Of a stretch of DNA of 64,000 nucleotides, positions 1 through 64,000 are shown piece after piece. Source of the DNA: Puniceicoccus vermicola (GTDB taxonomy: Bacteria; Verrucomicrobiota; Verrucomicrobiia; Opitutales; Puniceicoccaceae); NCBI RefSeq assembly GCF_014230055.1, contig NZ_JACHVA010000033.1, positions 62,001 to 126,000 of the forward strand. The letters run 5' to 3'. A model generated the notes under the pieces. It did no database searches, was not told the DNA's origin, and saw only the letters and a list, made by a program, of their open reading frames with translations. Made by a program: the position numbers and the translations under genes. Numbering within the stretch: the stretch's first letter is position 1; each line of letters opens with the position of its first letter.

Positions 1-1
1 C

Positions 2-1195
2 GTGAAGGCTCGGATTGAGGAATTCTGTGGCTTGGCGGGCTTTGAAGAAATTCACCGGGGAATGACGAGTCGGGACCTGACCGAGAATGTGGAACAGCTG
101 CAAGTGGCCCGCTCCCTCGAGGTGGTTCAGAAAAAGACGGCTGCCACTCTGGCTCAAATCGCAGCCAAGGCGGAAGAATTTGTCGGCCAGGTATTTCCGG
201 GGCGCACCCATAACGTCCCGGCGCAGCCGACGACTTTCGGCAAGCGTCTGGCCATGTATGGGGAGGAGCTCCTTCACGCGGCACAAACTTTCTCTCGGAT
301 CGCAGCCTCCTACCCCGTTCGCGGGATCAAGGGTGCGGTTGGGACTCAGCTGGATTTAAAAACTCTCTTCAGCGACGAGAAGGTCAAGGTGGACCAGCTC
401 GAGGCGAGCGTCCTGAAACACCTCGGGTTTTCAAAATCCCTCCATGCGGTCGGCCAGGTCTACCCCCGCAGCCTCGATCATGAGGTCATCGCTGGCCTCG
501 TCGGGATTGCTTCCGGACCCTCTAATCTCGCGCGCAGCCTCCGTTTAATGGCTGGCCACGAAACCGCTTCCGAAGGGTTTGCTCCCGGACAGACAGGCTC
601 CTCTGCAATGCCACACAAGATGAATTCCCGTTCCTGCGAACGAGTGAACGGTTTCCTCGTCCTTCTTCGCGGTTACGAGACCATGGCAGCCGGTTTGGCC
701 GGAGACCAATGGCATGAAGGCGATGTGTCCTGCTCGGTCGTTCGCCGCGTTGCCCTCCCGGACGCCTTTTTCTCTATCGACGGACTCTTCGAGACCTTCC
801 TCACCGTCCTCGGACAAATGGAAGTCTACCCAGCGGTCATCGCGCGGGAGAACGCCGCCTACTTCCCCTTCCTCAGCTCCACGACTCTTCTGATGGAAGC
901 AGTCCGGACCGGAACCGGGCGCGAAACCGCCCACAAGGCGATCAAGAAACACGCGATCTCTACGGTCAAGGATCTGCGCAGCGGCGAGATTACTCAAAAC
1001 AACTTTGCCGAACGCCTCGGTGCGGACTCCGACTTCCCGCTCGATACCGCTGACATTGAGAAGGTGATCACGGGTGCCGCCGATTTGATCGGCCTGGCCA
1101 AGGAGCAAGTCGGCGATTTCTCGACGCAGGTGAATGAGTTCCTCCGCCCGCTCAACCCAGAGTGGAAAGACTACCGTCCGGGCCAGATTCTCTGA
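2..1195 (+). CDS. purB: adenylosuccinate lyase, 5'-truncated by window edge
   Basis: Adenylosuccinate lyase releases fumarate from SAICAR and from adenylosuccinate in purine synthesis. The superfamily signature loop GSSAMPHKMN lies around residue 200 of the visible part. SRDLTENVEQLQ near the N-terminus of the fragment, and QWHEGDVSCSVVRR further on, fit the PurB branch rather than ArgH or FumC. The frame is open at the left edge and family length (about 430-480 residues) implies that roughly 50-80 N-terminal residues lie outside; the GTG at position 2 is not taken as the real start. The gene converges with argH, another member of the same superfamily. Confidence 0.93.
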   Translation: MKARIEEFCGLAGFEEIHRGMTSRDLTENVEQLQVARSLEVVQKKTAATLAQIAAKAEEFVGQVFPGRTHNVPAQPTTFGKRLAMYGEELLHAAQTFSRIAASYPVRGIKGAVGTQLDLKTLFSDEKVKVDQLEASVLKHLGFSKSLHAVGQVYPRSLDHEVIAGLVGIASGPSNLARSLRLMAGHETASEGFAPGQTGSSAMPHKMNSRSCERVNGFLVLLRGYETMAAGLAGDQWHEGDVSCSVVRRVALPDAFFSIDGLFETFLTVLGQMEVYPAVIARENAAYFPFLSSTTLLMEAVRTGTGRETAHKAIKKHAISTVKDLRSGEITQNNFAERLGADSDFPLDTADIEKVITGAADLIGLAKEQVGDFSTQVNEFLRPLNPEWKDYRPGQIL

Positions 1196-1276
1196 GGCGC
1201 TGGAGTTTTCCGCGCCGCAAAGAACTTAAGCAGGGTTTCCCGTTCGAACCCAACCCCTCCGCTTCCGATGGAAGCA

Positions 1277-1298
1277 CCTCCCCTGCGAGCAAGGGAGG
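1277..1298. terminator. hairpin between convergent purB and argH
   Basis: CCTCCC and GGGAGG flank an inner TGC/GCA pair, giving an interrupted hairpin in the 169-bp space between two convergent genes. There is no T-run on either side, so it would be a weak or factor-assisted terminator at most. Confidence 0.3.
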
Positions 1299-1364
1299 AG
1301 TTGGTGAACTGGCGTCCGAGACCGGACGATCCCCAACTGGAGGAATCTGACGCTCGATCCAAAA

Positions 1365-2768
1365 TCAGTCAGCGAGTTTGGTCTTCCACTCGCCAATTGC
1401 TTTTCTCACCGGTTCGGGGCCGGGCATACCGGGTCCGGTCCGGCGGGCCATTCCTCGCTCAAGGCTGAAGACTTCGCGCCAGTCATCCTGTAATCCGTCG
1501 GCGGCCTTCCGAGCCTCCTCCTCGGGAAGCTCATTGATGGGAGTGTCCAGCTTTTCGGAAAGCGCGACCAAGGCACCCACTTGGTGGTGGGCCTGCCGGA
1601 AGGGAACTCCCTGTTCGACGAGATAATCGGCCAAATCGGTTGCTAGCAGAAGCGGATCCGAAACGGCCGCTTGGCAACGATCTTTTCGAAACTGGATTCC
1701 CGGCACCAAGTCCGACAACACATCCAAGCAATCCCGAAGGGTGCGGAAAGAATCGAAGAGCGGCGGTTTGTCCTCCTGAAGATCCCGGTTGTAGGTCAGC
1801 GGCAGGTTTTTCACCATGGATTGCAGGGTCACCAAATTGCCTTGAAGGCGGGCGGCCTTCCCGCGAATCAGCTCCAGCGCATCTGGATTTTTCTTCTGCG
1901 GCATCAAGCTGGAACCCGTGGTGTAGGCGTCGGGCAAAGCCACAAATCCAAACTCCGAGCTGTTCCAGAGGATGAAATCTTCAGCAAATCGAGAGAGGTG
2001 CAGTCCACTCAATGCAGCGTTGAAGCAAAACTCCAACGGAGCATCGCGATCCGAAACCGCATCCAGACTGTTCGCCGAGACCCGCGGCTCTCCGTTCTCA
2101 TCCACAAAACCGAGGCAGCGCGCGACGAACTCCCGGTCAATCGGGAGAGTCGTTCCGGCCAAGGCTCCCGAACCGAGCGGACATACATTGATTCGCTCGC
2201 GGAACAGGGCAAAGCGTTCCCGGTCGCGTCCGAACATCTCGGCGTAGGCCAGAAGGTGGTGCGCCACCGATACCGGCTGGCCCCGCTGCAAGTGAGTGTA
2301 GCCCGGCACCAAAAGATCCACGTGCTTTTCGGCTAAATCGACGAGCGACTTCAAGACTCCCTTCAAGCTGCGGTCGAGTTCGTCCGCAGCCCAGCGTAGA
2401 TACAGTCGCACATCGGTGGCCACCTGATCATTGCGGCTCCGGGCCGTATGCAACTTGGCCGCCGCCGGCACTCGAGCCGACAAAGCCTGCTCAATGTTCA
2501 TGTGGACATCCTCCAAGGCCGGATCCCAAGTAAACTGACCCGCTTGGATTTCGTTAAAAATCTCCACCAGCCCGGCGTCAATCTGCTCCTTTTCGTCAGC
2601 GGTCAAAATTCCAATCGACTCGAGCATCGCGGCCTGCGCCCGACTACCGGTGATATCAAAGGGAGCCAACTCCGCATCAAAAGAAACGGATTCACTGAAC
2701 GCCTGCATACGTTCCGAAGGACCTCCGGAAAATCGTCCACCCCATGTCACCTGCTTTTCTGTACCCAT
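1365..2768 (-). CDS. argH: argininosuccinate lyase
   Basis: Cleaves argininosuccinate to arginine and fumarate, the last step of arginine synthesis. The 467-residue length is typical. The N-terminus [11 protein letters not shown] is characteristic of Arg[13 protein letters not shown] carries substrate-binding residues, and [12 protein letters not shown] is the mobile catalytic loop with the catalytic serine. It starts at ATG 2768. No other arginine gene is adjacent; argS is 50 kb away. Confidence 0.97.
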
Positions 2769-2891
2769 GGCCGCATTCCCACCGAAATCGGCGGCAAAAT
2801 CAACCCGGGATTGGAGGGGAGAGAAGATGGAACTTAGGATGACGGGGGGAATTCGCTTCGTGTGTGAGACGCTGCCACGGAGAGCCGCTCC

Positions 2892-2919
2892 AGCGGGGCG
2901 GAATAAATTCTGCGGTCCG
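2892..2919. repeat. REP-like palindrome, diverged copy
   Basis: This contains GCGGAATAAATTCTGC, an imperfect palindrome that matches the two better copies at 13685-13710 and 13772-13796. On the minus strand it reads GGACCGCAGAATTTATTCC, so the GGAG foot of the other copies is here GGAC. It lies in the argH / PEP-CTERM intergenic space. Confidence 0.5.
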
Positions 2920-2958
2920 AAAAGGCACTAAGAAGGAGAAACAGAAGAAGCCTACCCC

Positions 2959-2992
2959 CAAAAAAGAAGAAGGCCGCCCCGTAGGACGACCT
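2959..2992 (-). terminator. intrinsic terminator of the PEP-CTERM gene
   Basis: On the minus strand AGGTCGTCC, a TACG tetraloop and GGGCGGCCT form a nine-pair stem using two G-U pairs, followed by TTCTTCTTTTTT. It is about 30 bp beyond the stop of the gene at 3021. Confidence 0.75.
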
Positions 2993-3020
2993 CTCCTTTA
3001 CCCCAAAGAAAGTGTTTTGG

Positions 3021-3656
3021 TTAGTCTCGGCGGCGACGAATCACCGTAAGACCTAATGCGAGAAGACCAGCAAGAGCGCCGTAGAGTTGCGGTTCGGGGA
3101 CGACAGAAACGTTGAATCCTTCAATCGAAAAATCTCCATCATTCCGAGCTAGAGTGAATGACTCTCCCGCCAGCAAAGAATTTTCAGAAGAAAACGTAAT
3201 TGTATCGGAGGTATTGTTATCAAAATCTCCAGCATCTAAAGTCACCGAAGGGTTTGAATTCGAATAACTCACTATCACTGAATCGTTTCCTCCTGGCGTA
3301 AAGCCACCCACATCTAGGAAATCAAACGAGATATCCCTATTAAACGAAAAGGTGAGTGCATCCCCTGCATCGGCAAGAGTTCCTCCCGATCCAATACCCA
3401 AACCAGTATCGGTAATACTAATGTCGCTCTGAGACGGGGTAACCGTCAAAGTTAGCCCTTCGAGCAACGCACTCAGATCAAAGACGGTGGCCGAAGTTTC
3501 TCCGTCCATCGTCGTCTTGAAACTGCTTCCTAGAGTTTCATCACCGTTGATAGAATCAGGGCTGGTAAAATCAAAACTTATTAGAGTTGCTGCGGTTGAG
3601 GCACTGAGCATCCCAACTCCAAGAACGAATGTGAGTATCGTTGATTTTGTCTTCAT
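3021..3656 (-). CDS. PEP-CTERM sorting-domain protein
   Basis: A 211-residue secreted protein. The N-terminal signal peptide (about residues 1-22, ending in STAA) is followed by a low-complexity Ser/Thr/Asp-rich beta domain with almost no charged clusters. The C-terminus has the tripartite sorting signal: VPEP, a hydrophobic helix with LAGLLALGL, then IRRRRD at the very end. In known systems this signal is processed by an exosortase during export to the outer surface; no exosortase is in the window. The ATG at 3656 is preceded by GGGATAAATT. Both gene and surroundings are AT-rich compared with the rest. The function of the mature domain is unknown. Confidence 0.88.
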   Translation of the reverse strand: MKTKSTILTFVLGVGMLSASTAATLISFDFTSPDSINGDETLGSSFKTTMDGETSATVFDLSALLEGLTLTVTPSQSDISITDTGLGIGSGGTLADAGDALTFSFNRDISFDFLDVGGFTPGGNDSVIVSYSNSNPSVTLDAGDFDNNTSDTITFSSENSLLAGESFTLARNDGDFSIEGFNVSVVPEPQLYGALAGLLALGLTVIRRRRD

Positions 3657-4355
3657 AATTTATCCCATTTCTAATATTTACTAAGTTTTGTAATTTGATT
3701 TTCAAAACTGCAGGAACCATGCCGATCCCCCATGGGGAATGCACCCATTTTAAAGTAAAGATCCTGTAACGTAACTATCGCACCACTACAGGTGCATCTG
3801 ATCGGATCTGCTCTAAAAATGATCATGATTCAGCCCTCCACAGGTGAGTCTCTGGTTCGCAATCCCTTCAGGTAGTCATTTTCAAACTGGTTCGAGTCAG
3901 AAATTACTACCTCTCTTACAGGGATTGATTCGGTATTTGAAAATCGAGCCCCCTTTCTTTCGATCCATTCCGCGAAGACATTTTTCACTCCATCGACATT
4001 CGATATGCCAAGTATAGGTCTGAAACTTCTCTTCGGGGAGCTGCTTGGAACCATAGAAGTTCGGTCAGTGATCAGCTGGGGACACTCTTCCTTACCCAAA
4101 CGGCATCGTTGGTTTTGGCATCCAACCATAGTTTCATTTCAGAGCAAGACCGCCGGACATGGTAATCATTTTCAGAGCAAAATGTTAAAAAAAAAAAACG
4201 GCGCCCTCGATTTCCGTCGGTCTAGACATCCACTCTCCCCAAAACCCAGAGACATCGTCGGCCTCCTGGAGAAGACTGGGCTATTGATTTCTGGATCGGG
4301 CAGAATCGGCGTCTCTGCGTTGACCCCTTGATCCACTCCAGTAGCTTCAATCTCT
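3657..4355. other. AT-rich intergenic stretch without a convincing gene
   Basis: Nearly 700 bp between the PEP-CTERM gene and the DsbD-like gene. It is poorer in GC than the flanks and holds a 12-base A-run near 4190. One minus-strand frame (3830-4129, 99 codons) is open, but its translation resembles no family I recognise and has no clear ribosome binding site. It may be a gene remnant. Confidence 0.5.
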
Positions 4356-6431
4356 ATGCGATTGGCCACGATTTTTCTGCTTTCCCTCGCTTCGACGCTC
4401 TCCCTTTCCGCCCTGACCAGCAAGGAGGTTCGCGATGGGGAAGTAGCGGTGCAGCTGGTGACGCCTGCGGAAACGGCTACTCCGGGTCAGACGATTGCGG
4501 TCGGCGTGCGGTTTCTGATCGATGAGGGTTGGCACATCTATTGGAAGAACCCAGGCGATACCGGACTAGAGACCTCCATCGCCTGGGCGCTCCCGGAAGG
4601 AGTCGGCTCCGGCGAGCTGCACTGGCCCTACCCTCACGTTTATCGCAACGCTCATCTGGTCGACTTCGTCTACTCCGACGAAGTCACCCTCTATACGGAT
4701 GTTCGCATCCCGGAGGACTGGCCGACGGGGAAAGATTTCCCCATTTCTGCGGAAGTAGACTGGTTGATGTGCGCAGAGATCTGCATTCCGGGGAAAGGGG
4801 AGCTCTCTTTCAACCTGCCGGTCGCCGAGACTGCCCAAACGGATGCAGTAGAAGAGGAAGCTTTCGAAACAGTTCGCGCGGAATGGCCCGCGACTGCGGA
4901 AACCGTATCGGCCGAGATCCGCAGCAACGCCCAGAAGATCCAATTGATCGTGGACGGTCTGGAGCTTGAAGACGATGGTCTGACGGACACCTTCTTCTTC
5001 CCAATCGATCCAATTGTCGCTCCCGGGGGAGATCAAGAGTGGCTGAATGAAAGTGAAAAGCTCGTCGGGAATCTGGTGCGCTCCGAATACGCTCCGAACA
5101 TCCCCGACGAAGTTTCCGGGGTCCTCGTTAACCCCGAGGGGTGGAGCGCTCTCGACGGTCGGAAAGCCCTTCTCATTCAGGCGGCCCACTCCGATCAGCC
5201 TCCCGCCTCCTTCGCGGGGACGACCGGTTCGGCACCTTCCGGCAACCTTGCTGGCCTCCTCCTTCTCGCCTTCGCGGGAGGGGCGATTCTGAACCTCATG
5301 CCCTGCGTTTTTCCGGTCCTGGGCCTAAAGATCATGGGCTTTGTCGAACAAGCTGGGAACGAGAAGCGAAAGATCATCGGGCACGGCCTCCTGTTTGCCC
5401 TCGGGGTCCTCGTCTCCTTCTGGGTTCTGGCTGGAGCGCTCTTGATTTTACGAGCGGGCGGTGCCGAGCTGGGATGGGGATTCCAACTGCAATCGGCTCC
5501 TTTCGTCTTCGGAATGGCAATCTTCCTTTTCCTCTTTGCGCTTAACCTGAGCGGTGTCTTTGAAATCGGATTTGGCCTGATGTCTCTCGGGAACAAAGCC
5601 GACCGAAAAAAAGGGGCCGGTGGATCGTTTCTATCGGGGATTCTTGCCACGGTGGTCGCAACTCCCTGCTCCGCTCCCTTTCTCGCCACAGCGCTCGCTG
5701 GAGCCCTGACCCTGCCACCCTTTCAATCCTTCCTCACCTTCACCTGCATCGCCTTAGGATTGGCGGCACCCTATCTCCTGCTCAGCCTCTTTCCGGCCCT
5801 GTTGAAGAAACTCCCCAAACCGGGGGCCTGGATGGAGACACTCAAAGAGTTCATGGCCTTCCCTCTCTACGCGACGGTCGGCTGGCTCCTCTACGTGCTC
5901 GCTGGCCAAGTGGATGGCAGCAACCTTCTCCACATCCTCCTCTCCTTTACCCTACTGGCCTTGGCGGCCTGGATTTACGGGCGGTACGCCACTCCTCACC
6001 GGAAGCCACGCACACGACTTCTCGGCAACGCAGCTGCCCTTCTTTTCGCCGGAATCTCGATCGCCTACGGCTATCCGCAGAAAGACACGTTGCAATGGAT
6101 CCCCTGGTCCCCCGAAACCGTCCAGAGCCTTCGTGAGTCAGACCGGCCGGTGTATGTTGATTTCACGGCCCGCTGGTGCGCAACCTGCCAAGTGAACAAG
6201 GCGGTGGTCTTCTCGAATCAGGAGGTCCTTGATTATATCGGGAAGCAGGACGTCGCTCTGGTCAAAGCCGACTGGACCAATGAAGATCCAGCCATCACTC
6301 GACGACTCACCGAATTGGGAAAGGCCGCAGTGCCCGTAAACCTCGTTTACCTGCCAGGAGAAGATTCGCCCGAGGTGCTACCCGAGACGTTGACTCCGGG
6401 AATCGTGCTCCGAGCGTTGCGCGGCGAGTGA
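4356..6431 (+). CDS. DsbD/ScsB-type thiol:disulfide interchange protein
   Basis: An inner-membrane protein that passes electrons from cytoplasmic thioredoxin to periplasmic thiols. The order is: signal peptide (1-20); an N-terminal periplasmic beta domain of ScsB type with the cysteine pair C139/C143 (MCAEIC); a hydrophobic core of about eight helices from about residue 300, carrying LMPCVFP and TPCSAPF, the two membrane redox cysteines; and a C-terminal thioredoxin fold with WCATC near residue 605. All six expected cysteines are present, so it should be active. The 691-residue length fits the ScsB-like branch. It stands alone and converges with the gene at 6609. Confidence 0.9.
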   Translation: MRLATIFLLSLASTLSLSALTSKEVRDGEVAVQLVTPAETATPGQTIAVGVRFLIDEGWHIYWKNPGDTGLETSIAWALPEGVGSGELHWPYPHVYRNAHLVDFVYSDEVTLYTDVRIPEDWPTGKDFPISAEVDWLMCAEICIPGKGELSFNLPVAETAQTDAVEEEAFETVRAEWPATAETVSAEIRSNAQKIQLIVDGLELEDDGLTDTFFFPIDPIVAPGGDQEWLNESEKLVGNLVRSEYAPNIPDEVSGVLVNPEGWSALDGRKALLIQAAHSDQPPASFAGTTGSAPSGNLAGLLLLAFAGGAILNLMPCVFPVLGLKIMGFVEQAGNEKRKIIGHGLLFALGVLVSFWVLAGALLILRAGGAELGWGFQLQSAPFVFGMAIFLFLFALNLSGVFEIGFGLMSLGNKADRKKGAGGSFLSGILATVVATPCSAPFLATALAGALTLPPFQSFLTFTCIALGLAAPYLLLSLFPALLKKLPKPGAWMETLKEFMAFPLYATVGWLLYVLAGQVDGSNLLHILLSFTLLALAAWIYGRYATPHRKPRTRLLGNAAALLFAGISIAYGYPQKDTLQWIPWSPETVQSLRESDRPVYVDFTARWCATCQVNKAVVFSNQEVLDYIGKQDVALVKADWTNEDPAITRRLTELGKAAVPVNLVYLPGEDSPEVLPETLTPGIVLRALRGE

Positions 6432-6608
6432 GAGTTCGCAACGGCGTCCCTTAGGAGAGGATTAACCGCCACCCAATAGCACCGCTTACCCTCATACTGA
6501 GAACTCGCCGATAGCAATCTGGAGAGCCATCTTTGCGGGCCTCTCCGATCGGTTCCTCAGACCGCAAACCAACAAGACGGGGGTTCCGCGAGTTGGCGAT
6601 TTCCGCAA

Positions 6609-7061
6609 CTACTGCGAAAGACGTTCGGTCTGGTTGTAGCGATTGTAAAGATACTCGGTCCACTCCGGACCCGGAATGCGCACTTCCGCTTCCTTGGGGA
6701 CGGGACCTTCGACGATACGGGCGCCAAATGATCGTCCTTCGATCTGGCCTCCTCCGACGAGGATTGCCGGACGCTGCTGCCCGAGTGGATCGACGGCGAG
6801 GAGAAAAGCTGGCTGAAAAGCAGGACTCGGTGCATCCATCCGCACCACCGCAAAATCTTCTCGATCATTGATCCAAACGATTTCGCCAATCCGGATATTC
6901 GGATTGAAGCGGACCCCATCTGCCTTATCGCCCATCGGCGAGGCTTGGGCTTCCGCATCCGAATCGGAACCCGAACTCAAGCACCCGGTCAGAATCATCA
7001 GGCTCGCCGCCAGTGGCAGGCTGAGCCATTTCACACTTCGACAGGTGCGAGAGCGGTTCAT
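6609..7061 (-). CDS. small lipoprotein of unknown function
   Basis: About 150 residues with a signal peptide ending in the lipobox LTGC (Cys at about residue 27), then a Ser/Asp-rich linker and a compact domain containing IVWINDREDFAVVRMD. A domain mentioning repeated beta strands is likely but I recognise no family. I chose ATG 7061, which gives a clean signal peptide; a GTG at 7070 overlapping the rpoD stop is also possible. It is the last gene of the dnaG-rpoD operon, so it is probably cotranscribed with rpoD. Confidence 0.75.
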   Translation of the reverse strand: MNRSRTCRSVKWLSLPLAASLMILTGCLSSGSDSDAEAQASPMGDKADGVRFNPNIRIGEIVWINDREDFAVVRMDAPSPAFQPAFLLAVDPLGQQRPAILVGGGQIEGRSFGARIVEGPVPKEAEVRIPGPEWTEYLYNRYNQTERLSQ

Positions 7062-7066
7062 ATCGG

Positions 7067-8968
7067 TCACTTTTTGCCGGGATTCTCCCGCTCGGCCCCC
7101 ATCAGAAACTCGTTGGTTCCGACCCCTTCCTGAGCTTGGTCCGAATCGAAGAATCCGTGCAACTGACGGATACGCGTCGGGTGACGCATCTTGCGAAGAG
7201 CTTTGGCTTCGATCTGGCGAATCCGTTCGCGAGTCACCTGGAACTGACGCCCCACTTCCTCGAGCGTCCGGCTGTAGCCGTCGACGAGACCAAAGCGGAG
7301 GGAAAGGACCTTTTTCTCGCGCTCGCTGAGACTGTCCAAAACGTCGACAATCTTCTCCCGGAGGAGCGAATAAGCGGTCTGGTCGTATGGGTTCTCGGCA
7401 GTCTTGTCCTCGATAAAATCTCCGAAATTGGTATCGTCCGAATCTCCGACCGGACTTTGCAAGCTGACCGGTTGCTGCGCCATTTTAAGAATTTGGCTAA
7501 CTTTCTCGACCGGCATGTTCATTTCCGCAGCGACCTCTTCCGGAGTCGGCTCGTGGCCAAGGTCCTGAAGGAGCAACTTTTGGATCTGCAGCACCTTGTT
7601 CAGGGTCTCGATCATGTGAACCGGAATCCGGATCGTCCGAGCCTGGTCTGCAATCGAACGGGTGATCGCCTGACGAATCCACCAAGTGGCATAGGTCGAG
7701 AATTTGTACCCGCGACGATACTCAAACTTCTCAACCGCCTTCATCAAACCCATGTTCCCTTCCTGAATCAGGTCGAGGAAAGAGAGACCACGGTTGGTGT
7801 ATTTCTTGGCAATACTGATGACGAGACGAAGGTTGGCCTCCACCATCTCGGTCTTGGCCTTATGCGCTTCCCGAACGGCCTTGCGGACGGCGGTAATCTC
7901 GGTGACGAGATCGCGCGCATCGATGCGCCGCTCGCGGGAGATGACTTCGAGGCGAGCTTCTACCTTTTCAGAATCAACCGGCTTCTTACGGCGAATTCCG
8001 GACTTTTCCGCAATGTCCAGGCTCTCGACCAATTCCTCGGATTCGCGGACGACCGGATCGATGTCCTTCAGAAACTCTTCAAAGATCTTGAGCTTGAAAC
8101 AGAACTTGCGATGGATCGGCTTGAGCTCACCCAAGTACTTATTGAAACGGGTGCGGGCTCGTTTGCAGTTCGCAGGCGAAGTGCCATCAAAGGAATCGAT
8201 CCAAGCGCGATCGAGCTTATCCTCGAGATCTTTCGCCTTTTCGATCCAAGCGGGGAGACCCTTGAAGTAGTTCTCGCGGCTATCGATCCGCTTATCGAGG
8301 ACCACTTGGTCAAAACGCTCTTCACGGGAGAGAAGACGCTCGGCAATCCGGATCTGGAAGGAATTCGAGAGACCGGTCGAGAAGAGAAGATCCTGTGCCT
8401 TTTGCTCGGCATTCTCGATGCGCTTCGAGATGGCCACTTCCTGCTCACGAGTCAGAAGAGGCACCTGCCCCATCTGCTTGAGATACATCCGAACCGGGTC
8501 ATCCAGAATATCATACTGGGCTTCGCGGGCTTCGGTGGTCTCGTTCTTTTCCTGACGCTCCTTGAAACGCTCGACTTCCTCATTGTCGAGGATCTCGATT
8601 TCCAGATTGGCGAGGATCTGGATGACATTGTCGATCTCTTCCGGATTGTTGAGACTCTCCGGCAGACCTTCGTTCAAATTCTTGTAAGTCAGGAACCCCT
8701 GGCTCCGACCCTTACTGATCAGCTCACGGATACGGTCATTCAGCTCACCGCGTTCGGCAACGTCACCTGTATCGACCCCGGCCTTCTTGCCATCTTTTCC
8801 GGCAGCGGAAGCAACTGCGGCCTTGACCTCTTTCGCGGTGACCTTGGGCTTTTCGCTCGAAGCAGCCTTGCTCTTCGCCGTCTTGCGGCTGGCTGTCGTT
8901 TTCTTACTGGCTGCTTTCTTGGTAGCGACCTTTTTGGTGGAAGTTTCTGAAGTAGCTTTCGCTGGCAT
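7067..8968 (-). CDS. rpoD: primary sigma factor RpoD (sigma-70)
   Basis: The vegetative sigma factor that directs RNA polymerase to housekeeping promoters. An N-terminal Ala/Lys/Thr-rich tail (about residues 1-60) precedes region 1.1-like sequence. [16 protein letters not shown] marks region 1.2, a charged non-conserved insert follows, region 2 includes the [16 protein letters not shown] core, and region 4.2 has the helix-turn-helix with [16 protein letters not shown]. The length of 633 residues is typical for a group 1 factor with insert. The dnaG stop and rpoD start overlap as TAATG, indicating translational coupling. No rpsU is present in this macromolecular-synthesis operon. Confidence 0.97.
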
Positions 8969-10794
8969 TAGGCTATGTTGGCTAGAACGGGCGGTTGATG
9001 GATCAGATTGCGAAGTTCCCGACGACGAGCCTGAAGCGATCTCAGCTCAGGATCTCCTGCCGGGAGGGCATTCATAGTGTCTACGAGACGCGTAATCTCC
9101 TTGGAGGCAAATTTGCGGACCAATTCGTGAAAAACTCTTTCAGCGGTCTGTTCAGGATCTTCGAGATCGACTTCTCGAACGACGAGGCGGGCCAAAATAG
9201 ATCTCTCTTGGTCTGTCTCACATTCGTCCCTGAAATCTTCCACAGTTGTGAAAGAACCTTCGATGAGTTCCGAGCCCAGCCGACGAAGAAGCCGAGCCTC
9301 GGGAGACTCTTCTGTAATCCATTCACAGATAGATGTTTGTGAAAAAATCTCACGAATCTTTGGAAATTGCAAAGCTAGAAACAGTAACACCTCTTCGTTC
9401 TCTGTCAACCGAAGATCAGATGGGGGAGCGGCCGCCTCTTGCGGACGCTGTCCAGACGGATGCCCCTTTTTCAAGAACCGGGTGTAATCGTTGATGACTG
9501 CCTGAGTGTCGGAACGGAAATAGCGAGCCGCCTCATCAAAAAAGTCCTTTCGCGTGACGTCTGACTCGAGCTGTCGCAGCAAACCGTAAAGCTCCTCAAA
9601 GACGGCACTGCGACTGGCCACATCCAGAGCCAGGGGCTCGGGAGCCATGTAGCGCAGCGCAAAATGAATCGGAGAACCTGCATTCTTACGGATTTCCTCG
9701 ACGGCCGCTGCTCCCTTTTCGCGCAGAAGGTCATCCGGGTCCGTTCCTTCTGGGAGCGGAGCGAATCGAAGATCGACCCCCGTTTGAAAACCGATGGGCA
9801 ACAACTTGAAGGCAGCCCCCTTCCCGGCACGATCTCCATCGAGGAGAACATCGACGCCGTTGCAATAACGCTTCAGGAGAAGAAATTGCTCCTCCCCGGC
9901 TGCCGTTCCCTGGAGGGCAATCGCCTCAGGGATCCCCGACTCCCAGCATCGAATGACGTCCAACTGGCCTTCCACAAGGAGGAAGCGCCCCCCACCGCGG
10001 ACCACCGAACCCGCCCGGTCGAGACCAAAGACGACCCGCCTCTTCTGAAACAGGGGCGTCTCTGGAGAATTCACATACTTCGCGTCCTTGGTCTTGTCGT
10101 CCTCCGGAGTCAGCGGAGTGACCCGCGCCGTAAAGGCAATCGTGCGCTCTTGAACGTCCCGAATCGGGATCATCAAACGACCGCGGAAACGGGGGAAGAA
10201 ACCACTCCGTCCACTGCGCCTTTCATAGAAGAGACCTGAAGCGTCCAACACCTTCTCTTCAAAGCCCTTCTTGCGCAGGAAATCGACCAGTAAGGTCGGA
10301 TCCACCGGAGCAAACCCGATGCCCACGTCCTTCGCCGTTTCCATCTGGAAACCACGACCATTTGTCCAGTAGTCGCGGATCTTCGCGCCAGCCTCATCTT
10401 CCTTCTGAAATTGACCGGCAAAGAAAGCAGCAGCCTGGGCGTTGACCTCAAACAATTGCTTGCGAAGCGAAATCTCCTGCCGAGAGGGTCCACCTTTTTC
10501 ATACTCGACCTGGACGCCAACCCGATCCGCCAAATGCTCCACAGCCTCCTGGAAACTGAGATGCTCAAGCTTTTGAACAAACCCAAAGACGTCGCCCGCC
10601 TCCTGGGTGCTAAAACAAGAAAAGACGTTCTTTTCCGGATTCACGAAAAATGAGGGCGTCTTCTCCTCAGTGAAAGGACTCAGTCCGCGATACTCGCGCC
10701 CAGCACGCTTGAGCGCGGTATACTTGCCCGCGATCTCCACGATATTCGCCCGACGCCTGACTTCGTCGATCGTTTGCCTCGAAATGACTGGCAT
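8968..10794 (-). CDS. dnaG: DNA primase DnaG with degenerate zinc site
   Basis: Makes RNA primers for replication forks. The order is an N-terminal zinc-finger fold (1-95), the RNA polymerase core with TOPRIM motifs (EGQLDV and [10 protein letters not shown]), and a C-terminal DnaB-interacting region from about residue 430. The core looks intact. The zinc finger keeps its fold landmarks (EKTPSF, NPEKN, CF, AG) but the four ligands, normally CPFH and CFGC, read SPFT (39-42) and CFST (60-63), so only Cys60 remains. The 608-residue length is normal and there is no frameshift. It sits between a TPR lipoprotein gene 6 bp upstream and rpoD. Confidence 0.95.
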
Positions 10795-10800
10795 CTTCGG

Positions 10801-12318
10801 TCAGGGCAAAGCGTTTAGCTCGCGGCGAACGGCATCGACATTTGGATCATTTGGAGCCAGCTCCAAAAACTCGCGGAAAAAGAAAGCAGCATTGGCCGGA
10901 TTGCCTCCCGGCTGAGCATACGCTCGGGCCATCGCCAGAGAAAGTTCCGGACTATCGGGAATCTGCGAATAGGCTCTTTCCAGCTCCTCCATGTAACGGG
11001 CCCGAGAGCGGGATTTCTCAATCACACTCAAGTAAGTCATCGTATATTCGAGACTCTCCGGATCCCGTCGACGGGCTTCCAGAATGGCGATCTCGGCGTT
11101 CTCCGGATCACCTTCCATCATGTAAGTCTTCGAGAGCTCAGCCCACACCTCAGGATTGTCGGAATCCTCCTGAACAGCTTTCCAGAATAGAGGAATAGCC
11201 CGGTCAAAGTCTCTCTCTTCGCGCGCCTCTAGGGCATAGTCCAAGGTTGTGGGCTCCGGTGGAGGCGGTGGAGGCAACGGCTCGGGTTCGGGCTCAGGCT
11301 CGACCTCCATTTCTAAAATTTCCATCTCCCCCACTCCCGCGAGTTTTCCGTCGATCGTAGACTGGGGATCCTCAAGAACCGCCATTTTTCCACCACCCTG
11401 CTGCGGGTTGTGCGCCAGAACGGTTCCATGACCGACACGATTCTCATCATCGGTCGAGGTCTCGGCTTCCTCACTCTCTTCGGCTTCCGCTTCAGCGAGT
11501 TTCCTACGTTCTTCCAATGCGGCAATCTCGGCTGCCAAGGTATCCTGACGAACCCTCCAAGCTTTGACGTCATCCTGAGCACCCGCCCACTGACTCGATT
11601 CCACCGCCCCGGGAAACTCTTCATTCAATGTCGCAAGAATTTCTTCGGCCTGCGGAAAATTCTCCGCACGGTAACTCGCTCCCAGTAAACCCATCAGCGC
11701 CCGAAAGCGATCGTCCGGGGCTTCACTCAGTGCGGTTTGAAAATGAATCTCGGCTTGAGGGATATTCCCCGCCTGCATGTAAAGCTCACCCATCGTCGCC
11801 GCATACTCGGGATTGCGGGATGGACCATCCAACCGCTCCGCCCGAAGATGAGCACTCAACGCCGACTGGAAGCGTTGATTTTCGGCAAGAAGCTCCGCCG
11901 AAAAACGCCACGCCTCGGCATCATCGGGATAAAGTTCCAAATAATCATCGATCGTCGACAAAGCGCGGTTCCGATCTCCTTCCTCTGCAAAAAATCGAGC
12001 TGCCGGAAAGAGTAATTCGGAAAATTCCGCATCAGCTTGCGCCGCCTTTTCGTAGAAAACCCCGGCAAATAGGCCCACATCGGACTCCTCATAAGCACGA
12101 CCCAACTCCTGAAGAACAACCCCCCGGTCTGGATATTTCTCATCCAATTGATTCAACAACTCGATCGCCTGATCGTATTGACCCTGATCAATCAGGGCAC
12201 TCGCTTCCGCCAGCTGTTCCTCAAACTTCGCCTCGGGATCACTGCAGGCAGTGAGGAAGAAAAGTGAGAAGAATAGCGGGAAAAACCAACGAAGGACGCT
12301 GCGGGAAGGGCGAGCCAT
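10801..12318 (-). CDS. TPR lipoprotein upstream of dnaG
   Basis: About 505 residues. The start is placed at ATG 12318, giving a signal peptide with lipobox LTAC; the frame is open further upstream but that part looks non-coding. Several TPR units occupy about residues 30-230. Next come an Ala/Glu-rich coiled-coil segment, a Pro-Glu linker with repeated EP and a run of prolines, and a second TPR block of about 150 residues. Probably an outer-membrane-anchored scaffold in the periplasm. It is the first gene of the TPR-dnaG-rpoD-lipoprotein operon, 6 bp before dnaG. The partner is unknown. Confidence 0.82.
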   Translation of the reverse strand: MARPSRSVLRWFFPLFFSLFFLTACSDPEAKFEEQLAEASALIDQGQYDQAIELLNQLDEKYPDRGVVLQELGRAYEESDVGLFAGVFYEKAAQADAEFSELLFPAARFFAEEGDRNRALSTIDDYLELYPDDAEAWRFSAELLAENQRFQSALSAHLRAERLDGPSRNPEYAATMGELYMQAGNIPQAEIHFQTALSEAPDDRFRALMGLLGASYRAENFPQAEEILATLNEEFPGAVESSQWAGAQDDVKAWRVRQDTLAAEIAALEERRKLAEAEAEESEEAETSTDDENRVGHGTVLAHNPQQGGGKMAVLEDPQSTIDGKLAGVGEMEILEMEVEPEPEPEPLPPPPPPEPTTLDYALEAREERDFDRAIPLFWKAVQEDSDNPEVWAELSKTYMMEGDPENAEIAILEARRRDPESLEYTMTYLSVIEKSRSRARYMEELERAYSQIPDSPELSLAMARAYAQPGGNPANAAFFFREFLELAPNDPNVDAVRRELNALP

Positions 12319-12576
12319 AATCGCGTATCTTGTTACCTTGGCGGTCCTTTGCAAGCATCCCCTTTTCAATATACCCATCATCAATAATACCCGCCCCTCC
12401 TTCGGCATATGGACTTCGCTTGGACCTTCATTTGAGAACAGAGGTAAAATAAATTGACTTTTATGCACTGTGGCAGAGCGGTCGATATTTGATCCGCTAG
12501 ATATGTATACCTATCATCGGCGGGAAAGTGCTCCCAAGAATCGACAGAACCCCAATCCCCTGCTACGGAAAAGACC

Positions 12577-13599
12577 GTGAGCCACCGAAAACTGAGTATC
12601 GCCTTTACCCTCCTTCTCTTGTTGGGGTTTGCCGTGTCTCAAGCCCAACCCCTCAAAACAGAGGAGCCGGCCTTTATCTATGCTTCGCCCGATGCTCATA
12701 CCACTCCTGATTATCAAAAGGTAATTCCCCTCCTTCTCGCAGAATGGGAGGCGGCTTACCAACCCATCCGTCCTGGGTCGACGGGACGGGTTGTCCTCAA
12801 AGTCTACACGAATTCCGGCATGGGACTGCGCACGCCCCCCGGCCTCGTTCTCGCCTTGGCCGATGCTCTGGTGGAGCGGGGATTTGCGCGGGAGAACATT
12901 ACTATCGCCGATCTCGACACCCGCCGGCTGAGAGCTTCCGGCTATCTTCCGGCCTTGAGCGATGGAGGTGCAACCTTCCACGGGATGCCGGTCATCTCTC
13001 TGGACAACCCCAAATATCATCTTAAGGACTGGTTCTACGAGAGCCCGCTCCCCCCGCATCCCCTCCTCAAAGGAGCCGAGGAGGGAAAAAATCTGGAGCT
13101 TCTCGAGGGGGACGAAGACCGTAAGAGCTTCCTTCCAGCCCCGCTCCTGTTTAACCTCGATTTCTGGATCAATCTTCCAGTGGCCTTTCATCACCCAATC
13201 CTGGGGATGAGTGGAGCTACCGCGAATGCGGGAGTCTGGTCGGTGAGCAATCAATCCCGATTTTTCAGCCGCCCGGTCAGCGCCGCCAGTTCGACTGTGG
13301 AGATTGCCGCCATCCCGGAACTCCAGCGATCCTGGCTTTTCTCCATCATGAGCCTGGAAGCCTATCAGATCATCGGAGGACCTCGCTTCAATTCCTACTA
13401 CACCCAATCACGACCGGAAGTAATTCTCAGCGCCGATCCACTTCTTATCGATCGGTACGCCCTCGCCGCCATCAACGCCAGCCGCATCCAACGCGGCTTC
13501 GACCCCATCTCCCCGGATCCCCTCTTTTTCCGATATGGAGAGAGCCTTGATCTTGGCAGTGCCAATCTGGACTCCACCCGATTGAAGTCCGTTCAGTGA
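12577..13599 (+). CDS. secreted DUF362-like protein
   Basis: 340 residues from a GTG start, with a signal peptide ending around SQA. The body has the layout of DUF362: a strand ending VVLKVYTNSG, then a helix with GLVLALADALVERG, the INLPVAFHH motif near residue 200, and SADPLLIDRYALAAI near the end. There is no cysteine at all, so it cannot carry the ferredoxin-type clusters fused to some DUF362 proteins. The biochemical function of the family is unsettled. Neighbours give no hint. The family call rests on motif layout only. Confidence 0.65.
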   Translation: MSHRKLSIAFTLLLLLGFAVSQAQPLKTEEPAFIYASPDAHTTPDYQKVIPLLLAEWEAAYQPIRPGSTGRVVLKVYTNSGMGLRTPPGLVLALADALVERGFARENITIADLDTRRLRASGYLPALSDGGATFHGMPVISLDNPKYHLKDWFYESPLPPHPLLKGAEEGKNLELLEGDEDRKSFLPAPLLFNLDFWINLPVAFHHPILGMSGATANAGVWSVSNQSRFFSRPVSAASSTVEIAAIPELQRSWLFSIMSLEAYQIIGGPRFNSYYTQSRPEVILSADPLLIDRYALAAINASRIQRGFDPISPDPLFFRYGESLDLGSANLDSTRLKSVQ

Positions 13600-13684
13600 G
13601 CAGAGCTCGGATCGACCTCCCCCTCGAACATATCCTTACACACAAGCCTATGGCTCTGGACGGTCCCGCAAACGCAAAAACATG

Positions 13685-13796
13685 GGAGCGCGGAGTTCAT
13701 TCTGCCCCGCATGCCACTCAGGCCTTTCGCCTTAGATTTTGAGGGAAACTTTTCATACGCAGGCAATCTGACGGGGCGGAATGAATTCCGCGCTCC
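13685..13796. repeat. inverted REP doublet (REPIN-like)
   Basis: Two palindromic units face each other. Unit A (13685-13710) reads GGAG followed by CGCGGAGTTCATTCTG. Unit B (13772-13796) read on the minus strand is GGAG followed by CGCGGAATTCATTCCG. A 5' GGAG/GTAG foot next to an imperfect hairpin is the known layout of REP sequences, and a pair in opposite orientation about 60 bp apart is that of a REPIN. The rest of the 13600-13953 gap shows no gene. Confidence 0.7.
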
Positions 13797-13953
13797 GTTT
13801 TAGGCGTATTCCTACAGGACAACTCGAAGATCTTACAGGAAAACGCTAGCCTAGGAATTGGTGTCTAAGGATATGCCCTCGAAGCGGCCTTTCACGGCTG
13901 AGGAGATCGTCATTCACCGGCAAAAGAGAGCCGCTCGCTAGACAAAGACAGAC

Positions 13954-13988
13954 AAAAAAAAGCGCCTCCCGGTTTCCCGGGAGGCGCT
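13954..13988 (-). terminator. intrinsic terminator of amtB-glnK
   Basis: A perfect 12-pair stem, AGCGCCTCCCGG with CCGGGAGGCGCT, a four-base loop and a T-run on the minus strand. It is 26 bp after the glnK stop. Confidence 0.92.
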
Positions 13989-14013
13989 GGAATGAAATCC
14001 TTTCTGGATCCGC

Positions 14014-14373
<360 letters not shown>

Positions 14374-14413
14374 TTACTGGATTAGAATCCGTCTATTCAA
14401 GAAAGATCCGCAA

Positions 14414-15793
<1,380 letters not shown>

Positions 15794-15877
15794 AGTTCTG
15801 TTTGAGTTGTTTTGTAGAAGAAACGAACTCGAGGCGGGAACCCCGAGCCGGTCCGGATTTTTTTAACGAACCCGAGC

Positions 15878-15893
15878 TGTAAAGCATGTGCCA
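15878..15893 (-). promoter_or_regulatory. possible sigma-54 promoter of amtB-glnK
   Basis: On the minus strand TGGCACATGCTTTACA matches the -24 element (TGGCAC) with the correct spacing to a -12-like TTAC; the conserved GC of the -12 element is AC here. It lies 85 bp before the amtB start. Sigma-54 control of ammonium transport is common, but the -12 mismatch makes this tentative. The rest of the 15794-16125 gap shows no gene. Confidence 0.35.
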
Positions 15894-16125
15894 TGCCAAC
15901 TAAGGAAGTGACCCGCGAAAGAACCCCTCTTCGCCAGGAACAATCATCCCGCTACCGACTGAAATTAGATCCATTAATGTATAACGATTTCACAATTTGC
16001 TGGAATCCTCAGACCCATGGCGGGAGCAGCCCGCATCGGCCGTCGATTCGGCGGGACTAAAATTGAGCGACTCAATGCAACCGAAAGTTGCGCGCCATCG
16101 GTTACGGTGCATCCTCACAACGATC

Positions 16126-16842
16126 ATGAAAGATTCTTTCACCATCGACGACACCAACCGTAGCTTCGCGGAGATCCCCGCGGAAGAGCGGGTAGACTGG
16201 GCTGTCGAACAATTTTCCGGCGAGCTCGTCCTTTCGACCAGCTTCGGCATTCAATCGGCCGTACTTCTTCACATGGTGGGCACCCGCAAACCGAAGATCC
16301 CGGTGATTTTTGTCGATACCGGCTATCTATTTCCAGAGACCTATCGTTTCGCGGATCGTTTGACCCGCGACCTCGACTTGGACCTCCGCGTTTACAATCC
16401 CCGCATGACGGCTGCCCGCCAGGAAGCTCTCTACGGAAAGCGCTGGGAGGGAAGCCTCGACGATCTCGGGGACTACAATCGGGATAATAAGGTCGAACCG
16501 ATGAATCGCGCACTTGGGGAACTCGGCGCCCGGGCCTGGATCTCCGGCCTGCGACGATCCCAGGGCAGCTCCCGGAGCGAACGGGAATTCATCGAGCTCC
16601 AGAACAAGACCTATAAGATCTATCCAATCCTGGATTGGTCGAATCGCGAGATTTACCAATATCTGACGAAACATGACCTCCCCTATCATCCTCTTTGGGA
16701 GCAGGGCTACGTCTCTATGGGTGACTGGCACAGCACGCAGAAATTGACCGAAGGAATGACCGAGGAAGAGACTCGCTTCGGTGGCCGCAAGCGCGAGTGC
16801 GGACTTCACGAGTTGACGGGCGGCCAAGATTTCCAGATCTGA
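16126..16842 (+). CDS. cysH: phosphoadenylyl-sulfate reductase
   Basis: Reduces PAPS (or APS) to sulfite in assimilatory sulfate reduction. The start is placed at ATG 16126, giving 238 residues; the open frame reaches 15997 but the extension is unlike the family. STSFGIQS is the PP-loop nucleotide site, RRSQGSSR the substrate loop, and ECGLH at 224-228 holds the catalytic cysteine. The CC...CxxC cluster-binding cysteines of APS reductases are absent, so a thioredoxin-dependent PAPS-type enzyme is more likely. No other sulfate-assimilation gene is adjacent. Confidence 0.92.
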
Positions 16843-16921
16843 GGAAGGGGCTTCACCTCCCTGATACACTGATGGCCATGTTCCAGAATAAGACCGCCTT
16901 TTTTCCACAGAATCTACGCTG

Positions 16922-17677
16922 ATGCGCACCGCCTTCCTCCCTTCCGCAGGCTTGGGCAAACGCCTTCGTCCGATGACCGCACGGATCCCGAAGCCTCTGC
17001 TGCCCGTCGCGGGCGAACCGATCATCCATCACGTCATGCGCCATTGTGCGAGGGCGGGGGTTGAGCGATTCATCATCAACACCAGCCATCTTCCCGAGGC
17101 CTTCGAAGTCGCTTTCCCGGATCACGAGTGGAACGGTTTTCCCCTGGAGTTCGTCCACGAGCCAATTCGATTGGAGACGGGCGCGGGTTTGAAAAACATC
17201 GAGCCCCTTCTCGACCCTTCCGAATCGGTTCTCATCTATAACAGCGACATCCTTACCGACCTGCCTCTCGATCACCTCCTCCAGAAGCACGAAGAGTCCG
17301 GCAGACCGCTGGTAACCCTCGCCTCCTCCCTCGCAGGCAAGGACTTACACCTCCTCACCGATGGAAACGGCCGCCTCCTGAAGGTCGATCGCTCAGAAAA
17401 AGGAGACACCGAAGGACGTCATCAATTCCTCGGGATCTCGGTGATTGAGCCCGGATTCCTGCGTTATCTCCAAAAAGACTCTCCCGAATCCCTCATCCAC
17501 GGCTGGACCCGTGCCCTCGAGGAAGACCGGGAATCCGTCCGTGTCTGTGAAATTACGGAAGGACGCTGGCAGGATGTCGGGACCTTAAACGCCTACGAAT
17601 CCGTTCGCGAATCCGGCCTCAATCACGAGGCGCTCTCTCTCAGCAACCCCGCTGGCACGGCTTCGGAGAACCTGTGA
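16922..17677 (+). CDS. MurU-like sugar-1-phosphate nucleotidyltransferase
   Basis: 251 residues of the NTP-transferase fold. The nucleotide loop PSAGLGKRLRPMT and the following IPKPLLPVAG are clear, and YNSDIL near residue 104 carries the metal-binding Asp. The size (no C-terminal hexapeptide domain) and the overlap with an AmgK-like kinase match MurU, which makes UDP-MurNAc from MurNAc-1-phosphate. Another sugar nucleotide is possible. The stop overlaps the GTG start of the next gene by 4 bp. Confidence 0.75.
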   Translation: MRTAFLPSAGLGKRLRPMTARIPKPLLPVAGEPIIHHVMRHCARAGVERFIINTSHLPEAFEVAFPDHEWNGFPLEFVHEPIRLETGAGLKNIEPLLDPSESVLIYNSDILTDLPLDHLLQKHEESGRPLVTLASSLAGKDLHLLTDGNGRLLKVDRSEKGDTEGRHQFLGISVIEPGFLRYLQKDSPESLIHGWTRALEEDRESVRVCEITEGRWQDVGTLNAYESVRESGLNHEALSLSNPAGTASENL

Positions 17678-18711
17678 CCCTCCCCGCTGCTAAGATTTCC
17701 ATCCCCGAAGCTCTCGCGGCCGATTTGGAGGCATTCCCCGCGGATCCATTCCCGGGCGAAGCCATTCCGATCGCTTCGGGAGCCTCGGGGAGGCGCTTTT
17801 TCCGGATCCTCCGCGGCGAGCAAACCCGCGTCCTCATGGCCTATCCTCCGGAGCCGCACGAGAACCTATTGTTCAGTGCCATCGGCCACGCTCTGCGCGC
17901 TGAAAAAATTCCGGTGCCCAAGATTTTATCCGAAAACCGCGAACGCGGATGGGTCTGGCTCGAGGATCTCGGGGAAAGGGACCTCTACTCCGCCCGCGAG
18001 GAAAAATCTGAACGGCTTCTCTACTACGACCAGGCCCTTGAAACCCTCCACCGGATCCAGCAACTTCCCGAAGACCTTTTCGCCGACCGAGACATCGAGA
18101 CTCTCCCCGGCTTCGACCAAGAGCTTTACCAGTTCGAGCAGCGCTATTTCCGGCACGAACTAGTTGACCGGCTCGCTCCCAATTTTCCCATTCCGGCCAC
18201 TCTTGAGGTCGAAATGAAAGAGCTCGAGACACGCCTCATCAGCAAACCGACCACTTGGGTGCATCGGGATTTTCAAAGTAAAAACCTGATGATCGATCTT
18301 GAGGGGCGGATTCGCGTGGTCGACTTCCAAGGAATCCGCCGGGGCCACAGGTATTACGATCTGGCGAGCCTCCTCTGCGACCCTTACGTCAACCTCCCTG
18401 CCGACGAGCGCCAGCAGAACTTCGAAGATTTCTGTCAGCTCTCCTCGCTTTCTCCCCAAGAGGAGCAAAAGGATTTCTCTTCCGCCTGCTGCCAACGTCT
18501 CATGCAGGCCCTCGGCGCCTATGGCCGATTTGGCCTCGGTGGTAGGGTCGAGTTTTTCCAGACGAAAATCCCCGTGGCTCTCGCACTTCTTCAGAGCAGC
18601 GCGAACGAGGCTCAACTGCCCGGCCTCGCCCATCTCGCTGGCCAGCTAAAAAATCTCGATTTGCCCGCGACCGCGCAAGTCCCAGAGGTAAAACCAGTTC
18701 CGAGAAAGTAG
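17674..18711 (+). CDS. AmgK-like aminoglycoside-phosphotransferase-family sugar kinase
   Basis: 345 residues of the APH fold. The Gly-rich loop SGASGRRFFRI is near the N-terminus, the catalytic HRDFQSKNLM is around residue 195, and the metal-binding DFQ follows about 20 residues later, within VVDFQGIRRG. AmgK phosphorylates the anomeric carbon of MurNAc/GlcNAc, feeding MurU and so bypassing de novo UDP-MurNAc synthesis. The translational overlap with the MurU-like gene is the main support. The C-terminal 30 residues look unstructured. Confidence 0.75.
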   Translation: MTLPAAKISIPEALAADLEAFPADPFPGEAIPIASGASGRRFFRILRGEQTRVLMAYPPEPHENLLFSAIGHALRAEKIPVPKILSENRERGWVWLEDLGERDLYSAREEKSERLLYYDQALETLHRIQQLPEDLFADRDIETLPGFDQELYQFEQRYFRHELVDRLAPNFPIPATLEVEMKELETRLISKPTTWVHRDFQSKNLMIDLEGRIRVVDFQGIRRGHRYYDLASLLCDPYVNLPADERQQNFEDFCQLSSLSPQEEQKDFSSACCQRLMQALGAYGRFGLGGRVEFFQTKIPVALALLQSSANEAQLPGLAHLAGQLKNLDLPATAQVPEVKPVPRK

Positions 18712-18780
18712 ACCGAATCGACATCCAGATTCCATCGATCGGTTCTTGCACGTCAGGGGCTTTCGACCGAATCTGAACCC

Positions 18781-21700
18781 ATGTCGGGCAGCCACAATCC
18801 TTTCGTCCATCTCCACGTCCACACGGACCGCAGTCTGCTGGATGGATGCTGCCGAATTGACCTCCTGGCCGACCGCGCCGCCGAGCTCGGCATGCCGGCG
18901 CTCGCTATGACCGACCACGGGAATCTGTTCGGGGCGATTGAGTTCTACCGACAGATGACCAAGCGCGGAATCAAACCGCTCATCGGGTGCGAAATCTACC
19001 TCGTTCACGACCACATGATGGACGAGCGGCCCAAGCGCGAACGAAAGCGCTCCGACGACATGGTCGATGTCCCTGTAGAAGAACTCGGCCCTGAAAATTT
19101 CCCGAAAAACCAGATCCACCACAAGACCCTCATCGCCAAGGATTTCACAGGGTATCAGAATCTGGTGAAGCTCGTCTCCGATGCCCATACCAACGGGATG
19201 TATTACCGTCCGCGGACGGATATGGAGCAGCTGGCCAAGCACTCGGAAGGGATCATCGGCCTCTCCGGCTGCATCAACGGGGTCGCCTCCCAATACCTGA
19301 TTTATTCAGACTATCAAAAGGCGCGGGAGGCGACGGCCCAGTTCATCGACATATTCGGGAAGGATAATTACTTCATCGAGATTCAAGACCACGGAATGCC
19401 CGCCCAACGGCGCATCATCCCCGGCTTGGTCAAGCTCGCCAAAGAGTTCGACCTCAAAGTGGTCTGCGCCAACGACGTGCACTACGTCCGCAAGGAGGAT
19501 TGGGAAACCCACGACGCCCTCCTGTGCATTCAAACCGGGAAGGTCATCGCCGATGAGCAGCGAATGCGCTACCCCTCCCGGCAGTTCTACCTCAAGAGCG
19601 AAGCCGAAATGGCGCAGGTCTTTAAGGAGATCCCCGAGAGTGTTACCAACACTCTCGAAGTCGCAGAGCGGGTCGACCTGAAGCTCGAGTTTGGCGTCAG
19701 CCACTACCCCGTTTTCCAGAAGCCGGAAACGATTGAGATTCAGACCCGTTCGGACGAGTTCGACAAGATCCTCGACATCTACATCGAGGAGCAGAAGAAG
19801 GTGAACAAGCAGAACGGCGTCGAGGACGGAATCATCCTCACCGACGAAAAGCGTGAACTCCTGAAAGGAAACGGCCGGGTTCTCTTCGACCTCTGCAAAA
19901 AGGGAGTTCTGGAGCGATACGGAGTCGACTACGACCATCCAGAGAAATTTGTTCCCGGGCCCAAGCAGGACGAGGGTTATGCGAAGCGCGTTTGCGACCA
20001 GCTCGAATACGAGTTGGCGATCATTTCGGGAACTGGCTTCGTCGATTACTTCCTCATCGTCTGGGACTTTATTGACTGGGCCCGCCGCCAAGGGATTCCC
20101 GTGGGCCCCGGTCGCGGTTCCGGTGCTGGCTGTCTCGTCGCCTACGTCCTCAAGATCACCGACATCGATCCCCTGCGCTTCGGCCTGCTCTTCGAGCGAA
20201 TGCTGAACCTCGAACGTGTTTCGCCGCCGGATTTCGACGTCGACTTCTGCATGCGCCGCCGCGACGAGGTGGTGAGCTACGTCCGCGAAAAATACGGCGC
20301 GGACTCCGTGGCCAACATTGTCACCTACGGAACCTTTGGTCCCAAAATGGTGGTCCGCGACCTCGCCCGCGTCAACGGGCTCGAGTACAAGGACGCCGAT
20401 CGTCTCGCCAAAATGGTTCCCGACGATCTCGGAATTTCCATGGCCGGTGCCATCGAGAAATCCCAAGACCTCCGCGAAGCCATCAAGACCGACCCGATCG
20501 CCCGCAAGATCGTCGACCAAGGTAAGGTCATCGAAGGCATGGTCCGCAACACCGGCAAGCACGCCTGCGGGATTATCATCGCCGACCGCAAGTTGACCGA
20601 CCTGGTTCCCGTTTGCCTTCAAGAAGGAGATTTGACGACCCAGTACGCCAAAGGCCCCGTTGAAGACCTCGGCCTGCTGAAGATGGACTTTCTGGGACTG
20701 AAGAACTTGACCGTCATCTCCGACGCCGAGAGCTTCATCCGCACCTCCCACAACAAACCGGACTTCCGGATTGAGGACATCTCCCTCGAAGACCAAGCCA
20801 CCTTCGACCTCCTCAACGAGGGCAGGACCGTCGGAGTCTTCCAGCTGGAGTCGGACGGGATGCAGGCCCTCTCCCGTCAGATCGGCCTGAGCAGTTTTGA
20901 AGAGATCATCGCGTTGATCGCCCTTTACCGTCCGGGCCCGATGCAGTTCATCCCCCAGTTCATTGAAGGAAAGAAAGACCGGTCGAAAATTCACGTCCCC
21001 CACCCGCTCCTGAAAGAACTGGTGGAAGAAACCTACGGGGTTCTGGTCTACCAAGAGCAGGTGATGCAATCGGCACGGATCATCGCCGGATTCACTCTCG
21101 GTAATGCGGATATTCTCCGCCGCGCCATGGGGAAGAAGAAGAAAGACGTCATGGCCGAGCAAAAGGCTATCTTCGTCAAAGGCGCCAAAGAAACGAACAA
21201 TATTGCTCGCAGAGAAGCGGAGGAAATTTTTGGAATTCTGGAAAAGTTTGCGGAATACGGCTTCAATAAGTCGCACTCCGCCGCCTACGCCATGGTCAGC
21301 TACCGGACCGCCTACCTCAAGGCGAACTATCCGGTCGAGTTCATGGCTGGCCTCCTCTCCGCTGAACTCGGAAACGCCGACAAGGTCGCCAACTACGTCT
21401 CCGAAGCCATCGCCCTCGGCATCCCCGTCCTCGGCCCGGACATCAACGAATCGCGGCACAACTTCACCCCCGTGCCCGCCGAAAACGAAGGCGACAAAGG
21501 CCGCATCCGTTTTGGAATGAGCGCGATTAAGGGTGTGGGCGACTCCGCCACCGCCAAGATCATCGAAGAGCGCGACAACAACGGCCACTATACGGATTTC
21601 ACCGACTTCGTCGCCCGCACGGACATGAAAGCCGTGAACCGGCGAACCCTCGAAAACTTAATCCGCACCGGCACCTTCGACTCCTTTGGCGAAGACCGGG

Positions 21701-22566
21701 CCAGTCTGCTCGCCAATCTCGACGCCCTCCTCAGCGCCGCGATGGCCGAGCGCAAGGACCGCGAATCCGGCCAGGGCTCTCTCTTCGACCTCATGGAGGA
21801 GAGTACAGAAGATGAAGCGCCGAACGACGGCACGACCCGTATCGAAGTCGATCCCATGGGACGCAAAGAAAAGCTCACCCATGAAAAAGAGCTTCTCGGA
21901 TTCTATCTCTCCGGCCACCCTCTCGACGATTACGGGATGCTCGCCGACTGCCTCCTCTCCGACGATCCAGCCGAATACGAAGAACTCGAAGACGAGGAAA
22001 CCTTCCGCTTCACCGGAGTCATCTCCGGACTCGAGCAGCGGATGACTCGGAAGACGGGTGACCCCTGGGCCAAATTTAACCTCCTCACCCGCACCAAAAG
22101 CCTCCCGATCACCGTCTTCCCAAAAAGCTTCGAGAAAAATCGGAACTTTATCGGGATGAACAATATCGTCGTCGTCGAAGGCCGAGTCGCCCGCCGCGAT
22201 GAAGGAGTCGACCTCCACGGGCTCGCCATTCGCCCCCTCCACAATTCCCTCTCCCAACTCATTCGCAAAATGACCTGGGTCATCCGCGGAAATGACGATG
22301 GCACCCGATTCCTCAAGGAACTCCGAAACTCCATGACCTTCGACGAGTCAGGTCTCCCGATTACGGTCGTGGTCATGGCCGACGGCGACCGAGCCTATCG
22401 CGCCGAAGTCTCCCAAACTCTCCGCATCCCTCCCCACTGGCCGAGAATCCAAAAACTCCGCGAGCATCCCGCAGTCGTCGGCATCCGCCTCTCCGTCACC
22501 GAACCCCGGGAAATCGACGATCGCCCCCACTGGATGAAACGCCAACGCGACCGCCAAGCGGGCTAG
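18781..22566 (+). CDS. dnaE: DNA polymerase III alpha subunit
   Basis: The replicative polymerase, 1261 residues. The N-terminal PHP domain has HVHTDRS, TDHGN and NDVHY metal motifs. The palm carries GPGRGSGAG and the catalytic pair in PDFDVDFC. Fingers, the helix-hairpin-helix region and a C-terminal OB fold ([13 protein letters not shown], about residue 1075) follow in the usual order for the DnaE1 type. About 50 Lys/Glu-rich residues are inserted between the PHP domain and the palm (around 19718-19870) relative to the E. coli protein. It probably has its own promoter in the 69-bp gap after the kinase. Confidence 0.97.
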
Positions 22567-22834
22567 TCTCCGGTAGGTTCTGAAACAAAAATGTGACCCG
22601 GCCGGTCGTCGCATATTTTTCGTCTGGTTTATTGCAAAACCCCGGACATCATCCGGACCCCTCCACAACTACCTGATATTTAACCACTTAAAAATCAAGA
22701 CGGCGTCAACTATTTTAGAACAGTTCTCTTGATTCATTCCGGCTATCAATAGCACTGCAAACGGTCCAACTATCGGATTTGATCTTTCTTCCTTCCTGCC
22801 CTACCAATAACCGAACTGAACGCATCCCAGATCT

Positions 22835-24298
22835 ATGCCATCACTCTTTCCCAACGTCGCCTACGTTCTCCTCGGAATCTTCCTACTGGGGTTCTGTGTT
22901 TTTATCCATGAACTCGGGCACTTCCTCGCGGCGCGGCGGCGGGGATTGAAGGTCGAGCGATTTTCGATCGGTTTCGGACCTCCAATCGTTCGATGGACCC
23001 GCAATGAGGTGGAGTATCGGATCTCGTGGATTCCATTCGGTGGATATGTGGCCCTGCCCCAGTTGGCGGATATGGCCTCCATCGAAGGTGGAGAGAGTTC
23101 GGAGGCGGAAAAACTGCCGCCGATTTCGTATGCGGACAAGATGATCGTATCCGTCATGGGTGCGGTCTTTAACCTGATTTTTGCCCTGATTCTCTCCTGC
23201 ATTCTCTGGATCGTGGGCCAAGAAGTGATTGTCACCACGGAGATCGATTCCGTGGCCGAAGAAGTCTATACATCCGACGGCGATATGGTTCCTGGCCCCG
23301 CCTACGAGGCTGGAATTCATTCAGGGGACCGGGTTGTTGCTGTTGACGGAGATCCCATCGACGATTGGATGGAATTAAATAATGCCATCCTCACTGGCCT
23401 CGGCCGAAATGGAGAGGGAAAACCAGAGGTCGATATCACCGTTGAACGGAACGGAGAAGAACTGACCTTCGTCGTCAATCCCGTCCTCATCACCCGAGAG
23501 AATGCTCGCGACATCGGGATGCGTCCTGCGGGAGACCTGAGAATCACCGGAGTTTATGAAGAAATGCCCGCCTTTGAGGCAGGAATCCAGCCCGGCGACC
23601 TTCTCCTCAAGCTCGACGGCGAACCCATTCACTCCTCCGCCCTCCTCCAAGCCTCGCTCGCTCAACACGAAGAAGGTCCCATCGACCTGACGGTTCTCCG
23701 CGATGGAGAAGAGATCACCTTCTCAATGGAGCCCAAATTTTTTCCCGACCTCGATCGGAAGCTCTTCGGCTTCCAATATGGATACCAAGCAAAGACCGAG
23801 ATCGTTCACCGCAATCCGATCCAGCAGATCGCGATCATGGCGGATACCGTAAAGCGGACTCTCGTCGCCCTTCTCCACCAAGGATCTGACGTCAAAGTCC
23901 GCAATATGAATGGGCCGGTGGGGATCGTTCACGTCATCTCCACCCTCAGCCACTACGGATTCACCCACGTCATCTGGCTTCTCGCTTTCATCAACGTCAA
24001 CCTGGCGATGCTCAACCTCATGCCGGTGCCCGTGCTCGACGGCGGGCACATGCTTTTCGCAACGATTGCGAAGATCTCCGGGCGACCAATTCCCCGGCGC
24101 TTTATGGAAACGACACAGGGAGCATTTATCGTCCTCTTCCTCTCCTTCATGCTCTACGTAACCTTCTACGACGTCGGACGCATTGGGCATGATCTGGGCA
24201 TTGGCGAAGAATCCGCCCCCGCTGAAACGGTTCAGGAAAACCACGATCATTCCCCCGAGGCAGCTCCTGCCTCCTCGCCCAAGGAAGACGCACCGTGA
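22835..24298 (+). CDS. rseP: RIP metalloprotease (site-2 protease family)
   Basis: A membrane zinc protease that cleaves transmembrane segments such as anti-sigma factors. HELGH at 25-29 is the zinc motif. Two PDZ domains follow (about 140-215 and 225-290), each with the substrate-binding loop. LMPVPVLDGGHM holds the third zinc ligand, and a last helix is at about 425-450. At 487 residues it is slightly long because of a Glu/Pro/Ala-rich tail. The stop overlaps the ispG start by 4 bp, a common neighbour; dxr, often upstream, is not here. The 268-bp upstream gap holds no gene. Confidence 0.95.
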   Translation: MPSLFPNVAYVLLGIFLLGFCVFIHELGHFLAARRRGLKVERFSIGFGPPIVRWTRNEVEYRISWIPFGGYVALPQLADMASIEGGESSEAEKLPPISYADKMIVSVMGAVFNLIFALILSCILWIVGQEVIVTTEIDSVAEEVYTSDGDMVPGPAYEAGIHSGDRVVAVDGDPIDDWMELNNAILTGLGRNGEGKPEVDITVERNGEELTFVVNPVLITRENARDIGMRPAGDLRITGVYEEMPAFEAGIQPGDLLLKLDGEPIHSSALLQASLAQHEEGPIDLTVLRDGEEITFSMEPKFFPDLDRKLFGFQYGYQAKTEIVHRNPIQQIAIMADTVKRTLVALLHQGSDVKVRNMNGPVGIVHVISTLSHYGFTHVIWLLAFINVNLAMLNLMPVPVLDGGHMLFATIAKISGRPIPRRFMETTQGAFIVLFLSFMLYVTFYDVGRIGHDLGIGEESAPAETVQENHDHSPEAAPASSPKEDAP

Positions 24299-26379
24299 GC
24301 TCAGAGACACTCTCGAAGCCGCCCGCTCATCCGGCGATTGGGGAGGTGCCCTCAGCCGACCTCCCCTACTGCGAATCCCGGTTCCGCACCGTTCGCTGGA
24401 AAACCCGCGAAGTCATGGTGGGCAACGTCGGGGTGGGCGGCGACAATCCCATCCGCGTCCAGTCGATGACGACGACGCTGACCGATGACGTAGACGCCAC
24501 GGTCCGCCAATCCATTCAGCTCGCCGAAGCCGGTTGCGAGATCATCCGCATCACCGCCCCCACGACCAAGGCGGCCCGCTGTCTCGCCGACATTCACAAA
24601 AAATTCCGCGCGGCCGGATTCGAAAATCCTCTGGTTGCCGACATCCACTTCGCCCCCAAAGCGGCGATGGAGGCGGTCAAGCATGTGGACAAGGTTCGAA
24701 TCAATCCCGGCAACTACGCCGATCGCAAAAAGTTCGCCGTCCGCGAGTATTCTGACAACGAATACGACAGCGAACTTCAGCGACTTTACGATGCTTTCTC
24801 TCCCATCGTCCTCGAGTGCAAAAACCGGGGGAAAGCGATGCGCATCGGGACCAATCACGGTTCGCTCTCAGACCGGATCATGAACCATTTCGGGGACACC
24901 CCCGAAGGCATGGTCCAATCCGCCCTCGAATTCATCCGAATCGCCGAGTCTCACGATTTCCGCGACATCATCCTCTCCATGAAGGCGAGCAACCCGAAGG
25001 TCATGATTGCGGCCTATCGCCTTGCTGTCGCGCGCATGCGCGAACATGGCATGAACTACCCACTACACCTCGGAGTCACCGAGGCTGGAGGGGGCGAAGA
25101 TGGCCGCGTCAAAAGCGCCATCGGGATCGGAAGCCTTTTGTATGATGGAATCGGAGACACCATACGAGTCTCCCTCACCGAAGATCCCGTCCACGAGGTC
25201 CCGGTAGGCCAAGAGCTCGCTTCCCGGGCAATGAGTCTCTGGAGCCCTTCGAAGGACACCCCACCTACATCTCTCCCGGAAGACGGAATCCACCCTTACG
25301 AATTCACCCGCCGCGAAGCGAAGGAGGTTTCTTTTGGCGAGAATCTTACCGTCGGTGGAACGCAGCCCCCAGCCGTCCTCGTGCGGACTCGCCTGCCTCT
25401 CACCGACGAGCAAGCGATCATCCGAGAAGTATGCGGCATCCAAACCCGCTTCAAGGATGCAAAGATCGAAGGCCTCATCGTCACCCCGACGACTTCTGAC
25501 GAACTGGTTCAGCTCGCTCCCCTCGGCGAGGCGCTCCATACGGTACTGCCACTCATCGTCATCGACGGCTCACAGATACCCGCAGGAGAGTTAAAGCCTT
25601 CCCTTCTCCCATCCGATATCCGCTGGGGAATCCTCGCCCCGATCTCCGGCAAGAAAATCGAATCTGCAAACGAAGCCATCTCGGCCTGCATCGCATCCGG
25701 CTCGACTCTCTTCGCCGAGCTAGCCGAACCGGAGGACCTCTCGATTCTTCAAAACCGAGACGACCTGCCTTCGACCATACTCACCCTCGCCCCTTCGGAC
25801 CGAGAGATCAGCCATCGCCTCGGTGCCTATCGCAAACTTTCGCATGCCTGCAAGCAGGCCGGGATTCGTCATCCCATTTGGATTCGTTCGACAGACGAAA
25901 ACAGCATCCTCCCCTCCGATTACACCTCCGCTCGAATCGTCGAAGCAAGCATGCTCGCCGGACCTCTCCTCTGCGATGGAGTCGGAGATCTCCTCAGCTG
26001 CGAAATTTTTCCGGACGCGGCCATGGGGACGGCGATGGCCTTTAACATTCTCCAAGGCTCTCGCACCCGGATCACCCGGACGGAATACGTGGCCTGCCCG
26101 AGTTGCGGACGCACCCTTTTCGACCTCCAATCGACCACTGCCAAGATCCGTGAAAAGACCGACCACCTGAAGGGTGTAACGATCGCGGTCATGGGCTGCA
26201 TAGTGAATGGTCCCGGCGAAATGGCTGATGCGGATTTCGGGTATGTCGGAGGAGCTCCGGGCAAGATCAACCTCTACGTCGGCAAAGAATGCGTGGAGAT
26301 CGGAATCCCCCAAAAGAAAGCTGTTGATCGCCTGATCGATCTGATCCGCTCCCACGGGAAGTGGGTCGACCCCTCTTAG
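24295..26379 (+). CDS. ispG: 4-hydroxy-3-methylbut-2-enyl diphosphate synthase, long form
   Basis: Penultimate step of the MEP isoprenoid pathway, converting MEcPP to HMBPP with a [4Fe-4S] cluster. The TIM-barrel half begins with NPIRVQSMTTT and NHGSLSDRI. The C-terminal cluster domain has CPSCGRTLFDLQ and GCIVNGPGEMAD, giving three Cys plus the Glu ligand. At 694 residues it is far longer than the E. coli enzyme because of an extra domain of about 270 residues between the two halves, the three-domain form known from plants and Chlamydia. It uses a GTG start within the rseP stop. Confidence 0.96.
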   Translation: MSSETLSKPPAHPAIGEVPSADLPYCESRFRTVRWKTREVMVGNVGVGGDNPIRVQSMTTTLTDDVDATVRQSIQLAEAGCEIIRITAPTTKAARCLADIHKKFRAAGFENPLVADIHFAPKAAMEAVKHVDKVRINPGNYADRKKFAVREYSDNEYDSELQRLYDAFSPIVLECKNRGKAMRIGTNHGSLSDRIMNHFGDTPEGMVQSALEFIRIAESHDFRDIILSMKASNPKVMIAAYRLAVARMREHGMNYPLHLGVTEAGGGEDGRVKSAIGIGSLLYDGIGDTIRVSLTEDPVHEVPVGQELASRAMSLWSPSKDTPPTSLPEDGIHPYEFTRREAKEVSFGENLTVGGTQPPAVLVRTRLPLTDEQAIIREVCGIQTRFKDAKIEGLIVTPTTSDELVQLAPLGEALHTVLPLIVIDGSQIPAGELKPSLLPSDIRWGILAPISGKKIESANEAISACIASGSTLFAELAEPEDLSILQNRDDLPSTILTLAPSDREISHRLGAYRKLSHACKQAGIRHPIWIRSTDENSILPSDYTSARIVEASMLAGPLLCDGVGDLLSCEIFPDAAMGTAMAFNILQGSRTRITRTEYVACPSCGRTLFDLQSTTAKIREKTDHLKGVTIAVMGCIVNGPGEMADADFGYVGGAPGKINLYVGKECVEIGIPQKKAVDRLIDLIRSHGKWVDPS

Positions 26380-26511
26380 CCCAATTCGGGCTCATCCAAG
26401 CTCTCCGCAGATCGTCACCTGTGGAGACAAGAATCGTCCTGAGATAGATTTTGGGCATCCGAGCCCAACGCGTCGTTGCATCGTTCTAATTTCCGACTAC
26501 GCTCTCCTCCT

Positions 26512-27705
26512 ATGAATATGTCGGACGAGGCTTTGGAAAAGCTAGGACTCTCCTATCAGGTGTTGTTCGAATCTCTCCTTTCGCGTTCGCCCGACAAGAT
26601 CTACTTCAAGGATTCGCAGAGCCGCTTCGTCGTGATCAGCCAGAGCATGGTGAAAAACTTCAAGGTGGGGTCGGTCGCCGACCTAGTGGGAAAGACCGAT
26701 TTCGATTTTTTCAGTGCCGAACACGCTCAACAAGCCTACGACGACGAGCAGCAAGTCCTGGAGAGTGGAGTCCCCTCCATTCGCGAAGCCGAAAAAGAAA
26801 CCTGGCCGGACGGATCCGTCACTTGGGCTTCCAGTATCAAAGCGCCTATTCTCCTCGAAGATGGGACCCCGATCGGGATCATCGGAATCTCACGGGATGT
26901 CACCCGTGAGAAGCTAGCGCATGACGCGCTTGAGCGACATGATCGGCTTCTCAAAAAACAGAACGATACCATGCGGGCCGATCTGGAGAGCGCCCGCTTG
27001 ATCCAGTCTGTCCTCATCCCCGGAAAGGAACGGAAGAGTTCCTTTCTCCGCATCGCCGTAGGCTATGATCCCTCGCATTCTGTCAGTGGCGATGTCATCA
27101 CTTTTCCCCGACCCGATGAACCGGATGTGCGTTTCTTCATGGGCGACGTCTGCGGACATGGAGTTTCGGCCGGACTCTACACCTTGCTGATCAAATACGC
27201 GGCGGATCGTCTTTCCCGCGCGAAGGATGATCGACCCCAGTCTGTCCTTTCCCGCATGAACGAAAGTTTGAAGGACGTCCTCCCCAACCGTTTCGTCACG
27301 GCTATGTCTGGTATCTTTCACCTCACAAACGAGGGAACGATTCGCCTGCAAATTTCCCACGCGGCTCACCCGACCTTCTTTATCCACCGAGAATCCGAAG
27401 AGCTCGAGACCATCCGCCTCGACAATGCTCCTGGACTCGGACTCCTGCCGGGATCCAGTTTCGCGTGCAAAGAATTCCACCTTTCCCGCGGCGATCGCGT
27501 CATCCTCTTCACCGACGGTCTGGAAGAGGCTTTGAGTGAAAATGGTGAAGAATTTGGAATCGATCGACTCAAGGCCGCCGTCCATGAGAGCCGGAACGAG
27601 CGCGCGGAAAATGTCCCGGAATTCTTGCTGAACAAGATTCATCAATTCGCCGGGCGCGCACCACGCGTTGACGACCAGACCTGCGTCGTCTTCCAAGCCC
27701 GCTAA
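26512..27705 (+). CDS. PAS-domain PP2C-type (RsbU/SpoIIE-like) serine phosphatase
   Basis: About 397 residues. A PAS domain (about 15-125) includes KIYFKDSQSRF and a PAC-like end (GIIGISRDVTREK), a short coiled coil links it, and a SpoIIE-type phosphatase domain follows with metal-binding motifs GDVCGHG and RVDDQTC. Such proteins dephosphorylate anti-anti-sigma factors; none is adjacent, so the target is elsewhere. ATG 26512 was preferred to an upstream TTG. The stop codon lies in the loop of a perfect six-pair hairpin. Confidence 0.88.
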   Translation: MNMSDEALEKLGLSYQVLFESLLSRSPDKIYFKDSQSRFVVISQSMVKNFKVGSVADLVGKTDFDFFSAEHAQQAYDDEQQVLESGVPSIREAEKETWPDGSVTWASSIKAPILLEDGTPIGIIGISRDVTREKLAHDALERHDRLLKKQNDTMRADLESARLIQSVLIPGKERKSSFLRIAVGYDPSHSVSGDVITFPRPDEPDVRFFMGDVCGHGVSAGLYTLLIKYAADRLSRAKDDRPQSVLSRMNESLKDVLPNRFVTAMSGIFHLTNEGTIRLQISHAAHPTFFIHRESEELETIRLDNAPGLGLLPGSSFACKEFHLSRGDRVILFTDGLEEALSENGEEFGIDRLKAAVHESRNERAENVPEFLLNKIHQFAGRAPRVDDQTCVVFQAR

Positions 27706-27712
27706 AGCGGGC
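27697..27712. terminator. short hairpin with the stop codon in its loop
   Basis: GCCCGC-TAAA-GCGGGC is a perfect six-pair stem between two convergent genes. The TAA in the loop is the stop of the phosphatase gene. There is no T-run on either strand, so a terminator role is uncertain. Confidence 0.4.
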
Positions 27713-27715
27713 GCC

Positions 27716-28471
27716 CTAAGCAACCACTTCGGCCGAACCGACTCGTCCAGTCAGCTCCAACCAGGCGACCGCTCGCTCTGCCCAACCAAAATCTGCTCCA
27801 CGGCCGAGACCATGCCCTCCCTTTTCCGAGACATGAAGCTCGAAGGGAATCCCGTTGCGGCGGAGACTTTCGGCATACAGCAAAGAATTCTCCATGAGAA
27901 CACCGGCGTCCTCAAGAGTATGCCAGAGGAAGGCTGGAGGCGTATCCCCGTCGACCAGAGAATGAGGGGAGAACTGCTTGGCAACTTCGTCATCCGCAGA
28001 TTCACCGAGTAAGTTTCGGCGTGACCCCATATGAGCAGCCGGCCCGAAGAATGCGATCACTGGGTAGCAAAGGATGGTCCAGTCCGGACGATACTCTGCC
28101 CCCCACGACGAGGATACTGTCGAAACGTGAGCCGCGAGATGCCCCCCGGCGGAGGAGCCAATCACCCCGATCCGATTCGGAGAGTATCCCAACTCTTCGG
28201 CGCGCTTGCGCACAATCGAAACCGCGCTGAGAGCATCTTCAAGAGGAGCGGGGGCCAACGTGGGCTCCAGTTCACCGGTGCGGTAGGCACAAACGAATAC
28301 GTGAAATCCCTCTGCGGCGAAGAACTCCGCATAGCCCTTGCCCTCGTGCTCGGCCCGATGGCTATAGCCTCCACCCGGGAAAACAACGAGAGCGCTCCCG
28401 CGGTCAATCTCACCGCTGGGAGCAAAGTAGGTCAGGTCCGGGTTTGGGTCTGTCGTAAACGATTTTGACAT
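27716..28471 (-). CDS. alpha/beta-hydrolase, BD-FAE/Axe-like esterase
   Basis: About 251 residues. The oxyanion-hole motif FPGGGYS precedes the nucleophile elbow GSSAGGH. A late Asp (around LEDAGVLME) and the His of EKGGHGLG complete the triad. This layout is typical of acetyl-xylan esterase-like hydrolases in the family Abhydrolase_3 / BD-FAE. There is no signal peptide, so it is cytoplasmic. ATG 28471 was chosen because the upstream frame runs into gyrA; the gap to the gyrA stop is 19 bp, so the gene may be the third of the gyr operon. Confidence 0.85.
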   Translation of the reverse strand: MSKSFTTDPNPDLTYFAPSGEIDRGSALVVFPGGGYSHRAEHEGKGYAEFFAAEGFHVFVCAYRTGELEPTLAPAPLEDALSAVSIVRKRAEELGYSPNRIGVIGSSAGGHLAAHVSTVSSSWGAEYRPDWTILCYPVIAFFGPAAHMGSRRNLLGESADDEVAKQFSPHSLVDGDTPPAFLWHTLEDAGVLMENSLLYAESLRRNGIPFELHVSEKGGHGLGRGADFGWAERAVAWLELTGRVGSAEVVA

Positions 28472-28490
28472 CACAGATGCTCCTGCTCGA

Positions 28491-30917
<2,427 letters not shown>

Positions 30918-31027
30918 TTAGATATTCGGCTTAGGGGAATGAGAGTTTTGGGAGAAATGCCCTTCGCGGTGAAGCGGCCCTCCTCACTCTCTTTTTAATC
31001 GTTCAGTCCTTTTCGTCCGCTTCGGAA

Positions 31028-33685
<2,658 letters not shown>

Positions 33686-33774
33686 TTACGAGGGAATCCG
33701 AGCCCACCTCCGGATCGGGATCCTCCGACCGAAGTTTGCCCACATTCCCCGGGACGACGGGATCCACGACAGAA

Positions 33775-33794
33775 TCGGGATCCAGCGATCCCGA
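33775..33794. repeat. perfect 8-bp inverted repeat
   Basis: TCGGGATC-CAGC-GATCCCGA lies 13 bp after the stop of the lipoprotein gene. CGGGATCC also occurs twice more at about 33717 and 33758, so this short stretch has a repeated CGGGATCC word. No T-run follows. Confidence 0.5.
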
Positions 33795-33807
33795 CCAAGG
33801 ACGCCGA

Positions 33808-34389
33808 TCAGTCCTTAAGACCGACCGCAAAGGTCCCGGAGATCGGCAAAACCTGCTTCGTCCGGCCGAGAGCGAATTCGCCCGTGAAGCTCCCAGCGGC
33901 CTTCACCGGTTTACGATTCTCGCCCACTTCCAACTGGTCGAAAGTCAATTCCCCGGAAATGGACCTCAGGTCCTCTGAAAGTCCTTGATCCGGAATAGAA
34001 TCAATCCGCATCCGAACCCCTTCCTCGGAGTCGAAACGGGTCAGACTGTAAGTTCCGACTTCCGCCACATCAAACCGGACGAAAAGAGTTCCGAGACCGA
34101 AACTCTTTGTGGCCTCACCTTCGGCGGCGGCGGAGGTATCGATCCATCCTGCCATAATCTCCAACTGAAAAGAGGCTTCTCCATAGGAGGGGGAGGACAT
34201 GTTTCGTGGAGCCGTCTGGCAGCGAATGCTCAGCGAATCCGGACCGGTGAGCGTAAACCCTTCCCGAACCTTACTGCTCGAGGACGCCGCACTCTCGGAG
34301 GAGGCTTCAGGGGATGAGCCTTCATCGGAACACCCATACAAAAGAACGAGACCTGAGATTGCGAAGAGAGAGAGAAAGAGCGATTTCAC
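33808..34389 (-). CDS. lipoprotein of unknown function
   Basis: About 193 residues. A GTG start at 34389 was chosen because it gives a standard lipoprotein signal, KSLFLSLF...LLYGC; the longer frame to 34506 has Arg-rich non-coding-like sequence. A Ser/Glu-rich linker follows the lipid-anchor Cys. The rest is a beta-rich domain ending SFTGEFALGR, the pattern seen in DUF6252-like or similar carbohydrate-free beta-sandwich lipoproteins, but I do not recognise a family. It follows the TPR gene by 85 bp. Confidence 0.65.
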   Translation of the reverse strand: MKSLFLSLFAISGLVLLYGCSDEGSSPEASSESAASSSSKVREGFTLTGPDSLSIRCQTAPRNMSSPSYGEASFQLEIMAGWIDTSAAAEGEATKSFGLGTLFVRFDVAEVGTYSLTRFDSEEGVRMRIDSIPDQGLSEDLRSISGELTFDQLEVGENRKPVKAAGSFTGEFALGRTKQVLPISGTFAVGLKD

Positions 34390-34474
34390 CCCTCTTTGAT
34401 CTGCCCAAGATGGGCGATGAGTCAAGGCTCTGGATCTCGCGCTGCGCCCAACCCGAAAGCAACGCATCCTCGGC

Positions 34475-35374
34475 CTATCCGGAATCGCTCGAGGTTTGCG
34501 GCGCAATATCCCCTGGATCCTTCGAAACCATCGCGCGCAATTGCTCCCAGGAAGCCTGCAATGCCTCGGTCTCTACTGGCTCGAGCCACTCCTCGGCGCG
34601 CTCGGGTTTTCCAGCCTCAATCCATCCCCGTGAAATCTGTAATCGGCTCGCTTCCCGCTCAGGCACCGTCTGCGCCAAAGGCAGAACTCTCTGCCAAGCC
34701 ATCGCCGTCGCCTCCCAATCGGGCTCCGCCAAATCCGCATGGGCCTCCGCCCAGCGCCATCCTCGCTCAAAACTATCGGGATCGAGCCGGAACGCGGTCT
34801 CAAACGATTCCAGGGCCAAGGCCGAGGCTCTCCCCTCTCCCAGAACCCCGTCAACCTCCAGCTGGGATCCATATTTGATGAGAAAGATCCCAATTTCGTC
34901 ATGATACCCCGGCTCCTCGGGATCGAGCTCCACCGCCCTCAAAAGGAACGGGAGGGCAGCCTCATAGGAACCCAAATCGGCCAAAACCAGCCCCATCTGC
35001 TGCTGCACCACCGGTAAATCCGGCTGAAGGGAGTTCGCTTTGCGGAACGCAGCAAACGCCTTGTTATCGGCCCCGACCGATCGAAGAAACTTCCCGCAAA
35101 GAATCCATCCATACAGATGATCCGGATTATCCGCCAAAAAACTCTCATAGCTTCGGGCAATGTCCTGCGCCCGCACGAGGAGCCCGTCCTGACCGACTCC
35201 CTGCACCGCCGCCGCCACCAAGTCGCGCTCCGAGGCCAGAATCTCAATCAACCTCTGATCGGCAACACTTTCGTCCACTACCGCTTCCTGAGCACGGAGA
35301 GGGACCAATCCAGATCCAAGGACCAGCCCAGCCCATAGGCAAAAACAGGAAAAAAAGTTCGTTCTACGATTCAT
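34475..35374 (-). CDS. secreted TPR protein
   Basis: 299 residues with a signal peptide ending PLRAQ. About three recognisable TPR units lie between residues 80 and 200, for example YGWILCGKFLRSVGADNKAF and PVVQQQMGLVLADLGSYEAA. The start ATG overlaps the stop of the SRAP gene as ATGA, so translation is coupled. Its partner is unknown. Confidence 0.8.
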   Translation of the reverse strand: MNRRTNFFSCFCLWAGLVLGSGLVPLRAQEAVVDESVADQRLIEILASERDLVAAAVQGVGQDGLLVRAQDIARSYESFLADNPDHLYGWILCGKFLRSVGADNKAFAAFRKANSLQPDLPVVQQQMGLVLADLGSYEAALPFLLRAVELDPEEPGYHDEIGIFLIKYGSQLEVDGVLGEGRASALALESFETAFRLDPDSFERGWRWAEAHADLAEPDWEATAMAWQRVLPLAQTVPEREASRLQISRGWIEAGKPERAEEWLEPVETEALQASWEQLRAMVSKDPGDIAPQTSSDSG

Positions 35375-36048
35375 AAAAAGAGGTCTCCCTGCAAAAGACT
35401 CGGCTCAAGGGCTACAGGTTCAAGAATTCCCGAATCATTTTCCGCGACCCGACTCACTCGACTCGATACCGGATGCCGCTTCAACGAGCCTTCCTCGTCT
35501 GGAAAGGCACAATCACGCACCGCCGCAGCCCCTCCCCGCTCGGGAGACAACCACGCTCGCAACTGGTCCGGCCGAATCCGAACCGGCGCCCGGTGATGGA
35601 TCGCCTCCATCCATTCGTCTGCCCCGCGGGTCAGCACGACCACTCGCGGTTTCTCATCTGGCTTTGCAAGCAGCACCAAACCCGCCAAGAGAATCCCCGG
35701 GCCCGAAATCGGGGAAAAGTAATAGGGCTGCGCACTGGGCGGCTCCCGATGCCATTCAAAAAAGCCCGAAGCCGGCATCACGCAACGTCTCACAGCGAAG
35801 GCCTCCCGAAAAGCCCGCTTCTCCTCGGCCGTCTCGGAGCGGGCATTGATTACCAGTCGGTTCCGACTCGGGCCCACTGCCATTTCCGCGCCCCAAGGCA
35901 TCGGACCCCACTCCTCTTCCGGACCGAGGACCGGAACCTCGACTCCCGGAGATTGATTGTAAACCGCGGCGGGAAAAGGCTGAGGAACCGAACCCGTCAA
36001 TTCGGACACCTCCTCTTCTGTCAAATGGAAGCTGTATCGACCGCACAT
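35371..36048 (-). CDS. SOS-response-associated peptidase (YedK/HMCES family)
   Basis: 225 residues. After removal of Met1, Cys2 (MCGRYS) forms a thiazolidine crosslink with abasic sites in single-stranded DNA and so shields them. The Asn in NARSE, the Glu in GFFEWH and the His in IHHRAP complete the active site. The ATG at 36048 is fixed by the need for Cys at position 2; the frame open to 36201 is non-coding. No LexA-type box was identified upstream. Being first in an operon with a TPR protein and a lipoprotein is unexpected. Confidence 0.93.
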   Translation of the reverse strand: MCGRYSFHLTEEEVSELTGSVPQPFPAAVYNQSPGVEVPVLGPEEEWGPMPWGAEMAVGPSRNRLVINARSETAEEKRAFREAFAVRRCVMPASGFFEWHREPPSAQPYYFSPISGPGILLAGLVLLAKPDEKPRVVVLTRGADEWMEAIHHRAPVRIRPDQLRAWLSPERGGAAAVRDCAFPDEEGSLKRHPVSSRVSRVAENDSGILEPVALEPSLLQGDLFL

Positions 36049-36267
36049 AAACCAAGAGCTTTCCCAATCCACTCGCAAAACGCAACTCACCTCTTGCTCC
36101 GATCCAAGGAGGGTCGCAAAATTCGGCATAATTACAGCTAGCCCCCAACCGGGATTTTCCCCATTTCGCCTTCGCAACGATTCCGTCACCAACCCGTTCA
36201 CTCTTTCGCAAACTTACGAAAAACCTTCTGCTATAGAGTCCTCTACCTCTATGATCCTAAAATCGTC

Positions 36268-39186
36268 ATGAATCCATCGCATGTGCTCCAGACTTTGCTC
36301 TGCGGGCTCCTCCTCGCCTTGGGAGTCGGATATCCTTCGGCTCAAGCCGAGGCGGAGGTCGCCGTGCAGAGGCTCAGGCTCCAAGAGGTTCTAGCCCGGG
36401 CCACAGCAGCTTTCCGTGGAGGAGACTATCCACAGGCAGTGGAGCTCTTCGACATGCTGGATCAGAGTTTTGGCCGCGAACCCGAGCTGCAGGATCCCGC
36501 CATTCAGAAAATCCTCCTTCCCGCTCAAGGATACTCCGAGTTCGCCGTTCAGGACTACCCCAAGGCAATCGAGAAATTCAAAGCTTTCCTCGATCAGTTT
36601 CCCGAGCCCAGCCCCGTTCACGGATTCGTTCTCTACACTCTCGCCCAGGCCGAGCAACTCAACGACAACCCCGCCGAAGCCGCCCAGCATTTTGGAGCCT
36701 TTGTCGAAACCTATCCCGGTTCTCCCGAGACCTCCCTCGCCGCCCTCCAGCAAGCCGATCTTCTCTTCCGCACCGGGGAAACTGAGAAAGCTTCGGCCAT
36801 CACCGAATCCCTCTACCAATCCTCCGCCCCCGAAAGGTTGCGCAACCAGGCCCGCCTGCGTGCCCTTCAACAAGCTCTTGAGCAGCAAAATTTTTCCCAA
36901 GCCTCAGAACTCCTTTTGGACACGGAGTGGAACTTCCGCCAAATGCCGGAACTCACCGTCCTTGCATTCGCCGCCCTCCAAACCGGCGACGCCCTCCTGC
37001 AAACCGAGGATTTCTCCGACGCCCTCCAAGCCTACCGACTCGTCCCCACTTACGCCACCCTCCTGAATCGACAACGCCGCCAACTGGACATCGCCCAGAG
37101 AATTCTCGACTACCGACTCCGCAACTCCGCCTCCCCCATGGCCTCGGTTTGGAATTCCTACTACGCCAGCCTCATCGCCCGCCTTCAGAGTCAGCTCGAA
37201 GCGCTGGAAAGCATGGAGAACTACACTCCGGGCTACCTCCTCCGTTACGGGCAAGCTTTTCTCAGCAACAACCGCGGGCGCGAGGCTTTGATTCTCTTTC
37301 GCAACCTCACCGAGGACGACACCCTCCCCGCCCCGATCCGCCAACAGGCCCACTATCGATGGATCCTCGCCAACTTTCTTTTGCAAGAGTGGGAAGACAC
37401 CCTCACGGTCGCCCTCCAATTCGAGGAAAACTACCCCGATAGCGAGCTCGCGCCGGAAGCACTCTATCTCATCGCTCAAGCCCACCAGGAGCAGCAGAAA
37501 TATCGCCAAGCCATCGAGGTCTATGAAGAGCTCCTCGAACGGTTTCCCGAGCACTCCCTCGCTCCCCGATGGCGCTTCACCCTCGGCTTCAATCTCGCCA
37601 TGCTTGAACAATATGAGGAGAGCCGCGAGAACTTCGCCCTGTTCACCGAATTGTACCCCGAGCACCCCTTAGCCACCCAGGCTCGGCTCTGGCACGGCCT
37701 CACTCATCAATTCGAAGGAAACTATGAAGAAGCTTTGCAGGAGCTTGTCCCTCTTGCCGAACAATCCCAGAACCATTACCTGTATCCGGAAATACTCTAC
37801 CGGATCGCCACCGCACACTACGCCCTTCAGGACTACGATACGGCCGCCGAGGAAATCGAAAACTTCCTCGCCCTCTATCCCCAACACCAGCGAGCCGCCG
37901 AAGCTACGGTTCTGAAGGGAGACATCCTCATGGGCCAGGGACAGCTCATCCAAGCCTCCTCGGTTTTTGCCCAAGTCACCCCAGACGCCGGCAACCTCTT
38001 TCCCTACGCAATCTTTCAGAGGGGCAAGATTTTCAAAGCGCTCGAACGCTACGACCTCATGGTCGAACATTTTTCCGATTATCTCAACCGGGATGATCTC
38101 ACCGTAAAGCCACGCATAAGCGAAGCTCTCTACTGGCTCGGATGGGCCTACCTGCAAGAAGGGAAGCCCGAGGAAGCACTCGCCCAATTCGACCAAGCCC
38201 TCGAGGAGTATGGCAACGATCCCTCGGCAACCGAGATCCAAGCCCTACTCTCCTCCCTGGAGGCCATGAGGGCCGAACTCTTGCGGGAAGACATCGAAAA
38301 CTTGCCCGAACACCCCGTCCTCGAAGCCGATAACTTCTCGTCTTGGATAGACGCTCAAATCATCGACGCCGAATCGACCGATCGACTGACGTGGTTGAGC
38401 CGCCTCAAGTATTTTCAAGCGAACCGGGAACGGTCCCGAGGAGACGAAGACATGGCGAGAACCATCCTTCAGGAAATCGACGAAAAGGTTCCAATGGATC
38501 ATCTCGACCCCCAAGTCATCGGGCAAATCGGGCTCATCTATTCCGAAGCGGGATATCAATACGCCAACGATTACTTTGACTACATTCTCAGTAACTATCC
38601 AACCCATCCAGCCCGGGCCGAAGCCTGGCTGGGAAAAGCACAGATGCTCTTCGAGGAAGGGGAACTCGAGGAGTCCGACGACTTCCTTCGAAAATTCGAA
38701 ACCCAGATTCCCATCCACCCACTCTCTCCTCGCGTTAAAATTCTTCGAGGACGCATCCTGACTGAACTCGGCTACTACGATGACGCCGAGAAGACCTTTG
38801 AAGACATCCTCAAACTCAAACAGGCCCGCGGCATCCCTCACGCCCGCGCACTAGCTGGACTGGCCGAAATGAATGAGAAACGGGGCAATCTGGAAAGAGC
38901 CATCCCCTACTGGCAAAGGATTTACACACTCTACCGAGCCTACCCCGATCTCGTCGCAGAAGCCTATCTCCGTAGCGCCATCGATTTCCAAGAACTCGAC
39001 CGCCCTGAAGCGGCCTATCGATCGCTCGAGGAAATGCTCGCCGACGAGCGGCTCTTGAATACCCCTTCGGCAGCTCCGGCTAACGATATTCGGCGCAGCC
39101 TTTTGGAAAAATACGGGCCTCCACCCTGGACCCCGGAGGCGCCAGAAGAATTAACCCAAAATCGCACTTCGGAGGAATCGTCATGA
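36268..39186 (+). CDS. large periplasmic TPR protein
   Basis: 972 residues with a signal peptide (residues 1-27, ending SAQAEA). The rest is a long chain of TPR units, at least twelve recognisable, such as AAFRGGDYPQAVELFDMLDQ near the start. The PEHPLATQARLWHGLTHQFEGNYEEA type with YP/H ends resembles the BamD/YbgF (CpoB) families. It is the first gene of a three-gene operon with an unknown secreted protein (4-bp overlap) and an ExbB-like channel. In Tol-Pal systems CpoB links such a channel to the envelope, so a structural partner of the channel is a reasonable inference. Confidence 0.85.
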   Translation: MNPSHVLQTLLCGLLLALGVGYPSAQAEAEVAVQRLRLQEVLARATAAFRGGDYPQAVELFDMLDQSFGREPELQDPAIQKILLPAQGYSEFAVQDYPKAIEKFKAFLDQFPEPSPVHGFVLYTLAQAEQLNDNPAEAAQHFGAFVETYPGSPETSLAALQQADLLFRTGETEKASAITESLYQSSAPERLRNQARLRALQQALEQQNFSQASELLLDTEWNFRQMPELTVLAFAALQTGDALLQTEDFSDALQAYRLVPTYATLLNRQRRQLDIAQRILDYRLRNSASPMASVWNSYYASLIARLQSQLEALESMENYTPGYLLRYGQAFLSNNRGREALILFRNLTEDDTLPAPIRQQAHYRWILANFLLQEWEDTLTVALQFEENYPDSELAPEALYLIAQAHQEQQKYRQAIEVYEELLERFPEHSLAPRWRFTLGFNLAMLEQYEESRENFALFTELYPEHPLATQARLWHGLTHQFEGNYEEALQELVPLAEQSQNHYLYPEILYRIATAHYALQDYDTAAEEIENFLALYPQHQRAAEATVLKGDILMGQGQLIQASSVFAQVTPDAGNLFPYAIFQRGKIFKALERYDLMVEHFSDYLNRDDLTVKPRISEALYWLGWAYLQEGKPEEALAQFDQALEEYGNDPSATEIQALLSSLEAMRAELLREDIENLPEHPVLEADNFSSWIDAQIIDAESTDRLTWLSRLKYFQANRERSRGDEDMARTILQEIDEKVPMDHLDPQVIGQIGLIYSEAGYQYANDYFDYILSNYPTHPARAEAWLGKAQMLFEEGELEESDDFLRKFETQIPIHPLSPRVKILRGRILTELGYYDDAEKTFEDILKLKQARGIPHARALAGLAEMNEKRGNLERAIPYWQRIYTLYRAYPDLVAEAYLRSAIDFQELDRPEAAYRSLEEMLADERLLNTPSAAPANDIRRSLLEKYGPPPWTPEAPEELTQNRTSEESS

Positions 39187-40259
39187 AGGGATCACTACTT
39201 TTCCTCTTTTCGATTTTGATCGGGTCGCTCCTCACTCATGCGAGCGAACCTCTCTCTCCATCTCTCTCGAAGGAGACCACCCGCGCGCTACTCGAAAACA
39301 TGTCAGGACTCCCTCCCCCAATCGGAGGTCCTATCCCCGAAGACGAGTATCTGGAGCTGCGAAAACCTCTTACGGTTACCCTTCTTGGAGGTCGTAGGTT
39401 TTCCGGAACCCTCTCCAATATGGAAGACCAACGGATCTACCTCCGGATAGTTCAAGAGGGAGGAGAAGTCGTCCTCTCCTTTCCATTCGAAGAGGTTCAG
39501 GAAATTTATTTTCCGGGTAGAGAAATCGTCGAGAGAACCATTGAGATGATCCAAGCCGGCCAACTCAGCGAAGCCCTCCCCTATCTGGAATCGATAATCG
39601 GCACTCGTTACCCGCTCTTCCCTCTGATCCCTCCAGAAAAACTCTCATTCTTTCGCGCGCTCCCTCTTTCCGCACTCTCGGTCGACAACCCGGCCCAAGC
39701 CATTGCCTACACCAAAGCCATCCGCCCCTACCTAACTCTCCCCGAAGATCAGGACGAGCTAGACGACATTGAACTCCTCGCCTACTACCAACTTCGTCTC
39801 ACCGAAGAAGCGGAGACCCGCGCTCGTTCCTGGATCGACCGGACCAGCCGATTCGATCAATCCGCTCTTGGCTTTTTTATTCTCTCTGCCCTGCAATTTG
39901 AAAACGGCGACATTGAGCAAGCTCTCTATACCGCATTGAATCCCATCGTCTTTTCGGGCGCCAATCCCACGGCCTACCTCGATCAGTGCTATGCGATCGC
40001 GATCGCCTCGGCCCATCTCCTCGATGATCCGATCGAACGGGACAAGCTCCTCGATGAATTGTGGACACGAGACCTCCAGTGGAAACCGCTCCAGGCTTTT
40101 CTTTCGGCGGCAAAGGGACTGGAAGACCTGGAAATTAAAAACCCCGAAGGCTTCTTACAGCCCGTCCTCATTGAAAAGGACAAGTCGGAGGATCTGCTAA
40201 ATTCAAAATCAACCGATAGCGAGCCATCGCCCAATCCCGTCGAGCTTGCTCCACTCTAA
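39183..40259 (+). CDS. secreted protein of unknown function between TPR and ExbB genes
   Basis: 358 residues with a signal peptide ending around THA. Residues 50-110 form a short beta domain, including TVTLLGGRRFSGTLSNMEDQRIYL, with an Sm-like or SH3-like look. An all-helical C-terminal part with TPR-like helices (around residues 120-310) follows, and the tail is acidic. The ATG start overlaps the TPR stop by 4 bp and the ExbB gene begins 27 bp later. I recognise no named family. Confidence 0.7.
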   Translation: MKGSLLFLFSILIGSLLTHASEPLSPSLSKETTRALLENMSGLPPPIGGPIPEDEYLELRKPLTVTLLGGRRFSGTLSNMEDQRIYLRIVQEGGEVVLSFPFEEVQEIYFPGREIVERTIEMIQAGQLSEALPYLESIIGTRYPLFPLIPPEKLSFFRALPLSALSVDNPAQAIAYTKAIRPYLTLPEDQDELDDIELLAYYQLRLTEEAETRARSWIDRTSRFDQSALGFFILSALQFENGDIEQALYTALNPIVFSGANPTAYLDQCYAIAIASAHLLDDPIERDKLLDELWTRDLQWKPLQAFLSAAKGLEDLEIKNPEGFLQPVLIEKDKSEDLLNSKSTDSEPSPNPVELAPL

Positions 40260-40286
40260 ATAATTCAACGTCATTCCCGAGCTATT

Positions 40287-40997
40287 ATGAAAATTATCTA
40301 CAGCCTCCTCATCTCCGCAATTCCGACCCTGCTGCTCGCGCAGGATACGGGAGCTCCTGTTTCGACAAACAACACCAGTCTCTTCGGTATGATTCAGCAA
40401 GGTGGATGGGCCATGATCCCGCTGGCGGGTTGCTCTCTGGCCATGCTCTTTCTCATCATCTACAGCTACCTCGAAACCCGACGCAGCCGTTTCATCCCCG
40501 ACGCCCTCCTCCCCCAAACCCGCGAGGCACTCAGCAATCATGATGTTCAGGCAACCTCCGAAACGCTCAAAGCCACCAACACCGTCCTCGGACGCAGCCT
40601 AGCCCCAGCCCTCCTCAAACTTCGGAGCGACCGCCCCAACCTCAACAAGGAGCAAGCCGAGAACCTTTTGGTCGAAAACTTGGAAGCGGAAGAAAACAGC
40701 GTCTCTCAGTGGGTCAATTACCTGAACGTAGTAGCCGCTGTCGCCCCCATGATCGGACTCCTCGGAACCGTCAGCGGAATGATCAGCGCCTTCCAAACCA
40801 TCGGACAAGGCGGAATGGGCCGCCCTGAACTCCTCGCCGGAGACATCGGAGAAGCCCTCATCACCACAGCGACCGGACTAGTAATCGGAATCCCCGCCAT
40901 GATCTTCTACTTCATCCTCCGGAACCGCTTAGGACACCAGATGATCCAAACCACCCAAACCGCATCGGAACTGATTGATGCAATCGACGAAGACTAA
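40287..40997 (+). CDS. MotA/TolQ/ExbB proton channel family protein
   Basis: 236 residues. The N-terminal signal-like segment (ending LLLAQ) is followed by a first helix at about 38-58, a cytoplasmic loop, and two helices at about 148-172 and 196-218. The family core VAAVAPMIGLLGTVSGMISAF is intact. The family works with an ExbD/TolR partner to transfer energy to the envelope. No ExbD-like gene lies downstream; a transposase gene in opposite orientation does. The final stop is inside a hairpin of AATCACT and AGTGATT (40997-41015). Confidence 0.9.
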   Translation: MKIIYSLLISAIPTLLLAQDTGAPVSTNNTSLFGMIQQGGWAMIPLAGCSLAMLFLIIYSYLETRRSRFIPDALLPQTREALSNHDVQATSETLKATNTVLGRSLAPALLKLRSDRPNLNKEQAENLLVENLEAEENSVSQWVNYLNVVAAVAPMIGLLGTVSGMISAFQTIGQGGMGRPELLAGDIGEALITTATGLVIGIPAMIFYFILRNRLGHQMIQTTQTASELIDAIDED

Positions 40998-41079
40998 ATC
41001 ACTATCGAAGTGATTCGATCCAAAGACAACTTTCGTAACTTATTCGAGCGAAATTAAGCCACAAGGGCACGGGACAAGA

Positions 41080-42036
41080 TCAGCCAAACAACCCCTTGCG
41101 CAACCCGGTCCCAACCGAAAGCCCCTTCCAGTCGGCACCCCGCAATGGGTGAGGTCTTCGCGCCCGCTTCCCATCCGGTTCGCCCTCCATGGCTTTTCTC
41201 ACAAAATCCTCCGACCCCAGCACCATCCCATCCGAAAAATAGCGAACCCGGCACCGCAAAACCACAGAAAGAGGCAACTTCCCCTTCTCCTCCCGCAAAA
41301 CCCGAACCGCTTCTTCGTGGGAAATAGACGCTTTCCCTTCTTTCTCACCATCTCCAGCCCCATACAAAGTCTGCCGATACCCCTCTAGGTCCTTATCCAC
41401 AACAGACAACCCGGCCCGAGCCAGTCGCCCACCCCCAAGAGCCTCCGCATACCCACAAAACCGATAATCCTTAGGATCCGAGACCAGCCCCGCCCGAACT
41501 GCATTCAGGTCAATATAGGCCGCTACCGTCCGCAAAGCCCAACGATCCCCTTCGACCAAAACACTCTTAAACCTAGCCGACCAAAGTGGCCCAAACCGAT
41601 CTCGTGAGCGGTTAAACCAAAGCGTAAAACGAAGCTTCAGAGTCCGCATAAACTCCGAAACATCATGCATCCGGCGGGTAAGGTCCTTCCGCAACTCTCT
41701 CCCATCAAGGAAGTTATCCTTCAAATGCCCCTCCAAAACCTCCGCAGGCATTGGATTCCAGGGAGTAGGCTTAGGATAAAGCTTCCGATACCGACGAACC
41801 AACTCCGCATCTGAAACCTCTGTCCCTGCTGGTGGCACCTCCACCAAAATATGGAAATGGTTCTTCATCACCGCATAAGTAACCACCCGAACCCCAGAAA
41901 ACTCAGCCACCTGCCAGATCATCTTCCGCAAAACCTCCCTCTCCCGATCCCCAAAGAGAGCCTCTCCATTCACTGTCCGGCTCATCAGATGATGATAAGA
42001 CAAACGATCCAATTCCTTGCGCCTGACCCTGCCCAT
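41080..42036 (-). CDS. REP-associated (RAYT-type) Y1 transposase
   Basis: About 318 residues from ATG 42036 (a TTG at 42054 is less likely). The IS200/RAYT HUH motif is in MKNHFHILVEVP, and the catalytic Tyr is in AYIDLNAVRAGL. A 100-residue C-terminal extension follows, as in many long RAYTs. RAYTs are single-copy domesticated transposases that mobilise REP palindromes. No IS200-type end sequences were found beside this gene, which favours RAYT over a mobile IS. The flanks are AT-rich and the gene is oriented against the ExbB operon. Confidence 0.85.
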   Translation of the reverse strand: MGRVRRKELDRLSYHHLMSRTVNGEALFGDREREVLRKMIWQVAEFSGVRVVTYAVMKNHFHILVEVPPAGTEVSDAELVRRYRKLYPKPTPWNPMPAEVLEGHLKDNFLDGRELRKDLTRRMHDVSEFMRTLKLRFTLWFNRSRDRFGPLWSARFKSVLVEGDRWALRTVAAYIDLNAVRAGLVSDPKDYRFCGYAEALGGGRLARAGLSVVDKDLEGYRQTLYGAGDGEKEGKASISHEEAVRVLREEKGKLPLSVVLRCRVRYFSDGMVLGSEDFVRKAMEGEPDGKRARRPHPLRGADWKGLSVGTGLRKGLFG

Positions 42037-42143
42037 GGCTCCTACTTTTTCCAATCTACTCAGATAGTCAAACCTAAATAGAACAGTTATATTTTATTGG
42101 GTTTCATCTGTATTCACTAAAGAAATAAACGACATCGTCATGG

Positions 42144-43205
42144 TCAGGATTCTGCTGGATCGAGGCTTTCCTCCTCCTCGCTCTTCGATAGATAAAGCGT
42201 GCGAGTAGGATAGGCGAACTCGATTTCGTGTTCTGCAAATGCACGCACCATCGCCAAATTTACGGCCTGTTGGATGTTCATGTAGAGGTTATAGTCCGGG
42301 TCCAAGACATAGTATACGACCTCGAAGTCATAAGAACTTTCTCCGAAACCCTTAAAATGAGCTCTGTCGAAACGTGTTTGTTCCTGTTCCTCAATGAATG
42401 ATTTCACCATGCCCGGAATCGACTCCAATTGATCCGGAGTGGTTTGGTAGATCACTCCGAAACCGAAAACGACGCGGCGTTCGTACATCCGCTTAAAATT
42501 CCGAATCCGGCTCGAGGTCAGGTCATTATTTGAGAAAACCAACTGTTCCCCGGAGAGGCTACGAACTCGGGTGGTTTTGATGCCGATCTTCTCCACAACC
42601 CCCAACAGGTCGCCCACGATAATGAAATCGCCCACTTCGAAGGGTTTGTCCAAGACAATCGAGAGGGATGCGAAGAGATCCCCGAGGATACTCTGAACCG
42701 CCAACCCGATCGCGATTCCCCCTATCCCCAATCCGGCAATGAGCGCCGTAACATCATAGCCAAGATTTGAAACGATTAGGAGAAAGGCGATCGACCAGAC
42801 CACGACTCGGGCCAGATAGCTAAACCATAGAATTCCTGCGCCGGATTCGCCTGTCGCCGAGCGTTTTTTCCCGTAGAAGATAATGAATCCCACGAGAAAC
42901 GAGGTCGCCCAGATTCCAGCTTGAAGGACGACCACAAAAAATCCACCGCGGTCGAGCCATTTCTCCGCCCTCCCCAACTCTAACCATTCCGTCCCCATCC
43001 ATACGGCGAAAAGCGCCAGTAAGAGCGTTTTGGTATTCCTCAGGGCCACCAGAAGCTGGTCGTCTATAATGGTCTCGGTCCTCTTACTGACCTTCTCGAG
43101 ATGATGGCATCCGATCCTCAGGATTAGCTTTGCGGCGAGGAAAACTCCGGCCGCTATACCGATTACGATCAGGATATCCAAGAAGGTGCTGGTCTCTTCG
43201 GGCAT
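42144..43205 (-). CDS. MscS-family mechanosensitive channel
   Basis: 353 residues. Four transmembrane helices lead to the pore-lining TM3 with GLGIGGIAIGLAVQSILGDLFAS, then the beta domain with KPFEVGDFIIVG and the C-terminal domain. It opens on membrane tension to release solutes during osmotic downshock. The fold is the small-conductance MscS/YnaI type with extra N-terminal helices. Its own promoter probably lies in the gap to 43395. Confidence 0.92.
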   Translation of the reverse strand: MPEETSTFLDILIVIGIAAGVFLAAKLILRIGCHHLEKVSKRTETIIDDQLLVALRNTKTLLLALFAVWMGTEWLELGRAEKWLDRGGFFVVVLQAGIWATSFLVGFIIFYGKKRSATGESGAGILWFSYLARVVVWSIAFLLIVSNLGYDVTALIAGLGIGGIAIGLAVQSILGDLFASLSIVLDKPFEVGDFIIVGDLLGVVEKIGIKTTRVRSLSGEQLVFSNNDLTSSRIRNFKRMYERRVVFGFGVIYQTTPDQLESIPGMVKSFIEEQEQTRFDRAHFKGFGESSYDFEVVYYVLDPDYNLYMNIQQAVNLAMVRAFAEHEIEFAYPTRTLYLSKSEEEESLDPAES

Positions 43206-43394
43206 GCGCTTATTGGAAACGTCCGGCCGAAAACCGCAAGAACAAGGCGAACTTTTTGAAACTTAATCGAAAAGTCCATCCCTTCCCCAGAAAACAAAAG
43301 AGGCTAATATCCTTCTCGGTACCTTCTAATGACTCGGAATAAATCGGCTTCGAACTCGCCAAACGGCCCGAACTTTGCTCAACTGAGGGTAGCG

Positions 43395-43973
43395 ATGAGA
43401 GCTTTAACGCTTCTATTTTTTCTTTCCTGTCTCCAGGTGGCGACCGCCGATGAGATTCAATCTGCGATTGATGAAGGCATCGCGGCCTTCGGCGACGAAC
43501 AATATTCCCAAGCGGCCTCTCAGTTCGAGCTGGCGGCCCAACTCCTGCGCGAACGGTCAGGCGCCTCATTGGCCAAGGCCCTCCCCACATCACCAGAGGG
43601 ATGGACCACGGAGGATGAACCCGAGATACAGGCTGTTGGCGCCTCCGTCATGGGAGGGATGACTTCCGCGTCCCAGACCTATCGTAAAGGCGACAGTTCC
43701 GTAAATGTCCGCATTATGAGCGACTCTCCGCTGGTCGGGCAGATTTCCATGCTTCTCGAAAATCCATCGATGGTCCAACAATTGGGACAAAAGATATTCA
43801 AAGCAGAAGGGATTGAGGGAATCGTGACCTATGATGAGGATTCTTCTTCCGGGACCCTCACCGCCGCCGTGAGTGATCGATTCTTCATTTCCGTGGATGG
43901 AAACGCCGTGGACGTGGCGACCTTGGAAGAATTTGCAAAGGGCGTCGATGTGGAACTCCTGAACCAACAATAG
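43395..43973 (+). CDS. small secreted protein of unknown function
   Basis: About 192 residues. ATG 43395 was chosen because it has GAGGG upstream and gives a clean signal peptide ending TADE. A short helical part (residues 20-55) is followed by an alpha/beta domain with PEGWTTEDEPEIQAVGASVMGG and SVNVRIMSDSP. The layout resembles small periplasmic proteins of DUF6108 or YceI size, but I do not recognise the family. DUF3127 and pta follow on the same strand. Confidence 0.7.
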   Translation: MRALTLLFFLSCLQVATADEIQSAIDEGIAAFGDEQYSQAASQFELAAQLLRERSGASLAKALPTSPEGWTTEDEPEIQAVGASVMGGMTSASQTYRKGDSSVNVRIMSDSPLVGQISMLLENPSMVQQLGQKIFKAEGIEGIVTYDEDSSSGTLTAAVSDRFFISVDGNAVDVATLEEFAKGVDVELLNQQ

Positions 43974-44046
43974 GTTCGGGATCGAAGTTCCTAATCGGCT
44001 TCCTCATGCATTGACACTGCAGCTTCGCGACCAATGGTATAGGTCC

Positions 44047-44382
44047 ATGTTTGAACTGGAAGGAAAAGTAAAAGAAGTCTTTGACGAGCAAACTTTCGGG
44101 AGCGGATTCCGCAAACGGGAATTCGTGGTAACCGTCGAAGACGGTAAATACCCGCAAGATATTAAATTCGAATGCGTGCAGGACAAGATCCAGCAACTCG
44201 ATAACGTTTCTGCCGACGACACTGTGAAAGTCAAATTCGACATCCGTGGACGCGAGTGGAAAGGCAACTACTTCGTTAATCTAAGCGCATGGCAGGTCAA
44301 TTCTGTCTCCGGAGGCGACTCTGCTCCCGACTCCATCGAGCCGGCATCGCAAGACGAGCCGCCCGACGACATCCCCTTCTGA
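44047..44382 (+). CDS. DUF3127 family protein
   Basis: About 111 residues. FELEGKVKEVFDEQTFGSGF, REFVVTVEDGKYPQDIKF and IRGREWKGNYFVNLSAW match the single OB-like domain of DUF3127. The acidic tail ending DDIPF resembles the C-terminal tip of single-stranded DNA-binding proteins, which suggests that it binds ssDNA or SSB partners; this is inference. ATG 44047 fits the family N-terminus. pta follows after 46 bp. Confidence 0.83.
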   Translation: MFELEGKVKEVFDEQTFGSGFRKREFVVTVEDGKYPQDIKFECVQDKIQQLDNVSADDTVKVKFDIRGREWKGNYFVNLSAWQVNSVSGGDSAPDSIEPASQDEPPDDIPF

Positions 44383-44428
44383 TGAGTCAGAGGGGCAGAG
44401 ACCGAGCCATGCAGAACCAAACTTTCTT

Positions 44429-46579
44429 ATGGCTAAACATCGATTCTATCTCTGCGCCTCGTCTGCCGACGCGGGCCTGACAACGACTTCACTCGGGGCC
44501 GCCCGAGCCCTGGATCGCCGGGGCATCCGCGTCGCTTTCTGTAAACCGATCAGTCAGCGACCGGTCACCGAAAAAAACCTCGATCCGTCCATCGTCTTCG
44601 CTGAAAGGCTTCTGAGCATCAAGCCTCCGGCTCCGATCGACCTCGCCGTCGCCGAACAATACATTCGCGAGAACCGGGTCGATGACCTCATGGAGCAGGT
44701 CGTTGAAATGATCGAGAGCCTCTCCGAGAAAGCCGACGTTCTCATCATTGAAGGGCTGCTTTCCGAGGAATCCCAAACCTTCAAGAACCGCCTAAACCGC
44801 GACGTGGCTCGCGCAATCGGGGCCGAGATCATTTATGTCGGTCGGTACGTGGGCTCCGATATTCGTTCATTCTCGCAGGAGATTGAGATGGCCGCCTCGA
44901 TTCATGGCGGTGTCTCGGTCGCCAATGTCGTTGGAGCCATTGCCAACCGCCTCCCCACGGATGAGGCAAGCAGTGATGACGAGTCCCACAAATGGCTCTC
45001 CGATCCACAAAGCGAGTGGAAAGCCAATTTCCAGAAGCGCATTGAGGCAGAGTCGGAAATCTTTACCGATGGGACCTTGGATATCCTCGGATGCGTACCG
45101 GAGAATCCAGCCCTTCAATCGGTACGCACCAGAGATGTCGCTGAATTTCTGGGAGCGGAAATCCTATTTCCAGGCGAACTAGAATCCCGCCGCGTAAGCG
45201 CGATCACCCTTTGCGCCCGGAATGTGACCAATCTCCTTCACACTCTCAAATCGGGGGCACTGATCGTCACCCCGAGTGACCGGGATGACGTCATCATGGC
45301 CGTTTGCCTCTCCGCGATCAACAAAGTCCCGCTTGCCGGACTGATCATCACTGGCAAGGTGCCCATGCGCGAGAATGTGCTCGAGCTCTGCCGCCCGGGA
45401 ATCGAGGAAAGCGGCCTTCCAGTGCTTCGCGTCCAAACCGAGAGCTTCCTCACCGCCTCGACGCTCTCCCGGATCTCGCCGCACATCCCCGTCGATGACC
45501 TCGACCGAATGGAGCAGGCCATGGACTACGTCGCCCGCCATTTGAATTTCGATTGGTTCCACAACCGACTTTCAAAGGAAATCGAGCGTCGTGTTTCCCC
45601 TGCCGCTTTCCGTCTTCAGCTGACTCGGGCCGCCCGGGAAGCCAACCGGAAGATCGTCCTTCCGGAAGGCGAAGAACCGCGCACCATCGCCGCGGCAATT
45701 GCCTGCACGAACCGCAACATCGCCAAATGTGTCCTTCTCGGCAAACCCGATGAGGTTCGACGGATCGCTACGGCGCAAGGTCTCCATCTCCCCGATAGTC
45801 TGGAAATTCACGATCCCACCGAGATCGCCGAACGCTATCTCGAACCATTGCTCGAGCGACGTCGCCATAAAGGCCTGACCGTCAAACGCGCCCGGGAAGA
45901 ACTTGAGGACACAGTCGTCCTGGGCACCATGATGCTCGCCCTCGACGAAGTGGACGGCCTGGTCTCCGGGGCAGTCCACTCTTCCGCCAATACAATCCGG
46001 CCCGCTCTCAAGCTGATCAAGACCAAGCCCGATGCCCGCTTGGTCTCTTCCGTGTTCTTCATGTGCCTGCAGGACCAGGTCCTCGTTTATGGAGATTGCG
46101 CGGTCAATCCTGATCCAAGCGCCGAAGAGCTGGCCGACATCGCCATACAAAGCGCAGCGACTTCCCGCCAGTTCGGCATCGACCCGAGGGTCGCTCTCAT
46201 CAGCTACAGCACCGGCTCCTCCGGTTCAGGCGTCGATGTGGAAAAGGTCCGCGAAGCGACCGAAATCGCCAAGAAGATGAACCCGGACTTTCTCCTGGAT
46301 GGCCCTCTTCAGTATGATGCCGCCGCCATCCCGGATGTGGCCGAAAAGAAGGCTCCGGACAGCAAAATCGCCGGCCGTGCCAACGTTTTCGTATTTCCCG
46401 ACCTGAACACCGGAAACACGACTTACAAAGCAGTTCAGCGAAGCGCGAACCTGATCTCGATTGGCCCCGTTCTTCAAGGACTCCGTAAGCCAGTCAACGA
46501 CCTCAGCCGCGGGGCTCTCGTCGATGATATCATCTACACCATTGCCGTGACCGCGATCCAAGCGGCCGCAGATTCTTAA
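44429..46579 (+). CDS. pta: phosphate acetyltransferase
   Basis: Interconverts acetyl-CoA and acetyl phosphate. 716 residues in the long, three-part form: an N-terminal P-loop-like domain (about 1-225) with ADAGLTTTSLGAARAL, a DRTGG-type middle domain (about 225-345), and the catalytic PTA domain (about 390-716) with RKIVLPEGEEPR, STGSSGSGVDVEKV and PDLNTGNTTYKAVQR. No acetate kinase gene is adjacent. A perfect terminator follows. Confidence 0.95.
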   Translation: MAKHRFYLCASSADAGLTTTSLGAARALDRRGIRVAFCKPISQRPVTEKNLDPSIVFAERLLSIKPPAPIDLAVAEQYIRENRVDDLMEQVVEMIESLSEKADVLIIEGLLSEESQTFKNRLNRDVARAIGAEIIYVGRYVGSDIRSFSQEIEMAASIHGGVSVANVVGAIANRLPTDEASSDDESHKWLSDPQSEWKANFQKRIEAESEIFTDGTLDILGCVPENPALQSVRTRDVAEFLGAEILFPGELESRRVSAITLCARNVTNLLHTLKSGALIVTPSDRDDVIMAVCLSAINKVPLAGLIITGKVPMRENVLELCRPGIEESGLPVLRVQTESFLTASTLSRISPHIPVDDLDRMEQAMDYVARHLNFDWFHNRLSKEIERRVSPAAFRLQLTRAAREANRKIVLPEGEEPRTIAAAIACTNRNIAKCVLLGKPDEVRRIATAQGLHLPDSLEIHDPTEIAERYLEPLLERRRHKGLTVKRAREELEDTVVLGTMMLALDEVDGLVSGAVHSSANTIRPALKLIKTKPDARLVSSVFFMCLQDQVLVYGDCAVNPDPSAEELADIAIQSAATSRQFGIDPRVALISYSTGSSGSGVDVEKVREATEIAKKMNPDFLLDGPLQYDAAAIPDVAEKKAPDSKIAGRANVFVFPDLNTGNTTYKAVQRSANLISIGPVLQGLRKPVNDLSRGALVDDIIYTIAVTAIQAAADS

Positions 46580-46594
46580 TCTTGATTGTTTCAG

Positions 46595-46633
46595 GCGGCT
46601 CCGGGGAAAGTTCTCTCCGGAGCCGCTTTTTTT
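46595..46633 (+). terminator. intrinsic terminator of pta
   Basis: A perfect ten-pair stem, GCGGCTCCGG with CCGGAGCCGC, a 12-base loop and seven T. It lies 16 bp after the pta stop. The following stretch to 46877 contains no gene but has the word AAGTGGCC (46653) and its inverse GGCCACTT (46838) upstream of the permease gene. Confidence 0.93.
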
Positions 46634-46877
46634 GCACTTATCCCAACCCTCCGAAAGTGGCCAAATCCCTCCGGGATCGACCTACTCTGCTCTCAATCGT
46701 TTGGCGCTCTATATCGAAGAACCGCATCCCGCTCTAAGGACATGCAATATTCACGCGCCATTTAGTTTAATTTTGATAAATCGAAGGAAGCCCCTGATCG
46801 AAAGTGCCTTGCACGACTTGACTCGCCCCTCAAGTTCTGGCCACTTCCAAAGACTTGACCCAATTCCCAACTCCCGC

Positions 46878-48245
46878 ATGAAGAAAACTCCACTTCTCGC
46901 CCGGCAGATGATCTACCCCTTCTGCCTTGTCACAACTCTGTTCGCCCTTTGGGGATTTGCGAACGACGTCACAAATCCCCTAGTCAAAGCTTTCCAGCAG
47001 ATCTTCCTGATCAGCGCCGCAGAAAGCGGGCTAGTTCAAACTGCATTCTACGGAGGGTACGCAACCATGGCGATCCCTGCGGCTCTTTTCATCCGCAAGT
47101 TCAGCTACAAGTCCGGGATTCTCGTTGGCTTGGGTCTCTACGCTACAGGCGCCCTCCTGTTCATCCCCGCTGCTGGAGAGATGGAGTTTACCCTCTTCCT
47201 GATCGCCCTCTACATCCTGACCTTTGGCTTGGCTTTTCTCGAGACAACGGCCAATCCCTACATTCTCTCGATGGGACCACCAGAAACTGCCACCCAACGG
47301 CTGAATCTCGCGCAGGCCTTCAACCCCGTCGGCTCGCTGATTGGAATGGTGGTCGCCAGCCATCTCGTTCTCGCTCAGTTAAACGTCTCCGAATTTCGCA
47401 CCGAGCAGATGGAGCTCCATCCTGAGTATTCCGAGATGCTTCCGGGCGAGGTGGACGCGGAGATTACTGCCTCGCTCCACGATTTTGCGGAGACTTCTCC
47501 AGAGGAACATGCGCAGTTCCGCTCCGAAGACCTTTCGACCATCAAAGCACCTTACGTCGCGATTGCCGGAGTTGTTCTTCTCACCTTCCTAGCCTTCGCG
47601 GTCTCCCGATTTCCCAAGAACACCGAAGAAGGCAAAACACTCCACTTCTTCGGGACCGTTAAACGGCTGGTTTCCACGCCTCACTACATCTTCGGGGTTC
47701 TCACTCAGGTTTTCTACGTCGGTGCCCAGATCATGTGCTGGACCTTCATCATTCACTACGCGATGGGAACGCTCGGCATGAGCGCGTCTCAGGCCCAGAA
47801 CTACAACATTGTAGCGATGATCCTTTTCGTCTCTAGCCGTTTCCTCTGCACTTTCCTCCTGCGGTTTCTCAACCCAGGACTGCTACTTGGTATTTTCGCT
47901 TGCCTCGGTGTACTCCTGACTCTCGGGGTTATTTTCATCCCGGGAATGCCGGGTCTATACTGCTTGATCGGCATCTCCATCTGCATGTCCCTGATGTTCC
48001 CCACCATCTACGGCATTTCGCTGGAGGGTATGGGGCAGGACGCCAAACTGGGGAGCGCGGGCCTGATCTTTGCCATCGTCGGGGGCGCTCTGATGCCGCC
48101 TCTTCAGGGACGGATCATCGATGCGGGTTCGATCGAAATTGGCGGGCTCATCATCGCGGGGGTGCGGGCCTCTTTCATTCTCCCGCTCATCTGCTTTGTC
48201 GTCGTGGCCATCTTCGGCTTTTTCAACACCCGCAAGGCCACATAG
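46878..48245 (+). CDS. FucP-type sugar permease (MFS)
   Basis: 456 residues with 12 predicted helices. ATG 46878 begins the family N-terminus MKKTPLLARQMIYPFCLVTT; the upstream frame is non-coding. ALWGFANDVTNPLVKAFQQIF and LETTANPYI are characteristic of the fucose/glucose/galactose:H+ symporter FucP subfamily. The substrate cannot be read from the sequence; no sugar catabolic gene is adjacent. Confidence 0.88.
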   Translation: MKKTPLLARQMIYPFCLVTTLFALWGFANDVTNPLVKAFQQIFLISAAESGLVQTAFYGGYATMAIPAALFIRKFSYKSGILVGLGLYATGALLFIPAAGEMEFTLFLIALYILTFGLAFLETTANPYILSMGPPETATQRLNLAQAFNPVGSLIGMVVASHLVLAQLNVSEFRTEQMELHPEYSEMLPGEVDAEITASLHDFAETSPEEHAQFRSEDLSTIKAPYVAIAGVVLLTFLAFAVSRFPKNTEEGKTLHFFGTVKRLVSTPHYIFGVLTQVFYVGAQIMCWTFIIHYAMGTLGMSASQAQNYNIVAMILFVSSRFLCTFLLRFLNPGLLLGIFACLGVLLTLGVIFIPGMPGLYCLIGISICMSLMFPTIYGISLEGMGQDAKLGSAGLIFAIVGGALMPPLQGRIIDAGSIEIGGLIIAGVRASFILPLICFVVVAIFGFFNTRKAT

Positions 48246-48267
48246 GACGGAAGGACCGAGAATCGGT

Positions 48268-49311
48268 TTAGCGCCCAAAGATAAGTTCAAGGGCTCGGCG
48301 CAAATCCGAACCCGGAACGTATCCGTCACCCTTCTTGTCCAGTAGATCCTTACACTTAGCAAAGGCGAGATCACCATCGTAGGCGATGACCTCCGCACCA
48401 GATCCAGATCCTTTCATCGCCTCAGCAGAGATCCGACGAAAACGGAGAGGTACCCCATACTCCGAGAAATCCACTTCCCATCCGGCTCCCGAATCCCCGA
48501 TTTCGTCGCCCGCCATACCGGGGCTTCTCCTTACTAAATCCGGAACCCCGGAATAAGGAACGCGAACCCGAACTGCGGCCGGCTGACGCAAAAGAAATTG
48601 CCGCGGACCGGAAATCTTGCCCGCCAGCGCCAGACGATAATATTCGAGAGGATCCCAGCCGCTCAGATTGATTCCATTCCACGGGCCGTGTTGATTTTTG
48701 GACCCATAACGCTGCTTATTGTACCACCAGGCAAAATCAGAATCGAGCTGCACTCCGATCTCGAAATGCAAATGGGACCGACTGCGAGGAATCGTATAGC
48801 CCCCTGCCGTTGAACCCATGATCCCGAGAGTCGCCCCCTGCTCGACGAAAACACCCGCCCGAACTCCCGAATCGATCGACCTCAGGTGAGCGTAAAGTGT
48901 GTAAAACTCAATTCCCTCATAGTCATGTCGGATCACGACATATTTTCCGTAGGATGAGTTCCCCGCGATTTGGTTGGTATAAACGACCTCCCCGGGCATC
49001 GCCGCAAAGGCTGGATCGAGCGGGCGTCCATTGCGATCCCTCTCAACCGGCTTCAAATCGAGGGCTTCGTGAAAACGATACCCTCCATTCCGAACACAAC
49101 CGTAAAGCCCGGACTCCACCCGCCCCGAAGAAGTCGGCTGGATAAAATCTTCCAGAGGCTTTCCTTCCAAAAACGCCCGGTTGGGTGTGGGCCAGACCAA
49201 TGGCAGACGATCGGCCCAACTCGATGATCCCCCTCCCATCACAAGAAGTGCAAGCGCTCCAATCCCCAGGAATCTACCCCGGAGTTTCCGTACCATTTCC
49301 CTAGCTTTCAA
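48268..49311 (-). CDS. M23-family metallopeptidase
   Basis: 347 residues with a signal peptide ending SSSWA. The LytM domain (about 80-225) has the zinc ligands in FHEALDLKP (HxxxD) and HLHFEIG (HxH), with LYAHLRSI between them. The rest, about 120 residues at the C-terminus, contains VRVRVPYSGVP and is not a known cell-wall-binding module. Probably a peptidoglycan endopeptidase or divisome activator. It converges with the permease gene over a 22-bp gap. Confidence 0.9.
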   Translation of the reverse strand: MKAREMVRKLRGRFLGIGALALLVMGGGSSSWADRLPLVWPTPNRAFLEGKPLEDFIQPTSSGRVESGLYGCVRNGGYRFHEALDLKPVERDRNGRPLDPAFAAMPGEVVYTNQIAGNSSYGKYVVIRHDYEGIEFYTLYAHLRSIDSGVRAGVFVEQGATLGIMGSTAGGYTIPRSRSHLHFEIGVQLDSDFAWWYNKQRYGSKNQHGPWNGINLSGWDPLEYYRLALAGKISGPRQFLLRQPAAVRVRVPYSGVPDLVRRSPGMAGDEIGDSGAGWEVDFSEYGVPLRFRRISAEAMKGSGSGAEVIAYDGDLAFAKCKDLLDKKGDGYVPGSDLRRALELIFGR

Positions 49312-49370
49312 TTAAGTCCCCGATTCCGCTGTCTTGCCTTGGTGCGATCCCGCATTCGCCCTTCGCCGAA

Positions 49371-49859
49371 TCACCGGTTATTGCGCCGGAACTCGACGAG
49401 AGTACGGTTCATATCCACCACCAGTTGCGGCATATCTTCGTCCGAAACTTCCAGGAAGGTGTATAGAATCCCATCATCGATCATCCCGTCGATCTTGCGC
49501 GCACCGATCGGGCTCTGATTGTCAAAAAAGATAAAGGAGTACCCAATCGCGTCTCCCGAAGTGCGACGCAACTGACGAGAAGCCGAAGGCGTCAACAGGT
49601 AGCGAACCGCCAACCCACGCTCCACTTGGACCATCTCGATTCGAATAATATCCATGGGCCCGAAAAGTGGACGCTGCGGAAGACGATACCGAGATTCACT
49701 GATGGGAAGAGTAACGTAAGGATCTTCCCGACCTGGAATCGAGCTGGTCGACTCGAGGTAGATCGTCGGAACATGTGGATCCTCGATGGTAGTTGAACGA
49801 CATCCGGCCACAAGCGTGAGAAGACCGACGAGAAAGGAGCTGATTAGAAATCGTTTCAT
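49371..49859 (-). CDS. small lipoprotein of unknown function
   Basis: About 162 residues. The signal MKRFLISSFLVGLLTLVAGC gives the lipid-anchor Cys. A basic segment with RYRLPQRPLFGPMDIIRIEMVQVERG and a C-terminal part with YLLTPSASRQL follow. I do not recognise a family. ATG 49859 was chosen for the signal peptide; the gene could be in an operon with the M23 peptidase 59 bp downstream. Confidence 0.72.
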   Translation of the reverse strand: MKRFLISSFLVGLLTLVAGCRSTTIEDPHVPTIYLESTSSIPGREDPYVTLPISESRYRLPQRPLFGPMDIIRIEMVQVERGLAVRYLLTPSASRQLRRTSGDAIGYSFIFFDNQSPIGARKIDGMIDDGILYTFLEVSDEDMPQLVVDMNRTLVEFRRNNR

Positions 49860-49933
49860 CACTGAGCAGTATGCCCTTATTGCGAATCGAGTTCCCCAAA
49901 AAGGCAAGAGTTCATCCGAATGACCATTCGTTT

Positions 49934-50578
49934 TTAGATGAGAACAAAATCGAGCTGATCTTCGATTTTCTGAATCAAATCTGGACGCACCTCAACCGCC
50001 CGCACCTCGTATTCGCGATCTTTCTTCGGATGTCGATAGGTCTGCGTCCCATCCTCCGCGATTCGTCCGGTCGGGCGAAGCACGCGCTTACGCTCAAGAT
50101 GAAGGGCGAGAATGAAACAAAGTACTCCGCGAATCTCTTCGCGCTCAAGATCCTCGTCTCCCTCCGGCGTATCGTTCATCATCTGGTCAAACAAATCATC
50201 CGCCGTTTCGACCGCTTCCCGAGCCACTTCTTTTTCCGCCTCGTTTGACCGAAAAGTCCGCAACCACTGAGCGATAGGGCGGGCCTCTCCCAGGTTCAAT
50301 TCCTCATCCGGGTCAAAATCGAGCCGAATCAACCCCTCTTTTTCCACGATGCAAAGAACAGACCTCACCTGCTGGCCGTCCGTAAACGGCTGCTCGGAAC
50401 CCGTAGATTTACGGGATCCACTCTGGAGACTCCATTCCTGCATACGGATCCAATTCAAGCTCCGAGGAGCTAAATTGACGAGGGAAAAGCGATAAGGGCG
50501 CTCCCCTTTTAAAGCAAATCCTCCGAAAGAATGAACCTTCGCAAATATTTGATGGTGACCTTCGCCTCCCCATCGCAC
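49934..50578 (-). CDS. unknown protein divergent from a phosphatase gene
   Basis: About 214 residues if translated from GTG 50578, which has GGAAG five bases upstream. The same frame is open to 51142 but that part is the shadow of the phosphatase on the other strand. GFALKGERPYRFSLVNLAPRS and WIRMQEWSLQSG suggest a folded beta-rich N-terminal half. The C-terminal half is acidic and helical, with VLCFILALHLERKRVLR and a charged end. No signal peptide. No family recognised. Confidence 0.6.
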   Translation of the reverse strand: MRWGGEGHHQIFAKVHSFGGFALKGERPYRFSLVNLAPRSLNWIRMQEWSLQSGSRKSTGSEQPFTDGQQVRSVLCIVEKEGLIRLDFDPDEELNLGEARPIAQWLRTFRSNEAEKEVAREAVETADDLFDQMMNDTPEGDEDLEREEIRGVLCFILALHLERKRVLRPTGRIAEDGTQTYRHPKKDREYEVRAVEVRPDLIQKIEDQLDFVLI

Positions 50579-50590
50579 TAAAACTTCCGC

Positions 50591-51247
50591 ATGTCCGGTA
50601 AACTCATCGCCATCGGTGACGTCCATGGTTGCGCACACGAACTGGAAGACCTTCTCGATAAGCTCTCTCCCGGGAAGCATGACCGTGTTCTCCTTCTCGG
50701 CGACCTGATCAATCGAGGCCCGGAAAGCCACCGAGTGGTGAAAATTGCGAGGGAAAACGGCTTTCGCAGCATCATGGGCAACCACGAGCACCGCCTCATC
50801 ACCTACCGCGAGCACCGGGATCCCTCCATTCTGAAATCCTACGACTACGAAACCCTCCAGCAACTTCACCTCGAAGACTGGGATTATCTTCGACACATGG
50901 AGGCCTTTTACGAGACCGAGGATTCCGAATTCGTCTGCGTCCACGGAGGATTTCGCCCCGGGCAGCCATGGCGGACCCAATCCATTTCCACGGTCTGCAA
51001 GACCAAGTGGATCTCTCCGGAAGACATCCCTCCCGCCCAGCGCCGTGGCAACAACTCGATCCACTGGTCTGAGCTCTGGGAAGGCCCCGCTACCGTAGTC
51101 TACGGTCACACCCCTAACCCAGAAGTCCGTTACGCTCCCCACGCTCTCTGCATCGACACCTCCTGTGCCTACGGCGGATTCCTAACTGCCTGCATCCTCC
51201 CGGACATGGAGATCGTTCAAGTCAAAGCCCGCAAAGTCTATGCTTAA
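50591..51247 (+). CDS. PP2A/PrpE-like serine/threonine metallophosphatase
   Basis: 218 residues of the calcineurin-like fold with all metal motifs: GDVHG, GDLINRGP, GNHEH, VHGG and YGHTPNP. This is the single-domain ApaH/PrpA-type that removes phosphate from Ser/Thr, or hydrolyses Ap4A. It is divergent from the unknown gene at 49934 with 12 bp between starts, so the two share a promoter region. Confidence 0.9.
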   Translation: MSGKLIAIGDVHGCAHELEDLLDKLSPGKHDRVLLLGDLINRGPESHRVVKIARENGFRSIMGNHEHRLITYREHRDPSILKSYDYETLQQLHLEDWDYLRHMEAFYETEDSEFVCVHGGFRPGQPWRTQSISTVCKTKWISPEDIPPAQRRGNNSIHWSELWEGPATVVYGHTPNPEVRYAPHALCIDTSCAYGGFLTACILPDMEIVQVKARKVYA

Positions 51248-51421
51248 TCAGTAAGTGAATCATTAGCTACCTCGCATCGAGTCAATCATTTTTAACCTGG
51301 TTTATTATATCCTGTAAGTGATTGGAATTCGGCCACTTAATATCAGCGAATATCCAAAAAACACCATCCTCGAATTTTAGAGAACTGCCCTGCCCTTAGA
51401 ACGACACGAGTCTGGAGACGC

Positions 51422-51457
51422 AAAAAAAGCGAGTCCCCGCAAAACGGGAACTCGCTT
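51422..51457 (-). terminator. intrinsic terminator of the thymidine phosphorylase gene
   Basis: GCGAGTTCCCG and CGGGGACTCGC pair around TTTTG on the minus strand with one mismatch, followed by seven T. It is 24 bp after the stop at 51481. Confidence 0.9.
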
Positions 51458-51480
51458 GGAAAATTTTCTGCTCGGATCGC

Positions 51481-52815
51481 TTAAGCGACGCGCTCGACTA
51501 CGAGGTCCGGAGTATTTGGACGCTTCGGTGCGAGACGATAGGCTCCCTTGAGGAATTCGAGGGCGGCTTCCGAGTTTCCTTCGTCGTTGTAATGGATCAT
51601 CATGAGCGGCTCTCCCTGTTTCATCTGGGTGCCGACCTTCTTGATTTCCGAAATACCAACGGCTGGATCGAGGGTGCCGTTCTTGCGCTGAGCGAGCATC
51701 CGCACTCCGCGGGCAATCATGCCGGCGTTGATGGTGTGGACATAACCGCGCTTCGGAGAAGGCAGCTTCTTGCAATGCTTGGCCTTCGGCAACTTCTCGG
51801 GATCGTCGATCATGCTGACGTCGCCGCCTTGAGCACCGACCATCTCCTTGAACTTCTCGAGAGCCGAGCCGTCCTTCAGGTGGCGTTGAACCGTCTGCTT
51901 GGCGGAGAGGGTCGAACCCGCGACACCGGAGAGGCGAACCACTTCCATGCCGAGCTTCAGGACCATTTCCTTCAAATCTTCCGGACCTTCGCCCTTTAGG
52001 AGCTCAATGGCTTCCTTAATTTCCAGAGCCGTGCCGACCGAATCACCCAACGGCTGATTCATGTCGGTGACGAGGGCCACGCAACGGCGCTTCATGGAGC
52101 GACCGACGCGGGTGATTGAACGAGCCAACTGCTTGGCTTGCTCCAAATCCTGGATAAAGGATCCATTCCCCCACTTCACATCGACGACAAGGCTTTCCGC
52201 ACCGGCAGCCAACTTGCGGCTGAGAACACTGGCGGTGATGAGCGGCAAACTCGGGATGCTCCCGCACTTCTGGCGAAGTGAATAAAGGGTCGAATCGGTC
52301 GGAGCGATCTCCTTGTCCTGCTCAATGATCGCGCAGCCGACTTTGTTCAACTGCTCGACGAAGGTCTCCAAGTCCATCGACTTTTTGAACCCCTTGATCG
52401 AAGAGAGTTTCTGCAAGGTGCTGATCTCCAACTCCTCATCGACTCCATTGATCGTCGGCATGACCACGCCGCAAGCTGCAGCGAGCGGTGCGAGGACGAT
52501 GCTGGTTTTGTCACCCACCCCACCGGTGGAGAACTTATCAATCTTCGGGCGGCTCAACTTGGTGAGGTCGATCATTTCACCGGAGAGCATCATCTCCTCG
52601 GCAAATGTCGCCGTCTCCAGAGCTGACATTCCCTGGAAGTAGACCGCCATCAAAAGGGCTGCGAGCTGGGAATCGGGTATCTCCTTATCCAGGACCGAAT
52701 CCACGATGTAGCGAATTTCTTCCTCGGAAAATTCGCTCCCGTCGCGCTTTTTCTCGATTAGAGCCGAATAACTTGGCTTAACAAACTTTCGAGGCGAAAC
52801 GATTTTCTTTCTCAT
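51481..52815 (-). CDS. thymidine/pyrimidine-nucleoside phosphorylase homologue, altered active site
   Basis: 444 residues of the deoA/pdp family. The fold is complete: N-terminal helical domain, the phosphate motif STGGVGDKTS (96-105), SLPLITASVLSRKLAAGAE, KWGNGSF, VTDMNQPLGDS and the C-terminal barrel-sandwich domain. Conserved Arg, Ser and Lys of the base-binding site (LYSLR, ITAS, SRK) are present. The loop that normally reads SGRGLGHTGGT, with the catalytic His, is NGVDEELEIST (123-133) without gap, and KHSTGG reads KFSTGG. Activity on thymidine is therefore doubtful; another nucleoside or a regulatory role is possible. It is divergent from argS. Confidence 0.85.
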   Translation of the reverse strand: MRKKIVSPRKFVKPSYSALIEKKRDGSEFSEEEIRYIVDSVLDKEIPDSQLAALLMAVYFQGMSALETATFAEEMMLSGEMIDLTKLSRPKIDKFSTGGVGDKTSIVLAPLAAACGVVMPTINGVDEELEISTLQKLSSIKGFKKSMDLETFVEQLNKVGCAIIEQDKEIAPTDSTLYSLRQKCGSIPSLPLITASVLSRKLAAGAESLVVDVKWGNGSFIQDLEQAKQLARSITRVGRSMKRRCVALVTDMNQPLGDSVGTALEIKEAIELLKGEGPEDLKEMVLKLGMEVVRLSGVAGSTLSAKQTVQRHLKDGSALEKFKEMVGAQGGDVSMIDDPEKLPKAKHCKKLPSPKRGYVHTINAGMIARGVRMLAQRKNGTLDPAVGISEIKKVGTQMKQGEPLMMIHYNDEGNSEAALEFLKGAYRLAPKRPNTPDLVVERVA

Positions 52816-52909
52816 TAAATGACTTTTTCTTGCTTTCTGGCTGACGCTTTTGAATCCGTAAAGCCTGACAGATTAGCAAATTACAAATATCCTTGTCCAG
52901 CTTTAAATT

Positions 52910-54673
52910 ATGACACCAGCATTCGATCTCCAATACTCCATCACGACATGGATCCAGGAAAGCGCGCAGGAATTGCCCGACTTCCCCGAAAATTTTGATC
53001 CGGTCGTCCGACCCGCCGATCCACGATTTGGCGATTTTCAAGCCAACGGAGTCCTCCCCTTGGCCAAACAATTGAAGACGAATCCGCGGCAGCTCGCGAC
53101 GGCCCTGATGGAGAAAATCGCGGCGCACCCCTCCCTCAGTGAGGAGCACTTCGACCTGACCATCGCCGGCCCGGGCTTCATCAACATCCGACTGAAGCCT
53201 GCATTCCTAACCGCATGGACTTCAGCATTTAATGACCCGGACCGTCTCGCTGACGGGCTGGACCACCTCTACCGCGGCAAGACCGTGGTGATGGACTTTA
53301 GTGGTCCCAACACGGCCAAGCAAATGCACGTCGGCCACATCCGGTCGACCGTCATCGGCGAAGCCATTTCACGCCTCCTTTCCTTCTGCGGGGCCAAGGT
53401 CGTCCGCGACAATCACATTGGCGACTGGGGAACTCAATTCGGCATCCTTCTCCTCGCCTGCAAGCGCTTCGGTTTCGACTTCGATCAGGACCCGGTAACC
53501 GCCCTTCCGGCCCTTGAAGATCTTTACCGCCAAGGCAATCAACTCGTCGAGGAGGACCCTGAAGCGAAGAGCGAAGCACGCCAAGAGCTGGTTCTTCTCC
53601 AAAATGGGGACGAAGAAAGGCTCGAGATCTGGAAAAAAATCAACGAGCTGAGCCAAGGGGCCTTCAACGACCTCTACCGTCGGCTCGGGGTTTCCTTCGA
53701 CCTGACTTTGGGCGAAAGCCACTACCGCGATCAAGTGGCCGGCGTCTGCGAACAGCTGGAATCCCTGAAGATCGCTGAAGAGAGCGATGGGGCGTTGGTG
53801 GTTTTCCACCCCGAGCATCCTCGTTTCAACGAGCAGCCTTTTATCATCCGGAAGTCGGACGGGGCCAGCAACTACGCAACGACAGACCTCGCCACCGTGG
53901 CCTACCGCTGCGAGGAGCTTGGAGCCAGCGAAATTATCTACGTCACCGATGGTCGCCAGCAAGACCACTTCGAACAACTTTTCCTCACGGTGAATAAGTG
54001 GTTCGCCGCGTCTGGCAAAGAAGCGCCCGCTCTGCGCCACGTGTGGTTCGGAACCATTCTGGGCGAGGGCGGAAAAGCGATCAAGACCCGGAGCGGAGGC
54101 TCGGTAAAGCTCCGCGACCTGATTGATGAGGGCGTCGAACGGGCGCGTCTCATTGTGGACGAAAAGAATCCGGACCTCCCAGACGAAGAGAAGGATTCGA
54201 TCGCCGAAGCCGTCGGCATCGGTGCCATACGCTACGCCGACCTCATGCAAAACCGCACTCATGACTACGTCTTCTCGTGGGACAAGATGCTGAGCTTCGA
54301 CGGCAATACCGCGCCTTACCTCCTCTACGCAGCAGCCCGCATCCACGCGATCTTCCGAAAGGCAGGGCTTCAGCCCGGAGAAGGTGAAGAGCAGGGAGAC
54401 GCTCTCCAAACCGAGGAGGAGATTCTTCTCGCCCGCCAACTAGCGCTTTTCCCGGCCGCCGTGGCACAGGTCACTCAGGATCTCCGTCCGCATTTCCTCT
54501 GCACCTATCTCTTCGAGCTAGCGAATGCCTTCAGCAGTTTCTACAATGCCAACCGGGTCATGGTCGACAATCCTGCCGAACAGGGACGCCGTCTCATGCT
54601 TTGCTCACGGACCCTCTTATTCCTGAAAACCGGACTCCATCTCCTCGGGATCGAAACCCTTGAAAAGATGTAA
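52910..54673 (+). CDS. argS: arginyl-tRNA synthetase
   Basis: 587 residues. An N-terminal Add1 domain (about 1-110) for the tRNA D-loop is followed by the class I Rossmann core with HVGH (the HIGH motif) in NTAKQMHVGHIRST. KTRSGGSVKLRDL replaces KMSKS as usual in this subgroup. The DALR anticodon domain ends with NANRVMVDNP...RLMLCSRTLLFLKTGLHLLGI. It is divergent from the phosphorylase with 94 bp between starts. Confidence 0.97.
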   Translation: MTPAFDLQYSITTWIQESAQELPDFPENFDPVVRPADPRFGDFQANGVLPLAKQLKTNPRQLATALMEKIAAHPSLSEEHFDLTIAGPGFINIRLKPAFLTAWTSAFNDPDRLADGLDHLYRGKTVVMDFSGPNTAKQMHVGHIRSTVIGEAISRLLSFCGAKVVRDNHIGDWGTQFGILLLACKRFGFDFDQDPVTALPALEDLYRQGNQLVEEDPEAKSEARQELVLLQNGDEERLEIWKKINELSQGAFNDLYRRLGVSFDLTLGESHYRDQVAGVCEQLESLKIAEESDGALVVFHPEHPRFNEQPFIIRKSDGASNYATTDLATVAYRCEELGASEIIYVTDGRQQDHFEQLFLTVNKWFAASGKEAPALRHVWFGTILGEGGKAIKTRSGGSVKLRDLIDEGVERARLIVDEKNPDLPDEEKDSIAEAVGIGAIRYADLMQNRTHDYVFSWDKMLSFDGNTAPYLLYAAARIHAIFRKAGLQPGEGEEQGDALQTEEEILLARQLALFPAAVAQVTQDLRPHFLCTYLFELANAFSSFYNANRVMVDNPAEQGRRLMLCSRTLLFLKTGLHLLGIETLEKM

Positions 54674-54685
54674 TCCGATGCGGAT

Positions 54686-55468
54686 GTGATTCTCCACTAC
54701 CTCGCCATAGACACAGTCTGCGCGGTTCTCGCGTGGAGCTTACTCGCCGATCGACTTGTCGGCACCGGCCCCCACGCGCTCTCTTTTGCGTGGACCGGCG
54801 CCGGTGTCTGGCTGGTGTATGTGGCGGATCGATGGCTCGATTCCCTACCTGGGAGTACCGAGCTGAAGCCTGGCGCCCGCCACCGCTTTGCCGCGCGGCA
54901 CCGTCAATCGTTGGGAATCGCGTGGATTATCGTTTGGAGTGTCTCTGTCGCCAGTGCTCTCGTCGTTCTTTCAGGAGAAATCCTTCTCGCAGGGACCTTC
55001 GTCGCGGCGCTCGCCATCGGCTACCTATTGATCATCCAGCGGATCCCTTCCAAAAACGAATCCGGAAAACTCCGCGCCGGCGGCGGTTTGGCTGTAGGCA
55101 TCCTCGTTGCGACCGCGGCCAACCTGTTTCCCGCTATCGAGGGCGCGGCCAGCCCCTGGATCAAGATCATTGTCTGGCTTCTCACGGCATGGGCCTTTTT
55201 CTTGCAGACCCGCTGCACTCGACTCTGGGAAGAGGGAGAAACCATCCCTTGGCTCTGGCTACTCATCTTTACCATCGTCGGCGCCCTGGCCGCGATCGTT
55301 CTGGGAGAAATTCCCGCCGCAGTAGCAGTGGTCTCGCTCGCCCTCTGCATTCTCGTCGTCGACTTCCTCAAAATCCGGGACAAAGTCGCCGTCGCCGATT
55401 GGATCCTGGCCCTCGCCGGAGCCTGCGGATGGATCACGGCTCTGATGACGGGGGCTTGGGGCGGATAA
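54686..55468 (+). CDS. polytopic membrane protein, possibly UbiA-like
   Basis: 260 residues from a GTG start 12 bp after argS, so probably cotranscribed with it. Seven or eight helices. VYVADRWLDSLPG after the second helix resembles the first aspartate motif of UbiA-superfamily prenyltransferases, but a clear second DxxD is missing. The function is therefore not assignable. Its end overlaps the convergent gene at 55434 by 35 bp. Confidence 0.7.
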   Translation: MILHYLAIDTVCAVLAWSLLADRLVGTGPHALSFAWTGAGVWLVYVADRWLDSLPGSTELKPGARHRFAARHRQSLGIAWIIVWSVSVASALVVLSGEILLAGTFVAALAIGYLLIIQRIPSKNESGKLRAGGGLAVGILVATAANLFPAIEGAASPWIKIIVWLLTAWAFFLQTRCTRLWEEGETIPWLWLLIFTIVGALAAIVLGEIPAAVAVVSLALCILVVDFLKIRDKVAVADWILALAGACGWITALMTGAWGG

Positions 55469-55850
55469 CCGAATGAGGCTCGATTGGCTCGCGACCCACC
55501 GGGGCGGAACGCCGTAGATTCGAGTGATGAATCAGCCAATAGACTCCCAATCCGAGCAATCCGAAGACCAACCCGCATAGGCCCCAAAAAGTCGGCCCGA
55601 AGAAGAACAAGCCTCCACTCTCCTTACGCTTCGCATCCTGACTGATCCCGATGAAGATCGCAATGTGGAGGGCGATCACCAAGCAACTCCAAGCGAGTCC
55701 GATAATCCAGAATAATGCGGAAAAACCGCCACCAAGCAAAAAGGGGTAGAAGGGGAAGGGCATCGATTCCATAAGCGCTAAACCAGAAAAATACAGGCTC
55801 CACATCGGGAGCCAAGGCCCAAATTCCTCGTGATCTTTGATCGTGAGCAA
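55434..55850 (-). CDS. small membrane protein
   Basis: About 120-138 residues with three hydrophobic helices and a Pro/Arg/Ser-rich cytoplasmic tail. The longer form starts at TTG 55850; ATG 55805 would drop 15 residues and is equally plausible. No family recognised. It overlaps the convergent argS-linked gene by 35 bp. Confidence 0.5.
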   Translation of the reverse strand: MLTIKDHEEFGPWLPMWSLYFSGLALMESMPFPFYPFLLGGGFSALFWIIGLAWSCLVIALHIAIFIGISQDAKRKESGGLFFFGPTFWGLCGLVFGLLGLGVYWLIHHSNLRRSAPVGREPIEPHSVIRPKPPSSEP

Positions 55851-55923
55851 TCCACTCGCGGCCCTGTTTATGCCCTTTCATTTCTCTCGCTTATCGATGT
55901 CAGACCTCGGAGAATACAGAATC

Positions 55924-56367
55924 ATGGAAAACGCACCCGTCGACTCCCCTGCAACTCAAACTAGCAACGCCCTCAACCAAACTCGGGACAACCTCAAGCT
56001 GCTCGGAGTCTTCTACATCATCCTCGGGCTCCTGGCTCTCCCCACTTTAGCCTTCTTTGGCTTTCATGGGCAGATCATGGACCAGCTCCTCCAAGCGGCT
56101 CCCGATCCCGAAACCAGAGACGCGATTGCCAAACTTGTGAACGTCTCGTTCATCGGCCTGGTGGTCTTCATCATCGTTCACGTCGTTTCCTGCATCTACA
56201 TCGGAGTCTGCTTCCGCAAACAACGCCATCACACCCTTTGCGTTGTCGCAGCAGCCTTCTGTTGCCTGTCCTTTCCTCTCGGCACGATCCTCGGAGTATT
56301 CTCCCTTGTCGTCTTAATGAAAGAAGAAGCCAAGCAACTCTTCGGAAAGACCATTCCCATTGAGTGA
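55924..56367 (+). CDS. small membrane protein
   Basis: About 147 residues with three helices, at about 22-42, 73-93 and 100-130. ATG 55924 has GGAG upstream; in-frame starts at 55837 and 55897 are possible. An ETRDAIAKLVNVSF segment separates the helices. The layout resembles small DUF4064-like membrane proteins but I cannot assign it. A transglutaminase gene follows after 33 bp. Confidence 0.7.
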   Translation: MENAPVDSPATQTSNALNQTRDNLKLLGVFYIILGLLALPTLAFFGFHGQIMDQLLQAAPDPETRDAIAKLVNVSFIGLVVFIIVHVVSCIYIGVCFRKQRHHTLCVVAAAFCCLSFPLGTILGVFSLVVLMKEEAKQLFGKTIPIE

Positions 56368-56400
56368 TCGTCCGTCCTTGCCCTTGGCTAAACCAAATTT

Positions 56401-57255
56401 ATGAAACGAATCCGCATCTACCACCTTACCGAGTACTCTTTCTCTGAACCCGTCGAGCTCTCGAACCACACTCTTCTCCTGCGCCCGCGAGAAGGCCACG
56501 ATATCCGCATTGCCTCCTCGCGCCTCTTGGTGGAGCCGGATCATTCGGTAAAGTGGTATCGAGATATTTACGGCAATTCTGTAGGGATCGTACGCATCCA
56601 CAAACCTTCGAACCGTCTCCGCATCGAGAGTGAGGTAGTCATTGAGAACTACGCGACCCGCCCCCTCGACTTCCTGGTCGATGAGCGGGCCGTCACCTAT
56701 CCGTTTCCCTTTGAACCGGAAGAACGGCTCGATCTACTCCCCTACCGGACGCACACCTGGCCCAATGATACGAAATCTCTCAAAGAGTGGGTCTATCACT
56801 TCTGGAAACCCGGCGAAGCCATCGAGACCTATGTCCTTCTGGACCGCATGAGCAAGGCCATCGTCAGCGAATGCGGATACAATATGAGGGAAGAGCCGGG
56901 CGTACAGACTCCTGACGAAACCCTGAAACAGAAATCCGGCAGCTGCCGTGACTTTGCGACTCTCTTCATCGAAGCCTGCCGCTACCTGGGATTTGCCGCC
57001 CGCTTTGCCAGCGGCTACCTCCACAATCCAGGAAGCAACCAACACGGCTCAACCCATGCCTGGTCGGAGGTCTACCTACCCGGAGCGGGCTGGATCGGAT
57101 TCGACAACACCAGCGGGCTGGTCACCGGATCCGAGCACATCGCTACTGCGGTTCACCGTCACCCGGAATCCATTCCTCCCGTCTCGGGAAGCTTCATGGG
57201 ATCAGGCAACGTCACCTCGACCATGAAAGTCGAAGTCGCCGTCGCCCAAATCTAA
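56401..57255 (+). CDS. transglutaminase-like family protein
   Basis: 284 residues. The N-terminal beta domain (about 1-80) is of the bacterial transglutaminase N-terminal type, starting RIYHLTEYSFSEPV. The core has the catalytic Cys in GSCRDFATLFIEACR, the His in STHAWSEVYLPG and the Asp in GFDNTSG. No signal peptide. Such proteins are often linked to peptide-ligase-type neighbours (circularly permuted ATP-grasp, alpha-E), which are absent here. Activity may be proteolysis or crosslinking. Confidence 0.88.
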   Translation: MKRIRIYHLTEYSFSEPVELSNHTLLLRPREGHDIRIASSRLLVEPDHSVKWYRDIYGNSVGIVRIHKPSNRLRIESEVVIENYATRPLDFLVDERAVTYPFPFEPEERLDLLPYRTHTWPNDTKSLKEWVYHFWKPGEAIETYVLLDRMSKAIVSECGYNMREEPGVQTPDETLKQKSGSCRDFATLFIEACRYLGFAARFASGYLHNPGSNQHGSTHAWSEVYLPGAGWIGFDNTSGLVTGSEHIATAVHRHPESIPPVSGSFMGSGNVTSTMKVEVAVAQI

Positions 57256-57286
57256 ACCGCTCCTCGCGGAGCAGCCAAGGCGGCGA

Positions 57287-57430
57287 TTAGGTATTAATAT
57301 CCAGAATGCCGACCACGCCGATCACGATCAGGTAAATTGCCACGATCCAGTTGAGTAGTTTCGGCTGGACCAGGATCAAGATGCCGGCGATCAGAGCGAG
57401 AAGGTATTCCAGAGTAAGATTGAGTTCCAT
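57287..57430 (-). CDS. DUF3096 small membrane protein
   Basis: 47 residues. MELNLTLEYLLALIAGILIL, QPKLLNWIVAIYLI and GVVGIL match the whole DUF3096 family, which consists of two helices with a conserved QP turn. The ATG at 57430 fits the family N-terminus, although the frame is open to 57499. Function unknown; expected in the inner membrane. Confidence 0.85.
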   Translation of the reverse strand: MELNLTLEYLLALIAGILILVQPKLLNWIVAIYLIVIGVVGILDINT

Positions 57431-57591
57431 AGGAAGGTAATTCTCATCGGGCATCTCTCCAGATGCAAGCCTGCCTTCATTCCTACCAGGTATCACCAAA
57501 TCTCCGGTTCCGACCGAAAACGTCCGAAGTCAATAATTTTAGAACAGAGCTATTTAAACCTTCAGAGATCCCATAACCCTTTCATAATGAA

Positions 57592-58131
57592 CTAGCTATA
57601 ATCCCGCCAGTCGTAGAGGGTCGGATCTTTGCGTGGTTCTTTCCGTCGGGCTTGCAGCAATCGACGGATGGCGGCTTTTCCTGCAGGCGCGCCTTCTTCC
57701 GGGGGGTCGAGGCCGTCGTCATCCATGGCATCCCCGAAGTCTTCTTCGAGAGCGTCGAGGTCGGTGCCTTCCTCCATTTTCCGAACCATCTCCTCCATCT
57801 GTCCGCCCAAGGGTTCACCGGTCAGCTCGGACATACGGCGCATGAGTCGGCCCATCTGACGGGGATCGGGATTTTCCTCATCGATCCCCGACATTTCTCC
57901 TTCGAGCTCGGCCATGGCGGCTTCCATGCGGGGGTCATCCAGATCCGGACCTTCGCCTGATTCATCGCGTTCCTTGTGACGCCCTGTCACACTAAAGACC
58001 GAGACCATACGCTCCAGCTTGTAGCGAGCATCGTCCGGACATTTGGGCACCTCGTCCGCATCAATCAATCTCTGGCTCAGAAAACTGTAGATGGTGTGGG
58101 TCTGCTTGCAGTAAAACTCGTAAATCGGCAT
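57592..58131 (-). CDS. FmdB-like protein with a half-lost zinc ribbon
   Basis: About 179 residues. The N-terminus MPIYEFYC is that of the FmdB/CxxC ribbon family and fixes ATG 58131. The usual CxxC pairs read CKQT (8-11) and CPDD (31-34), so only one Cys of each pair remains. A long acidic Met/Glu-rich helical region follows (residues 60-150), with DPRQMGRLMRRMSELTGEPL. The C-terminus is basic. Function unknown. The gene lies 80 bp downstream of the cardiolipin synthase gene on the same strand. Confidence 0.7.
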   Translation of the reverse strand: MPIYEFYCKQTHTIYSFLSQRLIDADEVPKCPDDARYKLERMVSVFSVTGRHKERDESGEGPDLDDPRMEAAMAELEGEMSGIDEENPDPRQMGRLMRRMSELTGEPLGGQMEEMVRKMEEGTDLDALEEDFGDAMDDDGLDPPEEGAPAGKAAIRRLLQARRKEPRKDPTLYDWRDYS

Positions 58132-58211
58132 GGGAATTTCGAATGGATTCGGAACACCGTAAAAGCGCATTCACCCCGCTACGGCAACTCGACTTTCACA
58201 AAAATTACGCA

Positions 58212-59774
58212 TCAAAGAAGAGGACCGACGAGGTGAGCAAAGTCTTCGATAAATCTTCGGCCCTTCCCTTCCGGCATGACCACCTCGCCCATCGGCTGAC
58301 AGTCTTTCTCAATGGCCCGGACCCAATCCGCAAAAGCAGCGTAGTCACCCGGATCGGTGTGAACGATCCCCATCTCGAAATTCACAAACAGGCTCCGCAT
58401 GTCAAAGTTGGCTGAACCCGAGAGGGCAATCTTGCCATCAATCAGGATGAGCTTCGCATGGATCATGCCCGGCATGAAGAATTGGACATCGACGCCGGCT
58501 CCTTGGAGCTGACGCAGGTAGTGAAACCGGGCGACGTCGACTAGCTTTTGATTCGAATGCCGCGGGATGATGAGACGCACCTTGCGACCCGCATGAGATT
58601 TGACGATCAGCGAGCGAAAGAGCACCTCGTCCGGAACAAAATAAGGAGTGACGATCGTGATCGTATCCCGGCAATCCTGAATCAGCTCGAGAATCCGCTC
58701 GTAGAGGGCGTCGGTCGACACCTCCGGCCCACTCTCGATGATCTCCAAACTCCGATCCCCCGCTTGCGGAAAATCCAAAGAGAAGATTTCGCTGAACCGG
58801 TTGGCCTTCTGACGGGAGGCAAAAATCCAGTCGTTCAGGAAAATGAAATTAAGGTGCCGCAGAACCGGCCCCTCCACATCGATGGAGAAATCCAAAAACG
58901 TATCTTCTGTGATTCTCGGGCCCATGAATCGCATATCGATGTTCTGCCCGCCGGTAATGGCTCGTCGGTGATCAAAAATCGCCAGCTTCCGGTGATTGCG
59001 CAAATTCGCCGAAGAGTGGCTGTGCAGGGGGAGCAACGGCATAAACCGAGCGACCTCGCCCCCGGCCTCCTTCAGCTCCTCTACCCACTTGCCACCGTTG
59101 GCAAAACACCCAAAGGCGTCGAGAAGCAGGCGCACCTTGACTCCCTCCTTTGCCTTGCGGATCAGTGCCTCAATGATCGGCATCCCCGCCTCATCCTTCG
59201 TAAGGATGTAGGTCATGATGTGGATGCAGGATTCCGATTCCTCGATGCCATTCATAATGGCGTTGTAGGTGGCCGTGGCATCGGGCAACAACTGACAAGA
59301 ATTCCCTTCTGTCTTCCGCAGGCGTTTCAACTCTTCCGCAGTCACGTCCTCGCCCGCCAGATAGCGGGAGTCCTCCATGACCTTCTTCTTCCGCTCGACA
59401 AGGCCCCGGCTCTTCCGACCTCCGAGGAGAAAATAAAGAGGCACCCCAATCAGAGGCATAAACAACACGGCAAAGGCCCAGGCAAAGATGTTACTGGGGG
59501 TCCGCTTCTCGTTTAGCATTCTCCCGATAATCATGATCCCGAGAAAAAACCCGAGCCAAGTCAGCACATGAGCGTAGGTGAACCCGATCAGAATACTGAT
59601 GCCATTGAAGAAGGGCTCGGAAAGGTCCTTCCAAAGTGCGTGAAGAGAATCGAGCATAGCTAGGTGTTCGAGAAACATGAAAGAAGGTGGAGGGATCGGC
59701 AACCGCAGATCTCTCCGCCGCATTTCGGATAAAATCCGATCCTCCTGTTGCCTCCGCCCCAACGAGGGTTTCAT
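58212..59774 (-). CDS. cls: cardiolipin synthase (phospholipase D family)
   Basis: Joins phosphatidylglycerol molecules, or PG and PE, to make cardiolipin. 520 residues as drawn from ATG 59774, which has GGGGA upstream; ATG 59678 is an alternative. Two N-terminal helices (about 50-115) precede two PLD motifs, NHRKLAIFDHR and MIHAKLILIDGK, each HxKxxxxD, followed by GSANFDMRS. The order and length suit the ClsA type. It is divergent from an EEP-family gene. Confidence 0.9.
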   Translation of the reverse strand: MKPSLGRRQQEDRILSEMRRRDLRLPIPPPSFMFLEHLAMLDSLHALWKDLSEPFFNGISILIGFTYAHVLTWLGFFLGIMIIGRMLNEKRTPSNIFAWAFAVLFMPLIGVPLYFLLGGRKSRGLVERKKKVMEDSRYLAGEDVTAEELKRLRKTEGNSCQLLPDATATYNAIMNGIEESESCIHIMTYILTKDEAGMPIIEALIRKAKEGVKVRLLLDAFGCFANGGKWVEELKEAGGEVARFMPLLPLHSHSSANLRNHRKLAIFDHRRAITGGQNIDMRFMGPRITEDTFLDFSIDVEGPVLRHLNFIFLNDWIFASRQKANRFSEIFSLDFPQAGDRSLEIIESGPEVSTDALYERILELIQDCRDTITIVTPYFVPDEVLFRSLIVKSHAGRKVRLIIPRHSNQKLVDVARFHYLRQLQGAGVDVQFFMPGMIHAKLILIDGKIALSGSANFDMRSLFVNFEMGIVHTDPGDYAAFADWVRAIEKDCQPMGEVVMPEGKGRRFIEDFAHLVGPLL

Positions 59775-59824
59775 AATTCCCCAACAAACTCACCACGATT
59801 GCGCCCCATTCTGACTTCTCCAAT

Positions 59825-60643
59825 ATGCCGGAACGAAAACTGATCACCTTGAACATCGCCCACGGGCGCGGCCTTTCCTTCTATCAGGGGTTTCACTCTC
59901 CCAACGGAATCCGCAAGCAACTGGAGCGTATCAACAAGCTACTCGACCGCTTTCATCCCGATATTGTCTGCCTTCAGGAGGTCGATGAGTCTTCCCACTG
60001 GAATGGTCACATCAATCTCCTCGAAGAGATTCAGAACAAAGAGTCTCTTCCCTACTCCTACCTCGGCGTCCACAACCGCCGGGATGGCGCTAAAAAACTC
60101 GCCTACGGCAACGCGATCCTTTCCCGCTACCCCATTCGCGAGGCCGTGACCGTGCCATTCGGGAAGAATCAGCTCGGAGAGAAAGGCTTCCTCTTTGCCC
60201 GAATCGAGTTCCCCGAAGGCATGGTGTCCGTGGTCAATCTCCACCTCGATTTCCGTTCGCGGGTGAAACGCCTCGCCCAGGTGGAACAGGTGATCCGCTT
60301 CCTCCACGACGAACTCTCGATGCCTGGGGACCCTCTGCTGCACCGGCCCATCGTTTGCGGCGACTTCAACGCCCGGGCCACCTTACGCCGCGATGCCGTC
60401 GCACAACTTTTTGGATACATGAAGAGTCATCACGAGTACGCCCTCCACCCGGAAAAGGCGCGTTCGTTCCCGGCCCACAGTCCGATGAAATGCATCGACT
60501 TCATTTTCCTCCCAGAACCAATGAAGTGTCACGCCTGCCAGACGATCCGCAGCTACGTCAGCGATCACCGTCCGGTTTTCATGCGCTTCGAGATTCCCGA
60601 GCCGATCGACCGTGGAACCGCTCCCATCGCACCGGTCGAGTAA
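59825..60643 (+). CDS. endonuclease/exonuclease/phosphatase family protein
   Basis: 272 residues. The DNase I-like fold has LNIAHGRG, LQEVDESS, GDFNARATL and SDHRPVFMRF, with the metal-binding Glu, Asp/Asn pair and catalytic His in order. There is no signal peptide. The YbhP family in enterobacteria, of this kind, sits beside clsB, and here it is divergent from cls with 50 bp between starts; a lipid-head-group phosphatase is possible. The TAA stop touches the repeat element that follows. Confidence 0.85.
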   Translation: MPERKLITLNIAHGRGLSFYQGFHSPNGIRKQLERINKLLDRFHPDIVCLQEVDESSHWNGHINLLEEIQNKESLPYSYLGVHNRRDGAKKLAYGNAILSRYPIREAVTVPFGKNQLGEKGFLFARIEFPEGMVSVVNLHLDFRSRVKRLAQVEQVIRFLHDELSMPGDPLLHRPIVCGDFNARATLRRDAVAQLFGYMKSHHEYALHPEKARSFPAHSPMKCIDFIFLPEPMKCHACQTIRSYVSDHRPVFMRFEIPEPIDRGTAPIAPVE

Positions 60644-60912
60644 TACCGAATTTAGGAAGTTTTGATAGTTATGGCGGGATGGGAAATGAGTCTGAGCAAG
60701 GCGGCCCAATTGAAGGCGGGTCTGCGACCCGTGTTATTTGGGCTAACGCTGCTCAGGCTCATTTCCCGCCCGTCCCAAGGGGATGCGCCCAGAATCGAAG
60801 GTCGCGGCGTTGCAGGGATTGGAGCGTATCTCGATACGAACCCGATCCCTGCGCCTTGCGCTGCTTCGATTCTGCGCTGCACCATAACGGTCAAAACTTA
60901 CTAAATTCGGTA
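60644..60912. repeat. 269-bp inverted-repeat element folding into three arms
   Basis: Terminal inverted repeats of 31 bp (60644-60674 and 60882-60912, three mismatches) begin TACCGAATTTAG. Between them lie two long imperfect hairpins: 60676-60777, with GGGAAATGAG arms and a tip CGGGT-CTGCG-ACCCG, and 60790-60874, with CAGAATCGAAG arms and a tip CGTATC-TC-GATACG. The whole folds as a three-way junction on either strand. It has no protein-coding look. A MITE-like or REP-derived element is the likely nature. Confidence 0.8.
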
Positions 60913-60956
60913 TAAGATTGGCTCCAATCTGCACCCGATTGCCGGGAGATTCTTCG

Positions 60957-61007
60957 ACAAAAAAAAGCGCGCTCGCCCGGGACCGAAGTCCACTGGCGAA
61001 CGCGCCT
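60957..61007 (-). terminator. intrinsic terminator of yajC-secDF
   Basis: On the minus strand GCGCGTTCGCC and GGGCGAGCGCGC pair around a 14-base loop with one or two mismatches, followed by a run of ten T-rich bases. It is about 32 bp after the secDF stop. Confidence 0.82.
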
Positions 61008-61038
61008 GTAAAGAACTATTGGGTGGAGTCCGGACCGA

Positions 61039-63567
61039 CTACTCGGATGACCCGGTCTGCCAATCGTATTTCGGCGTCAACTCGCGGTCTTCCACGTGCT
61101 TCCGATCTCCCTTATGCCACCAGTAGAAAATGGGGCTGGCAATGTAGATCGAAGAGAAGGTTCCGGTGATGATCCCGATCAAGAAGACGAATGCGAAATC
61201 AACGATGATTCCCGAGCCGGCGAGATAGAGCGCAAAGGCTGCCATGAACGTCGTCAAACTGGTCAGGATCGAACGACCGAGGGTCATATTGATCGCGAGA
61301 TTGACCACCTTCTTCAAGGTATAGGTCGGGTTGAGGGTCAACTCTTCCCGGATACGGTCAAAGACAACAATCGTATCATTGATCGAGTAACCGACGATCA
61401 TCAGAATCGCGGCAATCATCGGTGCGGAGAACTGTCCATCGGCCAAAACGAAGATCCCGATCGTCATCAAAACGTCGTGAATCGTCGCGACCACAGCCCC
61501 GATCCCGTACCCCACTTCAAAGCGGAGTGCAATGTAGAGAAGGATGCCGAGGAGAGCCACGCCAACGGAGATGATCGCGTTGCGCTGGATGTGCTCACTC
61601 ACTGAAGCCCCGATGCTGGTCTGCCCTTCGAGGACCAAACCGGCTTCCGGGTGCTGCGCTTTGAGGGCTTCAAAGAACTCCTCGCCCTTTCCAACTTCGG
61701 TCTGGATCGTCAGCGATTCTGTGTCGTCGATCATGTTGACCTGATACACTGAGGTCACCTCGCCAAAGCCACCCTCGTTCGCCGCTGATTGGATCCCGGA
61801 AATCGGAATCTTCTCTTCGTAGGCGACGGCAATCTCATCTCCTCCGACAAAATCGATGCCGAAGAGGTGATCCCAATGGGACCAGATCGCGAACACGCCG
61901 CAGGCGACGATCAACCAGGAAACCAGAAATGCTGGTTTGCGGAAACGGAGGAAGTCGACCGACAACGGCCCGGGAAGGCTGAAGCCGAGAATCTTCTTCA
62001 CACCGGCCTTGTAGACCAGGATCTCGAGAAGAAAACGACTGACCACCAAAGCACAGAAGACCGAGGCACAAATCCCGATGGCAAGGGTAACCCCAAAGCC
62101 TTTGACTGGCCCGCTACCGAGCCAGATCAGGATCCCCGCGGTGATCAAGGTGGTGACATTCGCATCCACGATGGTCGAGAAGGCCTTGTCGTAACCGCCA
62201 AGAAGAGCACTCGTCGTCTTCTTGCCGGCACGGAGTTCTTCCCGCACCCGCTCAAAAATGAGGATGTTCGCATCCACCGCCATCCCAACAGTCAGCACCA
62301 ACGCGGCTACACCTGGGAGGGTTAAAGTCGCCCCGAGGCTCGCAAGCACACCGAGAACGATCAAAACGTTTACGATGATCGAGATGACCGCGACGATTCC
62401 GCCGAGGCCATACCAAGCAATCATGAATACGATCACGAGCCCGGCTCCAATCTCGGCCGCAAGGATACTCTTATCCCGGGCGTCCGCCGCGAGAGAAGGT
62501 CCGACTTCGCTCATTTCCTCGACCGAAAGTTCGTATTCGAGAGGATTGTTGAGGGTATTCGCCAGCTCCAGGGCTTCCCGTTGCGAGAAACGCCCGGAGA
62601 TCGTTGCTCCTCCACGAATCACTTCACGGACCGTCGGCGCACTCTTCAGCTCCCCATCCAAAACGATGGCCAACTGGCCGACCGAACCGGTCTCGTTGTT
62701 CCCTTCGACGATCTTTTCGGTGATCGCGGCAAAACGCTTATCCCCTTCGGAGGTAAAATCGATATAGACCTGAAAACCGCCGGACTGATTCTGCATCGCA
62801 CCCGCCTTGGCCACAATCGAACCCGTCGCCTCGGCAACTCGCTTTACAAAATAACCTCGCTCGACGATCTCGCCTTCCTGGTTTTCCTCTTCAATATAGA
62901 GAGCTTCATATCCCAGGGGAGCGGAAATTCCTTCCGACGGAACCATATCCCGATTCACCAAGCGGAACTCCAAACGTGCCGGTTTCCGCAGAGACTCAAT
63001 CCCCTCGGGATCGTCTCGCAAATTCATTCCGGGGAGCTGGATCTGGACGCTATTATCCGAAACTGGCCGGATCACTGGCTCGGCGACCCCTAGCCCGTTC
63101 ACCCGGTTCTGCATGACTTCCACGACCTGCTTCAGCTGGTCTTGCCGCTGAAACTGGTTCATATCCGCCAAGGCTTCATCGTCGAGTTGGAGGGTAAACG
63201 AAACCCCGCCCTCAAGATCGAGACCGTAACGCAGATTCTTCTTCGAGCGCTTCAACAACTCACGCAGGAGCACCTCATTGCGACGCTCCTGATTCCGAAT
63301 ATCCACGAGATTGATCTCGGGGAAATAGGAAGCGAGATCGATTCCTTCCGCGTTAACGATTTCCCGCATTCCTACGTAGACGGACGGGTATTCTCCCGCC
63401 TCGACTCCCGCAGACGCGCGGTCCACCAGTGCTTGAACTTCCTCCTGACTCCCCTGCTCGACCACATACGGGCCAAACTCGCGGTCCTCAAACGGGACGA
63501 GGTTCAGCAGCGCCCACCCAAGGATCGCTACCGACAGGACGGCCTTCCAGAGAATACCCCCGGACAT
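61039..63567 (-). CDS. secDF: fused protein-export subunits SecD-SecF
   Basis: 842 residues from ATG 63567, with GAGG upstream; TTG 63579 is less likely. The SecD half has the first helix, the periplasmic P1 domain with DLEGGVSFTLQLDD and LPGMNLRD, and the five-helix block. The SecF half begins near residue 540, with FGIDFVGGDEI and the second five-helix block containing YSINDTIVVFDRIREEL. It uses proton flow to help pull proteins across the membrane. Fusion into one chain occurs in several phyla. yajC precedes it by 24 bp. Confidence 0.95.
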   Translation of the reverse strand: MSGGILWKAVLSVAILGWALLNLVPFEDREFGPYVVEQGSQEEVQALVDRASAGVEAGEYPSVYVGMREIVNAEGIDLASYFPEINLVDIRNQERRNEVLLRELLKRSKKNLRYGLDLEGGVSFTLQLDDEALADMNQFQRQDQLKQVVEVMQNRVNGLGVAEPVIRPVSDNSVQIQLPGMNLRDDPEGIESLRKPARLEFRLVNRDMVPSEGISAPLGYEALYIEEENQEGEIVERGYFVKRVAEATGSIVAKAGAMQNQSGGFQVYIDFTSEGDKRFAAITEKIVEGNNETGSVGQLAIVLDGELKSAPTVREVIRGGATISGRFSQREALELANTLNNPLEYELSVEEMSEVGPSLAADARDKSILAAEIGAGLVIVFMIAWYGLGGIVAVISIIVNVLIVLGVLASLGATLTLPGVAALVLTVGMAVDANILIFERVREELRAGKKTTSALLGGYDKAFSTIVDANVTTLITAGILIWLGSGPVKGFGVTLAIGICASVFCALVVSRFLLEILVYKAGVKKILGFSLPGPLSVDFLRFRKPAFLVSWLIVACGVFAIWSHWDHLFGIDFVGGDEIAVAYEEKIPISGIQSAANEGGFGEVTSVYQVNMIDDTESLTIQTEVGKGEEFFEALKAQHPEAGLVLEGQTSIGASVSEHIQRNAIISVGVALLGILLYIALRFEVGYGIGAVVATIHDVLMTIGIFVLADGQFSAPMIAAILMIVGYSINDTIVVFDRIREELTLNPTYTLKKVVNLAINMTLGRSILTSLTTFMAAFALYLAGSGIIVDFAFVFLIGIITGTFSSIYIASPIFYWWHKGDRKHVEDRELTPKYDWQTGSSE

Positions 63568-63591
63568 GTTTTGCCTCAATGCGAAGTCCCC

Positions 63592-63906
63592 TTAGGAGGG
63601 ATCTTCGACCTTGTTGGCTACGAAGGACCGGCCGAGCTCGACCTTAACCCCCTCGGCGACTTTCACCACCAGACGGTCGTCCTTGACGTTCGTGATCTCC
63701 CCGAAGATGCCTCCGGAAGTGAGAATCTTGTCGCCGGTCTTCAGCGCTTTAATCATCGCTTCCTGTTGTTTTTGGCGCTTGCGCTGCGGAGCGATGATCA
63801 AAAACCACATCCCTGCAAAAAGAAGGATGAAGAAAAGAATCGGAGTGAGACCGCCGGCGCCACCGCCGGGGGCTACTTGTGTAGCGAGTTGAATCGGAAG
63901 GTCCAT
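63592..63906 (-). CDS. yajC: preprotein translocase subunit YajC
   Basis: 104 residues. A single N-terminal helix with FFILLFAGMWFLIIAPQRKRQK is followed by a small beta domain with LKTGDKILTSGGIFGEITNV. It associates with SecDF, the next gene. A Gly-rich stretch (residues 12-20) precedes the helix. ATG 63906 is the only sensible start. Confidence 0.95.
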   Translation of the reverse strand: MDLPIQLATQVAPGGGAGGLTPILFFILLFAGMWFLIIAPQRKRQKQQEAMIKALKTGDKILTSGGIFGEITNVKDDRLVVKVAEGVKVELGRSFVANKVEDPS

Positions 63907-63981
63907 GACTGGGTTTTATTGGTTAGGCTTGTGAAAAGACGAAACCGAAAAGAAAAGGTTCCGACTCTTAAATTGGCAAGG

Positions 63982-64000
63982 ATGAATCACGAGAAACTCT
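63982..64000 (+). CDS. possible gene start running off the right edge
   Basis: ATG at 63982 with AAGG just upstream begins MNHEKL before the window ends. It would be divergent from yajC with about 75 bp between starts. Too short to identify. Confidence 0.25.

Follow-up and report, generated by a model that had tools for sequence, protein, structure and literature searches.

Directly behind a gene of Puniceicoccus vermicola for an endonuclease/exonuclease/phosphatase-type (EEP) protein lies a piece of DNA that an initial annotation described as a gene-less, three-armed inverted-repeat element of unknown type. The locus raises the question of what this element is, what moves it and what its folded interior may do. 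The window, the whole stretch of DNA analysed, is 64,000 nucleotides long, and all positions without a contig name refer to it.

Anatomy of the element and its genomic copies

The element is a discrete unit of 269 bp (60644-60912), TACCG...CGGTA, with the same ends and length at other copies in the genome. As had been noted, its left end abuts the stop codon of the EEP gene (59825-60643, + strand; the name is that of the initial annotation), and a convergent ORF about 125 bp past the element is read as a putative secDF. The terminal inverted repeats (TIRs) are 31-32 nt long (60643-60674 and 60882-60913), with 91% complementarity; inside them lie two further inverted repeats, separate from each other (60681-60698/60750-60767 and 60787-60800/60864-60877). 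Folded as single-stranded DNA, the element reaches -101.3 kcal/mol, whereas 100 dinucleotide shuffles gave -45.5 +/- 4.0 (z -13.9), which bears out both the three-armed layout and a symmetry beyond chance. In the minimum free energy fold the TIR stem closes the left arm, a 4-bp central hairpin (TCCC-AAG-GGGA) and the right arm. The coding content consists of mechanical 80-aa ORFs only, and 1-nt indels break their frame in some copies. The features are as follows, with the strand given where one is assigned.

60641-60643: target duplication TAA, left copy, the stop codon of the EEP gene
60644-60912: complete 269-bp element TACCG...CGGTA, same ends and length in other genome copies
60644-60674, + strand: left terminal inverted repeat
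60675-60772: left hairpin arm, homologous to the right arm in inverted orientation (fold; the right-arm covariance model matches the opposite strand)
60696-60703, + strand: left-arm conserved internal-loop strand GCAAGGCG
60745-60752, + strand: left-arm conserved internal-loop strand AACGCTGC
60773-60783: small central hairpin TCCC-AAG-GGGA between the arms
60784-60881: right hairpin arm
60804-60811, + strand: right-arm conserved internal-loop strand GCGGCGTT
60853-60860, + strand: right-arm conserved internal-loop strand GCCTTGCG
60882-60912, - strand: right terminal inverted repeat
60913-60915: target duplication TAA, right copy

The P. vermicola genome (G000) holds 24 near-complete copies, most of them exactly 269 bp long, together with internally deleted ones and fragments. 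The same three bases (TTA or TAA) flank both sides in 18 of the 24 copies and a longer duplication was found in none, so that the duplication first proposed is indeed present at other copies, but as 3 bp (TWA generally, TAA here) instead of TA; the TA before CCGAATTTAG is part of the element itself. The congener G001 carries at least 10 copies matching at 81-91%, the searched genome of the congener G002 contains none, and the EEP-secDF spacer is free of an insert in both. The element is thus multi-copy in its host and has relatives in a congener and, as described below, in a superfamily within the phylum, which sets aside the earlier worry of a single copy without relatives. In a crude ORF analysis, 14 of the 24 insertions fell in intergenic DNA, and divergent gene pairs had no insertion between them; four insertions were no more than 2 nt away from where an ORF ends, which is expected because the TWA target matches TAA stops. 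Palindromes of 14 bp (TACCGAATTCGGTA) flanked by TTA/TAA occur at G001:C11:28094, C20:55459 and C36:4977; they are possibly two TIR tips fused without the interior, as excision or deletion footprints.

By every feature tested, its own transposase aside, the element is a non-autonomous DNA transposon (MITE): it is short and without a conserved transposase gene, has TIRs and a target duplication, is missing from copy-free sites and is dispersed in near-identical copies. What had been left as a mobile-looking element of unknown type can therefore be assigned to the MITEs, with IS5-like features.

Covariation and the internal loop of the arms

Two covariance models were used, the first of the right arm (13 sequences) and the second of 39 arms. 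The right-arm model recovers the left arm on the opposite strand, and the element is thus an inverted pair of one arm. Among 48 distinct arms, 88% of cells are paired compared with 62.5% in shuffles, and the covariation score is 0.627, compared with 0.188 in shuffles and at most 0.172 for slid partners. Both-side changes occur at 30 of the 33 pairs in these 48 arms, in an alignment fitted to the model; such fitting (alignments A2 and A3) makes the pair counts lean towards the model, and in the independent 13-sequence alignment both-side changes are already present at 13 of the 33 pairs. Between the stems lies a near-fixed internal loop, the two strands of which read GCGGCGTT and GCCTTGCG, and the most conserved columns across the phylum are those of this loop (GCGTT and GCCTTGCG).

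The stems thus covary strongly, and the compensatory differences that the initial annotation had looked for are found. They do not by themselves prove a selected structure, as had been supposed, and covariation alone is weak proof of selection because template switching between palindrome arms also produces it: as stated in part of PMC8794818, template switching in quasi-palindromes can create and maintain hairpins, and inverted spacers and equalised arm motifs are given as its known products in a section of PMC8604942. Copy L022 (G000:C118:58047-58317) has an inversion of the arm spacer in the distal left arm, of the kind that template switching yields in quasi-palindromes, and in copy L054 the motifs of both arms have been made equal. 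These two copies show template switching at work.

Occurrence across Verrucomicrobiota and probable exchange of ends

The first right-arm model matches 18 of 372 genomes of the order Opitutales, and the second model matches 10 of 387 genomes in a sample of the phylum, two of which lie outside the class and one in another order of the same class. Genomes with arms include an Opitutales MAG (G048), Cerasicoccus maritimus (G116) and a Puniceicoccaceae MAG (G230). The length of the element is mostly 266-280 bp across lineages despite wholly different TIR tips, and the fold plan of TIR stem, arm, mini-hairpin and arm, as read from dot-brackets, is common to 12 of 14 representatives (the exceptions are G049 and G116). 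Matches in genome contigs outside Verrucomicrobiota are without the anatomy of the element and look like chance, and the exact core pattern is absent from the viral contigs searched. A search of the open literature, ISfinder not covered, returned no description of the element, which is not proof of novelty.

The tip types found include TACCGAATTTAG, TACCAAATTTAAG, GAGGGCGTCTAAAAA, GAACCTATCTCAAATT, GGGCGTGTCT, GAGCATGTTC, GTGTAGTGTTTCATAAATAC and GGCAGTGTTTTAAAT, and two tip types occur on the same arms within each of G048, G049 and G116. The core of G617 (tip GAACCTATC) resembles that of G681 (tip GTGTAGTG) at 69% (z 16), and the tips of the two agree at 7 of 18 positions; for the GAGGG type of G048 and the GAACC type of G032 the core comparison gives z 15, and the tips agree at 8 of 18. 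The GAACC types of G048 and G617 have tips identical at 17 of 18 positions and cores at only z 7.5; the GAACCTATC tips are almost unchanged in genomes of two classes, where the cores are less similar. How similar two cores are is not predicted by how similar their tips are, a pattern that points to a swapping of ends. The copies L193 (G032) and L115 (G048) carry an identical 16-nt stretch (ATGGCAGAGATGATTT) that adjoins, on the inner side, TIR tips of wholly different sequence, and this boundary is a visible junction of end exchange. A folded core with varying ends across the phylum suggests a parasite that keeps its core and changes its moving enzyme.

Candidate transposase and interpretation

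The 3.9-Mb Opitutales MAG G048 bears an unusually heavy load, with 161 TIR sites of one MITE type and about 50 of a second. The 161 sites are of type TNAGAACCTATCTCAAATT (GAACCTATCTCAAATT tip type), and many of them are paired about 280 bp apart and carry the same arms. An IS5-family transposase gene (NF033580, E 1.4e-49), in two frames, lies in this genome beside an end GAACCTATCTCAAATTCGAT, the one end seen of the matching insertion sequence. The MITE tips of this type match this end, which links the GAACCTATC subfamily to an IS5-type enzyme. A further candidate insertion sequence end in G048 (L112, GAGGGTGTCTAAAAAGTATAACGG) was rejected, having no transposase alongside. IS5 subgroups duplicate TNA or TA targets; the flanks of the GAACC type are TA/YTAR-like and the duplication in G000 is TWA. 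From the TWA duplication and the IS5-type enzyme of the sister subfamily, we infer that the mover of the window's own TACC-type subfamily is probably also IS5-like.

Searches with PF01609, PF13340, PF13359 and TIR patterns found no transposase with TACCGAATTTAG-type ends in G001 or in the own genome, the assembly of which consists of 143 contigs often broken inside insertion sequences. No widely spaced TIR pair that would be a partner for the TACCGAATT subfamily was found in G000 or G001, and the PF13340/PF13359 genes gave no partner with matching ends. Four sites GCCGGATTTTGCAAGTTTTGA, considered as own-genome partner TIRs, proved to be part of the coding sequence of an IS4-like element whose ends are different, and the IS5 genes of G000 were rejected as partners since their ends (GGCCGCGTGGACAAATTC) do not match the element. 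An IS5-family element with GGCCGCGTGGACAAATTC ends is situated at several contig ends of G000 (C111, C89, C110, C112, C105, C131 and C142).

The explanation that we consider likely is that of a MITE moved in trans, the interior of which is an old phylum-wide structural module with exchanged tips. A DDE transposase acting in trans would cut at the TIR tips and insert the element into TWA (TTA/TAA) sites. The interior would be no degraded remnant of one insertion sequence; it would be an old module of about 200 bp in which the same hairpin arm is present twice, in inverted orientation, and in each arm stems that covary freely flank a mismatched internal loop that is fixed. The module would have been maintained throughout the phylum as the tips were replaced to suit different transposases. 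Since one motif arm is present on each strand, this module would most likely work as folded or extruded DNA. It may aid movement or tolerance, for instance by drawing the two ends together in the single-stranded or cruciform state; alternatively, a host protein may recognise the loop. More tentatively, the element could be an independently evolving phylum-wide module, kept at about 270 bp in total length and built of a hairpin-arm pair in inverted orientation whose mismatched loop is invariant. It would survive over long periods by replacing its terminal repeats and thereby passing from one transposase to an unrelated one, and its arms would be recognised by a protein or act as structured nucleic acid.

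These explanations have to be weighed against an ordinary MITE family with functionless arms, in which template switching keeps the hairpins complementary and the shared core reflects descent and horizontal spread. The inverted spacer of L022, the equalised motifs of L054 and the ability of template switching to create and maintain hairpins, as cited above, agree with such a family. The same process would, however, erase the mismatched loop GCGGCGTT/GCCTTGCG, which is yet the most conserved part across the phylum; that the loop is kept argues for selection. The length is also kept near 270 bp, and we judge functionless arms rather unlikely.

That the element is a structured non-coding RNA gene which transposition has spread is improbable, although RNA families are recognised by just such a conserved loop between stems that covary, a number of copies are located at gene 3' ends, and a transcript in either direction would carry one motif arm because the element is nearly inversion-symmetric. 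Rfam 15 gave no match above the gathering score, and the motif is preserved on opposite strands in the two arms, the pattern expected if it acts as DNA. The stem mismatches show a slight excess of G-T over A-C (42:25 in the right arm and 10:6 in the left), but the ratio is only about 1.7, too even for a clear RNA signal. Two inverted hairpin units, non-autonomy and many mostly intergenic copies are shared with REPINs/BIMEs; movement by a single-strand (Y1, RAYT) transposase is nevertheless very hard to reconcile with TIRs of 25-35 nt, a 3-bp target duplication, a different motif, a length of about 270 bp and the lack of a GTAG-type tag. To our knowledge, Y1 enzymes make no target duplications. 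attC-like sites were dropped on a reading of the core sequences only.

Compared with known systems, the element resembles IS5-family MITEs in being short and without a conserved gene, in its TIRs, its TWA or TA duplication and its many near-identical copies, and in having ends common to an IS5-type transposase gene in one relative (G048); it differs in that its interior is no known insertion sequence leftover and is structured, conserved across the phylum and combined with many TIR types. Correia elements and the Nezha/Chunjie-type bacterial MITEs are likewise short foldable TIR elements, each tied, as far as we know, to one TIR type and one host group. We know of no conserved arm module in TIMEs, the Tn3-derived miniature elements. 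Those treated in part of PMC4133298 are, like the element, non-autonomous and moved in trans, but have Tn3-type ends.

The usual view of MITEs is that they arise by deletion from one insertion sequence and share the fate of its transposase. The unusual point here is a folded core that is conserved across the phylum independently of its ends. If this is true, a non-autonomous element can form a lineage of its own that lasts long and switches from one mover to another. The invariant loop offers a way to test whether folding of the DNA aids the movement of a DDE transposon.
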